DNA of 43,747 nt from NCBI GenBank assembly GCA_012521215.1, contig JAAYMU010000153.1, forward strand, positions 1 through 43,747. Direction: 5' to 3'. The notes beneath the pieces were generated by a model. That model was not told the origin of the DNA. It did not search any database and worked only from the letters and a program-made list of their open reading frames with translations. The stretch comes from Peptococcaceae bacterium (GTDB lineage: Bacteria; Bacillota; Desulfitobacteriia; Desulfitobacteriales; Syntrophobotulaceae). A program made the translations under genes and the position numbers. This document shows positions 1-43,747 of the stretch, in pieces. Numbering within the stretch: position 1 is the first letter of the stretch; each line of letters begins with the position of its first letter.

Positions 1-326
1 TATTTGTAGCTATGAACCAACCTTCCTTGGAAAAATTTGAGGAAGAGGTTCAACCGGGTGGCCTTATTATACTTGATTCTTCATTAATTCAGCTCAAAGT
101 TAAGCGCCATGATCTACAAGCTTGCTATATTCCGGCTACCAAATTGGCTGAAGACAACAATCTCAAAGGCTTAGCCAATATGATTATTTTGGGGAGAATC
201 GCCAGGGAGACAGGCCTGTTTGATCTGGATACCCTTTATCTTGCCGCTTCCAAGAGTATACCGGAAAGAAAAAAAGACCTGCTGGCATTTAATAAAAAAG
301 CAATTGAAATAGGTTATAATTATTAA
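1..326 (+). CDS. 2-oxoacid:ferredoxin oxidoreductase, gamma subunit (5' truncated)
   Basis: The gene runs in from the left edge; the open frame is already reading Phe-Val-Ala before the Met at 12, so that Met is internal. The segment FVAMNQPSLEKFEEEV followed by GGLIILDSSLI is typical of the C-terminal half of the gamma (KorC/VorC/IorB-type) subunit of CoA-dependent 2-oxoacid:ferredoxin oxidoreductases. These cytoplasmic enzymes interconvert a 2-oxoacid plus CoA with an acyl-CoA, CO2 and reduced ferredoxin. The substrate (2-oxoglutarate, branched-chain or aryl 2-oxoacid) cannot be told from this fragment. The other subunits should lie to the left of the window. Next on the same strand come an XRE-cupin regulator and an acyl-CoA synthetase, a grouping that suggests shared use of an acyl-CoA/carboxylate pair. 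Confidence 0.8.
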   Translation, partial: FVAMNQPSLEKFEEEVQPGGLIILDSSLIQLKVKRHDLQACYIPATKLAEDNNLKGLANMIILGRIARETGLFDLDTLYLAASKSIPERKKDLLAFNKKAIEIGYNY

Positions 327-378
327 TAACATTCCGTATTAATAATGATCCGAATATACCTGGAAAGGGGCGATTGCT

Positions 379-942
379 TTGACTGAGCAAATGACAGAAC
401 AATTAAAAGATATGGGTGCTCGATTGTCTATGCTGCGTGAATCGATGGGTTTTACGCCTGAAAAAATTGCTGAAACCTTGGAACTTCCTCTTGCTGATTA
501 TTTGCAGTATGAAGCAGGGGAAAAGGATTTCTCTTTTAGCTTTCTATATAATGTAGCCGGTATTTTAGGGGTTGATGTCCTGGATATAATTAGCGGGGAA
601 ACTCCCAAACTCTCTACCTGCTGCGTTGTCAGAGCCGGCGGCGGTTATGCCATTAAGCGCAGAAAAGCTTATGACTACAAGCATTTAGCTTTTACTTTCC
701 GCAACAAAAAAATGGAACCGTTTTTGGTCACTGTGGAACCGAGCGATGCTCAGCCGGAACTCCATACCCACGACGGACAGGAGTTCAATTATATGCTTGA
801 AGGCAGTATGGATTTTTTTATTGGCGAAATGGTTTACAGACTGAGCGAGGGTGATAGCGTTTACTTCGACTCATCTGTTCCTCATGCCATGAAGGCACAT
901 GGCCAAAGAGCAGCGAAGTTCCTGGCGGTTGTCATGAAGTAA
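379..942 (+). CDS. XRE-family regulator with C-terminal cupin domain
   Basis: 187 residues. Residues about 10-65 form an XRE-type helix-turn-helix (MLRESMGFTPEKIAETLELP and following). Residues about 105-187 form a small cupin with the metal-binding motif HTHDGQEFNYMLEG and a later His in VPHAMKAHG. Such HTH-cupin proteins are usually one-component regulators of neighbouring metabolic genes that sense a small ligand in the cupin barrel. The start is a TTG at 379; GGAAAGGGG at 362-370 is a good ribosome binding site, and the next Met codon is only four residues later. The gene lies between the oxidoreductase subunit and the acyl-CoA synthetase, 21 bases before the latter, so it probably controls that operon. 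The ligand is not known. Confidence 0.85.
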   Translation: MTEQMTEQLKDMGARLSMLRESMGFTPEKIAETLELPLADYLQYEAGEKDFSFSFLYNVAGILGVDVLDIISGETPKLSTCCVVRAGGGYAIKRRKAYDYKHLAFTFRNKKMEPFLVTVEPSDAQPELHTHDGQEFNYMLEGSMDFFIGEMVYRLSEGDSVYFDSSVPHAMKAHGQRAAKFLAVVMK

Positions 943-963
943 GGGAGGAGCAAGAAAAACAAG

Positions 964-2646
964 ATGGTTTTATATGAAAAGTATACGGGTAGAAACCGTG
1001 ACGACTATGTAACCTTGGAAGACTTGTACCGCAATTTTTCTATTAAATGTCCCGACGATTTTAATTTCGCTTACGATGTATTGGACACGCTGGCTCAAGA
1101 AAAACCGGATAGCTTGGCTATGCTTTGGCTGAGTAAAGATGGAGAAGAAAAACGAATTACTTTTGCCGAGATGAAACGCTATACGGACAAAACGGCCAAT
1201 TATTTCTATTCGCTGGGGATTAGGAAGGGCGATTTTGTATTGCTCGTTCTCAAAAGAAGCTATCTTTTTTGGTACGCTATCTTGGCTTTGCACAAGATTG
1301 GGGCGGTAGCGGTACAGGCTACCCACCTTTTGACCGCCAAGGACTATGTATACCGTTGTCAGAAGGGCGGTATCAAAATGGCAGTGATTACCGGCGACGG
1401 GGATTGCACGCAGCATTTTGATGAAGCTCTTCCCGAATGTCCAACTGTAGAACTCAAAGCTGTTTCCGGGCACAAGGATGCCGGAGAAGGCTGGCTCGAT
1501 TTTGAAGCCGGTATAGAGGCCGCTTCCGAAGACTGGCAGCGTCCTACAGGCAAAGAAGCGACCAAGGCCACGGATATTATGATTATGGCTTTCTCTTCGG
1601 GTACGACCGGTTATCCGAAAATGGTTACCCATGATTTTACTTATCCTTTAGGACATCTCATGACCGGGGTTTTTTGGCACCGGGTTGAACCCGGCGGGTT
1701 GCATTTTACTATTTCCGATACCGGCTGGCTAAAATCTTTATGGGGGAAATTATACGGACAATGGTTGGGTGAATCGGCTGTATTCACTTATGATTTTGAC
1801 ACCTTTAGCGGAGCGGATATCCTGGAAAAATTAGAAAAGTATAAAATTACTACTTTTTGTGCTCCACCGACCATGTACCGCTTTATGCTTAAAGAAGATG
1901 TTACTAAGTATGACCTTTCTTCTCTGAAACACTGCTGTACGGCAGGCGAGGCTTTAAATCCCGAGGTTTTCAATAAATGGCGGGAGGCTACAGGCTTGCG
2001 CATTTTTGAAGGATTCGGGCAGTCGGAAACTACGCTCTGTTGTTCCACCCTCTATCCCTGGGTACAGCCCCGGCCGGGCTCTATGGGTTTGCCGACACCT
2101 GGTTATCAGCTAGTTATTGTAGATGAGAACGGGCAAGAAGTAGACCCGGGAGTTACGGGTGAAATCTGTATAAAAGCAGACAGTCAGGATAATAAACCCA
2201 AAGGCTTGTTTATGGGGTATTATAATGACGAAGCCAGCACCCAAAAATCTTGGCATGACGGATTGTATCATACCGGTGATACAGCCTACCGTGATGAACT
2301 TGGTTTCTTGTGGTATGTAGGAAGAAACGACGATATTATAAAATCCTCCGGCTATCGCATCGGGCCCTTTGAAGTGGAATCAGCGCTGGCGGAACATCCT
2401 GCAGTTCTGGAATCAGCGGTTACCGGTGTTCCGGATCCGATCCGAGGCTTTAATGTTAAAGCTACAATTGTTTTGGCCAATGGCTATGAACCATCAGAAG
2501 AACTAATTAAAGAATTACAGGATCATGTAAAGAAAACAACTGCTCCCTATAAATATCCTAGAGTTATAGAATTTGTGTCGGAACTGCCGAAAACCATTAG
2601 CGGCAAAATCCGGCGGGTTGAAATCAGGGAAAAGGATATGAAATAA
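964..2646 (+). CDS. AMP-forming acyl-CoA synthetase, MACS type
   Basis: 560 residues, full length for the ANL superfamily. It would activate a carboxylate with ATP and CoA to acyl-CoA, AMP and PPi in the cytoplasm. Visible motifs: the P-loop-like SSGTTGYPK (residues 211-219), GFGQSE (core A5 region), YHTGDTAYRDELGFLWYVGR (A7/A8) and the catalytic lysine in PKTISGK (K548). The GFGQSETT segment, in place of the Trp-rich motif of true acetyl-CoA synthetases, points to a medium-chain, branched or aromatic acid rather than strictly acetate. It follows the XRE-cupin regulator closely (AGGGAGGAG at 942-950) and lies two genes from a 2-oxoacid:ferredoxin oxidoreductase subunit. The pair could salvage carboxylates or connect 2-oxoacid oxidation and synthesis; that role is inference. 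Confidence 0.9.
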   Translation: MVLYEKYTGRNRDDYVTLEDLYRNFSIKCPDDFNFAYDVLDTLAQEKPDSLAMLWLSKDGEEKRITFAEMKRYTDKTANYFYSLGIRKGDFVLLVLKRSYLFWYAILALHKIGAVAVQATHLLTAKDYVYRCQKGGIKMAVITGDGDCTQHFDEALPECPTVELKAVSGHKDAGEGWLDFEAGIEAASEDWQRPTGKEATKATDIMIMAFSSGTTGYPKMVTHDFTYPLGHLMTGVFWHRVEPGGLHFTISDTGWLKSLWGKLYGQWLGESAVFTYDFDTFSGADILEKLEKYKITTFCAPPTMYRFMLKEDVTKYDLSSLKHCCTAGEALNPEVFNKWREATGLRIFEGFGQSETTLCCSTLYPWVQPRPGSMGLPTPGYQLVIVDENGQEVDPGVTGEICIKADSQDNKPKGLFMGYYNDEASTQKSWHDGLYHTGDTAYRDELGFLWYVGRNDDIIKSSGYRIGPFEVESALAEHPAVLESAVTGVPDPIRGFNVKATIVLANGYEPSEELIKELQDHVKKTTAPYKYPRVIEFVSELPKTISGKIRRVEIREKDMK

Positions 2647-2668
2647 TTTAATAGCAAGAGATATCAAG

Positions 2669-2699
2669 AGACCCCCCTGTCATATAGACAAGGGGGTCT
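2669..2699. terminator. Intrinsic terminator between convergent genes
   Basis: A 13-base arm (2669-2681) pairs with 2687-2699 with a single A/C mismatch around a 5-base loop. It lies 23 bases after the acyl-CoA synthetase stop codon and just before the end of the convergent MscS gene. The T tract on either strand is poor, so it may serve both directions with moderate efficiency. Confidence 0.75.
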
Positions 2700-2704
2700 T
2701 GGAA

Positions 2705-3793
2705 TTATTCTGTTGTTTTCTTTTCCAAGTAAATGTTTTGGCTGGGAAAAGCGATAGAAACGCCCTCAATTTCTAGTATTTCCATGATTTTTAGGTTAAC
2801 ATCCTCTCTAACGCGAAGATATTCTTCCCAGGAGGTTGTTTTAGTGAAGAAATATAAAAAGATTTCTAAACAGTCGGTTTTAAACTCATCAAAACGCACC
2901 AGAATAAAATCCTGATCAATTCCTTCATGATTTCTAAGCATCTTGTCAATTCGTTTTACGCAGGCTTTTATTTTATGCCTGGGAGTGTCATAGGCGATTC
3001 TCAGATTAAAAGTAATCTGCCGCTTACCCATTTTGGTCCAATTTGTAATAGGCTCATTAGCCAAAGTAGAATTGGGCACGGTAACCAAAGCCTGGGCAAA
3101 GGTTCTAATTTTAGTACTGCGAAAAGTGATATCTTCCACCACTCCTTCCACGCTGGGTGTTTTTATCCAGTCGCCGATGGAGAAGGGTTTTTCGGTAATA
3201 ATCACTACTCCGCCGAAAAAGTTCTTTAACGATTCCTGAGCAGCAAGAGCAAAAGCCAAACCTCCTAAGCCTAAACCCGCTACAAATCCGCCAACATTAT
3301 ACTCCCATTCGCTGGCAATAATGCTTATGGCCATGACAATAATAATAAAGCGAAGAAGTTTGGAAAGAAAGGGAAGTATTATTTTATCCACTTCTATGTT
3401 TAATTTACGGGCTAATTTTTCGAAAAAACTTGAAGAAGTGGAGGACAGATTATATAGCCCCCAGGCAATGAGAATAACAAGTACTGAACGTAGAATCCTT
3501 ATCAACAAAACAGTAGAAATTGAGCTCAGAGAAAGATAGAGGAAGGCCAGGTATATTCCAATAATTACAAAAAGCGCGCGGATAGGTCCTTCAAAAGCTA
3601 AAAAAATATTGGTCAGCACATCTGTAGGAGCTTTTTTGGTTAATTTCAGAATCAATTTAAAAAGGTAAGTTGAAAAAATTTTACGAAAAATAATAAACAG
3701 AATAAAGATAGCCGCGGCGATTCCGATATCTAACAAAATCTCCGGATTAATACTTTCAATACCTTTTAACCAGGTATGTAGTTTACTGACCAT
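2705..3793 (-). CDS. MscS-family mechanosensitive ion channel
   Basis: 362 residues. An N-terminal segment and about four further hydrophobic helices precede the diagnostic pore helix and beta domain: GGLAFALAAQESLKNFFGG, then ITEKPFSIGDWIK and TVPNSTLANEPITNW. The protein is an inner-membrane channel that opens under membrane tension to release solutes on osmotic downshock. The start at 3793 is preceded by GGGAGG (rc of 3800-3805). It follows speE on the same strand with a 55-base gap, so the two may be co-transcribed although no functional link is obvious. It is longer than E. coli MscS (286 residues) because of extra N-terminal transmembrane segments, which is common in the family. Confidence 0.92.
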   Translation of the reverse strand: MVSKLHTWLKGIESINPEILLDIGIAAAIFILFIIFRKIFSTYLFKLILKLTKKAPTDVLTNIFLAFEGPIRALFVIIGIYLAFLYLSLSSISTVLLIRILRSVLVILIAWGLYNLSSTSSSFFEKLARKLNIEVDKIILPFLSKLLRFIIIVMAISIIASEWEYNVGGFVAGLGLGGLAFALAAQESLKNFFGGVVIITEKPFSIGDWIKTPSVEGVVEDITFRSTKIRTFAQALVTVPNSTLANEPITNWTKMGKRQITFNLRIAYDTPRHKIKACVKRIDKMLRNHEGIDQDFILVRFDEFKTDCLEIFLYFFTKTTSWEEYLRVREDVNLKIMEILEIEGVSIAFPSQNIYLEKKTTE

Positions 3794-3848
3794 AGAGCCT
3801 CCCGATATTTGTGTTTAGCTTAACCAACAACTGCTGTTAGCCAACTGT

Positions 3849-4715
3849 TTAATTGATTTTAAGTTGTTGTCGCATAAACTGGGGAATAGATAAACATTGT
3901 TCCACAATTTGAGGATTCACATAACGGGTGTCTTTATAATTCAGACGGTCAGGGGCAGGGCAGGTATACTGTTTAGAGCCAAGAGTAAAACTCCACAATC
4001 CCCCGGGATAAGTAGGCACGACAGCTGTATAGATTTTTGTCTGGGGAAAGATTTGACCGATGCGTTTAAAGGTTTGTTCCATTACTTCGGGGTGAAAGAT
4101 GGGCGATTGGCTTTGACAAACCATGAGACCATCATTTTTTAAGGCTTTATAAAGGTTCTGGTAAAAACTTTTTTCAAACAGAACCTTCGCCGGCCCTATG
4201 GGGTCGGAAGAGTCGACTATAATAATATCATATTTATCTTCTATATCCTGCACAAAGGTAACCCCATTTTCAAAAATAAAGTGAACACGGGGATCCGATA
4301 AGTTTCCCGAAACCTCCCGCAGATGCTCCCGGCAAACGTCCACCACAAGTTTATCAATTTCTACCATATCTATATGTTCGACAGCTGGGTATTTGCATAC
4401 TTCCTTAGCTGCCCCGCAGTCTCCGCCCCCGATAATTAAAACTTTGCGGGGTTGGGGATGAATACAGAGTGGGATATGTGTTATCATTTCGTTATAGATG
4501 TGTCCATCTATAGATGTAGTTTGAACTATTCCGTCCAGCACAAGCATTTTACCAAAACTATAGGAGTCTAAAATCATAACATGCTGAAAGGAAGATTGCC
4601 CTTCAAAGACAATTTCTTTGATCTTGTAGCTAACCTCCAAATTTTCCCTCTCGTCTTCCGTTAACCATAAACTGTTATTTTTTTTTGTTAAATAATTAGG
4701 CAAATGATTTGACAT
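3849..4715 (-). CDS. speE: Spermidine synthase-like aminopropyltransferase
   Basis: 288 residues, normal family length. It should transfer an aminopropyl group from decarboxylated S-adenosylmethionine to putrescine or another amine in the cytoplasm. The nucleotide-binding strand KVLIIGGGD (residues 91-99), the acidic VEID (118-121) and the catalytic loop VDSSDPIGPA (167-176) are present. Two usually conserved positions differ: the second Gly after GGGD is Cys100 (GGGDCG instead of GGGDGG), and the usual YHEM is YNEM (Asn75). These changes leave the fold intact but make the exact amine substrate uncertain. The start has AGGGGG upstream (rc of 4722-4727). No speD or speA/speC is in the window. 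Confidence 0.87.
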   Translation of the reverse strand: MSNHLPNYLTKKNNSLWLTEDERENLEVSYKIKEIVFEGQSSFQHVMILDSYSFGKMLVLDGIVQTTSIDGHIYNEMITHIPLCIHPQPRKVLIIGGGDCGAAKEVCKYPAVEHIDMVEIDKLVVDVCREHLREVSGNLSDPRVHFIFENGVTFVQDIEDKYDIIIVDSSDPIGPAKVLFEKSFYQNLYKALKNDGLMVCQSQSPIFHPEVMEQTFKRIGQIFPQTKIYTAVVPTYPGGLWSFTLGSKQYTCPAPDRLNYKDTRYVNPQIVEQCLSIPQFMRQQLKIN

Positions 4716-4778
4716 TTTAACCCCCTGTTACTTAGTAGTTCCTATAAAGTTGAGCCTGTTTAATAAACCGTACCATAA

Positions 4779-4802
4779 TTAGCCGTCGGATTCAACGGCT
4801 AA
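4779..4802. repeat. 8-bp inverted repeat between speE and the YczE-type gene
   Basis: TTAGCCGT at 4779-4786 is perfectly inverted at 4795-4802 around an 8-base centre. It sits in the divergent region between speE (-) and the membrane protein gene (+). There is no T tract after it on either strand, so an operator or leader hairpin for speE is more likely than a terminator. Confidence 0.45.
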
Positions 4803-4839
4803 AAGTCTTAATAACAATGATTCGTGGAATTGCTTACTC

Positions 4840-4869
4840 TTGACAATCCAGTATTATTTTAATTAAAAT
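4840..4869 (+). promoter_or_regulatory. Sigma-A type promoter of the YczE-type gene
   Basis: TTGACA at 4840-4845 and TAAAAT at 4864-4869 with an 18-base spacer. The predicted start of transcription is near 4876, just upstream of the three palindromes at 4889-4940 and about 87 bases before the gene. Confidence 0.65.
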
Positions 4870-4888
4870 TATTTTTTGTACTTTAGAT

Positions 4889-4940
4889 TTAGTTTTTACT
4901 AATAGGTTTAGTTTTTACTAATAGATTTAGTCTTTACTAA
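4889..4940. repeat. Three phased palindromes TTAGT-N4-ACTAA, probable operator array
   Basis: The 14-base palindrome TTAGT-TTTT-ACTAA occurs at 4889-4902 and 4908-4921 and, with CTTT in the centre, at 4927-4940. The copies are spaced exactly 19 bases apart, so they are also a three-unit tandem repeat. They lie between the predicted promoter and the ribosome binding site of the gene at 4963. Conservation of both half-sites in all three copies suggests a protein binding site bound cooperatively downstream of the promoter (roadblock-type control). I do not recognise the regulator. Confidence 0.6.
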
Positions 4941-4962
4941 TATAGAATTTGAGGAATAGACC

Positions 4963-5640
4963 TTGTTAAAATTAGAAGCAAAAAAAATGCCCACATATAA
5001 AAAAATAATTAAAAAGTATTTTCTAGAACTTCTCGGCCTGTTCTTAATGGGCTTAGGAATAAGCCTGATCACCAAATCAGATTTAGGAACTTCTCCAATT
5101 TCGGGTGTTCCCTTAGTACTTAGTTATATTTTTCCCTTAACTTTTGGCCAGTTTACTTTTATCATGGGTGTGGTTTTTATCGTTTTACAAAAAGCGATCT
5201 TGAGGAAGGATTTTCCTTGCATTCAGTATATGCAAGTTTTTGTAGGATTTGTCCTTGGCTTTTCCGTAGATGTGGGGATGTTTATTTTCTCCAACCTTGA
5301 TTTTAATTTTTATGGTGAGAAAATTATCGGCATACTGCTAGGATGTATTCTCCTAGCCTGGGGAGTGTATCTGCAAGTCTGTGCCAATGTAATTATTAAT
5401 TCCGGGGAAGGTATTGTTAGGGCCATAGCTATCAAGACACGCTTAGAATTTGGAACCATGAAAATAATATTTGACTGTGTTTACTCTTTTTTAGCAGTAA
5501 TTCTATCGCTAATAGCTTTTGGCACAGTAAGGGGTTTACGGGAAGGAACGGTAATTTCTGCACTATTAGTAGGCTATATAGTAAAATTAACGGATCGTAT
5601 TCTAACCAAGTTGAATTTAGCTCCCTACTTAAAGGACTAA
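4963..5640 (+). CDS. YczE/YyaS/YitT-type integral membrane protein
   Basis: 225 residues, strongly hydrophobic with about five transmembrane helices. The N-terminal region LELLGLFLMGLGISLITKSD followed by LGTSPISGVPLVLS is characteristic of the YczE/YyaS family of membrane proteins, whose biochemical role is not established. The start is TTG at 4963, preceded by GAGGAA at 4951-4956; an in-frame ATG at 4987 has no comparable site. It is a single gene with its own promoter, a triple palindrome in its leader and a strong terminator that overlaps its stop codon, so it is an independently and probably tightly regulated unit. A transporter or a modulator of transport is possible, but no substrate can be proposed. 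Confidence 0.75.
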   Translation: MLKLEAKKMPTYKKIIKKYFLELLGLFLMGLGISLITKSDLGTSPISGVPLVLSYIFPLTFGQFTFIMGVVFIVLQKAILRKDFPCIQYMQVFVGFVLGFSVDVGMFIFSNLDFNFYGEKIIGILLGCILLAWGVYLQVCANVIINSGEGIVRAIAIKTRLEFGTMKIIFDCVYSFLAVILSLIAFGTVRGLREGTVISALLVGYIVKLTDRILTKLNLAPYLKD

Positions 5641-5657
5641 GAACAGTCCTTTTTTTT
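5631..5657 (+). terminator. Intrinsic terminator overlapping the stop codon
   Basis: AAAGGACT (5631-5638) pairs with AGTCCTTT (5645-5652) around a 6-base loop, and a run of eight T follows (5650-5657). It includes the stop codon of the membrane protein gene. Confidence 0.88.
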
Positions 5658-5666
5658 GTATAAAGA

Positions 5667-6770
5667 TCAATTCGCGGTAGGAGTAATTTTTTTGCCTTCA
5701 GCCAGACCTTCCAGTTTGGGGTTTAATATAATTTGCTCTCCTTCCTTGAGCCCTGATAGAATAGCCACATCCCGGTCATTGGCCATTCCTTTTGTTACCG
5801 GGCGAATGACAGCTTTACCGTTTTCCAGTACCCACAGCGCATCGCTTTCCCCATGGGAAAAAAGTGAGGTTTTGGGCACCACCAGTTGATCTTCCTGCTT
5901 ATCTAAAGTAAACAGAACATCCAGAGCATACCCCGGTTTTAATATAAGTTTTTGCGGGATATGGGGTGTTATGTTAACCTTCACTCTCTGTTCAATAAGC
6001 CCCAAGGCGGAGATTCTTTCTTCGGCGACTGGGGCAATGCTTTCAATAACACCGTTTAAGGTAATATCGCCGCTTTTGTTTTTCTGGATAAGTTTAACTT
6101 CGGTTTTTGGTTGCAAGCGGGAGGCGTCTTCGGTAAGCACATAGACTTCAAGAATCAATTCCTTGCCGGTAAGTATAGACACAAGATGCATACCGGGAGC
6201 GACTACCATGCCTGGTTTAACGTTGACCTTAGTCACGGTACCTTCGGCCGGTGCGTAGACATTGCTTTGTGCCAGCTGATAATTGAGCAGACTTATCTGA
6301 GCGTCTACGGCGGCGATTAATGCAGGATAATAATCGGAGTTAAGTGTATTTTGGGCTTCTTCGTATTCTTTCAGACTCAAATACCCGGCTTCATACAAGA
6401 GCTTTTTGGCTTCCAGATCAACGGTCAGTTCCTGCAGATCCTTTTGGGCTTCGATGCTTCTTCTTTGGGCCTGTAGGTTCTGGAGTTGGTATGACAATTC
6501 CTGGCTGTCAAACTTGGCAAGTAGACTACCACGTTTGACTGTATCCCCTTCTTTAACAGGGAGGTCGGTAATCTTGCCGCCATAAACGGAGTAAACAAGA
6601 GCTTCATTTTGAGCTTTGATTATTCCTTCTTCTTTAAATGTGTTGGCTATGGTGGTTCTTTTTACTGTGAGTACTTCGGCGGTAAGCGGTTTAGTGTATT
6701 GTATGGCAGTAAGGACAATAATTGTAAGAAGTACCAAGGCGCCCAGGATATATTTCCATTTCTTTTTCAT
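5667..6770 (-). CDS. HlyD/MacA-type membrane fusion (adaptor) protein of an ABC exporter
   Basis: 367 residues. One N-terminal transmembrane anchor (about residues 5-24) is followed by a lipoyl/barrel-sandwich half (VYSVYGGKITDLPVKEGDTV), a short coiled-coil hairpin (about residues 95-160), the second lipoyl half (VYAPAEGTVTKVNVKPGMVV) and a beta-barrel domain with VLFTLDKQEDQLVVPKTSLF near the C-terminus. This is the RND/MacA adaptor architecture, here exposed outside the cytoplasmic membrane. It is the last gene of a four-gene operon with TetR regulator, ATPase and FtsX-type permease, 15 bases after the permease, with GGGAGGG upstream of the ATG. It should help move a substrate (drug, peptide or lipid) away from the permease; the substrate is unknown. 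Confidence 0.88.
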   Translation of the reverse strand: MKKKWKYILGALVLLTIIVLTAIQYTKPLTAEVLTVKRTTIANTFKEEGIIKAQNEALVYSVYGGKITDLPVKEGDTVKRGSLLAKFDSQELSYQLQNLQAQRRSIEAQKDLQELTVDLEAKKLLYEAGYLSLKEYEEAQNTLNSDYYPALIAAVDAQISLLNYQLAQSNVYAPAEGTVTKVNVKPGMVVAPGMHLVSILTGKELILEVYVLTEDASRLQPKTEVKLIQKNKSGDITLNGVIESIAPVAEERISALGLIEQRVKVNITPHIPQKLILKPGYALDVLFTLDKQEDQLVVPKTSLFSHGESDALWVLENGKAVIRPVTKGMANDRDVAILSGLKEGEQIILNPKLEGLAEGKKITPTAN

Positions 6771-6785
6771 TCTTTTTCCCTCCCG

Positions 6786-9152
6786 TTATTCTCTGGATTT
6801 AAGAACATCCACCAGACTCAGCTTACGGAGTTTCCTGGCGGCCATGCGCTGGGCTACAAAAATCGAAAAGACGGAGATAAGAAAGGCCAGCATTAAGGCT
6901 TCGGAACTCAAAGTCGGTGTAAAGCCGAACATATCGTTGCCCATGGAGTCGGCCAGACTGACCATAAAAGCTTTGGTCAGAGGGATTCCCGCCAGCATGG
7001 CAAAAATGCTGATAAACCATTGTTCAAAAGTAATAACTTCCAAAACTTCCTGGGGAGTCATCCCCAGAACCATCATCGAGGCTAACTCTCTGCTGCGTTC
7101 AGACAGGGTGATGACTGAAGTATTGTAAATAATGGCAAAGCCGATAACTATACCGAAAATAAACAGGATGTAAATCATGCCCATGTAAGAAGCCATTAGA
7201 TCTTTCAGATCCTGTAGTTGGCTCAAACGGTTTTCGATGCTGTTGATCATTTTGCTGTCTTTATATTTTTCCTCCAGTAGAGGAATATATTTTTCATCCA
7301 TACTGAGCATTAGAGAAGTAGCCAATTCTCCCTGTCCCAGAAATTGCTGTAGAGCGTTGATTTCCATGTAAGCGTTCATTCCCACATTCTGCGGGATAAG
7401 GCCGGCTACCGGCAGGAGCTTTTTTTCTTCCGGGTCTTTGAATAAGGGGCTTTCCACAGTCAGCAAGGTTCCCGGTTTGGCTTGAAGTTGATCGGCCAGG
7501 CGTTGGGAGATAAGTATTCCATCAATGGCAATAGCTATCTCCTGTCCCTTGTGGTCTTGAAGATGGTATAGGGAGCTGTCCGCCTGGATACCTATAATAA
7601 CCGCATTTTTTTCCCGCCAGGAATGATGAAGAGTAACAGGAATTTCAGCCATACTTTCCACAGTTTTGACTCCCGGAAAACGGCTTAATTCATTCTCAGC
7701 TTTTTGCTGTTTAAGCGGAACAGATAGGGGGAGTTTAACGTCATATATTTCCGTTTTTTCAAACTGGGTAAAGAGCATTTGATTGGCTACTATTTTAAAA
7801 GACCAAGGCAAGGCCAGAAGGCTGAAGGTAAACATAATGCCTACAAATAGAAAGGCTGTCCGTATTTTATGCCGCATCATGTTGCGCAAGGCCATTTTGC
7901 CTTGTACCGTGAGCATTTGCCAGAAAAAAAAGGCTTTTTCCAGCAAGATGTTTTTGCCCCCGGCTGGAGCGGCCGGGCGCATAGCTTCGGCCGGTTCAAG
8001 GGTCAGAAGCTTTTTACTTCCTTGGTAGCCGGCCAGTAAGGAAAAACCAACTCCCAGGGTTAGGCTAAGAAAAAAGTAAGTGGGTTGGAAAGTGGGCTGC
8101 ATACCGGGCATATTAAAGAAATCTCTATATATAGCCAACAAAGGACCCGTCAGGGCCAAGCCGCTCAGACTTCCCAAAATTCCGCCGCCTAGACCTGTTA
8201 AAAGAGCGTAGGAGAGGTAATGAAACAAAATTTCCCTGTCAGTATAGCCGAAGGCCTTTAGAGTTCCGAGCTGAGTGCGTTGCTGTTCAAGCATACGTTT
8301 TAACATTATATACAAAATCATGGCGGCCACTGAAAGAAAGATAACAGGGAAAGCTTTGGCCATAGCTTGCAGGCCGCTTAATTCCTGGGCCAGCAAAACG
8401 TGGCTGGTTTGGTCTTGACGAGAATATATACTCTTTAGACCGTAAGTTTTGAGCTCTGATTCCAACTGAGGTTTGATATCTTCAAAGCTGACTCCGGGCT
8501 TTAAAGTAAATACCAGGTTGTTAACGTTCGACTTTTCCTGGAACATATTTTTCATTACATTGAAAGGTATATACCCAATACCGAAAGTTTCGGGGTCAGG
8601 AAAAAGATCGCTGGTGGTACGTAAGGCGTAAATAAATTCAGGGCTTTGCCCGTTGCCGGCAATCGTCAAGGTCTCAAATTGGCCCTCAACGATAATGTTA
8701 AGCTCTTGATTAATGGCTAAACCATGAGTATCGAAAAATTTATTGTCTAACCATAGATTCAGGGAGTTATCCGACAAGGAGTGACCTTCCAGCAACAGAA
8801 GGTCGTTTATTATTTCAGACTGAGTTGTGTCCAGAGAAACCAGACGCAGATAAATGTTATCTTTGTTGTCCGGCATTACAACACGCACATCTTTGACCAG
8901 CCGTCCTTGGATTTGATCTATTCCTTCTATTGCACTTAACCTGGAAACTTCAGAGTAAGGCATTCCCCGGAGGTCGGTAAAACCATGGGCGAAATTCTGG
9001 TTTTGATAGAAAGTATCCCTGGATAGGAGCAGATTGTCCATTACCATGGACATAGAGGTATAAACCATTAAGCCAATGGCGATAACAATTAAACAAGCGC
9101 TGTAAGCTCCTTTTTGTTCCCAGAGGTCGCGACGCATTTTTCTAAATAACAT
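6786..9152 (-). CDS. ABC transporter permease with two FtsX/MacB-type modules
   Basis: 788 residues. The N-terminus has a transmembrane helix (about 18-36), then an extracytoplasmic MacB_PCD-like domain (about 40-260) and an FtsX core (about 262-390, with LEQQRTQLGTLKAFGYTDRE). A second set follows: a helix near 435-455, another extracytoplasmic region, and a C-terminal FtsX core (about 660-788, with LSERSRELASMMVLGMTPQE). The duplicated layout is that of large mechanotransmission exporters (LolCE/MacB type VII superfamily) rather than a classic pump with a channel. The first codon directly abuts the stop codon of the ATPase gene. It pairs with that ATPase and the downstream membrane fusion protein. 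Confidence 0.9.
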   Translation of the reverse strand: MLFRKMRRDLWEQKGAYSACLIVIAIGLMVYTSMSMVMDNLLLSRDTFYQNQNFAHGFTDLRGMPYSEVSRLSAIEGIDQIQGRLVKDVRVVMPDNKDNIYLRLVSLDTTQSEIINDLLLLEGHSLSDNSLNLWLDNKFFDTHGLAINQELNIIVEGQFETLTIAGNGQSPEFIYALRTTSDLFPDPETFGIGYIPFNVMKNMFQEKSNVNNLVFTLKPGVSFEDIKPQLESELKTYGLKSIYSRQDQTSHVLLAQELSGLQAMAKAFPVIFLSVAAMILYIMLKRMLEQQRTQLGTLKAFGYTDREILFHYLSYALLTGLGGGILGSLSGLALTGPLLAIYRDFFNMPGMQPTFQPTYFFLSLTLGVGFSLLAGYQGSKKLLTLEPAEAMRPAAPAGGKNILLEKAFFFWQMLTVQGKMALRNMMRHKIRTAFLFVGIMFTFSLLALPWSFKIVANQMLFTQFEKTEIYDVKLPLSVPLKQQKAENELSRFPGVKTVESMAEIPVTLHHSWREKNAVIIGIQADSSLYHLQDHKGQEIAIAIDGILISQRLADQLQAKPGTLLTVESPLFKDPEEKKLLPVAGLIPQNVGMNAYMEINALQQFLGQGELATSLMLSMDEKYIPLLEEKYKDSKMINSIENRLSQLQDLKDLMASYMGMIYILFIFGIVIGFAIIYNTSVITLSERSRELASMMVLGMTPQEVLEVITFEQWFISIFAMLAGIPLTKAFMVSLADSMGNDMFGFTPTLSSEALMLAFLISVFSIFVAQRMAARKLRKLSLVDVLKSRE

Positions 9153-9857
9153 TTACCAGCTCACCTTTTCAGGCGGTAAGGGGTTATGATTCATCTCGAT
9201 CTTAGAGATTCCGCCGTCTTTAATATGAAAGACCCGGTCGGCAATCACTGCTACTCCGGCATTATGGGTAATAATAATCACTGTTTTACCATAATTTTCA
9301 TGAAAGTCTTTGAGGATTTTAAGTACTTGAACACTGGTCTGGGAATCAAGAGCCCCGGTAGGCTCATCGCAGAGCAAAAGGTCGGGATTTTTAACAATAG
9401 CTCTAGCCAGAGCCACTCGCTGCTGTTCCCCGCCGCTAAGCTGGGAGGGGAAATGAATGGCTCTTTCAGCCAAACCTACTTGAGCCAGAATGGTAAGAGG
9501 GTCAAAAGGATTTTTGGCAATTTCGGCAGCTAGGTTGACGTTTTCCAGGGCATTCAAATTGGGAATGAGGTTATAAAATTGAAATACAAAGCCCACAGCG
9601 TCACGGCGGTAATAAGTGAGCTGTTTAGGATCAGCTTTGTGAAGGGCCAGGTCTTTGTAGTAAAGTTCACCGGAGCTGGCTTGATCCATCCCGCCCACCA
9701 TGTTTAAAAGTGTACTTTTGCCGGAGCCGCTGGGGCCTAAAATAACAATAAACTCGTTATCATAAATCTCAAAGCTTACTTCTTTTAAAGCTTGCACTTC
9801 TACTTCGCCCATTTGATAAGTTTTGGAAAGGTTAATTGCTCTGATTAAGGGGATCAT
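9153..9857 (-). CDS. ABC transporter ATPase, LolD/MacB type
   Basis: 234 residues, a stand-alone nucleotide-binding domain. Walker [10 protein letters not shown] (about residues 41-49), Q loop in [11 protein letters not shown], signature [15 protein letters not shown] and Walker [13 protein letters not shown] are all intact, followed by the switch His in IIITHN. The DEPTGALD form is typical of the LolD/FtsE/MacB group that powers FtsX-fold permeases. The first four bases of this gene overlap the end of the TetR gene (ATGA at 9854-9857), so translation is likely coupled. It drives the permease encoded immediately after it. Confidence 0.95.
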
Positions 9858-10489
9858 TTTTTATCCCCTTTCACCTTAACTTTTCCCAGAAAGAAGAGTT
9901 TGATCTGGCGAAGGATATTTTCTTGGACGGTAGTAAAGGAAATAGTGTCATCCAGGATATAAAAAAGGGATTGGGTCATGATAATACTGTACAGACAAAA
10001 AGCAGCATCTTTGGTACCAAAGTCATAAACCAAAGCTCCTTTTTCTTGGTAAGCCTGAAGGACATCGGCTAAAAAATCGATATATAGATAGTCGTTATAG
10101 GTGTAAATTTTGGCCAATTCCTGATTTTGGGCCAAACTGTCCATAGCTATTCCGAAAATTTCTCGCAGGACGGTTTTTGAACTTTGTTTTAATGGTTCCA
10201 AATAAATTTCTGTAATATGAGCAATAGTGGAAGCAGGATCGTCGCCGTATTGATGAATGATCTCGGTTAATTTGTCTTTTGGGTTTCCCAGCTGTTGAAA
10301 ATAGCTTTCCAAAAACAAAATAGCTTTGGAAGGGAAATAATTGTACAGGGTGCCGACTCCGATGTTGGCTTTAGCAGCAATATCGGCAATTGTAGTATCA
10401 GCGAACCCATCCGTTAAGAAGCATTCTTGGGCTGCTTGTAGGATCTTTTGGCGCAGGATTTCTTTTTTTCTTTCTCTGACCCCGGCCAT
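9854..10489 (-). CDS. TetR-family repressor of the export operon
   Basis: 211 residues. The N-terminal helix-turn-helix is clear: a first helix with ILQAAQECFLTDGF, then TTIADIAAKANIGVGTLYNY and FPSKAILF. The rest is a divergent ligand-binding domain. GGAGTG precedes the ATG. It is first in a minus-strand operon with the ATPase, permease and adaptor. A strong promoter lies at 10653-10681 and two palindromes at 10608-10644 cover the predicted transcription start, so this protein most likely represses its own operon and releases it on binding a compound that the exporter removes. Confidence 0.9.
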   Translation of the reverse strand: MAGVRERKKEILRQKILQAAQECFLTDGFADTTIADIAAKANIGVGTLYNYFPSKAILFLESYFQQLGNPKDKLTEIIHQYGDDPASTIAHITEIYLEPLKQSSKTVLREIFGIAMDSLAQNQELAKIYTYNDYLYIDFLADVLQAYQEKGALVYDFGTKDAAFCLYSIIMTQSLFYILDDTISFTTVQENILRQIKLFFLGKVKVKGDKK

Positions 10490-10607
10490 TTTATCACTCC
10501 GTTCAGCTAATTTGTAAACAATAAATCTGAAATTAATAATAGATCTTAAAGCGTAAGAGACCTGAACCTATTGCTATATTTATTATCATATTTGTAATAT
10601 AGAATAT

Positions 10608-10644
10608 ATTCATTTATGAGTTTATTCATAAATGAATGCATTCA
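10608..10644. promoter_or_regulatory. Probable TetR operator (two overlapping palindromes)
   Basis: ATTCATTTATGA at 10608-10619 is perfectly inverted at 10626-10637 (6-base centre), and an overlapping perfect palindrome TGAATGCATTCA lies at 10633-10644. They begin about 9 bases downstream of the -10 box of the operon promoter and cover the predicted +1 region, the expected position for a self-acting TetR repressor. Confidence 0.75.
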
Positions 10645-10652
10645 CTATTTTG

Positions 10653-10681
10653 ATTATAGTTTTACTTTATTTTAGTTGCAA
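10653..10681 (-). promoter_or_regulatory. Sigma-A promoter of the tetR-ABC operon
   Basis: Read on the minus strand, TTGCAA (10681-10676) and TATAAT (10658-10653) are separated by 17 bases. Transcription would start near 10646, inside the palindromes, leaving a leader of about 155 bases before the tetR start codon. Confidence 0.8.
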
Positions 10682-10772
10682 GCTAAATTTATAAATTTAT
10701 AAGACATTTGGCATTTATTGTGAATTTTGGATTTCGGCAGATAGTTATTTAAAATTTATGGTTTGTTAAGTA

Positions 10773-10911
10773 TTGGCATTGAAAAATGTCATCTTTTATA
10801 GGATAATTTTAAAGGAGATTTCACTTCACTAAAGAGCAAATCTACCGGTAAAGACTATTGAAAGGCTCCACAAGCTTTGTGAGAATAACACAACTTGGGG
10901 GCCTTTTAATT
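10773..10911 (+). ncRNA. Candidate small RNA or orphan transcript ending in a long hairpin
   Basis: In the gap between tetR and the EMO-type gene, 10861-10906 folds into a long interrupted hairpin (AAAGGC paired with GCCTTT at the base, then CC/GG, CAAG/CTTG and TTGTG/CACAA, 7-base loop) followed by TTTTAATT. A possible promoter, TTGGCA at 10773-10778 and TATAGG at 10797-10802 with an 18-base spacer, lies upstream, giving a transcript of about 100 bases. No plausible reading frame is present. The terminator is well supported; the small RNA is tentative. Confidence 0.35.
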
Positions 10912-11078
10912 GCCTAAAAAATTGTGCGGAAAACAATACACTTGTCTGGATAAGCTGACAGTTATTTAGAGCAAACAAAAGATTTTAGGGTCTCTGAACA
11001 GTGAAAAAAAGCGCAAATGTCTCAAACTTTGTCGAATATTGTTTAGAAAAATAATGAAATAATAAAAATATCTTGATG

Positions 11079-11094
11079 TGGCATGGATTTTGCT
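11079..11094 (+). promoter_or_regulatory. Sigma-54 (-24/-12) promoter of the EMO-type gene
   Basis: TGGCATGGATTTTGCT matches the consensus TGGCAY-N5-TTGCW. The invariant GG (11080-11081) and GC (11092-11093) are 12 bases apart, as required. Transcription would start near 11105, about 43 bases before the start codon. A TGTC-N10-GACA inverted repeat at 10943-10960, about 120-135 bases upstream, is a weak candidate for an enhancer-binding protein site. No sigma-54 activator gene is in the window. Confidence 0.7.
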
Positions 11095-11147
11095 ACTATA
11101 TATGGTGAGAGCTTGACTTGTTTGTTGCAAAATAGGAGGTGAAGAGA

Positions 11148-13145
11148 ATGCCCACTCGAGAAATATATTGGAACATTGATATGCCGAACTGGCTCTATTT
11201 GTTCTTCGCTGTTGCACTTATAACATGTTTGTATGGTTTTTATAGGAGATTTAAGCTCTGGAGATTAGGGCAAAAAGAGAACCGTTTAAAATATTTGTGG
11301 CAGGGTATAAAAGGTTTGTGGCAGGCTATAAAAGATATTCTTGCTTATGGGTTTGCCCATAAGCGCATTTTGAGAGACCCTTATCCGGGGCTTGTTCATT
11401 TTTTTATTTTTTGGGGATTTGTATTTTTGGTGTTTGCAACCACGGTTGTATTTCTCCAAGCTGATTTTGGGCTCCAGATTTTCCAAGGAAATCTGTATCT
11501 GTTCATTAAAGTTACCGCCAATCTTTTCGGCCTAACCGCCTTAATTGCTGTTTTGTTCGCCATGTATCGGCGTTATGTTATTAAACCCGCGCACTTGGAG
11601 AGCAAGCCGGAGGATGGTATTATTCTCGTTATTCTTCTGATCATTTTGGTGACAGGCTTTATTATTGAAGGGGTAAGAATGGCCGCGGTTCCGGATCCTT
11701 GGGAGGCGTATGGTTTTGTTGGGGCCTGGTTGGCCGTTCCGCTGCGTTTGTTGTCCTTAGATACTTTGCTTTTGATTCACAAAGTGCTTTGGTGGTTCCA
11801 TATGGCTATATCCATGGCTCTTATTGCCTACTTGCCCTATTCCAAGCTTATTCATATTCCGTTAACTCTTATCAATATACTGCTGCGTAGGCGGGGACCA
11901 ATCGGTGTTTCGGCGCCTATTGATTTTGAGGATGAAAGCCTTGAAACTTATGGTAAAAACCAGTTAAGTGAGTTAACCTGGAAAGAACTGTTCGATACTG
12001 ATGCTTGCATGAAATGCGGCCGTTGTGAGAAACATTGCCCGGCTCATTCCAGTGGTAAAAGTTTAAACCCTAAACAGATCATTCAAAATGTCCGTTCCCT
12101 AATGGAAGAGGCGGGTACATTAACGGAAGTAAAATCACCGGAAGCAGATCATGAACTGATCGGCAGGGTGGCAACTGAGCAGGATATTTGGTCTTGCACC
12201 ACCTGTCGCTCTTGTGAACAGCAGTGCCCAGCGTTTATTGAACATGTCGATAAGCTAGTAGAAATGCGCCGCTACTTGACTCTCATGGAAACCAGTTTCC
12301 CGCCGGAAACGAAACAACTTTTTAAAAATTTGGAGACAAACGCCAATCCATGGGGAATTACCTGGAACACGCGTCATGATTTTCTTAGAAGTTGCGGGGT
12401 AAAAACAGTTGAGGAAAACCCCGATGCTGAATATCTGTATTTCCCGGGCTGTTATGGTTGTTACGATGCCCGTAACCAAAAAGTAACTTCTGCTGTGGTC
12501 AAGTTACTGCAAGCCGCCGGCATTAATTTTGCCACCTTGGGAGATAATGAGAAATGTTGCGGTGATCCGGCTCGCCGATTAGGCCACGAATATTTATTCG
12601 CTATCCAGGCACAAGAAAACATTGAATTAATGAAAAAACACGGAGTTAAGAAGATTATCACCCAGTGTCCGCATTGTTTCCATACTTTGAAAAATGAGTA
12701 TCCTGACTATGGTGGCAACTTTGAAGTGATTCATCATGTCGAACTGCTGGCATCTTTAGTCAAATCCGGTAAGTTGCAGCTTAAAACTAAATTTGATCAG
12801 ACCATCACTTATCATGACTCTTGTTACTTGGGAAGATATCATCAGATCTATAATGAACCACGCGACTTGCTTAAAACAACAGGGTTTAAGCTTAAAGAAA
12901 TGAAACATCATCACAAAAAGAGCTTATGTTGTGGAGCCGGCGGTGGCAGGATGTGGATGGAGGAAAATGAAGGAGAACGCATCAACGTTATGCGTACCGA
13001 TGAGGCTTTGGCTGTAAATCCTGATTATATAGCAACAGCCTGTCCTTATTGCTTGTCCATGTTTGACGACGGCTTAGCAACCCGGAAAGCCCGCGACAGG
13101 GTAGAATCTTTAGACCTTGCGGAAATTCTGGAAAAGGCTCTATAA
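11148..13145 (+). CDS. Membrane FeS/cytochrome b oxidoreductase, EMO type (EtfAB:menaquinone oxidoreductase-like, DUF224/HdrD-like)
   Basis: 665 residues. The N-terminal third has about five to six transmembrane helices of the NarI-like cytochrome b kind (for example HFFIFWGFVFLVFATTVVF). Two [4Fe-4S] motifs follow, CMKCGRCEKHC (C287, 290, 293, 297) and CTTCRSCEQQC (C350, 353, 356, 360). Two CCG domains complete the protein (YFPGCYGCYD with CCGDPARR; HDSCYLGRYH with CCGAGGGRMW). This is the layout of the EMO proteins that pass electrons between electron-transfer flavoprotein and menaquinone in syntrophic and other fatty-acid-oxidising anaerobes. The start is ATG 11148, five bases after AGGAGGTGA; a GTG at 11139 lies inside that site. 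No etfAB or acyl-CoA dehydrogenase gene is adjacent, so the partner is inferred. Confidence 0.88.
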   Translation: MPTREIYWNIDMPNWLYLFFAVALITCLYGFYRRFKLWRLGQKENRLKYLWQGIKGLWQAIKDILAYGFAHKRILRDPYPGLVHFFIFWGFVFLVFATTVVFLQADFGLQIFQGNLYLFIKVTANLFGLTALIAVLFAMYRRYVIKPAHLESKPEDGIILVILLIILVTGFIIEGVRMAAVPDPWEAYGFVGAWLAVPLRLLSLDTLLLIHKVLWWFHMAISMALIAYLPYSKLIHIPLTLINILLRRRGPIGVSAPIDFEDESLETYGKNQLSELTWKELFDTDACMKCGRCEKHCPAHSSGKSLNPKQIIQNVRSLMEEAGTLTEVKSPEADHELIGRVATEQDIWSCTTCRSCEQQCPAFIEHVDKLVEMRRYLTLMETSFPPETKQLFKNLETNANPWGITWNTRHDFLRSCGVKTVEENPDAEYLYFPGCYGCYDARNQKVTSAVVKLLQAAGINFATLGDNEKCCGDPARRLGHEYLFAIQAQENIELMKKHGVKKIITQCPHCFHTLKNEYPDYGGNFEVIHHVELLASLVKSGKLQLKTKFDQTITYHDSCYLGRYHQIYNEPRDLLKTTGFKLKEMKHHHKKSLCCGAGGGRMWMEENEGERINVMRTDEALAVNPDYIATACPYCLSMFDDGLATRKARDRVESLDLAEILEKAL

Positions 13146-13185
13146 TAAAATGTTCAATAAAAAAGCCTGCTAAAGATACAAATAA

Positions 13186-13208
13186 AATAATCAATAGAAT
13201 AATCAATA
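13186..13208. repeat. Short tandem duplication
   Basis: AATAATCAATA occurs at 13186-13196 and 13198-13208 (period 12), in the AT-rich stretch after the EMO-type gene. It looks like slippage and has no evident role. Confidence 0.5.
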
Positions 13209-13218
13209 AAACAATTAG

Positions 13219-13289
13219 AAGACGGCGGAACCGTCTACGTTTTGCTGAAAGAAAAGGCTTCCAGGAAATTAACTCCGGAGGCCTTTTTC
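13219..13289 (+). terminator. Double hairpin with intrinsic terminator after the EMO-type gene
   Basis: A small hairpin AGACGG/CCGTCT (13219-13236) is followed by a larger one in which AAAAGGCTTCC (13252-13262) pairs with GGAGGCCTTTTT (13277-13288) and runs into a T stretch. This ends the EMO-type transcript. The rest of the 340-base gap (to 13485) holds only the polA promoter region, with TATAAT at 13402-13407 and no convincing -35 box. Confidence 0.8.
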
Positions 13290-13485
13290 TTTACGGTTCA
13301 AAAGATTTTTTTGTTTGAGGTTTGAATTCTTATACTATTTCCCAAAGACAGTAATGAAAGATCTTGAGGCTAAGGTTGTTATTGATTCTATAAAAGGTTA
13401 TTATAATAAAAAGAATTACTAAGGATAATTGGAAATTTTGTGAAAATCATAGTTCTAAAGTTAATTTAAGGGAAGGAGCTATTTC

Positions 13486-16134
13486 ATGACCCACATGATG
13501 ATTCTTGACGGCAACAGCCTGGCAAATAGGGCGTTTTATGCCTTACCCCCGTTTACTTCGGCAGAAGGATTGCCTACCAATGCAGTTCATGGTTTTTTGA
13601 CCATGTTGTTTAGACTGCAAAGGGATCAAAAACCGGATTACTGGGCAGTTGCTTTTGATAAATCAAAACCGACAGTTCGCCTTGAGCAGTATACGGCTTA
13701 TAAGGCACAGAGGAAAGAAACTCCGGAGACTCTAAGGCCGCAGTTTGGTTACTTGAAAGAAATATTACAAGTTTTGGCCGTGCCTATCCTTGAGCTGGAT
13801 GGTTTTGAGGCGGACGATATTATTGCCACTGTCACGGACCGAGCAGTGCGAGCAGGGATGCAAGTCAGTGTTTACTCCGGCGACCGTGATGCTTTGCAAT
13901 TGGTTTCTCCTTCCACCAAAGTGTATTTTACCAAAAGAGGGATAACTAATGTCGAATGTTATGATGAACAAAAATTAATGGAAAAATATAATCTTAAGCC
14001 TTCTCAGATTATAGATCTTAAAGGCTTGATGGGCGATGCTTCAGATAATATCCCCGGCATTCCCGGGGTCGGAGAAAAAACCGCCTTAAAACTGTTGCAC
14101 GAATATGGAACATTAGAAAATGTTTTGGAAAACAAGGACAAAGTAAGCGGAGTTAAACTAAGGGCTTCGCTTACGGATTATGCTGAACAGGCTTTGTTAA
14201 GCAAACGTTTGGCGACCATGATTAGCGATGTTCCTATTGAGTTTGAATTGGAAGATCTAAGGTGGCGCGAGCCAAACAGGGATGAGTGCAAAAAAATCTT
14301 TCAACGCTACAGTTTAAATACCGTCGCCAGATTGTTTGAACAAAGTCTGGATGCCAGGCTGCTGGGTAAAAACAAAACTCCCCCCGGAACAGAAGAAGAG
14401 CAGGTCTCCATATCTTCTGCTTATGACGGTCCTCAGGAGACTATACTTGATGGTCATTCTTGGCTGGAAAAAATGCAGTCCTGGCTGGAAGAAAAACCGA
14501 CAATCGCCCTTAGTTATCGTTATGAGGGCCAGAGCATCCACCATGGCCAATGGACGGAAATAGGAATTTACGACGGCCAAAGCACCTATTGTTTGAGTCG
14601 TAACACGCAGGCTGCAAGCGTAATTAACCGTCTGTATGAGGTTTTGGAGGACGGCGGAGTGCGTAAGCTTCTGGCTGACAGTAAATCCTTTTATTACCTT
14701 CTTCTGAATGAAGGAAAGACTCTTAATGGGGTGGATCTGGATTTAAGTCTGGCGGCCTATCTCTTAAATCCTAACCGTTCCAATTATCATGCTGCCGAAC
14801 TTTTAAGAGACTTTACCTCGGATTTGTTTTCCCTTTCCCCGGCCCAGGAAGCCTACCTGCTATATAAATTAGGAGCCGGTTATGTAGAAAATTTGGCTAA
14901 AGAAGGTCTGGAAAAACTTTTATATGAGGTAGAGCAGCCTTTAAGCAAAGTCCTGGCCCAAATGGAGAAGAATGGAATTGCTCTGGACAGGGAGTTGTTG
15001 CAGAATTTCGAGGCGGAACTGGAAGAAAAAATTAACGCTTTGGAAAAGGAAATTTGTACTCTGGCAGGAAGTAAATTCAACCTTAATTCTCCACAGCAGC
15101 TAAGCAAAGTGCTTTTTGAGGACCTAGGCTTGCCTCCTATGAAAAAGACTAAAACCGGCTATTCTACGGATGCGGAAACTTTGGAAGAATTACGGGGAGA
15201 ACACCCCATAATTGAACGGATCTTGGAATATAGGCAGCTTACCAAACTATATTCAACTTATGTCAAATCATTAATGGCTCAAGCCTACCAAGGCAAAATT
15301 CATACTACTTTTCAGCAAACTGTAACTGCTACCGGGAGGCTATCCAGTACTGATCCCAACCTACAAAACATTCCGATTCGCTTGGCCGAGGGCAGGAAAC
15401 TGAGAAAAGTCTTCAAGCCCAGTCAAACGGATTGGCTGCTTTTCTCGGCTGATTATTCCCAGATAGAGTTAAGAATCCTTGCTCATTACTCGCGGGATCC
15501 CATTCTTTGTGAATCTTTCATTAAAGGAGAAGATGTGCATATCAGAACTGCCTCTGAGGTTTTCGGAGTACCACTGGCCGAAGTAACTCCCGAAATGAGA
15601 TACAAAGCCAAAGCGGTTAATTTCGGTCTGATGTATGGCCTGACGGATTTCGGGTTGGCCCGTGATTTATCTATACCTCGTAAAGAGGCTAAATACTATA
15701 TAACACAATATTTTGAAAAGTACAGCGGGGTTCAAAAGTACCTGGACAAGGCGGTGCGCATAGCCAAAGAACAAGGTGAGGTACGTACGCTATACAACCG
15801 TTTGCGCAAAGTACCGGAACTCAGTCATCCCAACAGAATGACGCGCCAATTTGGGGAACGTATCGCCAAAAACACGCCAATTCAGGGCAGTGCCGCTGAT
15901 ATTATGAAGATTGCTATGCTTCGGGTTTCCGAAGCTTTGCAAGGCTATCAAGCCAGGATACTGCTTCAGGTCCATGACGAACTGCTGCTGGAAGTTTCAC
16001 GGGAGCATCTTTCGCCGGTAGCCAAGCGAGTCAAGCAAGCTATGGAAACCTGCTGTTCGCTAATAGTACCGCTGGTTGTAGAGTGTAAGGCCGGTGAGAA
16101 TTGGTATGAAATGACTGATTATATTCCCAGTTAA
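13486..16134 (+). CDS. polA: DNA polymerase I
   Basis: 882 residues. Residues 1 to about 290 form the 5'-3' nuclease (GDRDALQLV; the helix-hairpin-helix GDASDNIPGIPGVGEKTA). Residues about 300-470 correspond to the 3'-5' exonuclease fold, but the usual FDTET-like metal-binding motif is replaced (IALSYRYEGQ), so proofreading is probably lost, as in many Bacillota. The polymerase domain has motif A DYSQIELRILAH (D656), motif B RYKAKAVNFGLMYG (705-718) and motif C QVHDELLLE (D831, E832). It fills gaps in repair and replaces RNA primers. AAGGGAAGGAGC precedes the ATG. It heads the polA-mutM-ABC-F-ytaF-coaE group, an order close to that in Bacillus subtilis. Confidence 0.97.
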   Translation: MTHMMILDGNSLANRAFYALPPFTSAEGLPTNAVHGFLTMLFRLQRDQKPDYWAVAFDKSKPTVRLEQYTAYKAQRKETPETLRPQFGYLKEILQVLAVPILELDGFEADDIIATVTDRAVRAGMQVSVYSGDRDALQLVSPSTKVYFTKRGITNVECYDEQKLMEKYNLKPSQIIDLKGLMGDASDNIPGIPGVGEKTALKLLHEYGTLENVLENKDKVSGVKLRASLTDYAEQALLSKRLATMISDVPIEFELEDLRWREPNRDECKKIFQRYSLNTVARLFEQSLDARLLGKNKTPPGTEEEQVSISSAYDGPQETILDGHSWLEKMQSWLEEKPTIALSYRYEGQSIHHGQWTEIGIYDGQSTYCLSRNTQAASVINRLYEVLEDGGVRKLLADSKSFYYLLLNEGKTLNGVDLDLSLAAYLLNPNRSNYHAAELLRDFTSDLFSLSPAQEAYLLYKLGAGYVENLAKEGLEKLLYEVEQPLSKVLAQMEKNGIALDRELLQNFEAELEEKINALEKEICTLAGSKFNLNSPQQLSKVLFEDLGLPPMKKTKTGYSTDAETLEELRGEHPIIERILEYRQLTKLYSTYVKSLMAQAYQGKIHTTFQQTVTATGRLSSTDPNLQNIPIRLAEGRKLRKVFKPSQTDWLLFSADYSQIELRILAHYSRDPILCESFIKGEDVHIRTASEVFGVPLAEVTPEMRYKAKAVNFGLMYGLTDFGLARDLSIPRKEAKYYITQYFEKYSGVQKYLDKAVRIAKEQGEVRTLYNRLRKVPELSHPNRMTRQFGERIAKNTPIQGSAADIMKIAMLRVSEALQGYQARILLQVHDELLLEVSREHLSPVAKRVKQAMETCCSLIVPLVVECKAGENWYEMTDYIPS

Positions 16135-16155
16135 AAACTGAAAGGAGGCATATTG

Positions 16156-16977
16156 GTGCCGGAATTACCGGAAGTAGAAACTATTTGCAGGTCTTTGGCT
16201 CCAAGGATCTTGGGGCGAAAGATTATCGATATTGATATTTTTTGGCCTCCTGCTGTCGTTTCCATACCCGGCCGAGATTTTGCCGAATTAGTTATAGATC
16301 AGGAAATTATAAGCCTGGACCGCAGGGGTAAATACCTGCTCATAGGTTTAAGCAGGGGCCTAACAATGATTATTCATTTTCGCATGACCGGGCGCATGAT
16401 TTATTATCCGTCACGACATGCACCGGAGAAACATACTCATGTTGTTTTCCGTCTTAGTAAAGGAGAAGTCCATTACACGGATACCAGAAAATTCGGCAGA
16501 ATCCAGCTGGTTCCAACTGCTAAGGCTTACGAGACTCCATCCCTGGCTAAGCTTGGTCCGGAACCATTGGCGGAGGATTTTTCCTTTGTGCAGTTGGGAC
16601 AGCGTTTGTCCAGGAAGAAGAGTACTATAAAAGCTTCTTTACTCGATCAACAGGTTATTGCCGGCTTAGGCAATATTTATGTGGACGAAGCTCTATTCAG
16701 AGCAGGTATTCAACCCGGCAGGAAAACCCAGTCTCTAAAAGTATCAGAAATTATTAAACTTTACGATGCTATTGTTGAAGTGCTGTCGGCAGGGATAGAG
16801 GCTAAAGGCACAACCTTTCGGGATTATCGGAACGCCGAAGGTAAAAAGGGCTTGTTTCAGGAAAGCCTAATGGTTTACGGCCGAGGCGGCTTAGACTGCA
16901 AAGTGTGCGGCCAAAAACTGGTCAGACAAAAAATTGGGGGCAGGACCACGATATTTTGCCCTCAATGTCAGCGATAG
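16156..16977 (+). CDS. mutM: Formamidopyrimidine-DNA glycosylase
   Basis: 273 residues. It excises oxidised purines such as 8-oxoguanine and cuts the resulting abasic site. The catalytic N-terminus PELPEVET must follow the initiator Met directly, because the mature N-terminal proline is the nucleophile; this selects GTG at 16156 over the TTG at 16153, which would put Val between Met and Pro. AAAGGAGG lies at 16141-16148. Other landmarks are the lysine-containing strand RRGKYL, the helix-two-turn-helix LLDQQVIAGLGNIYVDEALF and the C-terminal zinc finger CKVCGQK...CPQCQR. It follows polA by 21 bases in the same operon, so repair excision and gap filling are made together. Confidence 0.97.
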   Translation: MPELPEVETICRSLAPRILGRKIIDIDIFWPPAVVSIPGRDFAELVIDQEIISLDRRGKYLLIGLSRGLTMIIHFRMTGRMIYYPSRHAPEKHTHVVFRLSKGEVHYTDTRKFGRIQLVPTAKAYETPSLAKLGPEPLAEDFSFVQLGQRLSRKKSTIKASLLDQQVIAGLGNIYVDEALFRAGIQPGRKTQSLKVSEIIKLYDAIVEVLSAGIEAKGTTFRDYRNAEGKKGLFQESLMVYGRGGLDCKVCGQKLVRQKIGGRTTIFCPQCQR

Positions 16978-17034
16978 AGTGTTCTAAATAAGACATTATG
17001 GATAAGAGGCAATTATAGGAGTAGCAAATTACCC

Positions 17035-18888
17035 ATGAGTATACTGGTATGCAAAAATCTAGAGGTTGAGGTGGCTGGAAACACCCTACTTAATGACGTT
17101 AATCTCAGACTGGAGAAGGGAGAAAAGGCAGGACTTATAGGGCCCAACGGAGCCGGCAAAACTACCCTGATCAAGGTGATAACCGGCGAATTGCCGCCGG
17201 CAGGCGGATTCATGGCCTGCCAGGCTGAGATCGGCTATTTGCCCCAAACTACACAGGACTATGATCATAGGGGAACAGTATTTGAGTGTTTACTTAAAGA
17301 GAGAAACGATATCTTGGAAATGAGGCAGCGCCTGCGTGACCTTGAACAGAAAATGTCCCAAACTGCAGATAATAAAGTCCTGGATCAGTACAGCTTTCTT
17401 ACCGAACAATATGAAAATTCCGGAGGGTATGCTCTGGAAGCAAAAACCCGTAGAATTCTAGCAGGTCTCGGCTTGGCCGGGGAACAAGAGGAAGAAGCAG
17501 GGAATTTAAGCGGCGGACAAAAAACAAGGCTGGCCTTGGGCAAGTTGCTACTCAGGGAACCGGAACTATTAATTCTTGATGAACCAACCAATCATTTAGA
17601 CCTGGAAGCTTTGGAATGGTTGGAAAATTACTTAAGCGCCTATCCCGGCGCTGTTGTGGTTGTTTCCCATGACCGCTATTTTTTGGATCAAGTTGTCCGG
17701 AAAATAATGCTTATTGAAAATAGCACAGTAAAATGCTATAGCGGCAATTACTCGGAATTTGAACTGCAGCGGGCCATAGAAGAGAAAACTCTGGCCCGGG
17801 AGGCGGAAAAAATTAATAAAAAAATTTCTGCCTTAGAAGAATATATCCGCAGATACAGAGCCGGCATTAAAGCCAGACAGGCCAGAGGAAGAGAAATCCA
17901 GCTAAAAAAAATGACCCCACTGGCAGAACCACGAGCCCGGAAGTCATTAAATATTTATTCTCAAGCCGGGAGCCGCTCAGGGGACAGGGTGCTGGATATT
18001 AAAGAACTTTCAGTTGCTTATGGAGAAAAGAAAATATTGGAGAATATTTCTCTGGAACTGCGGCGAGGAGATAAAGTTGCCCTGTTAGGGAAAAACGGTG
18101 TTGGGAAGACTACTTTATTAAAGTCTATTGTGGGGGAAGTGCCGTCCCAGGGCAAGATAAAAATTGGGGCCAAGGTCAAGATTGCCTATTATTCGCAAGA
18201 ACATGAAGACTTAGGTGATAGGGCCGGCGTCCACGATATAATGGATGAACTCCGATATTCTTCTAATATGGATGATGCTCAAATCCGCAATTTCCTGGCC
18301 AGGTTTGGTTTTCGCGGGGATGATGTCTTTAAACCCCTTCAGGCCTTAAGCGGTGGTGAAAAGAGCAGGTTGGCTCTTTGTAAACTTTTTCTAGCTCGGG
18401 GCAACTTGCTTCTTTTGGACGAACCGACCAATCATCTGGATATGGAGACCAGGGAAGCATTGGAGGAGGCTTTATTAAATTACGACGGTACTATGATTGT
18501 AGTCTCCCATGATCGCTATTTCCTAAACCGCATTATTAATAAAGTCGCCATTTTAACTCCCCGTGGAATCAGAATAATGCAAGGGGATTACTCAACCTAT
18601 CGTCAGATTATGGAAGATGAAGAAGCAAAAAACGCGGCTCGAGCGGATGAGGATAAAGCCGCCCAAAAATATCAGCTAGAGTCTAAGCAAAACAGGCGCA
18701 AAGAAAGAAAAATCAAGCAGCTGGAAGAGCTAATTGAAGAAAAAGAGAGTGAACTGAAAGAGCTGGAAATCAAACTTAATTCCCTGGCGGGAGATTATGA
18801 ACTGGCGCTTCAGTGGCATGAAGAGATTGAAAAAAAAGAAAAGGAGCTTAATGAACTGATGGAGGAATGGCTGGCCTTAAGCGACTAG
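17035..18888 (+). CDS. ABC-F family ATPase (ribosome-associated)
   Basis: 617 residues, two ATPase domains in one soluble chain with no membrane segments. Domain 1 has GPNGAGKTTL, LSGGQKTRLALGKLL and LLILDEPTNHLDLEALEWLE; domain 2 has GKNGVGKTTL, LSGGEKSRLALCKLF and LLLLDEPTNHLDMETREALE. A charged linker (about 255-305, with ALEEYIRRYRAGIKARQARG) joins them and the C-terminal 80 residues are a Glu/Lys-rich coiled coil. ABC-F proteins bind the ribosomal E site and help with stalled complexes or give antibiotic resistance; most like the Uup/YdiF type here. It is inserted between mutM and ytaF, where many Bacillota have no gene. The start is ATG 17035 with TAGGAG upstream. Confidence 0.93.
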   Translation: MSILVCKNLEVEVAGNTLLNDVNLRLEKGEKAGLIGPNGAGKTTLIKVITGELPPAGGFMACQAEIGYLPQTTQDYDHRGTVFECLLKERNDILEMRQRLRDLEQKMSQTADNKVLDQYSFLTEQYENSGGYALEAKTRRILAGLGLAGEQEEEAGNLSGGQKTRLALGKLLLREPELLILDEPTNHLDLEALEWLENYLSAYPGAVVVVSHDRYFLDQVVRKIMLIENSTVKCYSGNYSEFELQRAIEEKTLAREAEKINKKISALEEYIRRYRAGIKARQARGREIQLKKMTPLAEPRARKSLNIYSQAGSRSGDRVLDIKELSVAYGEKKILENISLELRRGDKVALLGKNGVGKTTLLKSIVGEVPSQGKIKIGAKVKIAYYSQEHEDLGDRAGVHDIMDELRYSSNMDDAQIRNFLARFGFRGDDVFKPLQALSGGEKSRLALCKLFLARGNLLLLDEPTNHLDMETREALEEALLNYDGTMIVVSHDRYFLNRIINKVAILTPRGIRIMQGDYSTYRQIMEDEEAKNAARADEDKAAQKYQLESKQNRRKERKIKQLEELIEEKESELKELEIKLNSLAGDYELALQWHEEIEKKEKELNELMEEWLALSD

Positions 18889-18972
18889 AACCACTGGTAT
18901 TAAGCGACCGGCACCAAACCGGCGGGGTTCCCATATATTATCCTGAAGTAATACTTAGCGGGGTAAAAGAAT

Positions 18973-19629
18973 ATGGGAGTAGCTTTAATCATTGCTTTGG
19001 CACTTAGTCTGGACGGTTTCGGAGTTGGCATGGCTTATGGACTTAACAGAATAAAACTACCCTTTGGATCTTTAACAATTATAGGGCTTTGTACAGCCAT
19101 GGCGATGGGTATTTCGATGATGTTCGGACAGATACTCGCGGTCAAGTTAGTCATTATTTCCCCTAAGGTTTTAGGTGCTTTAACTTTAATGGCAGTTGGT
19201 TGTTATCAATTGTATAGGGCTATTAAGGGCCCCTCGGAAACGGAAAAGGCTGTTCCGGCCATGACGACGGCTGCGGTACAGCCCAATGATTATCAAACCT
19301 TATTAAGTATCAAATTGAATATTTTCGGACTTGTTATTCAAGTGCTGAAAACGCCTGATGTGGCCGATCTGGACGGTTCAGGAACTATTTCAGCCAATGA
19401 AAGCATTATTTTAGGGACGGCTTTGGCCCTTGATTCCTTTGCGGCTGGAATGGCGGCAACTATGACAGGAATTCCTTTATATGTCATCGCTTTCGTAGCC
19501 GTGATGCAAATTCTTATGATCTGGACAGGACAGCTCTTAACAGGTAAACTTCCTTTATCGGTATTAAGTAAAGTAAAGGTTCTACCCGGAATTGTGCTGC
19601 TGTTGATTGGCGGACTCAAGTTGCTGTAG
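18973..19629 (+). CDS. ytaF: Sporulation membrane protein YtaF (MntP/YtaF family)
   Basis: 218 residues, two related halves of about three transmembrane helices each, with the repeated acidic motifs LALSLDGFGVGMAYG (residues about 7-21) and TALALDSFAAGMAA (about 151-164). The family includes manganese exporter MntP; the YtaF branch is encoded in endospore formers between mutM and coaE, exactly as here. Its transported ion is not settled. The central loop contains an EF-hand-like DLDGSGTISANE (about 132-143), a possible divalent-cation site typical of this branch. It lies just before coaE (13-base gap). It supports the view that the host forms spores. Confidence 0.88.
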   Translation: MGVALIIALALSLDGFGVGMAYGLNRIKLPFGSLTIIGLCTAMAMGISMMFGQILAVKLVIISPKVLGALTLMAVGCYQLYRAIKGPSETEKAVPAMTTAAVQPNDYQTLLSIKLNIFGLVIQVLKTPDVADLDGSGTISANESIILGTALALDSFAAGMAATMTGIPLYVIAFVAVMQILMIWTGQLLTGKLPLSVLSKVKVLPGIVLLLIGGLKLL

Positions 19630-19642
19630 AAAAGGAGGCCAT

Positions 19643-20233
19643 ATGTTAACTATAGGGCTTACGGGAGGGATTGCCAGCGGCAAAACCAGTGTGGCGAACT
19701 GGTTTGCCGCTCGAGGCATTCCGGTAATTAATGCTGATAGGACCGCACATGAATTAATGGAGCAGAGTGCGGTTATTTCCATGCTAGAACAAGAGTTTGG
19801 CAGGGAGATAATTAAAGACGGCAAGGTCAACAGGGCTTTGCTCGGCAGTAGAGTTTTTAGCGATCCCAAGGCAAAAAAAAGACTGGAAAAAATTATTCAT
19901 CCTCTAATTCGTCAAAGCATGCAGGAAAAACTGGCATCTTTACAGAAACAAAATCATAAGCTTATTATTCTTGACATCCCTCTACTTTTGGAGGTGGGAT
20001 GGGATAAGTATGTGGATCAAGTCTGGGTTGTTTATGTTTCGCCGAAGATACAAAGGGAGAGATTAATGGCGAGAAACGGCTTTACCAAGCAAGAAGCGGA
20101 GTTAAGAATAGCTTCTCAAATGCCGATTGAGGAAAAAGCCAAAAGAGCAGATTTAATAATCGATAATTCGGGAACATGGGAGCAAACTGAAGAATACTTA
20201 AACAATCTCTGGTCGAAACTAATATTTTCTTGA
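19643..20233 (+). CDS. coaE: Dephospho-CoA kinase
   Basis: 196 residues. It phosphorylates dephospho-CoA at the 3'-hydroxyl, the last step of coenzyme A synthesis. P-loop GLTGGIASGKT (residues 5-15), IINADRTAHELM region (INADRTAHE) for substrate binding, PLLLEVGWDKYVDQVWVVYV and the lid region RNGFTKQEAELRIASQMP are all present. The start is ATG 19643 with AAAGGAGG at 19631-19638; earlier in-frame starts would overlap ytaF and carry a non-family extension. It follows ytaF by 13 bases in the polA operon. Confidence 0.96.
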   Translation: MLTIGLTGGIASGKTSVANWFAARGIPVINADRTAHELMEQSAVISMLEQEFGREIIKDGKVNRALLGSRVFSDPKAKKRLEKIIHPLIRQSMQEKLASLQKQNHKLIILDIPLLLEVGWDKYVDQVWVVYVSPKIQRERLMARNGFTKQEAELRIASQMPIEEKAKRADLIIDNSGTWEQTEEYLNNLWSKLIFS

Positions 20234-20300
20234 GGTGCAACATATATAGATTTAGGACAAGTATGCCGGTCAAAGTATTGCTAATGTGTGGGATGTTGTG

Positions 20301-20891
20301 ATGAGAAAAAAAAGATGGCGTATAATAATTATTTGTGGTGTTCTTCTAGTTATTGTCCTAAGTCTTTTTAAATTAAACATCATTGAAAAAGTGCTTTACC
20401 CTTATCCTTATAGAGAAATAGTGGAAAAGTATGCTCAAGCCTATGGGGTGGATCCTTATTTGGTGGTAGCGGTAATGCGGGAGGAAAGTCACTTTAAGCC
20501 TGAATCATACTCTCACAAAGGGGCAGTAGGACTTATGCAGATCATGCCTAATACAGCCAAAGAAATTGCCCTTTGGCTGGGGGAGGATTATAAGCAGGAA
20601 GAGCTTACAAACCCGGAAACTAATATTAGGTACGGAACACGGTATTTGTCCCATTTAAATAATCAGTTTGCGGGCAACAGTATCTTAGTTCTTGCTTCCT
20701 ATAATGCCGGCAGCGGAAGAGTACAACAATGGCTGAAACAATTACCGGAGGGAACCACTACTTATTTGATTGAAGATATTCCTTACCGGGAAACCAAACA
20801 ATATGTTCAAAAAGTACTTAGGTCATACCGAATATATGCCAAAATTTACAATGATCGGACCTATAGTTTAAAAGACGATACATCTGATTAA
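20301..20891 (+). CDS. Membrane-anchored lytic transglycosylase (SLT family)
   Basis: 196 residues from ATG 20301; an in-frame GTG at 20286 would add five residues and neither has a good ribosome binding site, so the start is uncertain. A signal anchor (RIIIICGVLLVIVLSLF) precedes a goose-lysozyme-like SLT domain with the catalytic glutamate in REESHF (E62), then GAVGLMQIMPNTAKEIA and NIRYGTRYLSHL and ASYNAGSGRVQQWL. It would cleave the glycan strands of peptidoglycan to 1,6-anhydromuropeptides on the outer face of the membrane. It is the last gene of the polA-coaE group, as in several Clostridia; housekeeping wall turnover or a role in sporulation is possible. Confidence 0.92.
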   Translation: MRKKRWRIIIICGVLLVIVLSLFKLNIIEKVLYPYPYREIVEKYAQAYGVDPYLVVAVMREESHFKPESYSHKGAVGLMQIMPNTAKEIALWLGEDYKQEELTNPETNIRYGTRYLSHLNNQFAGNSILVLASYNAGSGRVQQWLKQLPEGTTTYLIEDIPYRETKQYVQKVLRSYRIYAKIYNDRTYSLKDDTSD

Positions 20892-20964
20892 TGTAATTGT
20901 GTTTAAATACACCTCGAAAGAGAACTTAAAAAAATAAATGATTATACAAAAATAAATTTTGAGA

Positions 20965-20992
20965 TTGACTTAACGGTATGGCTTTTTATAAT
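20965..20992 (+). promoter_or_regulatory. Sigma-A promoter of the phosphoglycerate mutase-like gene
   Basis: TTGACT (20965-20970) and TATAAT (20987-20992) with a 16-base spacer. Transcription would start near 20999, about 45 bases before the start codon at 21044, which has AGGAGG just upstream. Confidence 0.78.
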
Positions 20993-21043
20993 CAGTATTA
21001 GATTTTAGGTAAAAGTGGTTGCAGAAATTGCAGGAGGTAAATT

Positions 21044-22249
21044 ATGAAATACATTATAGTCCTAGCTGACGGCATGTCTGATTATCCTATTGAAGAATTG
21101 GGGCATAAAACTCCCTTGGCCTATGCTAAGACCCCTAATTTGGATTTCTTCGCCGGCAGTGGGGAAATGGGAATGGTCAAAACAGTACCCGATAGCCTGG
21201 CTCCGGGAAGCGATACTGCTAATTTGTCGGTCTTAGGCTATGATCCCTTAAAGTATTACAGCGGCCGGTCTCCTTTTGAGGCTGCCAGTATCGGGATTCC
21301 TTTGGAACTAAGTGATGTAACCTTCAGATGTAATTTTGTTACTCTTTCCGAAGACGAACCTTATGAAGAAAAAATAATTCTGGACCACAGTGCTGATGAA
21401 ATTAGCACGGAGGAAGCGGACCAATTAATTGCAACCGTGAATGAACATTTTAAAACGGAGCAAATGGAGTTTTTTACGGGATTCAGCTATAGGCATATCC
21501 TGGTTTGGCACCATGCTCCCAGTGACTATAAACTTACCCCTCCCCATGATATCTTAACCAGGAAGATTGGTGAATATCTTCCTACGGGTAAAGACAGCGG
21601 CATACTTTTAACCATGATGAAGAACAGTTATGAGTTTCTAAAAGACCATCCGGTGAACCTCAAGCGTCGGGAACGGGGTTTAAAACCGGCCAATTCCATC
21701 TGGTTTTGGGGAGAAGGCCGTAAGCCGGACTTAAGCAGTTTTGAGGAAAAGTATGGCCTAAAAGCTAGTGTGGTTTCTGCGGTGGATTTGATTAAGGGAC
21801 TTGGGGTCTGTGCAGGAATGCGTACGGTAGAGGTTGAGGGTGCCACCGGTAATGTACATACCAATTATCTTGGCAAAGCAAATGCAGCCTTGCAGGAGCT
21901 GGCAGGCGGGCAAGATTTTGTGTATGTTCATATTGAAGCCCCCGACGAATGCGGACATAGGGCCGAACTGGAAAACAAAGTATTGTCGATTGAACTGATT
22001 GATAAGGAGGTTATCGGTACCATATTAGAAGGGTTGAAAGGTCAGGACTTTCGGATTATGGTCTTACCCGATCATTCAACTCCTCTAAGCGTTCGAACCC
22101 ATACTCAGGATCCGGTGCCCTTTGTTATTTATGACAGTACCAAATCAAAGAAGGGACAGGCCGTATTTAATGAACAAAGCGCTTCGCAGACAGGTCTTTT
22201 TGTAGAAAAGGGTTATACCTTAATGGATAAATTCATTTTTGACAGATAA
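21044..22249 (+). CDS. apgM: Archaeal-type cofactor-independent phosphoglycerate mutase (ApgM family)
   Basis: 401 residues, an alkaline-phosphatase-superfamily metalloenzyme of the ApgM type. Metal ligand D9 lies in LADGMSD; the nucleophile serine is S62 in SDTANLSVLGYDP; later metal motifs are HIEAPDECGH and LPDHSTPLSVRTHT. The expected reaction is 3-phosphoglycerate to 2-phosphoglycerate in glycolysis and gluconeogenesis. Relatives in this family have also been proposed to be a substitute homoserine kinase where thrB is missing. Here a normal thrB and hom lie only 2 kb away, so that alternative is less needed, but the proximity is notable. It stands alone between its own promoter and a strong terminator and converges on cooS. 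Confidence 0.85.
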   Translation: MKYIIVLADGMSDYPIEELGHKTPLAYAKTPNLDFFAGSGEMGMVKTVPDSLAPGSDTANLSVLGYDPLKYYSGRSPFEAASIGIPLELSDVTFRCNFVTLSEDEPYEEKIILDHSADEISTEEADQLIATVNEHFKTEQMEFFTGFSYRHILVWHHAPSDYKLTPPHDILTRKIGEYLPTGKDSGILLTMMKNSYEFLKDHPVNLKRRERGLKPANSIWFWGEGRKPDLSSFEEKYGLKASVVSAVDLIKGLGVCAGMRTVEVEGATGNVHTNYLGKANAALQELAGGQDFVYVHIEAPDECGHRAELENKVLSIELIDKEVIGTILEGLKGQDFRIMVLPDHSTPLSVRTHTQDPVPFVIYDSTKSKKGQAVFNEQSASQTGLFVEKGYTLMDKFIFDR

Positions 22250-22260
22250 ACTGAAAATTG

Positions 22261-22335
22261 AACTTGCCCAAATACTCCATTAGCACGGTCACGTAGCTAA
22301 GACCACGTTCATTCCGTATTTGGGCAAGTTTTTTA
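22261..22335 (+). terminator. Terminator with 14-bp perfect stem and large structured loop
   Basis: AACTTGCCCAAATA (22261-22274) pairs perfectly with 22317-22330 and is followed by a T run. The 42-base loop contains a second small stem (GGTC/GACC). It ends the apgM transcript and, being symmetrical, may also stop cooS transcription from the other side. The loop is much larger than usual. Confidence 0.8.
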
Positions 22336-22363
22336 TTACGATGTCGGACCTTAGCTTTATTTT

Positions 22364-24274
22364 TTAAATTCCTAATCCTTTTCTTTTGTTCAGAATATGG
22401 GCCTCAATGTTATCGGCAACCGTAACAGGATCGTCTCCTATGGTAATTTTCCCGCCTGTAAGACCCTCAACGTCTTCCGTGAGAAGTTTTACCAAATTGG
22501 GTGCTCCTGTGACAAAAGGTGTGGGGGAAAGATGAGTATAGGCCCCGAAAGCGACGGCAAACACCCCATCAATAGTGGCTTTTTGTTCCATCCATTCCGG
22601 TGCGGTTACGGCAATTGGGAGCTGGGGAACATCCACATCGAGATGATCGGCCAGGGCAGTAACCAACATGGAAATCCTGCCGGTATCCGTACAGGTGCCA
22701 AAACTTAGTACCGGAGGGATATGGAGAAGGCTGCAAACGGTTATAAGCCCTTCTCCCGCCATAGCGATGGCCTCCAGGCTGCACAAGCCGGCTACTTCCA
22801 GTCCGTGGTTACCACAGCCGGCAGAGACAATTAGTATATCGCGCTTAATTAATTCCTTGGCCAGGTTTACAGTATTCCAGTCCTGAGGACCGTTTCTTAA
22901 TGAACTGCAGTTGACCAGGGCCACTACTCCTTTGATTTCCCCTCCTGTAATAACATCAACCAGTGGATCCAGCTTATTTCCCAAAGCTGCTAGGACAGCC
23001 TCGGTAGAAAAGCCGGCTATGGCTTTTTGGATCCGTTTCGGGACATAGGGTTTTACTTTTCCATGGCGCTTTTTAAAGTTCTCAATCCCCAGATCAATTA
23101 ACCTCTCAGAGATTTCATCTGCTTGGGGAGGAAAATATGGTATCTTTTCCTGAATTCGCGGTACGCCGATAATGGTGCTGATGGCAACCAAGGCTACCTG
23201 ATATTTTTCGGCATAAGAGTCTATAGCCGGTGGCGAACAATTCTCTTCCATAGCTAAAACATCGACAGCACCGGTAGCCAGCATGGGCTCGATGGTCAGC
23301 CAGTTGCCCATAAGTCCCACGAAGACGTCATCCACAGGATAGCGTTGCAAAAGCTCCTGACCGGTTTCAATTGAGCCGACGGCCCGGATACCCTTGGCGC
23401 CTGCCGCCTTACCCTTTTCTTGGTATTTTGGATCATGTAGTTTTTCAATAGTAAGAGCCCCGATCCATGGTTGGTGGCCGTTAAAAGCGATATTGATATA
23501 ATCCGGATCCAAGATTCCTAAGTCAGTGTTAACTTCATGGGGTGTGGGGGTGCCGAAAATAATATCCTGAACCATTTCCAGTCCGATTTGCGAATTGTAG
23601 ATGGTGGCCAGTCCCAAACGCAGAGCTTTAAGGGCCAAAGAGGTATAATCACCATCCACATTTGTAAGACTGCTGGCTACGCAATTTTGTTCCTCATGAA
23701 CGGTCCCAGCCGGGTAGATGTTTAGCTTTCTCCATACTTCTTTTCTTTTTTTGGGAGCGAAGGCTTCAACCATAAGGTTGGGTTCTTGGGGACTGATGTG
23801 CTGCTGAGCTTCCAGTAGATCGGCCATCTGCACAGCCAGTTGTTTAATATCCTGGTTGGTATTGATCCCTAGCTTTTCGCACATCCATTTAAGTTTATTT
23901 TCATCTTTAATTTGAAAGGGTGAAGTACCTTCGCCGATGGATCTTAAGGTACGGTAGGCTTCATAGGCATGATGGCTGTATGTTCCGGCTCCCAGCGTGT
24001 TTTGGATCAAGAGCTTGCGCATGGCATTGGCGTCCGGCCCGATGCCGCAAACCCCTTTGTCCATGCCTTTATCGGGTAGCCAGCGACAGGGACCATGGGA
24101 ACAAAGCTGGCAGCTTAAACCTTGCAAACAAAACTTGCAGCGGATTTTTTCCTGCTGCATCCAACGGTCAAAGACATTAGTCATGCCGTCTTCTCTTATT
24201 CTTACTAACATTTCTTCCACTGAATCATGATAGCTAACCCGGCCTTCTGCTTTTTCTAAAATCCTTTCGCTCAT
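22364..24274 (-). CDS. cooS: Deviant CooS: CO-dehydrogenase-like hybrid-cluster protein, probably not a CO dehydrogenase
   Basis: 636 residues, the full length of the CooS catalytic subunit. The N-terminal cluster region reads CKFCLQGLSCQLCSHGPC (C46, C49, C55, C58, C63, then C76). C55, C58, C63 and C76 fit the B cluster; the CxxC pair C46/C49 replaces the usual C-x7-C and suggests a [2Fe-2S] D cluster, as in Desulfovibrio CODH. For the catalytic C cluster, H267, C346, C456, C487 and C528 and the lysine K565 are conserved. The position of Cys295 of C. hydrogenoformans CODH-II is Glu303 (GSIETGQELL against GICCTGNEVL), and the proton-path histidines 93 and 99 align with Y99 and E105. It is a lone gene without cooC or acs partners. 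Alignment is from memory. Confidence 0.88.
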   Translation of the reverse strand: MSERILEKAEGRVSYHDSVEEMLVRIREDGMTNVFDRWMQQEKIRCKFCLQGLSCQLCSHGPCRWLPDKGMDKGVCGIGPDANAMRKLLIQNTLGAGTYSHHAYEAYRTLRSIGEGTSPFQIKDENKLKWMCEKLGINTNQDIKQLAVQMADLLEAQQHISPQEPNLMVEAFAPKKRKEVWRKLNIYPAGTVHEEQNCVASSLTNVDGDYTSLALKALRLGLATIYNSQIGLEMVQDIIFGTPTPHEVNTDLGILDPDYINIAFNGHQPWIGALTIEKLHDPKYQEKGKAAGAKGIRAVGSIETGQELLQRYPVDDVFVGLMGNWLTIEPMLATGAVDVLAMEENCSPPAIDSYAEKYQVALVAISTIIGVPRIQEKIPYFPPQADEISERLIDLGIENFKKRHGKVKPYVPKRIQKAIAGFSTEAVLAALGNKLDPLVDVITGGEIKGVVALVNCSSLRNGPQDWNTVNLAKELIKRDILIVSAGCGNHGLEVAGLCSLEAIAMAGEGLITVCSLLHIPPVLSFGTCTDTGRISMLVTALADHLDVDVPQLPIAVTAPEWMEQKATIDGVFAVAFGAYTHLSPTPFVTGAPNLVKLLTEDVEGLTGGKITIGDDPVTVADNIEAHILNKRKGLGI

Positions 24275-24292
24275 ACTCTCATCCCTTCTGCT

Positions 24293-24314
24293 TTACTAAA
24301 AGAATCATTAGTAA
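24293..24314. promoter_or_regulatory. Palindrome upstream of cooS, probable operator
   Basis: TTACTAA (24293-24299) is perfectly inverted as TTAGTAA (24308-24314) across 8 bases. It lies 18 bases upstream of the cooS start codon, just beyond the ribosome binding site (AAGGGATGAG on the minus strand), and within the only 83-base stretch that can hold the cooS promoter. The half-sites ACTAA/TTAGT resemble those in the array at 4889-4940, but spacing and polarity differ. Confidence 0.45.
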
Positions 24315-24346
24315 GTATGTCCAGTAAGGGAAGAAATAATTTAGCT

Positions 24347-24384
24347 TAAGAAAAGAATAGGCCCTGGATTGTGTCCAGGGCCTA
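24347..24384 (-). terminator. Intrinsic terminator of the hom-thrB operon
   Basis: TAGGCCCTGGA (24358-24368) pairs perfectly with 24374-24384 around a 5-base loop. On the minus strand it is followed by TTCTTTTCTTA. It includes the thrB stop codon and separates thrB from the independently transcribed cooS. Confidence 0.88.
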
Positions 24385-25281
24385 CTTTTCCAAGATCACT
24401 GCTCCTTGGGAGTCAATGTCCAGGATTAGAGATTCGGCTTTTAGGGAATGTTTGCTCAGTTCTTGCTTCATGATATTCGCTATTCCGGGTGCGCAGTCCG
24501 CAGGACTAAAGGCCAGAAGGGTTGGCCCCGAGCCGCTTAAGATCGCACCGTATGCCCCGTTCTGCACAGCCTGGGACAAAGCGTCCTCCATTCCCGGGAT
24601 GAGAGATGCTCTTTGATTTTGATGAATCTTATCTTGGGTAGCAATTTTCAGCAGGTCATAGTCCTCGCGAATTAAACAATCTACCAGTAGACCTACGCGA
24701 GAACAATTAAAGGTAACATCTTTGCGGGCTAGATGGGAAGGCAGTATTCTTCTGGCTTTTCTCGTTTCCAGCAAAAAATCGGGGATTACTACTACAGCCT
24801 TAAATTTAGGATTTTTGGCCAGCACTCTGGGAATAATACCGTTTTCAGTCATGACGGTTAAAGTAATTCCACCATATAAGGCCGGAGTGACATTATCGGG
24901 GTGGCCTTCAAAAGAGGTGGCAAGTTTAAGCAGTTCATTTTTTTTCAGAGGATATCCCGCTATAGCATTGGCGGTTAAGAGACCGGCTACTACGGCGGTA
25001 GAACTGCTGCCCAACCCTCTGGTAGGTGGTATATAACTCTCAATGGTGACCTTTAACGGTTGAGGCTCAAAACCGATCTGTCTCCATAAAGCACAGGCTG
25101 ATTTCCAGAAGATATTTCTTTTGTTGGGGGCAATGAAACGGGTATATTTTCCTTTGAGTATAAATTTTGCTGAATTACTGATTTCTATTCGGAATAGATT
25201 ATACAGACTTACAGCCAACCCCATACAGTCGAACCCTGGTCCAAGATTTGCTGAAGTTGCTGGTACTTTAACGATCAACAT
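24382..25281 (-). CDS. thrB: Homoserine kinase
   Basis: 299 residues, a GHMP-family kinase that phosphorylates homoserine to O-phosphohomoserine for threonine synthesis. The N-terminal VKVPATSANLGPGFDCMGLA and the ATP-binding loop PPTRGLGSSSTAVVAG (residues 85-100) are classic, as is GPTLLAF near the C-terminus (SGSGPTLLAF). The start has GGAGGAAG upstream. It follows hom by 67 bases on the same strand, so homoserine is made and phosphorylated from one transcript. Threonine synthase (thrC) is not in the window. Confidence 0.97.
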   Translation of the reverse strand: MLIVKVPATSANLGPGFDCMGLAVSLYNLFRIEISNSAKFILKGKYTRFIAPNKRNIFWKSACALWRQIGFEPQPLKVTIESYIPPTRGLGSSSTAVVAGLLTANAIAGYPLKKNELLKLATSFEGHPDNVTPALYGGITLTVMTENGIIPRVLAKNPKFKAVVVIPDFLLETRKARRILPSHLARKDVTFNCSRVGLLVDCLIREDYDLLKIATQDKIHQNQRASLIPGMEDALSQAVQNGAYGAILSGSGPTLLAFSPADCAPGIANIMKQELSKHSLKAESLILDIDSQGAVILEK

Positions 25282-25348
25282 TTCTTCCTCCGGTTAAATT
25301 AAACACTAAAGCGATGGCGAAAATAGAAAGCCTAAGCGGAGCAGATTT

Positions 25349-26647
25349 TTAAAAAGACAATGAGTTGCCGGTCTCCAGCCGTATAACATTATAGATTTTA
25401 TCCAGTTTATCATAATTGTTCAGCGTCGCAAGGGCCTGGCGAAGCTGCCCTTCCTTGCAGGGGTGGGTAACCAGAACGATTTCCGCACTTTTGTCCTTGC
25501 GGGGTTTTTGAATAATGGAATTAAAACTTATCCCGGCTTCAGCGAAGAAGGAAGCTAGATTAGCAAAAACTCGCGGCTGATCTTGGACTTTTAGGCGAAT
25601 GTAATAACCGGTAGTAAAATCCTGAACAGCTTTGAGCGGGAAATTCTGATAGCTGATGTTGTTATGATATCCTTTAGAACCGGATTCCATATTGCGAACA
25701 ACCTGGATAATATCTGCTACTACCGCACTTCCGGTAGGCAGTGAACCGGCACCTTTACCGTAAAACATAGTTTCCCCCACAGCATCGCCTACGACAAAAA
25801 CAGCGTTGAAAACTCCGTTTACCGTAGCCAAGGGGTGCTTCTTGTCCAAAAGAGTAGGGTGTACTCTGACTTCCACTTCTCCGTCCTCATTTTTAGCGAT
25901 AGCCAAAAGTTTGATTACGCATCCCAATTCATCGGCATATTTAATATCCGCTTTGGAAACTTTGGTTATTCCCTCCACAAAAACCTGATCAGCGGTAACA
26001 GGAGTATTAAATGAAAGTGTAGCAAGGATTGCCAGCTTACGGGCAGCATCCAAGCCTTCCACATCTGCGGTGGGATCGGCCTCGGCAAAACCCAGTTCTT
26101 GAGCTTCATGCAGCACATCTTCAAATTCACGCCCCTGTTCGGTCATAGCTGAGAGTATATAGTTTGTTGTTCCGTTTATGATTCCGATCAGGGAAGAAAT
26201 TCTGTTGGCTGTCAATGACTGTCTTATAGCAGCAATAATCGGTATTCCGCCGGCTACACTGGCTTCAAAATAAAGATCACATTTATTTTGTTCAGCTACA
26301 GACAATAATTCCAGACCATGGGAAGCCAGCAGGTCTTTGTTGGCGGTAATCACATTCTTACCCTGCTTAAAAGCTTCCAGGATATAAGTGCGGGCAGGCT
26401 CGATTCCGCCCATCACTTCGACGATGATATCAATTTCCGGATCATGCAAGAGTTCATAAGGGTTGTCTGTAAAAAGAATTTCCTCTCCATATGGTCTCTC
26501 TTTAAGAAGGTTGCGGACCAGAGCCTTCTTTATAGTAATATCAGCATGTGTCCGGCTAGTAATATCAAAACGGTTGGTTCTTAAGATGGAGGCTACTCCG
26601 GAACCAACAGTCCCATATCCTAATAATCCAATAACTACTTTTTTCAT
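25349..26647 (-). CDS. hom: Homoserine dehydrogenase with C-terminal ACT domain
   Basis: 432 residues. It reduces aspartate semialdehyde to homoserine with NAD(P)H, the branch to threonine and methionine. The N-terminal Rossmann motif is IGLLGYGTVGSGV; the catalytic region has GGIPIIAAIRQSL, INGTTNYILSAM and EAQELGFAEADPTADVEGLD; the last about 80 residues form an ACT domain (RVFANLASFFAEAGISFNSI) for feedback by an amino acid, probably threonine. ATG 26647 is chosen because AGGAGGGG (rc of 26652-26659) stands five bases before it and MKKVVIGLLGYG is the family N-terminus; an ATG six codons earlier lies on the other side of that site. It heads the hom-thrB operon. Confidence 0.96.
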   Translation of the reverse strand: MKKVVIGLLGYGTVGSGVASILRTNRFDITSRTHADITIKKALVRNLLKERPYGEEILFTDNPYELLHDPEIDIIVEVMGGIEPARTYILEAFKQGKNVITANKDLLASHGLELLSVAEQNKCDLYFEASVAGGIPIIAAIRQSLTANRISSLIGIINGTTNYILSAMTEQGREFEDVLHEAQELGFAEADPTADVEGLDAARKLAILATLSFNTPVTADQVFVEGITKVSKADIKYADELGCVIKLLAIAKNEDGEVEVRVHPTLLDKKHPLATVNGVFNAVFVVGDAVGETMFYGKGAGSLPTGSAVVADIIQVVRNMESGSKGYHNNISYQNFPLKAVQDFTTGYYIRLKVQDQPRVFANLASFFAEAGISFNSIIQKPRKDKSAEIVLVTHPCKEGQLRQALATLNNYDKLDKIYNVIRLETGNSLSF

Positions 26648-26697
26648 AAGACCCCTCCTATCCATGTAACAGAAACAATTGTATTCATATAGTGGAC

Positions 26698-26726
26698 ATT
26701 ATAACAATGAGCTCATGGTTTGGCAA
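26698..26726 (-). promoter_or_regulatory. Sigma-A promoter of hom-thrB
   Basis: Read on the minus strand, TTGCCA (26726-26721) and TATAAT (26703-26698) are separated by 17 bases. Transcription would start near 26691, about 45 bases upstream of the hom start codon. Confidence 0.8.
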
Positions 26727-26818
26727 GATGTTTTTCTTATTGTTGCTTGTTTTTTAAAAAATATTAATAAGGATGATAAATGACCCTGTCTAACAGGCCT
26801 AATTTGACTAATTTAATA

Positions 26819-26847
26819 TTGACACTAGGAACTGTATCATATAAACT
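26819..26847 (+). promoter_or_regulatory. Sigma-A promoter of the ilv-leu operon
   Basis: TTGACA (26819-26824) and TAAACT (26842-26847) with a 17-base spacer. Transcription would start near 26854, giving a leader of about 185 bases before ilvE. Confidence 0.68.
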
Positions 26848-26861
26848 ATAAAAAACAATTT

Positions 26862-26961
26862 ATGTCCTATAACAGAAGTCTGCGTTTATTTTTTTCAACC
26901 CGGAAGAAAACTTAAGGAGAATGTAGCGGGTTATTTTATATGAATAACCTTTTCTTTTTTT
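26862..26961 (+). promoter_or_regulatory. Attenuator-like leader of the ilv-leu operon
   Basis: A terminator, GGTTATT (26929-26935) paired with AATAACC (26943-26949) and followed by TTTTCTTTTTTT, stands in the leader 78 bases before ilvE. AACCCG at 26897-26902 can instead pair with CGGGTT at 26927-26932, which would break the terminator stem. A 17-codon reading frame at 26862-26915 (MSYNRSLRLFFSTRKKT) overlaps the first arm but has no ribosome binding site and is not rich in Leu, Ile or Val. I see no T-box sequence. The arrangement suggests transcription attenuation by an unidentified mechanism. The rest of the 391-base gap (hom to ilvE) holds the two divergent promoters. Confidence 0.5.
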
Positions 26962-27038
26962 GATTTTCCCTGGCCGAAGTATTACTGAAGTATTATAATA
27001 ATATTATTATTACTTTGCTTCTAAGGGAGAGAAAAAAC

Positions 27039-27905
27039 ATGATTATTTATTTGGATGGTAAGTTTGTAGAAGAAAAGGAGGCTAAAGTTTCCGTATTTGA
27101 CCATGGTTTTCTCTACGGAGACGGTATATTTGAAGGAATCAGGGCTTACAACGGTCGGGTCTTTAAATTAAAGGAACATATCGATCGTTTATATGAATCG
27201 GCCCAGGCTATTCTTTTAGATATAGGAATCAGCCGTAAAGAAATGATGGATATAGTATTGGAAACTGTAAGAAGAAATAACCTTTCCGATGCTTATATCC
27301 GCCTTGTAGTCTCCAGAGGACCGGGAGACTTGGGCTTGGATCCTAGAAAGTGTCCCAAACCCTCGATCGTTTGTATTGCCGGCAGCATTAAAATGTATCC
27401 CCAAAGCATGTATGAGAACGGTATGGAAATCATCACAGCTACTACCCGCCGCAATAGTGCCGATGCCTTGAGCCCCAGAATTAAGTCCTTGAATTACCTG
27501 AATAATATCATGGCTAAAATGGAAGCTAACCGGGCGGGTGTTATGGAGGCCCTGCTTTTAAATCAAGAGGGTTATGTTTGTGAAGCAACCGGTGATAATG
27601 TATTTATTGTCAAAGATGGAGTGTTGATTACACCCACAATCTATGCCGGAATATTAAAGGGAGTTACCCGGGATACAGTCTTGGATCTGGCTCGTAATTT
27701 TGGTATTCCCTATAGAGAAGATTTGTTCAACCTGATCGATGTCTATACCGCCGATGAGTGTTTCCTAACCGGAACGGCCGCTGAGCTTATTCCTATCACT
27801 GCCGTTGATTCCAGAATAATCGGAGACGGCAAGCCCGGACCTGTTTTCAAAAAATTACTGGCGGCTTTTCAGGAATATGCTAGGAGCAATGGCGAACCCC
27901 TTTAA
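27039..27905 (+). CDS. ilvE: Branched-chain amino-acid aminotransferase
   Basis: 288 residues, a class IV PLP-dependent aminotransferase that interconverts branched-chain 2-oxoacids and Val, Leu or Ile with glutamate. The family motif SVFDHGFLYGDGIFEGIRAY is near the N-terminus (about residues 22-41); the PLP lysine lies in SPRIKSLNYLNNIMAKMEA, and EATGDNVFIVKDGVLITP and FLTGTAAELIPI follow. ATG 27039 is chosen because AAGGGAGAG stands just upstream; an in-frame TTG at 27015 precedes that site. It is the first gene of the ilv-leu operon and lies 67 bases before ilvD. A role with D-amino acids cannot be excluded from sequence, but the operon argues for branched-chain synthesis. Confidence 0.95.
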   Translation: MIIYLDGKFVEEKEAKVSVFDHGFLYGDGIFEGIRAYNGRVFKLKEHIDRLYESAQAILLDIGISRKEMMDIVLETVRRNNLSDAYIRLVVSRGPGDLGLDPRKCPKPSIVCIAGSIKMYPQSMYENGMEIITATTRRNSADALSPRIKSLNYLNNIMAKMEANRAGVMEALLLNQEGYVCEATGDNVFIVKDGVLITPTIYAGILKGVTRDTVLDLARNFGIPYREDLFNLIDVYTADECFLTGTAAELIPITAVDSRIIGDGKPGPVFKKLLAAFQEYARSNGEPL

Positions 27906-27972
27906 TCTTTTTAACTTTGTTATTATCAAAAAATTAAATGAATCATCTATATCTATATAAAGGAGAGGTCAT

Positions 27973-29670
27973 ATGAACAGCGACGCAGTAAAAAAAGGAA
28001 TTGACAGGGCACCACACCGCTCTTTATTAAGAGCGCTTGGGCTTACGGACAGGGAAATGGAAAAGCCCTTGGTGGGTGTAGTTAATTCATTTAACGAATT
28101 GGTTCCTGGTCATATGCACCTGCGACAGCTTGCAGAGGCCGTCAAAGCGGGAGTGCGCGAAAACGGAGGAACCCCGCTGGAGTTTCCGACAATTGGAGTT
28201 TGCGACGGTATTGCCATGGGGCATGAAGGTATGCATTTTTCCCTGGCCAGCCGCGAATTGATTGCTGATTCCATTGAAATCATGGTTAGGGCTCATTGTT
28301 TGGACGCGCTGGTGTTTATCCCCAGCTGCGACAAAATAGTTCCGGGAATGCTTATGGCTGCTATGCGACTTAATCTGCCTTCTATCATTGTCAGCGGCGG
28401 CCCTATGTTGCCGGGAAGATTTCAAGGCGAAGAGGTAAACCTGATTACTGTATTTGAAGCAGTTGGTAAAGTTCATGCCGGGCAGGAAGATGAAGAGTGG
28501 TTAAAAAGCTATGAACAAAAAGCCTGTCCTACCTGTGGCTCCTGTGCAGGAATGTTTACGGCTAACTCCATGAACTGTTTGACTGAAGTTTTGGGTATGG
28601 CTTTGCCCGGTAACGGGACAATTCCCGCTGTTTATTCGGAAAGAATCGTGCTGGCCAAAGAAAGCGGCTATCAGGTAATGAATCTTTGGCGTAATAATAT
28701 CCGTCCTCGGGATATAGTTACCAAAGCTTCAATCGCCAACGGCCTTGCAGCCGATATGGCTATCGGCTGTTCAACCAATACTATTCTTCATCTGCCGGCT
28801 ATTGCTTATGAAGGGGGAATTGATTTTGATCTGGCGGAGGTCAATGCCGTTAGTGATAAAACGCCCCAAATCTGCAAATTGAGTCCGGCCGTGAACGGGC
28901 ATTATCTGGTAGACCTTCATGAGGCCGGGGGTATCAGTGCGGTTCTTAAAACCTTGCTCGACGCAGATCTGATTGATGGTTCCGTAATGACTGTTTCCGG
29001 CACAACTTTAGCAGAAAGGCTGGCCAAGGCAGAGGTGAAAGACCCTGCTGTTATCCGACCGCTGGCTAACCCCTACTCACCTAAAGGAGGCTTGAGCATT
29101 TTGTTTGGTAATCTTGCTCCTGAAGGTGCTGTAATCAAAGTGGGTGCTCTGGCCGAACAGGATGTTGTCTTTGAAGGAAAGGCCAAAGTATATGATGGGG
29201 AGGACGCTGCCGCTGATGCTATTCGCAACGGTAAAATCAAAGCCGGCGATGTGCTTATTATCCGTTACGAGGGACCTAGAGGGGGTCCCGGGATGAGGGA
29301 AATGCTCGGCCCAACGGCTACTTTAGCGGGTATGGGACTTGATTCTACGGTTGCTTTGCTGACCGACGGTCGTTTTTCCGGAGGAAGCAGGGGGCTTTCC
29401 ATAGGTCATATTTCTCCCGAAGCAGCCTTAGGAGGGGAAATAGCTTTTGTGGAAAATGGTGATACTATTAAAATAGATTTAAACAAGCGTACTATTGACT
29501 GGCTTTTGCCCGAAGAAGAGAAAGAAGCCCGCAGGCAAAAATTTGACCCGGCCAAGGGGTTGCAAAAGGCTTATCAAGTAGCGGGGCGCACCGGTTATCT
29601 GGGACGTTATGCCCAGTTTGTGCAATCAGCTAATAAAGGAGCTGCCTTCAGATCAACGAAGGGGGATTAA
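27973..29670 (+). CDS. ilvD: Dihydroxy-acid dehydratase
   Basis: 565 residues, normal length. An iron-sulfur enzyme that dehydrates 2,3-dihydroxyisovalerate and its methylvalerate homologue to the 2-oxoacids in valine and isoleucine synthesis. Seen: FIPSCDKIVPGMLMA and KACPTCGSCAGMFTANSMNC (cluster cysteines), GPRGGPGMREMLGPTA and TDGRFSGGSRGLSIGHISPE. AAGGAGAGG precedes the ATG. It is second in the ilv-leu operon, six bases before ilvB. The cluster should be oxygen sensitive, in keeping with an anaerobic host. Confidence 0.98.
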   Translation: MNSDAVKKGIDRAPHRSLLRALGLTDREMEKPLVGVVNSFNELVPGHMHLRQLAEAVKAGVRENGGTPLEFPTIGVCDGIAMGHEGMHFSLASRELIADSIEIMVRAHCLDALVFIPSCDKIVPGMLMAAMRLNLPSIIVSGGPMLPGRFQGEEVNLITVFEAVGKVHAGQEDEEWLKSYEQKACPTCGSCAGMFTANSMNCLTEVLGMALPGNGTIPAVYSERIVLAKESGYQVMNLWRNNIRPRDIVTKASIANGLAADMAIGCSTNTILHLPAIAYEGGIDFDLAEVNAVSDKTPQICKLSPAVNGHYLVDLHEAGGISAVLKTLLDADLIDGSVMTVSGTTLAERLAKAEVKDPAVIRPLANPYSPKGGLSILFGNLAPEGAVIKVGALAEQDVVFEGKAKVYDGEDAAADAIRNGKIKAGDVLIIRYEGPRGGPGMREMLGPTATLAGMGLDSTVALLTDGRFSGGSRGLSIGHISPEAALGGEIAFVENGDTIKIDLNKRTIDWLLPEEEKEARRQKFDPAKGLQKAYQVAGRTGYLGRYAQFVQSANKGAAFRSTKGD

Positions 29671-29675
29671 CCAAA

Positions 29676-31433
29676 ATGGGCAATCTTAAGCAAGACCTTT
29701 TGGTGGCCAGAGATCCCGAGTTTACCTGGGAAGATGAAGAAAGTCTTGCTACGTGTAAAAGTAAATATAATGGTGCCAAAGCCCTTCTGGATATGCTGGA
29801 AAAGGAAGGGGTAGAATTAATATTCGGTTATCCCGGAGGAGTGTTACTCACCCTTTACGATGCCTTGCTCGATAGTTCGATTAAACACATTTTGCCTCGT
29901 CATGAACAAAGTGCGGTTCATGCCGCTGATGCTTATGCCAGAGTGAGCGGCAAAGTAGGGGTATGTTTGGCTACTTCCGGCCCGGGAGCGGCCAATATGG
30001 TGACCGGAATTGCCAACGCCTATATGGATTCCGTGCCCTTAGTTGTCCTTACCGGCCAAGTGCCTACCCATCTTCTGGGGACGGATTCTTTTCAGGAAGT
30101 TGACATTACGGGCATGACCTTGCCGATAACTAAGCATTCCTATTTAGTAAAAGACGCCAACGATATACCGCGAATTGTCAAGGAAGCTTTTTATCTTGCC
30201 AGTACAGGACGCCCCGGACCGGTTTTGATTGATCTGCCGAAGGATGTTATGGCTGCTGAGGTGACGAGCTCCTGTCCGGAAAAAGTGCACTTACCCAGTT
30301 ATAAATATTTTAGCAAGGGCAATGCCGGACAGATCATTGAGGCTGCAAAAGCCATATCTCAGAGTAAGAAACCCGTGGTTTATGCAGGCGGAGGAGTAAT
30401 TACTTCCGCAGCCGGACCCAGCTTACGCCAACTAATTGAAAAGTTAAATCTTCCGGTGGTTACAACTCTTATGGGAATTGGAAGTATCCCGAGTTCCCAT
30501 CCCAATTTGTTGGGTATGGTAGGTATGCACGGCACAGTTACCGCCAATCTGGCAGTTAATGATTGTGACCTTTTAATTGCAATCGGAGTGCGTTTTGATG
30601 ACCGGGTAACCAGCGGCTTGAAACATCGTTTTGCTACTAAAGCGAAAGTAATCCATATAGATATTGATCCGGCCGAAATCGGCAAGGTTGTCAGGGCCAA
30701 CATCCCGATAGTGGGCGATGCTAGGCTGGTTTTGGAGGATCTTTTGCCCAAAGTACAAGTTCCGGAAACATCAGCTTGGTGGAATCAGTTGCGGGCTTGG
30801 CAACGGAAATATCCTTTGCGTTATGAACAGAACGGTCATTTAAATCCTCAAATGATTCTTGAGGCCTTGGGTCAAATCGGCGGAGAACATGCTATTGTAA
30901 CTACGGATGTGGGCCAACATCAAATGTGGGCGGCTCAGTTTTACCCGGTTAAAGTTCCCAGGCATTTTATTACCAGTGCGGGTTTAGGAACCATGGGTTT
31001 TGGTTTTCCTGCCGCTATTGGGGCCCAGTTTGCCAAACCTGACAGCCTGGTGTTTCTGGTGACCGGAGACGGTTCTTTTCAAATGAGTATTCAGGAACTG
31101 GCTACAACGGTTCAATATAACCTGCCTATAAAAATTATTTTAATGAATAATGGCGTGCTGGGCATGGTACGCCAGCTGCAAAAAATGTTTTATAACGAGC
31201 GTTTTAACCAAATTCAATTACATGCTAATCCTAACTTCGTTAAGGTAGCAGAAGCTTACGGAGTTAAAGGCTTAAGAGTGGATAAACCTGAAGAGGTTGA
31301 ACCGGCACTGATTACGGCTATAGATTATCCCGGCCCTTTTTTACTGGACTTCACAATTTCTCCGGATGAAGTTGTACTACCTATGGTGCCTTCCGGAAAA
31401 GTGATCACCGAAGTCCTGGGAGGTGAAGATTAA
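29676..31433 (+). CDS. ilvB: Acetolactate synthase, large (catalytic) subunit
   Basis: 585 residues. A thiamine diphosphate enzyme that condenses two pyruvates, or pyruvate and 2-oxobutyrate, to acetohydroxy acids. The N-terminal Glu-containing PRHEQSAVHAADAYARVSG, the FAD-binding middle domain and the C-terminal ThDP motif GDGSFQMSIQELATTVQYN with MNNGVLGMVRQ are present. It carries an extra stretch of about 30 residues ahead of the usual start (GAKALLDMLEKEGVELIFGYPGG); AAGGGGG at 29659-29665 supports the longer form but 10-base spacing leaves some doubt. The stop codon overlaps the ilvN start. Confidence 0.96.
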   Translation: MGNLKQDLLVARDPEFTWEDEESLATCKSKYNGAKALLDMLEKEGVELIFGYPGGVLLTLYDALLDSSIKHILPRHEQSAVHAADAYARVSGKVGVCLATSGPGAANMVTGIANAYMDSVPLVVLTGQVPTHLLGTDSFQEVDITGMTLPITKHSYLVKDANDIPRIVKEAFYLASTGRPGPVLIDLPKDVMAAEVTSSCPEKVHLPSYKYFSKGNAGQIIEAAKAISQSKKPVVYAGGGVITSAAGPSLRQLIEKLNLPVVTTLMGIGSIPSSHPNLLGMVGMHGTVTANLAVNDCDLLIAIGVRFDDRVTSGLKHRFATKAKVIHIDIDPAEIGKVVRANIPIVGDARLVLEDLLPKVQVPETSAWWNQLRAWQRKYPLRYEQNGHLNPQMILEALGQIGGEHAIVTTDVGQHQMWAAQFYPVKVPRHFITSAGLGTMGFGFPAAIGAQFAKPDSLVFLVTGDGSFQMSIQELATTVQYNLPIKIILMNNGVLGMVRQLQKMFYNERFNQIQLHANPNFVKVAEAYGVKGLRVDKPEEVEPALITAIDYPGPFLLDFTISPDEVVLPMVPSGKVITEVLGGED

Positions 31434-31912
31434 TGCGACACACTTTGGCTGTTCTCGTTGAGAATAATCCGGGTGTTCTGGCAAGAATATCCGGTCTTTT
31501 TTCAAGACGGGCCTATAATATTCATAGCCTGGCAGTCTGCCAGACGGAGAATCCCTCCTTATCCATCATGACCATTGTGGTGGAAGGAGATAGCCAGGTG
31601 ATTGAACAAGTTACCAAGCAACTACATAAACTTGTTGTTGTGCATAAGGTTACCAATTTAAGCAATGAGGCGGTTGTTGATCGAGAACTGGCTTTAATCA
31701 GGGTTAAAGTTAAACAGGAAACCAGGTTGGAAATTCTGCAAACTGTAGATATTTTTCGCGGCAGGGTAGTAGATTTGGGCCGAAACAGTCTGACCATCGA
31801 ATTAACCGGGGATGAGGATAAAATTGATGCGTTTGTCCGAACCATGAAAACTTACGGAATTCTGGAACTGGTCAGAACGGGAAAAATTGCTATCGCTCGT
31901 TCGGAAAGCTGA
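31433..31912 (+). CDS. ilvN: Acetolactate synthase, small (regulatory) subunit
   Basis: 159 residues. An N-terminal ACT domain (HTLAVLVENNPGVLARISGL followed by FSRRAYNIHSLAV) and a C-terminal ALS_ss_C domain (REL-ALIRVKVKQETR, GKIAIARSE). It stimulates the large subunit and usually confers valine feedback inhibition. The first codon shares a base with the ilvB stop (TAATG at 31431-31435), so the two subunits are translationally coupled, as expected for a stoichiometric complex. Also called ilvH in other species. Confidence 0.96.
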   Translation: MRHTLAVLVENNPGVLARISGLFSRRAYNIHSLAVCQTENPSLSIMTIVVEGDSQVIEQVTKQLHKLVVVHKVTNLSNEAVVDRELALIRVKVKQETRLEILQTVDIFRGRVVDLGRNSLTIELTGDEDKIDAFVRTMKTYGILELVRTGKIAIARSES

Positions 31913-32016
31913 TTAGTTGAGGTTAATGGGTTAAGATCAATATAAAAAATTGTTAAAATGCTAAAATAATATAAAATGCAAAATAAAAATATAAATACTA
32001 ATGGAGTGAATAAACC

Positions 32017-33012
32017 ATGGCTAAAATTTATTATGATGCTGATGCTGATTTAGGAATTCTAAAAGGAAAAACAATAGCTGTTATGGGCTGGGGAAGCCAA
32101 GGCCATGCTCAATCGCAAAATCTAAAAGATTCCGGTTTAGACGTAATAGTGGGCTTACGTCGGGGAAGTGCCAGATGGGCCCAAGCCGAGGCAGCCGGTC
32201 TCAAAGTTATGACCGTGGCTGAGGCGGCTGCTCAGGCCGATTTTATCCAAATTCTTCTGCCTGATGAACAGCAAAGCAAGGTTTATCAAGAGGAAATCCT
32301 GCCTCATTTAAAACCAGGAAAAGTATTGGGTTTTTCTCATGGCTTCAATATTCATTTCGGACAAATTGTACCTCTGGCGGATGTAGACGTTATTATGGTA
32401 GCTCCTAAAAGTCCGGGACATCTTGTCAGACGTACTTACCTCGAAGGAGCCGGTACTCCGGCCTTAATTGCGATTCATCAGGATGCCAGCGGCAAGGCCC
32501 GCCAAATTGGTTTAGCTTATGCCAAAGGAATTGGGACCACCCGCGCCGGTGTCTTGGAAACTACCTTTAAAGAAGAAACAGAAACGGACCTCTTTGGGGA
32601 ACAGGCTGTACTCTGCGGTGGGGTAAGTGAGTTGGTAAGAGCAGGTTTTGATACTTTGGTAGAGGCGGGTTATCAGCCGGAGATAGCATATTTTGAATGT
32701 TTACATGAATTAAAGCTTATCGTGGATCTTATGTATGAAGGCGGCATTAGCAACATGCGTTATTCCATTTCCGATACCGCTCAGTACGGTGATCTGATGG
32801 TCGGTAGACGGATAATTACCGAAGAAACCCGGGAAGAAATGCGCCAGGTGTTAAAGGAAATTCAAACAGGAGAATTTGCGAAAAATTGGCTGCTCGAGAA
32901 CCAAGTTGGCAGGCCTGTATTCAACGCCAGGACCCGGATGGATGAAGAACACCTTATTGAGAAAGTCGGTAAAGAACTTCGCTCTATGATGACTTGGTTG
33001 CAGAAGAAGTAA
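32017..33012 (+). CDS. ilvC: Ketol-acid reductoisomerase (class I)
   Basis: 331 residues, the short class I form. It isomerises and reduces acetohydroxy acids to dihydroxy acids with Mg2+ and a nicotinamide cofactor. The dinucleotide-binding loop is [20 protein letters not shown]; the following GLRRGSARW loop with Arg and Ser suggests a preference for NADPH. The catalytic [32 protein letters not shown] and [17 protein letters not shown] supply the metal-binding acids. It follows ilvN after an AT-rich gap of 104 bases without clear promoter or terminator; GGAGTG precedes the ATG. Confidence 0.98.
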
Positions 33013-33036
33013 TAAAAGAACAAAGGAGGGCCCTGT

Positions 33037-34311
33037 ATGGGAATGACCATCAGCGAAAAAATATTGGCTGCTCATGCCGGACTCGACAAGGTAGTACCCG
33101 GAGAAATAATAAATGCCAAATTAGATATAGTTCATGCCAACGATGTCACCGGACCGGTTGCGATTAAAGAGTTTAACAAATTGGGTCTTGAGCAAGTATT
33201 TGATAAAGAAAAAATAACCTTGGTCCCCGACCATTTTACTCCCAATAAAGATATTCCTTCAGCCGAACAGAGCAAAGTTATGAAGGAATTTGCTCAAAAA
33301 ATGGAAATTAAGCATTATTGGGAAGTTGGTAGAGTGGGGATTGAACACTGCTTGCTTCCTGAACAAGGGGTGGTTCTTCCCGGGGATTTGATTATCGGTG
33401 CAGATTCCCATACTTGTACTTACGGGGCCTTGGGTGCCTTTGCTACTGGTGTCGGCAGTACGGACTGTGCCGCCGGCATGGCTACCGGGGAAGCCTGGTT
33501 TCGGGTACCGGAGTCTCTAAAATTTGTTTTCCATGGTACTAGATTCCAACCCTGGGTTAGCGGTAAAGATCTTATTCTTTATATCATAGGTAAAATAGGG
33601 GTTGACGGTGCTCGCTACAAAGCTATGGAGTTTGCCGGCGAAGGTATTCGCTGTCTCTCTATGGATAACAGGCTGACGATCTGTAATATGGCCATTGAAG
33701 CGGGGGCCAAAACCGGAATTATTGAGCCTGATGAGATTACGTTAGAATATGTAAAACCTCGGGCTAAAAGAGAATACAAAGTATATAAAAGTGACCCCGA
33801 TGCTGTATACGAAAAGATTTACGAGTTTAACACCGAGGAAATTCCGCTCCAGGTAGCTTTTCCTCATTTGCCGGAGAACACCAAATCGGTGGACGAAGCC
33901 AGCGGCCTAAAGATTGATCAGATAGTTATCGGTTCCTGCACTAACGGTAGGCTGGAAGATTTGGAAGTAACGGCTAAAATTTTAAAAGGAAAGAAGATTC
34001 ACCCGGAAGTTCGTTGTTTGATATTCCCGGGCACTCAGCAAATCTTACTTGAAGCTATGCGTCGTGGCTGGATTGAAACCATGATTGAAGCCGGTGCTGC
34101 AGTCAGCACTCCAACCTGCGGGCCATGTCTCGGCGGCCATATGGGAATTCTGGCTAAAGGGGAACGGGCCCTTTCCACCACCAACCGCAATTTCGTCGGT
34201 CGGATGGGGCACCCGCAAAGTGAGGTTTATCTTTGTAATCCGGCTGTAGCCGCCGCTTCAGCGGTTCGCGGTGAGATAGTTCATCCCAGGGAGGTAATGA
34301 ACAATGGGTAG
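33037..34311 (+). CDS. leuC: 3-Isopropylmalate dehydratase, large subunit
   Basis: 424 residues, the shorter HACN-type large subunit common in archaea and Clostridia. With LeuD it isomerises 2-isopropylmalate to 3-isopropylmalate using a [4Fe-4S] cluster. Cluster and substrate motifs: [32 protein letters not shown] and [15 protein letters not shown]. The same fold serves homoaconitate or methylmalate dehydratases, but the leuD and leuB neighbours support leucine synthesis. AAAGGAGGG stands before ATG 33037; a second ATG two codons later is possible. It overlaps leuD by 8 bases. Confidence 0.95.
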
Positions 34312-34792
34312 AGCATGGAAATTCGGTCATGATATTGATACTGATGCTATTATTCCGGCCCGTTATATGAATAGGTCCGAGCCTGAACATTTGGCGGCTC
34401 ATTGTATGGAAGATGCCGACGTTTCGTTTGCCCCTAATGTAAAAAAAGGGGATATTATTGTGGCCGGTAAAAATTTTGGCTGCGGTTCATCAAGAGAGCA
34501 TGCTCCTATCGCTATTAAAGCAGCAGGCGTTAAAGCCGTAATTGCTGAATCCTACGCTCGTATTTTTTATCGCAATGCCCTTAATATCGGTTTGCCCATT
34601 TTGGAATGTCCCGAAGCCGTAGCCGGAATTGAAGCCGGTGATGAGGTTGAAGTCGATCTTGTAAGCGGTCGGATTGAGAATAAAACCAAGAAAGCTACCT
34701 TTCAAGCCAGACCCTTTCCGCCATTTATGCAAGAGCTGATTAATGCCGGCGGCCTTATTCCTTACGTAAAGGAGAAGACGAAAAATGCCTAA
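34304..34792 (+). CDS. leuD: 3-Isopropylmalate dehydratase, small subunit
   Basis: 162 residues, the short partner of HACN-type LeuC. It supplies the swivelling substrate-binding domain: [14 protein letters not shown] near the N-terminus and [20 protein letters not shown] in the middle. The YLRM-type loop that separates isopropylmalate from other substrates corresponds to [12 protein letters not shown] here and looks isopropylmalate-like, though this is not decisive. It overlaps both leuC and leuB by 8 bases, so all three are translationally coupled. Confidence 0.95.
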
Positions 34793-35846
34793 AATAGCGA
34801 TTCTTCCCGGGGACGGAATCGGCCAAGAAATTGTGCCCGAAGCACTTAAAGTGTTGCGGGCGGTTCTCGGGGATAAAATAAAAGAGTTTGACATCAAAGA
34901 ATACCTGGTAGGCGGGGCCGCCATTGATCAGACCGGTAAAGCCTTACCGCCGGAAACCCTTAAGGCTTGTCAAGAAGCGGATGCTGTTCTACTGGGAGCT
35001 ATGGGCGGACCTAAATGGGATAATCTGCCGGCCGATGAAAGACCGGAACGGGGTGCGCTTCTGCCCTTAAGAAAGGAATTGGGACTTTATGCCAACATTA
35101 GGCCGGTCAAGATGATTCCGGCTTTAATCTCAGCATCCACTCTGAAAGAACATGTAGTTCAAAATGTTGATCTGGTAGTTATCAGAGAGCTAACCGGAGG
35201 CATTTATTTTGGAGAAAAAGGGAGAAGATCCAATCCGCCGGCGGCCTATGACCTGCTTTACTATACCGAAGAGGAAATTCGCCGGATATTAAAAATTGGT
35301 TTCGAGACGGCTCAAGCTAGAAAGAAAAAACTTTGCTCGGTGGATAAAGCCAATGTTTTGGAGTCATCCCGTTTCTGGCGGGAGATTGCCGAAGAAATGG
35401 CTAAAGACTATCCTGAAGTTGAGCTGACCCATATGTATGTGGATAATGCTGCAATGCAGCTCATTCGCTATCCGGAACAATTTGATGTTATGGTCACGGA
35501 GAATATGTTTGGCGATATCTTAACCGACCTGGCTTCCATGCTCGGGGGCTCAATCGGTATGCTGGCCTCGGCCAGTATGAACGGCAAGAAAGGCCTGTAT
35601 GAACCGGCCCATGGTTCGGCGCCGGATATTGCCGGTCAAAATAAGGCCAATCCTTTAGCCATTATTCTTTCAGCAGCCATGATGTTACGTTTTACCTTTG
35701 GTTTAGAACAGCAGGCAGCTCGGGTGGAACAGGCGGTAAGGAAAGTACTGGATCAGGGTTATAGAACGGGAGATTTAGCAGCACCGCAAGAAAAAGTTAT
35801 CGGAACCAGGGAAATGGGAGATGCTGTCGTGGCGGCCTTGGGCTAG
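34785..35846 (+). CDS. leuB: 3-Isopropylmalate dehydrogenase
   Basis: 353 residues. It oxidises and decarboxylates 3-isopropylmalate to 2-oxoisocaproate with NAD+. Seen: [46 protein letters not shown], the metal-binding [20 protein letters not shown] and [18 protein letters not shown]. It is the last gene of the ilv-leu operon. No leuA occurs in or around this operon in the window. No obvious terminator follows; the next 100 bases lead into the proC leader. Confidence 0.97.
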
Positions 35847-35930
35847 AACTTAGTTTTGTATTCATCTTTTGTATTTAATGGATATAATTGATATAAATGC
35901 AGGATATTTGCTGCTTAGGAAAGAATTTTA

Positions 35931-35939
35931 TGTTATCAT
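35931..35939 (+). promoter_or_regulatory. Extended -10 promoter of the proCBA leader
   Basis: TGT-TATCAT is an extended -10 element with no good -35 box. It would start transcription near 35946, exactly at the 5' edge of the structured leader. Confidence 0.45.
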
Positions 35940-35945
35940 AATATA

Positions 35946-36081
35946 AATGGAAGTTCTCCTGAACGTTAACAGAAATCCAGTCGTGAAGTGCGGCCATATA
36001 CCGCGGGAGAAGACTTCTTTCGTCCTTAGTCAGGGACGGGAGAAGTTTTTTTAAATCGGCAGGCCCAAAAAAAGAATTGGG
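35946..36081 (+). ncRNA. Structured, switch-like leader RNA upstream of proCBA (T-box-like terminator, class unknown)
   Basis: Two mutually exclusive folds can be drawn. In one, GAAGT (35950-35954) and TCTCC (35955-35959) pair with ACTTC (36013-36017) and GGAGA (36006-36010), closing a domain with an inner GCGG/CCGC hairpin (35990-35993 with 36001-36004). In the other, 36013-36026 pairs with 36033-36046 (14 pairs including three G-U) and T6 follows, an intrinsic terminator. ACTTC is used by both. The stretch ACCGCGGGAGAAG...TTTCGTCC looks like the 3' end of a T-box leader, but the canonical AGGGTGG and a Stem I are absent. A further hairpin CCCAA/TTGGG (36064-36068 with 36077-36081) abuts the proC ribosome binding site. 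Proline, its tRNA or a precursor would be the natural signal; this is inference. Confidence 0.6.
36033..36052 (+). terminator. Terminator 3' arm in the proC leader
   Basis: 3' arm and T6 tract of the leader terminator whose 5' arm is 36013-36026. It lies 40 bases before the proC start, so read-through is needed for proC expression from the leader promoter. Confidence 0.8.
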
Positions 36082-36091
36082 AGGGTGAACA

Positions 36092-36895
36092 ATGATTAAA
36101 CTTGGATTTATCGGCACGGGTAATCTGGCTTCTTCTATCCTAAAAGGTTTGCAGCAAAAAAGTAAGGATTTTGACATTTACTTATATGATATCTTACCGG
36201 AAAAGGCTGATCTTTTGGCCCGGCAGTATAAAGCAAAAGCATGCGATTTTCCTGAACTGGTCAAGACTGCCGACGTCTTCTTATTAGCTGTAAAACCTAA
36301 GGATATTAAGGATTTGTTGCAGGACTTGAAGGCCTACGAATTAAGCGATAAGCTGATTATTACGGTGGCCGCAGGAATAGGGCTGTCCGTTTATGAACAG
36401 GCTTTGCCGGGAGTGGCAGTTGTGCGGGTTATGCCCAATACATCCTGTGCCGTACTTCAAGCGGTAACCGGTATGGTGCGGGGGCAGGCAGTTACGGAAC
36501 AGCAAGCTAAGATTGCGGAACAAATATTTTCCGCGGTGGGCAAATATTTATGGGTTGAAGACCGGCAAATTAATGCTGTGACAGCGGTTAGCGGCAGTGG
36601 TCCCGCATATTTTTACCTATTTACGGAGATCATGGCTCAGGTAGGTGAAAAGCTGGGCTTAAGCAAGGAAGAAGCTGATTTTTTAGCCCGTGAAACACTG
36701 GTGGGAGCCGGCAGGATGCTGGCTGAAGACCCCAGGTCACCCCAGGAATTAAGAGAGGCTGTTACTTCTCCGAACGGAACTACCTATGAAGCCCTGGAAG
36801 TTTTCCGTAAGCAAGGGTTACAGGAACTTGTCGGGCAAGCAATGCAAGCATGTTGGAAGCGGGCTGAGGAGATGGAAGGAGAGTATACGGGATGA
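36092..36895 (+). CDS. proC: Pyrroline-5-carboxylate reductase
   Basis: 267 residues. It reduces 1-pyrroline-5-carboxylate to proline, the final step. The N-terminal dinucleotide-binding motif KLGFIGTGNLASSILKGL, the middle VRVMPNTSCAV and the C-terminal signature VSGSGPAYFYLFTEIM and AVTSPNGTTYEALE are clear. GGGAGGGTG stands before the ATG and is flanked by a small hairpin that may limit access to it. It is first of proC-proB-proA, downstream of a switch-like leader. Its last four bases overlap the proB start (ATGA at 36892). Confidence 0.97.
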   Translation: MIKLGFIGTGNLASSILKGLQQKSKDFDIYLYDILPEKADLLARQYKAKACDFPELVKTADVFLLAVKPKDIKDLLQDLKAYELSDKLIITVAAGIGLSVYEQALPGVAVVRVMPNTSCAVLQAVTGMVRGQAVTEQQAKIAEQIFSAVGKYLWVEDRQINAVTAVSGSGPAYFYLFTEIMAQVGEKLGLSKEEADFLARETLVGAGRMLAEDPRSPQELREAVTSPNGTTYEALEVFRKQGLQELVGQAMQACWKRAEEMEGEYTG

Positions 36896-37998
36896 GTAGC
36901 CTGAAAAGGGCTGTAATCAAAATTGGCAGTCATGCTTTGAGTTCGGTTCAGGGCGGGCTTAACGGAGTGGTTATTGACCGGCTGGCCTGGACTATAGCTG
37001 CCTTAAGAGAACGTAGAATAGAGTGCATCCTGGTTTCTTCGGGTGCAGTTGCTGCCGGTATGGATAAGCTGGGGCTTAAGAAAAAGCCCAAAGATATTGC
37101 CGGTAAACAGGCAGCCGCCGCTGTGGGACAAGGTATACTGATCGAAAAGTATGCTTACTTTTTTCAAAAATATAATCTTACCTGTGCTCAGATCCTACTT
37201 TCCAGAATTGATTTAGTAGAGTCGGCTCATTATCGTAATGCTCAAAATACCTTGGAAAGGCTTTTAAAATATGGTATTGTGCCTATAGTAAATGAAAACG
37301 ACACTGTAGTATTTGAAGAACTTTGTTTTGGTGATAATGATAAACTCTCGGCCTTAGTTGCCGGGATTGTAGATGCCGATATGCTTATCTTGCTTACGGA
37401 TGTTGACGGCTTGTTTACGGCTAACCCGGCCAAAAATAAAGATGCCAAGCTTATTCCGTTGGTGGAGGATGTAACTTCCGTCAAGGCCTTGGCTGAGGGA
37501 GTGGGTTCAGAGCTAGGGACCGGCGGGATGATCACGAAATTGAAAGCGGCGGAAATAGCTTCCCGTTTCGGAATTTCTACCTTCTTGATGAACGCATCCC
37601 GCTTACAGGAAATTGTCAAAATTCCTGAAGGCGATTATCCCCTGGGGACCTTGTTCCCACCGCATAAACATAAGTTAACGGGCAAAAAACGGTGGATGGC
37701 CTATGCCGCTCTTTCCATGGGCACGGTAATGATTGATGAGGGTGCGGAAAAGGCTTTGCTCCAAAACCGTAAAAGTTTGCTAGCCTCCGGTGTAATCAAG
37801 GTGGAGGGAGATTGGGATCGCAAGGATATTATTCGTATCATTAATGTTAAAGGCGAGGAAATTGCCAGAGGTGTGGCGGAACTTAGTGGCACGGAAACCG
37901 AACAGGCCAAGGGCCTGCACTCCGATGAAATTTTGGCTTTGTTTAAAGATTTAAAGGCTGAGGAATTAGTGCATAGGGATAACATGACTATCTTATAA
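36892..37998 (+). CDS. proB: Glutamate 5-kinase with PUA domain
   Basis: 368 residues. It phosphorylates glutamate to glutamyl 5-phosphate, the committed step of proline synthesis. The amino-acid kinase domain (residues 1 to about 260) has VIKIGSHALSS, LVSSGAVAAGMDKLGL, VPIVNENDTVVF and GTGGMITKLKAAEIA; the C-terminal 100 residues form a PUA domain (ALLQNRKSLLASGVIKVEGD, GVAELSGTETEQAKG). Usually inhibited by proline. Translation is coupled to proC by a 4-base overlap. A 145-base purine-rich gap separates it from proA. Confidence 0.97.
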   Translation: MSSLKRAVIKIGSHALSSVQGGLNGVVIDRLAWTIAALRERRIECILVSSGAVAAGMDKLGLKKKPKDIAGKQAAAAVGQGILIEKYAYFFQKYNLTCAQILLSRIDLVESAHYRNAQNTLERLLKYGIVPIVNENDTVVFEELCFGDNDKLSALVAGIVDADMLILLTDVDGLFTANPAKNKDAKLIPLVEDVTSVKALAEGVGSELGTGGMITKLKAAEIASRFGISTFLMNASRLQEIVKIPEGDYPLGTLFPPHKHKLTGKKRWMAYAALSMGTVMIDEGAEKALLQNRKSLLASGVIKVEGDWDRKDIIRIINVKGEEIARGVAELSGTETEQAKGLHSDEILALFKDLKAEELVHRDNMTIL

Positions 37999-38004
37999 AG
38001 TTGA

Positions 38005-38125
38005 CAATAGCTTACCGCAAGACTATTGGTTATAGAAGGTCAAAAAAAAATAAAAATAAGGTAAAGTAAGGTCAAATAAAGGAAAGTCAAGAAAGATAAG
38101 GAGAAGGTAAGCAAAGGTCAAATAA
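38005..38125. repeat. Purine-rich proB-proA spacer with short repeats
   Basis: The spacer has a weak hairpin CAATAG/CTATTG (38005-38010 with 38023-38028) and then a strongly A/G-biased stretch with AGGTCAAATAA at 38069-38079 and 38115-38125 and a third partial copy AGGTCAAA at 38037-38044. There is no T tract after the hairpin, so it is unlikely to terminate. It may be a processing or ribosome-standby region. Confidence 0.4.
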
Positions 38126-38143
38126 GTGTAAGGGGGTTATTTT

Positions 38144-39394
38144 ATGGAAATTTCTCAGGAAATGATAGCTATTGGACAAAAAGCTAAAGACGCGGCCCGT
38201 AGGCTTGCTTTTATGGGAACGGAAACCAAGAACAAAGCCTTGGCGGCCATGGCGGAGGCTCTACTCCAAAATCAGACTCATATTCTAAGCGCTAACGTCC
38301 AAGATGTTGAGGCGGCCGAGAAGAAGGGACTTCGCAAGAGTTTAATTAATCGTCTTCAACTTACTGAAAAAAAAATTATAGAAATGAGCGAGGCTATTCA
38401 AGATGTTATAGCCTTACCTGATCCTGTCGGAGCAGGAGAATTTTGGACCCGTCCTAATGGCCTGAGAATTCATAAAACCAGGGTACCGCTGGGTGTGGTG
38501 GCCATGATCTATGAGGCTAGGCCCAACGTTACAGTTGATGCGGCCGCCTTATGCTTAAAGTCCGGTAACGCCTGCGTTTTGCGCGGGGGTTCGGAAGCCA
38601 TCGAGAGTAATAAGGTTTTGGCTCAAATTATAGCCGAGGCAGCAGAAAACTGTGGGTGTCCTGCGGGGTCTATTCAGTTGGTGGCTAACACTGATAGACA
38701 GTATGCCGTCCAATTAATGAGAATGAATAAGTATATCGACGTTATTATACCCCGTGGCGGGACAGGCTTGATCAGAACTGTAATTGAAAATTCCACGGTT
38801 CCGGTAATTGAAACCGGTACAGGTGTTTGTCACGCTTTTGTGGATAAAGATGCCGATTTGGAAAAGGCGGTAAATATTGTTTTTAACTCTAAGACCCAAA
38901 AACCGGAAGTATGCAATGCCCTGGAGACTTTACTGGTGCATGAAGACGTAGCGGAAAACTATTTGCCATTAATCGGACAGAAATTTAAGGATTATGGGGT
39001 AGAAATCAGAGGTTGTGAAAAAGTGCAGCGCATTCTTCCTTATGCCCAACCCGCTCAAGAGGAAGACTGGGGGGCGGAGTATCTGGACCTAATCATCAGC
39101 GTAAAAGTGGTGCGGGATCTGGATGAAGCTTTGGATCACATTTATAAATACAGTACCCAGCATTCGGAAACTATTATTACCGAGAATTATTCCACTGCTC
39201 AGAGGTTTATTAACGAAATAGACGCTGCTGCGGTTTATACCAATGTCTCTACCCGCTTTACTGATGGGGGAAGATTTGGGTTTGGAGCGGAAATCGGTAT
39301 CAGTACTCAAAAGCTTCATGCCCGCGGTCCTATGGCTCTGCCTGAACTGACTACATTTAAATATATGGTTTACGGTGACGGGCAAATTGTTTAA
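38144..39394 (+). CDS. proA: Glutamate-5-semialdehyde dehydrogenase (gamma-glutamyl phosphate reductase)
   Basis: 416 residues, an aldehyde-dehydrogenase-fold enzyme that reduces glutamyl 5-phosphate with NADPH to glutamate semialdehyde, which closes to pyrroline-5-carboxylate. Seen: RVPLGVVAMIYEARPNVTVD, CLKSGNACVLRGGSEA, IPRGGTGLIR, the catalytic cysteine in PEVCNALETLL (C257) and FGFGAEIGISTQKLHARGPM. AAGGGGG precedes the ATG. It works directly with ProB; the proCBA order puts the last enzyme first. Confidence 0.98.
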   Translation: MEISQEMIAIGQKAKDAARRLAFMGTETKNKALAAMAEALLQNQTHILSANVQDVEAAEKKGLRKSLINRLQLTEKKIIEMSEAIQDVIALPDPVGAGEFWTRPNGLRIHKTRVPLGVVAMIYEARPNVTVDAAALCLKSGNACVLRGGSEAIESNKVLAQIIAEAAENCGCPAGSIQLVANTDRQYAVQLMRMNKYIDVIIPRGGTGLIRTVIENSTVPVIETGTGVCHAFVDKDADLEKAVNIVFNSKTQKPEVCNALETLLVHEDVAENYLPLIGQKFKDYGVEIRGCEKVQRILPYAQPAQEEDWGAEYLDLIISVKVVRDLDEALDHIYKYSTQHSETIITENYSTAQRFINEIDAAAVYTNVSTRFTDGGRFGFGAEIGISTQKLHARGPMALPELTTFKYMVYGDGQIV

Positions 39395-39450
39395 ATAAAT
39401 TTTGTACAAACAAACCTTAACGGCCCGATATCTTTTGGAGGAAACGAAAC

Positions 39451-39972
39451 ATGATAAAAGCAAATGTTATTGAGGATTTATCCCGAGAAGAACTATTGGA
39501 ACTTTGCAAGATATATGCTAAAAATTGGTTGGCTCATGACGGTTTATGGTTTCAAGCCATTGAAGCTAAGTATAATATGGATGTAGCCATCGAGATGGAC
39601 GAGGAAGCCTGGCGCAAGTTTACGGTGATTGAAGCCAAACGTCTGATTGACTTTTTGCAGTTGGGCGAGAATTCGGGTATTGCCGGCTTAAAAAAAGCGC
39701 TTTGTTTCAGGTTATATGCTCCTTTGAATGAAGATGAAATTGTGATTTTGGATGACAATGTGTTGGAATACCGAGTAAAAACCTGCAGGGTACAAGCCGC
39801 TAGGCGAAGAAAAGGAATGCAGGATTTTCCCTGCCGTTCCGTCGGTCTTATAGAATACGGTCTTTTTGCTAAAACCATTGACGAACGTTTTGAGACGGAA
39901 GTAATTAGCTGTCCGCCGGAAATTACCAATCAAGATTACTATTGTATCTGGAGATTTACTTTAAAAGAGTAG
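39451..39972 (+). CDS. DUF6125-like cytosolic protein of unknown function
   Basis: 173 residues, no signal or membrane segment. I recognise it only as like the DUF6125 family found in anaerobic Clostridia, distantly suggestive of the ATC-hydrolase-like (PF14196) group; no reaction can be assigned. Visible conserved-looking features are LAHDGLWFQAIE near the N-terminus and a cysteine-rich C-terminal half (C112, C128, C154, C165 in CRVQAARRR, DFPCRSVG, VISCPPE and YYCIWRF), which could bind a metal or heme. GGAGGAAACG precedes the ATG. It follows proA by 56 bases and precedes the ABC importer, with which it may belong. Confidence 0.6.
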   Translation: MIKANVIEDLSREELLELCKIYAKNWLAHDGLWFQAIEAKYNMDVAIEMDEEAWRKFTVIEAKRLIDFLQLGENSGIAGLKKALCFRLYAPLNEDEIVILDDNVLEYRVKTCRVQAARRRKGMQDFPCRSVGLIEYGLFAKTIDERFETEVISCPPEITNQDYYCIWRFTLKE

Positions 39973-39992
39973 TGTTAAAAAGAGTAGTGTTA
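39963..39992. repeat. 15-base tandem duplication over a stop codon
   Basis: AAAAGAGTAGTGTT is repeated with a period of 15 bases (39963-39976 and 39978-39991). The unit is in frame and contains the TAG stop of the preceding gene, so the gene ends in duplicated stop codons. The copy also lies where the ribosome binding site of the permease should be, which is weak. Confidence 0.6.
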
Positions 39993-39993
39993 T

Positions 39994-40776
39994 ATGGTTA
40001 AAAAAATTGACTATACAATAGTCCTTAAAGGCGTGGCCTTTCCCTTACTATTAATACTTGTTTGGGAAATCACCGCCCGCTTAGGCTACTTAAATGCTTT
40101 ATTTCTGCCGGCCCCCAGTAAAATCGGGTATGCTTTTGTCCAAATGGTAGCCGACGGTTCTTGGGCTGTAAACTTGCTGGCCAGCATGAAGCGTTTAGCT
40201 TACGGATTTTTGATTACGGTTTGTCTGGCAGTACCTTTAGGTATTGTGGTCGGTAGGGCCAGAAGTTTCCAGCACTGGATTAGTCCAACCTTGTCTTTCT
40301 TGCAGCAAATACCGCCTATCGCCTGGATCCCAATTTTTATTTTAGCCCTGGGTATTTATGAAGCACCTAAAATTGCGGTTATTATCTACGCTGCTTTTTT
40401 TCCGGTTTTCTTAAATACCGTTCAAGGGGTGAACAGTGTAGACCCTAAACTGGTTGAGGTGGGCCGGGCCTATATGCTGTCTTCCCTGCGCATGATTCAA
40501 CGGGTCTATATTCCTTCAGCCGGTATGTCGATATTTGTGGGCCTAAGACTGGGCTTAAGCAATTGCTGGCGAGCGCTGGTTATGGCTGAGATGATTACCC
40601 GTACCACGGGTATTGGGGCTCAAATTTGGGAAGGCCGAGATCTAATGCAGCCGGATAGAATATTTGTCGCCGTGTTTACTATTGGGGTGGTCGGTTTAAT
40701 AATTGATATTATTCTTAAAAGAATGGAACATAGATTTATGCCTTGGAAAAAAAAGTATCCTGAGGATAAGCGATGA
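39994..40776 (+). CDS. ABC importer permease, SsuC/TauC type
   Basis: 260 residues with about six transmembrane helices. The N-terminal LILVWEITARLGYLNALFLP, the LPAPSKIGYAF region and the EAA loop with GRAYMLSSLRMIQRVYIPSA (about residues 155-175) place it with permeases of the sulfonate, taurine, nitrate and thiamine-precursor importers. The ATPase gene overlaps it by four bases (ATGA at 40773), and a matching binding protein follows. No sulfonate-degrading enzyme is nearby, so the substrate is open. The ribosome binding site is poor (AGAGTAG). Confidence 0.92.
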   Translation: MVKKIDYTIVLKGVAFPLLLILVWEITARLGYLNALFLPAPSKIGYAFVQMVADGSWAVNLLASMKRLAYGFLITVCLAVPLGIVVGRARSFQHWISPTLSFLQQIPPIAWIPIFILALGIYEAPKIAVIIYAAFFPVFLNTVQGVNSVDPKLVEVGRAYMLSSLRMIQRVYIPSAGMSIFVGLRLGLSNCWRALVMAEMITRTTGIGAQIWEGRDLMQPDRIFVAVFTIGVVGLIIDIILKRMEHRFMPWKKKYPEDKR

Positions 40777-41576
40777 GCACTAATACCAATAATTCAAATA
40801 AAAAAAGAAATCCAGAAAACAGCAATAAAGAAATCCTTATACAGGTAAATAATATAAGTAAAACATTCACCAGTAATTGGGGGAAGGTTCAGGCTTTACG
40901 GAACTTGACTTTTTCTTGCCACCGGGGAGAGTTTGTTACAATTGTGGGGCCTAGCGGCTGCGGTAAGACAACTTTGCTAAGAATAATTGCCGGCTTGGAA
41001 CGCCAGACTACGGGGGAAGTATTGTTTAAGGGCAGCCAAGTACTGGGACCGGGGCATGACCGAGCGATAGTATTCCAGGAACCAAGGCTTTTTCCCTGGC
41101 TAACAGTAGAACAGAATATTGCTTTTGGTATCCGGGACAGCAGGAGTAAACAAGAAGTCGAGTCTTTAACCGACAAGTCCCTGGCTTTGGTTGGACTTAA
41201 AGATTTCCGGCAAGCTTATCCCCATGAATTGTCGGGAGGAATGGCTCAACGAGTGGCTATCGGCCGGGCCCTTGCTTTTGAACCGGCAGCGCTCCTGCTG
41301 GATGAGCCTTTTTCCTCTTTGGATGTCAGCACCCGGGCCAGGCTGCAAGGGGAACTACTGGAACTTTGGCACAAAACAGGCAAGACCATTATCCTGGTTA
41401 CTCATAACATAGCTGAAGCGCTGGTATTAAGCCAAAAAATAATTATTATGTCTCCCGCTCCCGGTTCGGTTAAGGAAGTGTTGGCAATTGATTTACCTTA
41501 CCCCAGGGAGCAGAACAGTCCTGCTTTTCAGGAAAGGAAAGAATATATACATAAGAATATCGGTGCTAAACATTAA
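40773..41576 (+). CDS. ABC importer ATPase, SsuB/TauB type
   Basis: 267 residues. An unusual Asn/Lys-rich tail of about 20 residues precedes the ATPase domain: Walker A GPSGCGKTT (59-67), Q loop IVFQEPRLFPWL, signature LSGGMAQRVAIGRAL, Walker B LLLDEPFSSLD and the switch His in LVTHNIAEAL. The QEPRLFPW and DEPFSSLD forms are typical of SsuB/TauB/NrtD. It overlaps the permease gene by four bases and should power it. Confidence 0.94.
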   Translation: MSTNTNNSNKKRNPENSNKEILIQVNNISKTFTSNWGKVQALRNLTFSCHRGEFVTIVGPSGCGKTTLLRIIAGLERQTTGEVLFKGSQVLGPGHDRAIVFQEPRLFPWLTVEQNIAFGIRDSRSKQEVESLTDKSLALVGLKDFRQAYPHELSGGMAQRVAIGRALAFEPAALLLDEPFSSLDVSTRARLQGELLELWHKTGKTIILVTHNIAEALVLSQKIIIMSPAPGSVKEVLAIDLPYPREQNSPAFQERKEYIHKNIGAKH

Positions 41577-41636
41577 TAATTAACAGATAATAAACATAAA
41601 AATGTTACTTTAGAGCTGAATGTTATATCATGGGTG

Positions 41637-41664
41637 CAAGTTGTAAACATCAAGTTGTAAACAT
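41637..41664. repeat. 14-base perfect tandem duplication before the binding-protein gene
   Basis: CAAGTTGTAAACAT occurs twice head to tail (41637-41650, 41651-41664) in the 129-base gap between the ATPase and binding-protein genes, about 40 bases upstream of the latter. It could be a regulator site or recent slippage. Confidence 0.55.
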
Positions 41665-41705
41665 AGGTGAATGTTAATGATGAAAGTTAATAAGGAGGTA
41701 AATTT

Positions 41706-42704
41706 ATGATCAGAACCGACAAGAGTGCTATTATAATAACTGTTTTGCTTGTGGCCCTTTTAATGTTTAACCTGACGGGTTGCGGTGCTCAACAATCTCA
41801 AGTTCCTGAAAAACCGGAGGTTATAAATATTGGTTATTCTTTACGACCCTTAAATGTGCCGACTATCGTGGCCCAGGAAAAAAACATGTTTGAACAAGCA
41901 TTTGCGGAAGACGGGATTGAAGTTAAGTGGCATGAATTAGAAGGCCCGTCCACGACCGAAGCCTTAGCCGCCGGAGCTATCGATATGGCCGTATCTTTAA
42001 ATTATGTAACAGCCATAATATCCAAAGCCAGTGGCAATCAAATTAACATAATTTCCAGCTTTGCTCAATTCCCGCAGGCCATAGGCTTGCTTGCTTCTAA
42101 AGACTCAGGTGTAGAGTCAGTGGCAGACCTTAAAGGTAAAAAAATAGCTGTCAAAAAGGGTACTATGCTACAAGAAATGCTGATCAAAGCCTTAGAGGAG
42201 GCCCAGGTTAAGGTTGAGGACCTTGAAGTCGTGGACATGGAATCAGCTAATGCGGCTAATGCCGTTTTACTCAAACAGGTGGATGCAGCAGTTCTTCCTG
42301 ACCCCTTATTGATGAAAACTTTGGCTTCCGGGGAAACAGTATTGCTCCGTAACGCCGAAGACCTTATTTTGGGACAATCCGTAATTGCTGCCCGCAGCGA
42401 GTTTTTAGAGCAGTATCCGGATCTGGCTCGAAAGTTCCTCCAAGTACAAAAGGAGGCTTGGCAGTGGTCAATCAATAATTCCGAAGAAGCTTTAAACTTG
42501 GCTGCGGAAGTTAACAATATGGACCTCAAGGCCGTGAATGTTCTTTATCCTAAATTTGATTTTAGTTTGGAGATCGACCAACAAAATGTGAACAAACTCA
42601 AAGAATCAGCTGATTTTCTTCAAGCTAACGGCATTATTGATAAGGAAATAGATACCCAAGCTTTGATTACGGATTTAGTGGATACCGGATATTTGCCTAA
42701 GTAG
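41706..42704 (+). CDS. ABC importer substrate-binding lipoprotein, SsuA/TauA/NMT1 type
   Basis: 332 residues. A lipoprotein signal (hydrophobic AIIITVLLVALLMFN then the lipobox LTGC, Cys26) anchors it outside the membrane. The mature part has the two-lobed fold of the SsuA/NrtA/NMT1 group: INIGYSLRPLNVPTIVAQEK, ALAAGAIDMAVSLNYVTAII, DLKGKKIAVKKGTMLQEML and AVLPDPLLMKTLASGE. AAGGAGGT precedes the ATG. It delivers the substrate to the permease encoded upstream. The substrate is unknown; absence of sulfonate or nitrate enzymes and the downstream DUF6282 and LarA-like genes hint at an organic acid. Confidence 0.93.
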   Translation: MIRTDKSAIIITVLLVALLMFNLTGCGAQQSQVPEKPEVINIGYSLRPLNVPTIVAQEKNMFEQAFAEDGIEVKWHELEGPSTTEALAAGAIDMAVSLNYVTAIISKASGNQINIISSFAQFPQAIGLLASKDSGVESVADLKGKKIAVKKGTMLQEMLIKALEEAQVKVEDLEVVDMESANAANAVLLKQVDAAVLPDPLLMKTLASGETVLLRNAEDLILGQSVIAARSEFLEQYPDLARKFLQVQKEAWQWSINNSEEALNLAAEVNNMDLKAVNVLYPKFDFSLEIDQQNVNKLKESADFLQANGIIDKEIDTQALITDLVDTGYLPK

Positions 42705-42731
42705 TTAAGAAGGGCGGAGGATTGAAAAAAT

Positions 42732-43601
42732 ATGATCGATGTGCGGGGTTTTTATGATTTGCATGTTCATACTTCCCCCTGTCTCTTTCCTCGTCTTACC
42801 GATGATCGAGGATGTGTCCGGGCTGCACATGAGGCCGGGATAGGCGGGATTATGCTTAAATCCCATCATGAAAGCACAGTTAGTCGGGCCGAAAAGCTGC
42901 GCCGGGAGTTTCCCAACCTTAAAATTTATGGCGGAATAGTTCTCAATGAGTATGTTGGCGGATTTAATCCTCAGCTGGTGGAAGAAAGCCTAAAATTGGG
43001 CGGCAGAGTAGTGTGGATGCCCACGATTGATGCCGACTACCATGCTCAAATATACGGCTCCAAGGGAAAGTACGATGTCCTGGAAGGCGCGGCAAGTCCA
43101 AATCAGGAGTCAAGAGGGTTGACGGTCCTGGATGAACAGGGAAAGATCAAAAAAAATGTGCAAGAAATTCTAAAATTAGTTGCTGAATACAAAGTGATTT
43201 TAAGCACTTGCCATTTGGCTCCTCAAGAAATATACTCTCTGGTGAAAACAGCCCGCACCATTGGGGTGCAAAAAATCCTGATTACTCACCCCTTTCTGAA
43301 AACACCGGGCTTAAGTTTAGACCAGTTACGGGAACTGATTGCCTTGGGAGCTAAAGCGGAGTTTTGTTACTGCACAGTTTCGCCGATGTGGCGCCATGCT
43401 ACAGTGCAACAGGTGGCTGCCGCCATAAAGGAAATAAAACCGGTCAATGCTATAATTACCAGTGATAGCGGGCAGCGCCATAATCCCATGCCCCATGAAA
43501 GCTTGCGAGTCTTTGCTCAATGTCTATACGAGTGCGGTTTAAGCAAGAAGGATATTGTCCTCCTGGCAGCTGAGAATCCTATGCGACTGCTGGAGGAATA
43601 A
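42732..43601 (+). CDS. DUF6282-like metal-dependent hydrolase candidate
   Basis: 289 residues, cytoplasmic. I recognise it as DUF6282-like, within the amidohydrolase/PHP-like TIM-barrel world. Candidate metal ligands are FYDLHVHTSP (H11, H13), MLKSHHEST (K43, H45, H46), STCHLAP, ITHPF and the late acidic ITSDSGQRHNP. The substrate is unknown; an amide, lactone or cyclic ester would suit the fold. AGGGCGGAGG stands before ATG 42732. It lies 27 bases after the binding-protein gene and 19 before a LarA-like gene, so it most likely acts on the imported compound. Confidence 0.7.
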   Translation: MIDVRGFYDLHVHTSPCLFPRLTDDRGCVRAAHEAGIGGIMLKSHHESTVSRAEKLRREFPNLKIYGGIVLNEYVGGFNPQLVEESLKLGGRVVWMPTIDADYHAQIYGSKGKYDVLEGAASPNQESRGLTVLDEQGKIKKNVQEILKLVAEYKVILSTCHLAPQEIYSLVKTARTIGVQKILITHPFLKTPGLSLDQLRELIALGAKAEFCYCTVSPMWRHATVQQVAAAIKEIKPVNAIITSDSGQRHNPMPHESLRVFAQCLYECGLSKKDIVLLAAENPMRLLEE

Positions 43602-43620
43602 ACTAACGGAGGCCAAATTA

Positions 43621-43747
43621 ATGAGCAGCATAATTGAACAATTATTGGAAGCCGTTCCCCTTCCAAAAATGATCAAAGTCAGACAAATTTTCTCCACTGC
43701 TCGCTTGGAGAAGATAGAGGCGGAATTAAGAGACCAGTTAAGCCAAA
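43621..43747 (+). CDS. LarA-like (lactate racemase domain) protein, 5' end only
   Basis: Only the first 42 codons are in the window; the frame is open to the right edge. The N-terminus MSSIIEQLLEAVPLPKMIKV followed by RQIFSTARLEKIEAELRDQL resembles the start of proteins with a lactate-racemase (LarA, DUF2088) domain, which use a nickel-pincer nucleotide to racemise or epimerise 2-hydroxyacids. The catalytic residues lie beyond the window, so the call rests on a short stretch. CGGAGG stands before the ATG. It continues the operon with the importer and the DUF6282-like gene. Confidence 0.5.
   Translation, partial: MSSIIEQLLEAVPLPKMIKVRQIFSTARLEKIEAELRDQLSQ

Follow-up and report, generated by a model that had tools for sequence, protein, structure and literature searches.

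Among described proteins, the closest relative of the gene studied here is CooS-V (CODH-V) of Carboxydothermus hydrogenoformans, whose structure is available in several states (PDB 7B7Q, 7B7T, 7B95, 7B97 and 7B9A). Of the six C-cluster ligands of carbon monoxide dehydrogenases (CODHs), Cys295 is the sole one not conserved in CooS-V, being replaced by a glutamate (Jeoung et al. 2022, PMC9311411). This Glu295 ligates a [4Fe-3S-nO] hybrid cluster, with Glu556 as a further ligand; both nickel and CO activity are absent, and the cluster restructures reversibly with its redox state (PMC9311411). The same study describes the Cys295-to-Glu exchange as a synapomorphy of the subclade, linked with Gly41-to-Cys, and reports that changing this residue of CODH-II to Ala or Glu (C295A, C295E) leaves the enzyme without Ni and without CO oxidation. 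It also records a very slow reduction of hydroxylamine (kcat 0.13 per s), far below that of the hybrid-cluster proteins (HCPs) and of R. rubrum CODH, and no reduction of NO above background. Thus, neither NO nor hydroxylamine is established as the real substrate, and CooS-V probably has a true function other than hydroxylamine reduction. A structural group, D-1, with the Cys-to-Glu exchange and an HCP-like active site had been described earlier within clade D of the Ni-CODHs (Inoue et al. 2019, PMC6344411). More recently, a 2026 genomic survey (PMC13056359) described clade D genes from genomes that also have active CODHs, HCP being the most frequent companion; 64% of these genes are without an associated neighbor, and the survey suggests redox-sensing or regulatory roles for the clade. 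An explicit statement on genomes with clade D alone was not found in that survey.

The window, i.e. the whole 43,747-nucleotide stretch of DNA that was analysed, codes on its minus strand for a CooS homolog in which, according to the original prediction, a glutamate replaces a C-cluster cysteine. The gene and the residues discussed below are:

22364-24274, minus strand: cooS-V-type gene (P0001), 636 aa, assigned from its reading frame, profile match, tree, identity and fold
24128-24139, minus strand: C46-x2-C49, bridging [2Fe-2S] (D-cluster) motif, from alignment and PMC9311411
24047-24112, minus strand: C55-x2-C58-x4-C63-x12-C76, [4Fe-4S] B-cluster motif, from alignment and PMC9311411
23474-23476, minus strand: codon CAC of H267, equivalent to CooS-V His259, from alignment
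23366-23368, minus strand: codon GAA of E303, equivalent to CooS-V Glu295 and at the site of CODH-II Cys295, from alignment, the role of Glu295 being taken from PMC9311411
23237-23242, minus strand: N345-C346, equivalent to CooS-V Asn337-Cys338, from alignment
22907-22909, minus strand: codon TGC of C456, equivalent to CooS-V Cys449, from alignment
22814-22816, minus strand: codon TGT of C487, equivalent to CooS-V Cys480, from alignment
22691-22693, minus strand: codon TGT of C528, equivalent to CooS-V Cys521, the persulfide site, from alignment
22586-22588, minus strand: codon GAA of E563, equivalent to CooS-V Glu556 and HCP Glu494, second glutamate ligand of the hybrid cluster, from alignment, PMC9311411 and PMC6344411

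Rechecking of codons and residues reproduced the predicted minus-strand frame, the GAA codon at 23368-23366 and the retention of five of the six C-cluster ligands (H267, C346 with its TGT codon at 23239-23237, C456, C487 and C528). In phmmer alignments with 6t7j and 6elq (CODH-IV), the cysteine of the CODH motif GxCCTGNEVL lies opposite E303 in an ungapped block, with no cysteine at position 295. Glu303 is also present in contigs of a sister species and is therefore not a sequencing error. In columns derived from tblastn searches, this position is Glu in 126 of 126 CooS-V-type rows and Cys in all five true CODHs of the same order, and E563, which sits two residues before K565, is equally fixed (126 of 126), the 126 rows counting some loci twice. 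C49 corresponds to Cys41 of CooS-V, and its column contains Cys in 123 of the 123 family rows that reach it and Gly, as is usual in true CODHs, in the five CODHs of the order. The spacing of the B-cluster cysteines is identical to that of CooS-V (C47-x2-C50-x4-C55-x12-C68).

A sequence search of solved structures recovered CooS-V as the best match (7b7q and its four sister entries, E-value 8e-246), with 58% identity over 626 residues and a single gap, whereas the next structure, a true CODH, followed at an E-value of 1e-123. The folds most similar to an AlphaFold2 model of the protein (mean pLDDT 84.6) are 7b9a and 7b7q (TM 0.96, rmsd 1.5-1.6 Å), which match it better than any true CODH does. 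A maximum-likelihood tree of 41 proteins places the protein, as the original prediction would have it, with the CooS-V-like sequences and apart from the true CODHs with 100/100 support; the branch of the C. hydrogenoformans protein is long, yet its split from the true CODHs is stable. All the published hybrid-cluster ligands of CooS-V are present, including the second glutamate, E563. The two proteins have in common the fold, the full ligand set with Glu295 and Glu556, the [2Fe-2S] and [4Fe-4S] motifs and the status of a lone gene. Likewise, comparison with structural group D-1 uncovered no difference among the features considered, namely the Glu in place of the first C-cluster Cys, the type III-like D-cluster (C46-x2-C49) and the Glu two residues before the catalytic-site Lys. 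With the Ni,Fe-CODHs (CODH-II and CODH-IV) the protein shares the scaffold, the B-cluster and five of the six C-cluster ligands, but it differs in having Glu for Cys295 and Cys at the Gly41 position, is only 31-36% identical, and lies outside their clade. With the class I Hcps it shares the Prismane/CODH family fold, equivalently placed Glu and His ligands and, by prediction, a hybrid cluster, but the sequence match amounts to just 25-33 bits, with 30-33% identity over a part of the length, and the score against TIGR01703, the hydroxylamine reductase family (45.7 bits), is well under its cut-off of 360.8.

Together, the tree, the identity, the fold and the ligands lend good support to the view that the window gene is an ordinary ortholog of CooS-V with the protein chemistry predicted by homology, given that CooS-V has the same Cys295-to-Glu exchange, published as defining its subclade. 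The proposal that this is a hybrid-cluster enzyme rather than a CO dehydrogenase is borne out to that extent, and its portrayal of CooS-V as a deviant CODH with a missing cysteine, an iron-sulfur-oxo cluster and slow hydroxylamine turnover agrees with the published account (PMC9311411); the cysteine-to-glutamate switch and the hybrid cluster are accordingly already published and not new. While ortholog status, ligands, fold, gene isolation and the absence of a true CODH from the genome were obtained in this analysis, the nature of the cluster, the lack of CO activity, the redox switching and the slow NH2OH turnover are taken from the C. hydrogenoformans protein, and we infer from this one characterised ortholog, at 58% identity, that the window protein behaves likewise.

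We hence propose that the gene very probably encodes a CooS-V-type enzyme with a Ni-free hybrid cluster, which does not oxidize CO and most likely reduces a small molecule. The protein would be a homodimer built on the CODH scaffold. It would have a bridging [2Fe-2S] cluster and a B-cluster of the [4Fe-4S] type, and the site of the Ni,Fe C-cluster would be taken by a [4Fe-3S-nO] hybrid cluster with His267, Glu303, Cys346, Cys456, Cys487, Cys528 and Glu563 as ligands. Electrons from a donor would enter via the [2Fe-2S]/[4Fe-4S] chain and pass to the hybrid cluster; the reduced, open [4Fe-3S] cluster would bind the substrate, and oxidation would close the channel through a persulfide on Cys528. 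This architecture of a [2Fe-2S] cluster, a B-cluster and a gated hybrid cluster suggests a reductase of a small oxidized molecule operating at low potential.

Two other readings of the protein deserve consideration. That it could be a true Ni-CODH, which has retained CO oxidation with Glu303 standing in for Cys295, might be argued from the five ligands that are kept and from NCBIfam, whose model for the catalytic subunit of anaerobic CO dehydrogenase it matches with 855 bits (cut-off 478). However, the nickel enzymes use a set of five cysteines and one histidine, from which the protein departs at the Cys295 position; its closest solved relative, with the same ligands, is devoid of both Ni and CO activity, CODH-II with the C295E exchange contains no Ni and is inactive (PMC9311411), and a genome with neither acetyl-CoA synthase (ACS) nor another CooS has no visible CO pathway, making this reading extremely unlikely. 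The possibility that the protein is a redox sensor or regulator and not a metabolic enzyme might be argued from the fact that the cluster of CooS-V is reversibly restructured by redox state while the substrates offered to it are turned over very slowly (PMC9311411), and such roles are those put forward for clade D (PMC13056359). We nevertheless regard it as improbable, since the gated channel and the fully conserved active site suggest catalysis and no conserved regulatory partner gene is seen in 96 neighborhoods.

The gene is flanked by a convergent phosphoglycerate-mutase-like gene and, upstream on the same strand, by thrB-hom. Two features lie in the interval before the gene:

24356-24386, minus strand: terminator-like hairpin after thrB, between thrB and cooS-V
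24313-24323, minus strand: TGGACATACTT, a weak and speculative candidate for the -10 of a forespore-type promoter, the best overall match having 3 mismatches

The hairpin separates the gene from thrB and implies that cooS-V must have its own promoter and is a lone gene, as the original prediction had noted in pointing to the lack of cooC, acs or cooF neighbors; that remark in fact understated the absence of acs, since ACS is missing from the whole genome. Clustering of ORFs across 96 neighborhoods (the window and 95 loci, with some regions represented more than once) uncovered no conserved partner gene, the commonest neighbor cluster besides CooS-V itself being a generic ABC ATPase in 16 of the 96. 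Searching the window against Rfam gave no RNA element.

At 96% completeness, the window genome comprises 2.5 Mb in 234 contigs and encodes exactly three Prismane-family proteins, namely the CooS-V-type protein and two class I HCPs (with an MFCYQCQ start). Neither a second CooS nor an acetyl-CoA synthase (ACS, CdhC) was detected in it, in contrast to the four true CODHs of C. hydrogenoformans. The same combination of CooS-V and HCP and nothing else is seen in four other genomes (G061, G051, G063 and G069), the last of which is a finished, single-contig genome from the same family. Of the 32 CooS-V-carrying genomes in the class with a completeness of 95% or more, 4 have CooS-V alone. Beyond these, CooS-V is the sole CooS-type gene in 15 of the 31 genomes that contributed loci from other groups (e.g. 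L080, L084, L097, L120 and L131), 14 of the 15 not being metagenome-assembled genomes by their titles; they include Clostridium tetanomorphum, C. acetireducens, C. thermopalmarium, C. sardiniense and Fonticella tunisiensis. Besides the window genome, at least 15 others among those searched thus have CooS-V as their only CooS-type gene, in many cases alongside HCP, and the published statement that CooS-V-type genes occur solely beside other CODHs no longer holds for present-day genomes, although this is a remark on distribution and is no part of what defines the protein. The presence of CooS-V in genomes devoid of any CODH, such as that of the window and the finished genome from its family, shows its role to be independent of CO metabolism, and the culturable C. 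tetanomorphum, C. acetireducens and C. thermopalmarium offer clean knockout backgrounds devoid of CODH. Furthermore, as databases still label CooS-V proteins as CO dehydrogenases, genome-based claims of CO use for such organisms would be wrong. A search of plasmids recovered just distant CooS/Hcp sequences.

In the tree, the window gene clusters among Lachnospiraceae-type sequences and others from unclassified Clostridia, to which it is 82-85% identical (support of 100/100 and 100/99 for the smallest starred sets), while the CooS-V genes of its own family are 73-75% identical and fall outside this group. This pattern suggests that the gene was acquired by horizontal transfer within Clostridia. 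An 81% identical CooS-V is found on a 1.16 Mb contig of a genome named as Calditrichota (Calditrichales bacterium MX18-03), so that either the gene has crossed between phyla or the genome is misnamed. A clade-D-like CooS (L053; G049:C20:36033-37889) has the equivalents of Asn345 and Glu563 along with Gln564, and retains the Cys and Gly of true CODHs; in the 41-protein tree it lies adjacent to but outside the CooS-V clade, with 100/100 separation, and would make a good intermediate. The genome that carries it also has a CooS-V.

Examination of the regions upstream of the family revealed a two-block element, CATATTT-N~12-GAGCAAACTT, before cooS-V in Desulfosporosinus, with related forms in Clostridium, located about 60 nt upstream of the gene in both (e.g. 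L012, L070, L094 and L125). In its general form, CATA-N~15-G..AAACT, it is found at a near-constant distance before the gene in 38 of 90 distinct family members, against 0.22 expected from Markov shuffles, and a strict search over the order matched almost exclusively cooS-V itself, the few other matches (L159-L164) forming no recognizable regulon. The upstream regions were also scored with the consensus strings of the B. subtilis sigma factors. With up to 2 mismatches, the sigma-F consensus occurs in 47% of 92 family upstreams and 16% of 685 neighboring ORFs, and that of sigma-G in 50% and 24%, whereas those of sigma-A, B, E and H are not enriched in the same comparison. These strings are supported in outline by PMC3789822. 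The conserved element resembles forespore sigma-F/G promoters, which we treat as a lead, and not a result, as regards a promoter role.

A possible if tentative explanation of this sequence pattern is that the protein is a low-potential hybrid-cluster enzyme made in the forespore from a sigma-F/sigma-G promoter, where it would shield the spore during development or germination from oxidized nitrogen or oxygen species. Besides the frequency of the element and the selective enrichment of the two forespore consensus strings, this is consistent with a -10 half like that of spoIIR in the same genomes, with the lack of CooS-V in those genomes of the order that have neither gpr nor spoIIR, and with the control of sodA, rubrerythrin and catalase genes by sigma-G in C. 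difficile (PMC3789822). However, the sequences are related and not independent, the -35 half of spoIIR (GTTTAAA) differs from CATATTT, just two independent lineages lack sporulation, and the element is missing from more than half of the family upstreams, including that of the window gene. The broader notion that CooS-V is a stand-alone family apart from CO metabolism, retained in clostridia without any CODH, induced in the forespore in many species and with a role in sporulation or germination, appears doubtful on the present sequence data. Of the results that go beyond the published finding, which also include the lack of conserved neighbors and the suggested horizontal transfer, the occurrence of CooS-V alone and the promoter-like element of forespore type merit most attention.

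Regulation by sigma-B was set aside, its consensus not being enriched; the apparent parallel in C. difficile, a sigma-B-controlled cooS (CD0174), is in an operon with two oxidoreductases and is not established as being of the CooS-V type (PMC7494833). As promoter yardsticks, the upstream regions of gpr were uninformative on account of unclear start sites, and a weight matrix trained on spoIIR was left out of the scoring, being dominated by near-identical Desulfosporosinus sequences. In four Dehalobacter-like genomes without CooS-V (G052-G055, matches L160-L163), the two-block element is found upstream of a 66-aa ORF, where it lies directly before a terminator-like hairpin.
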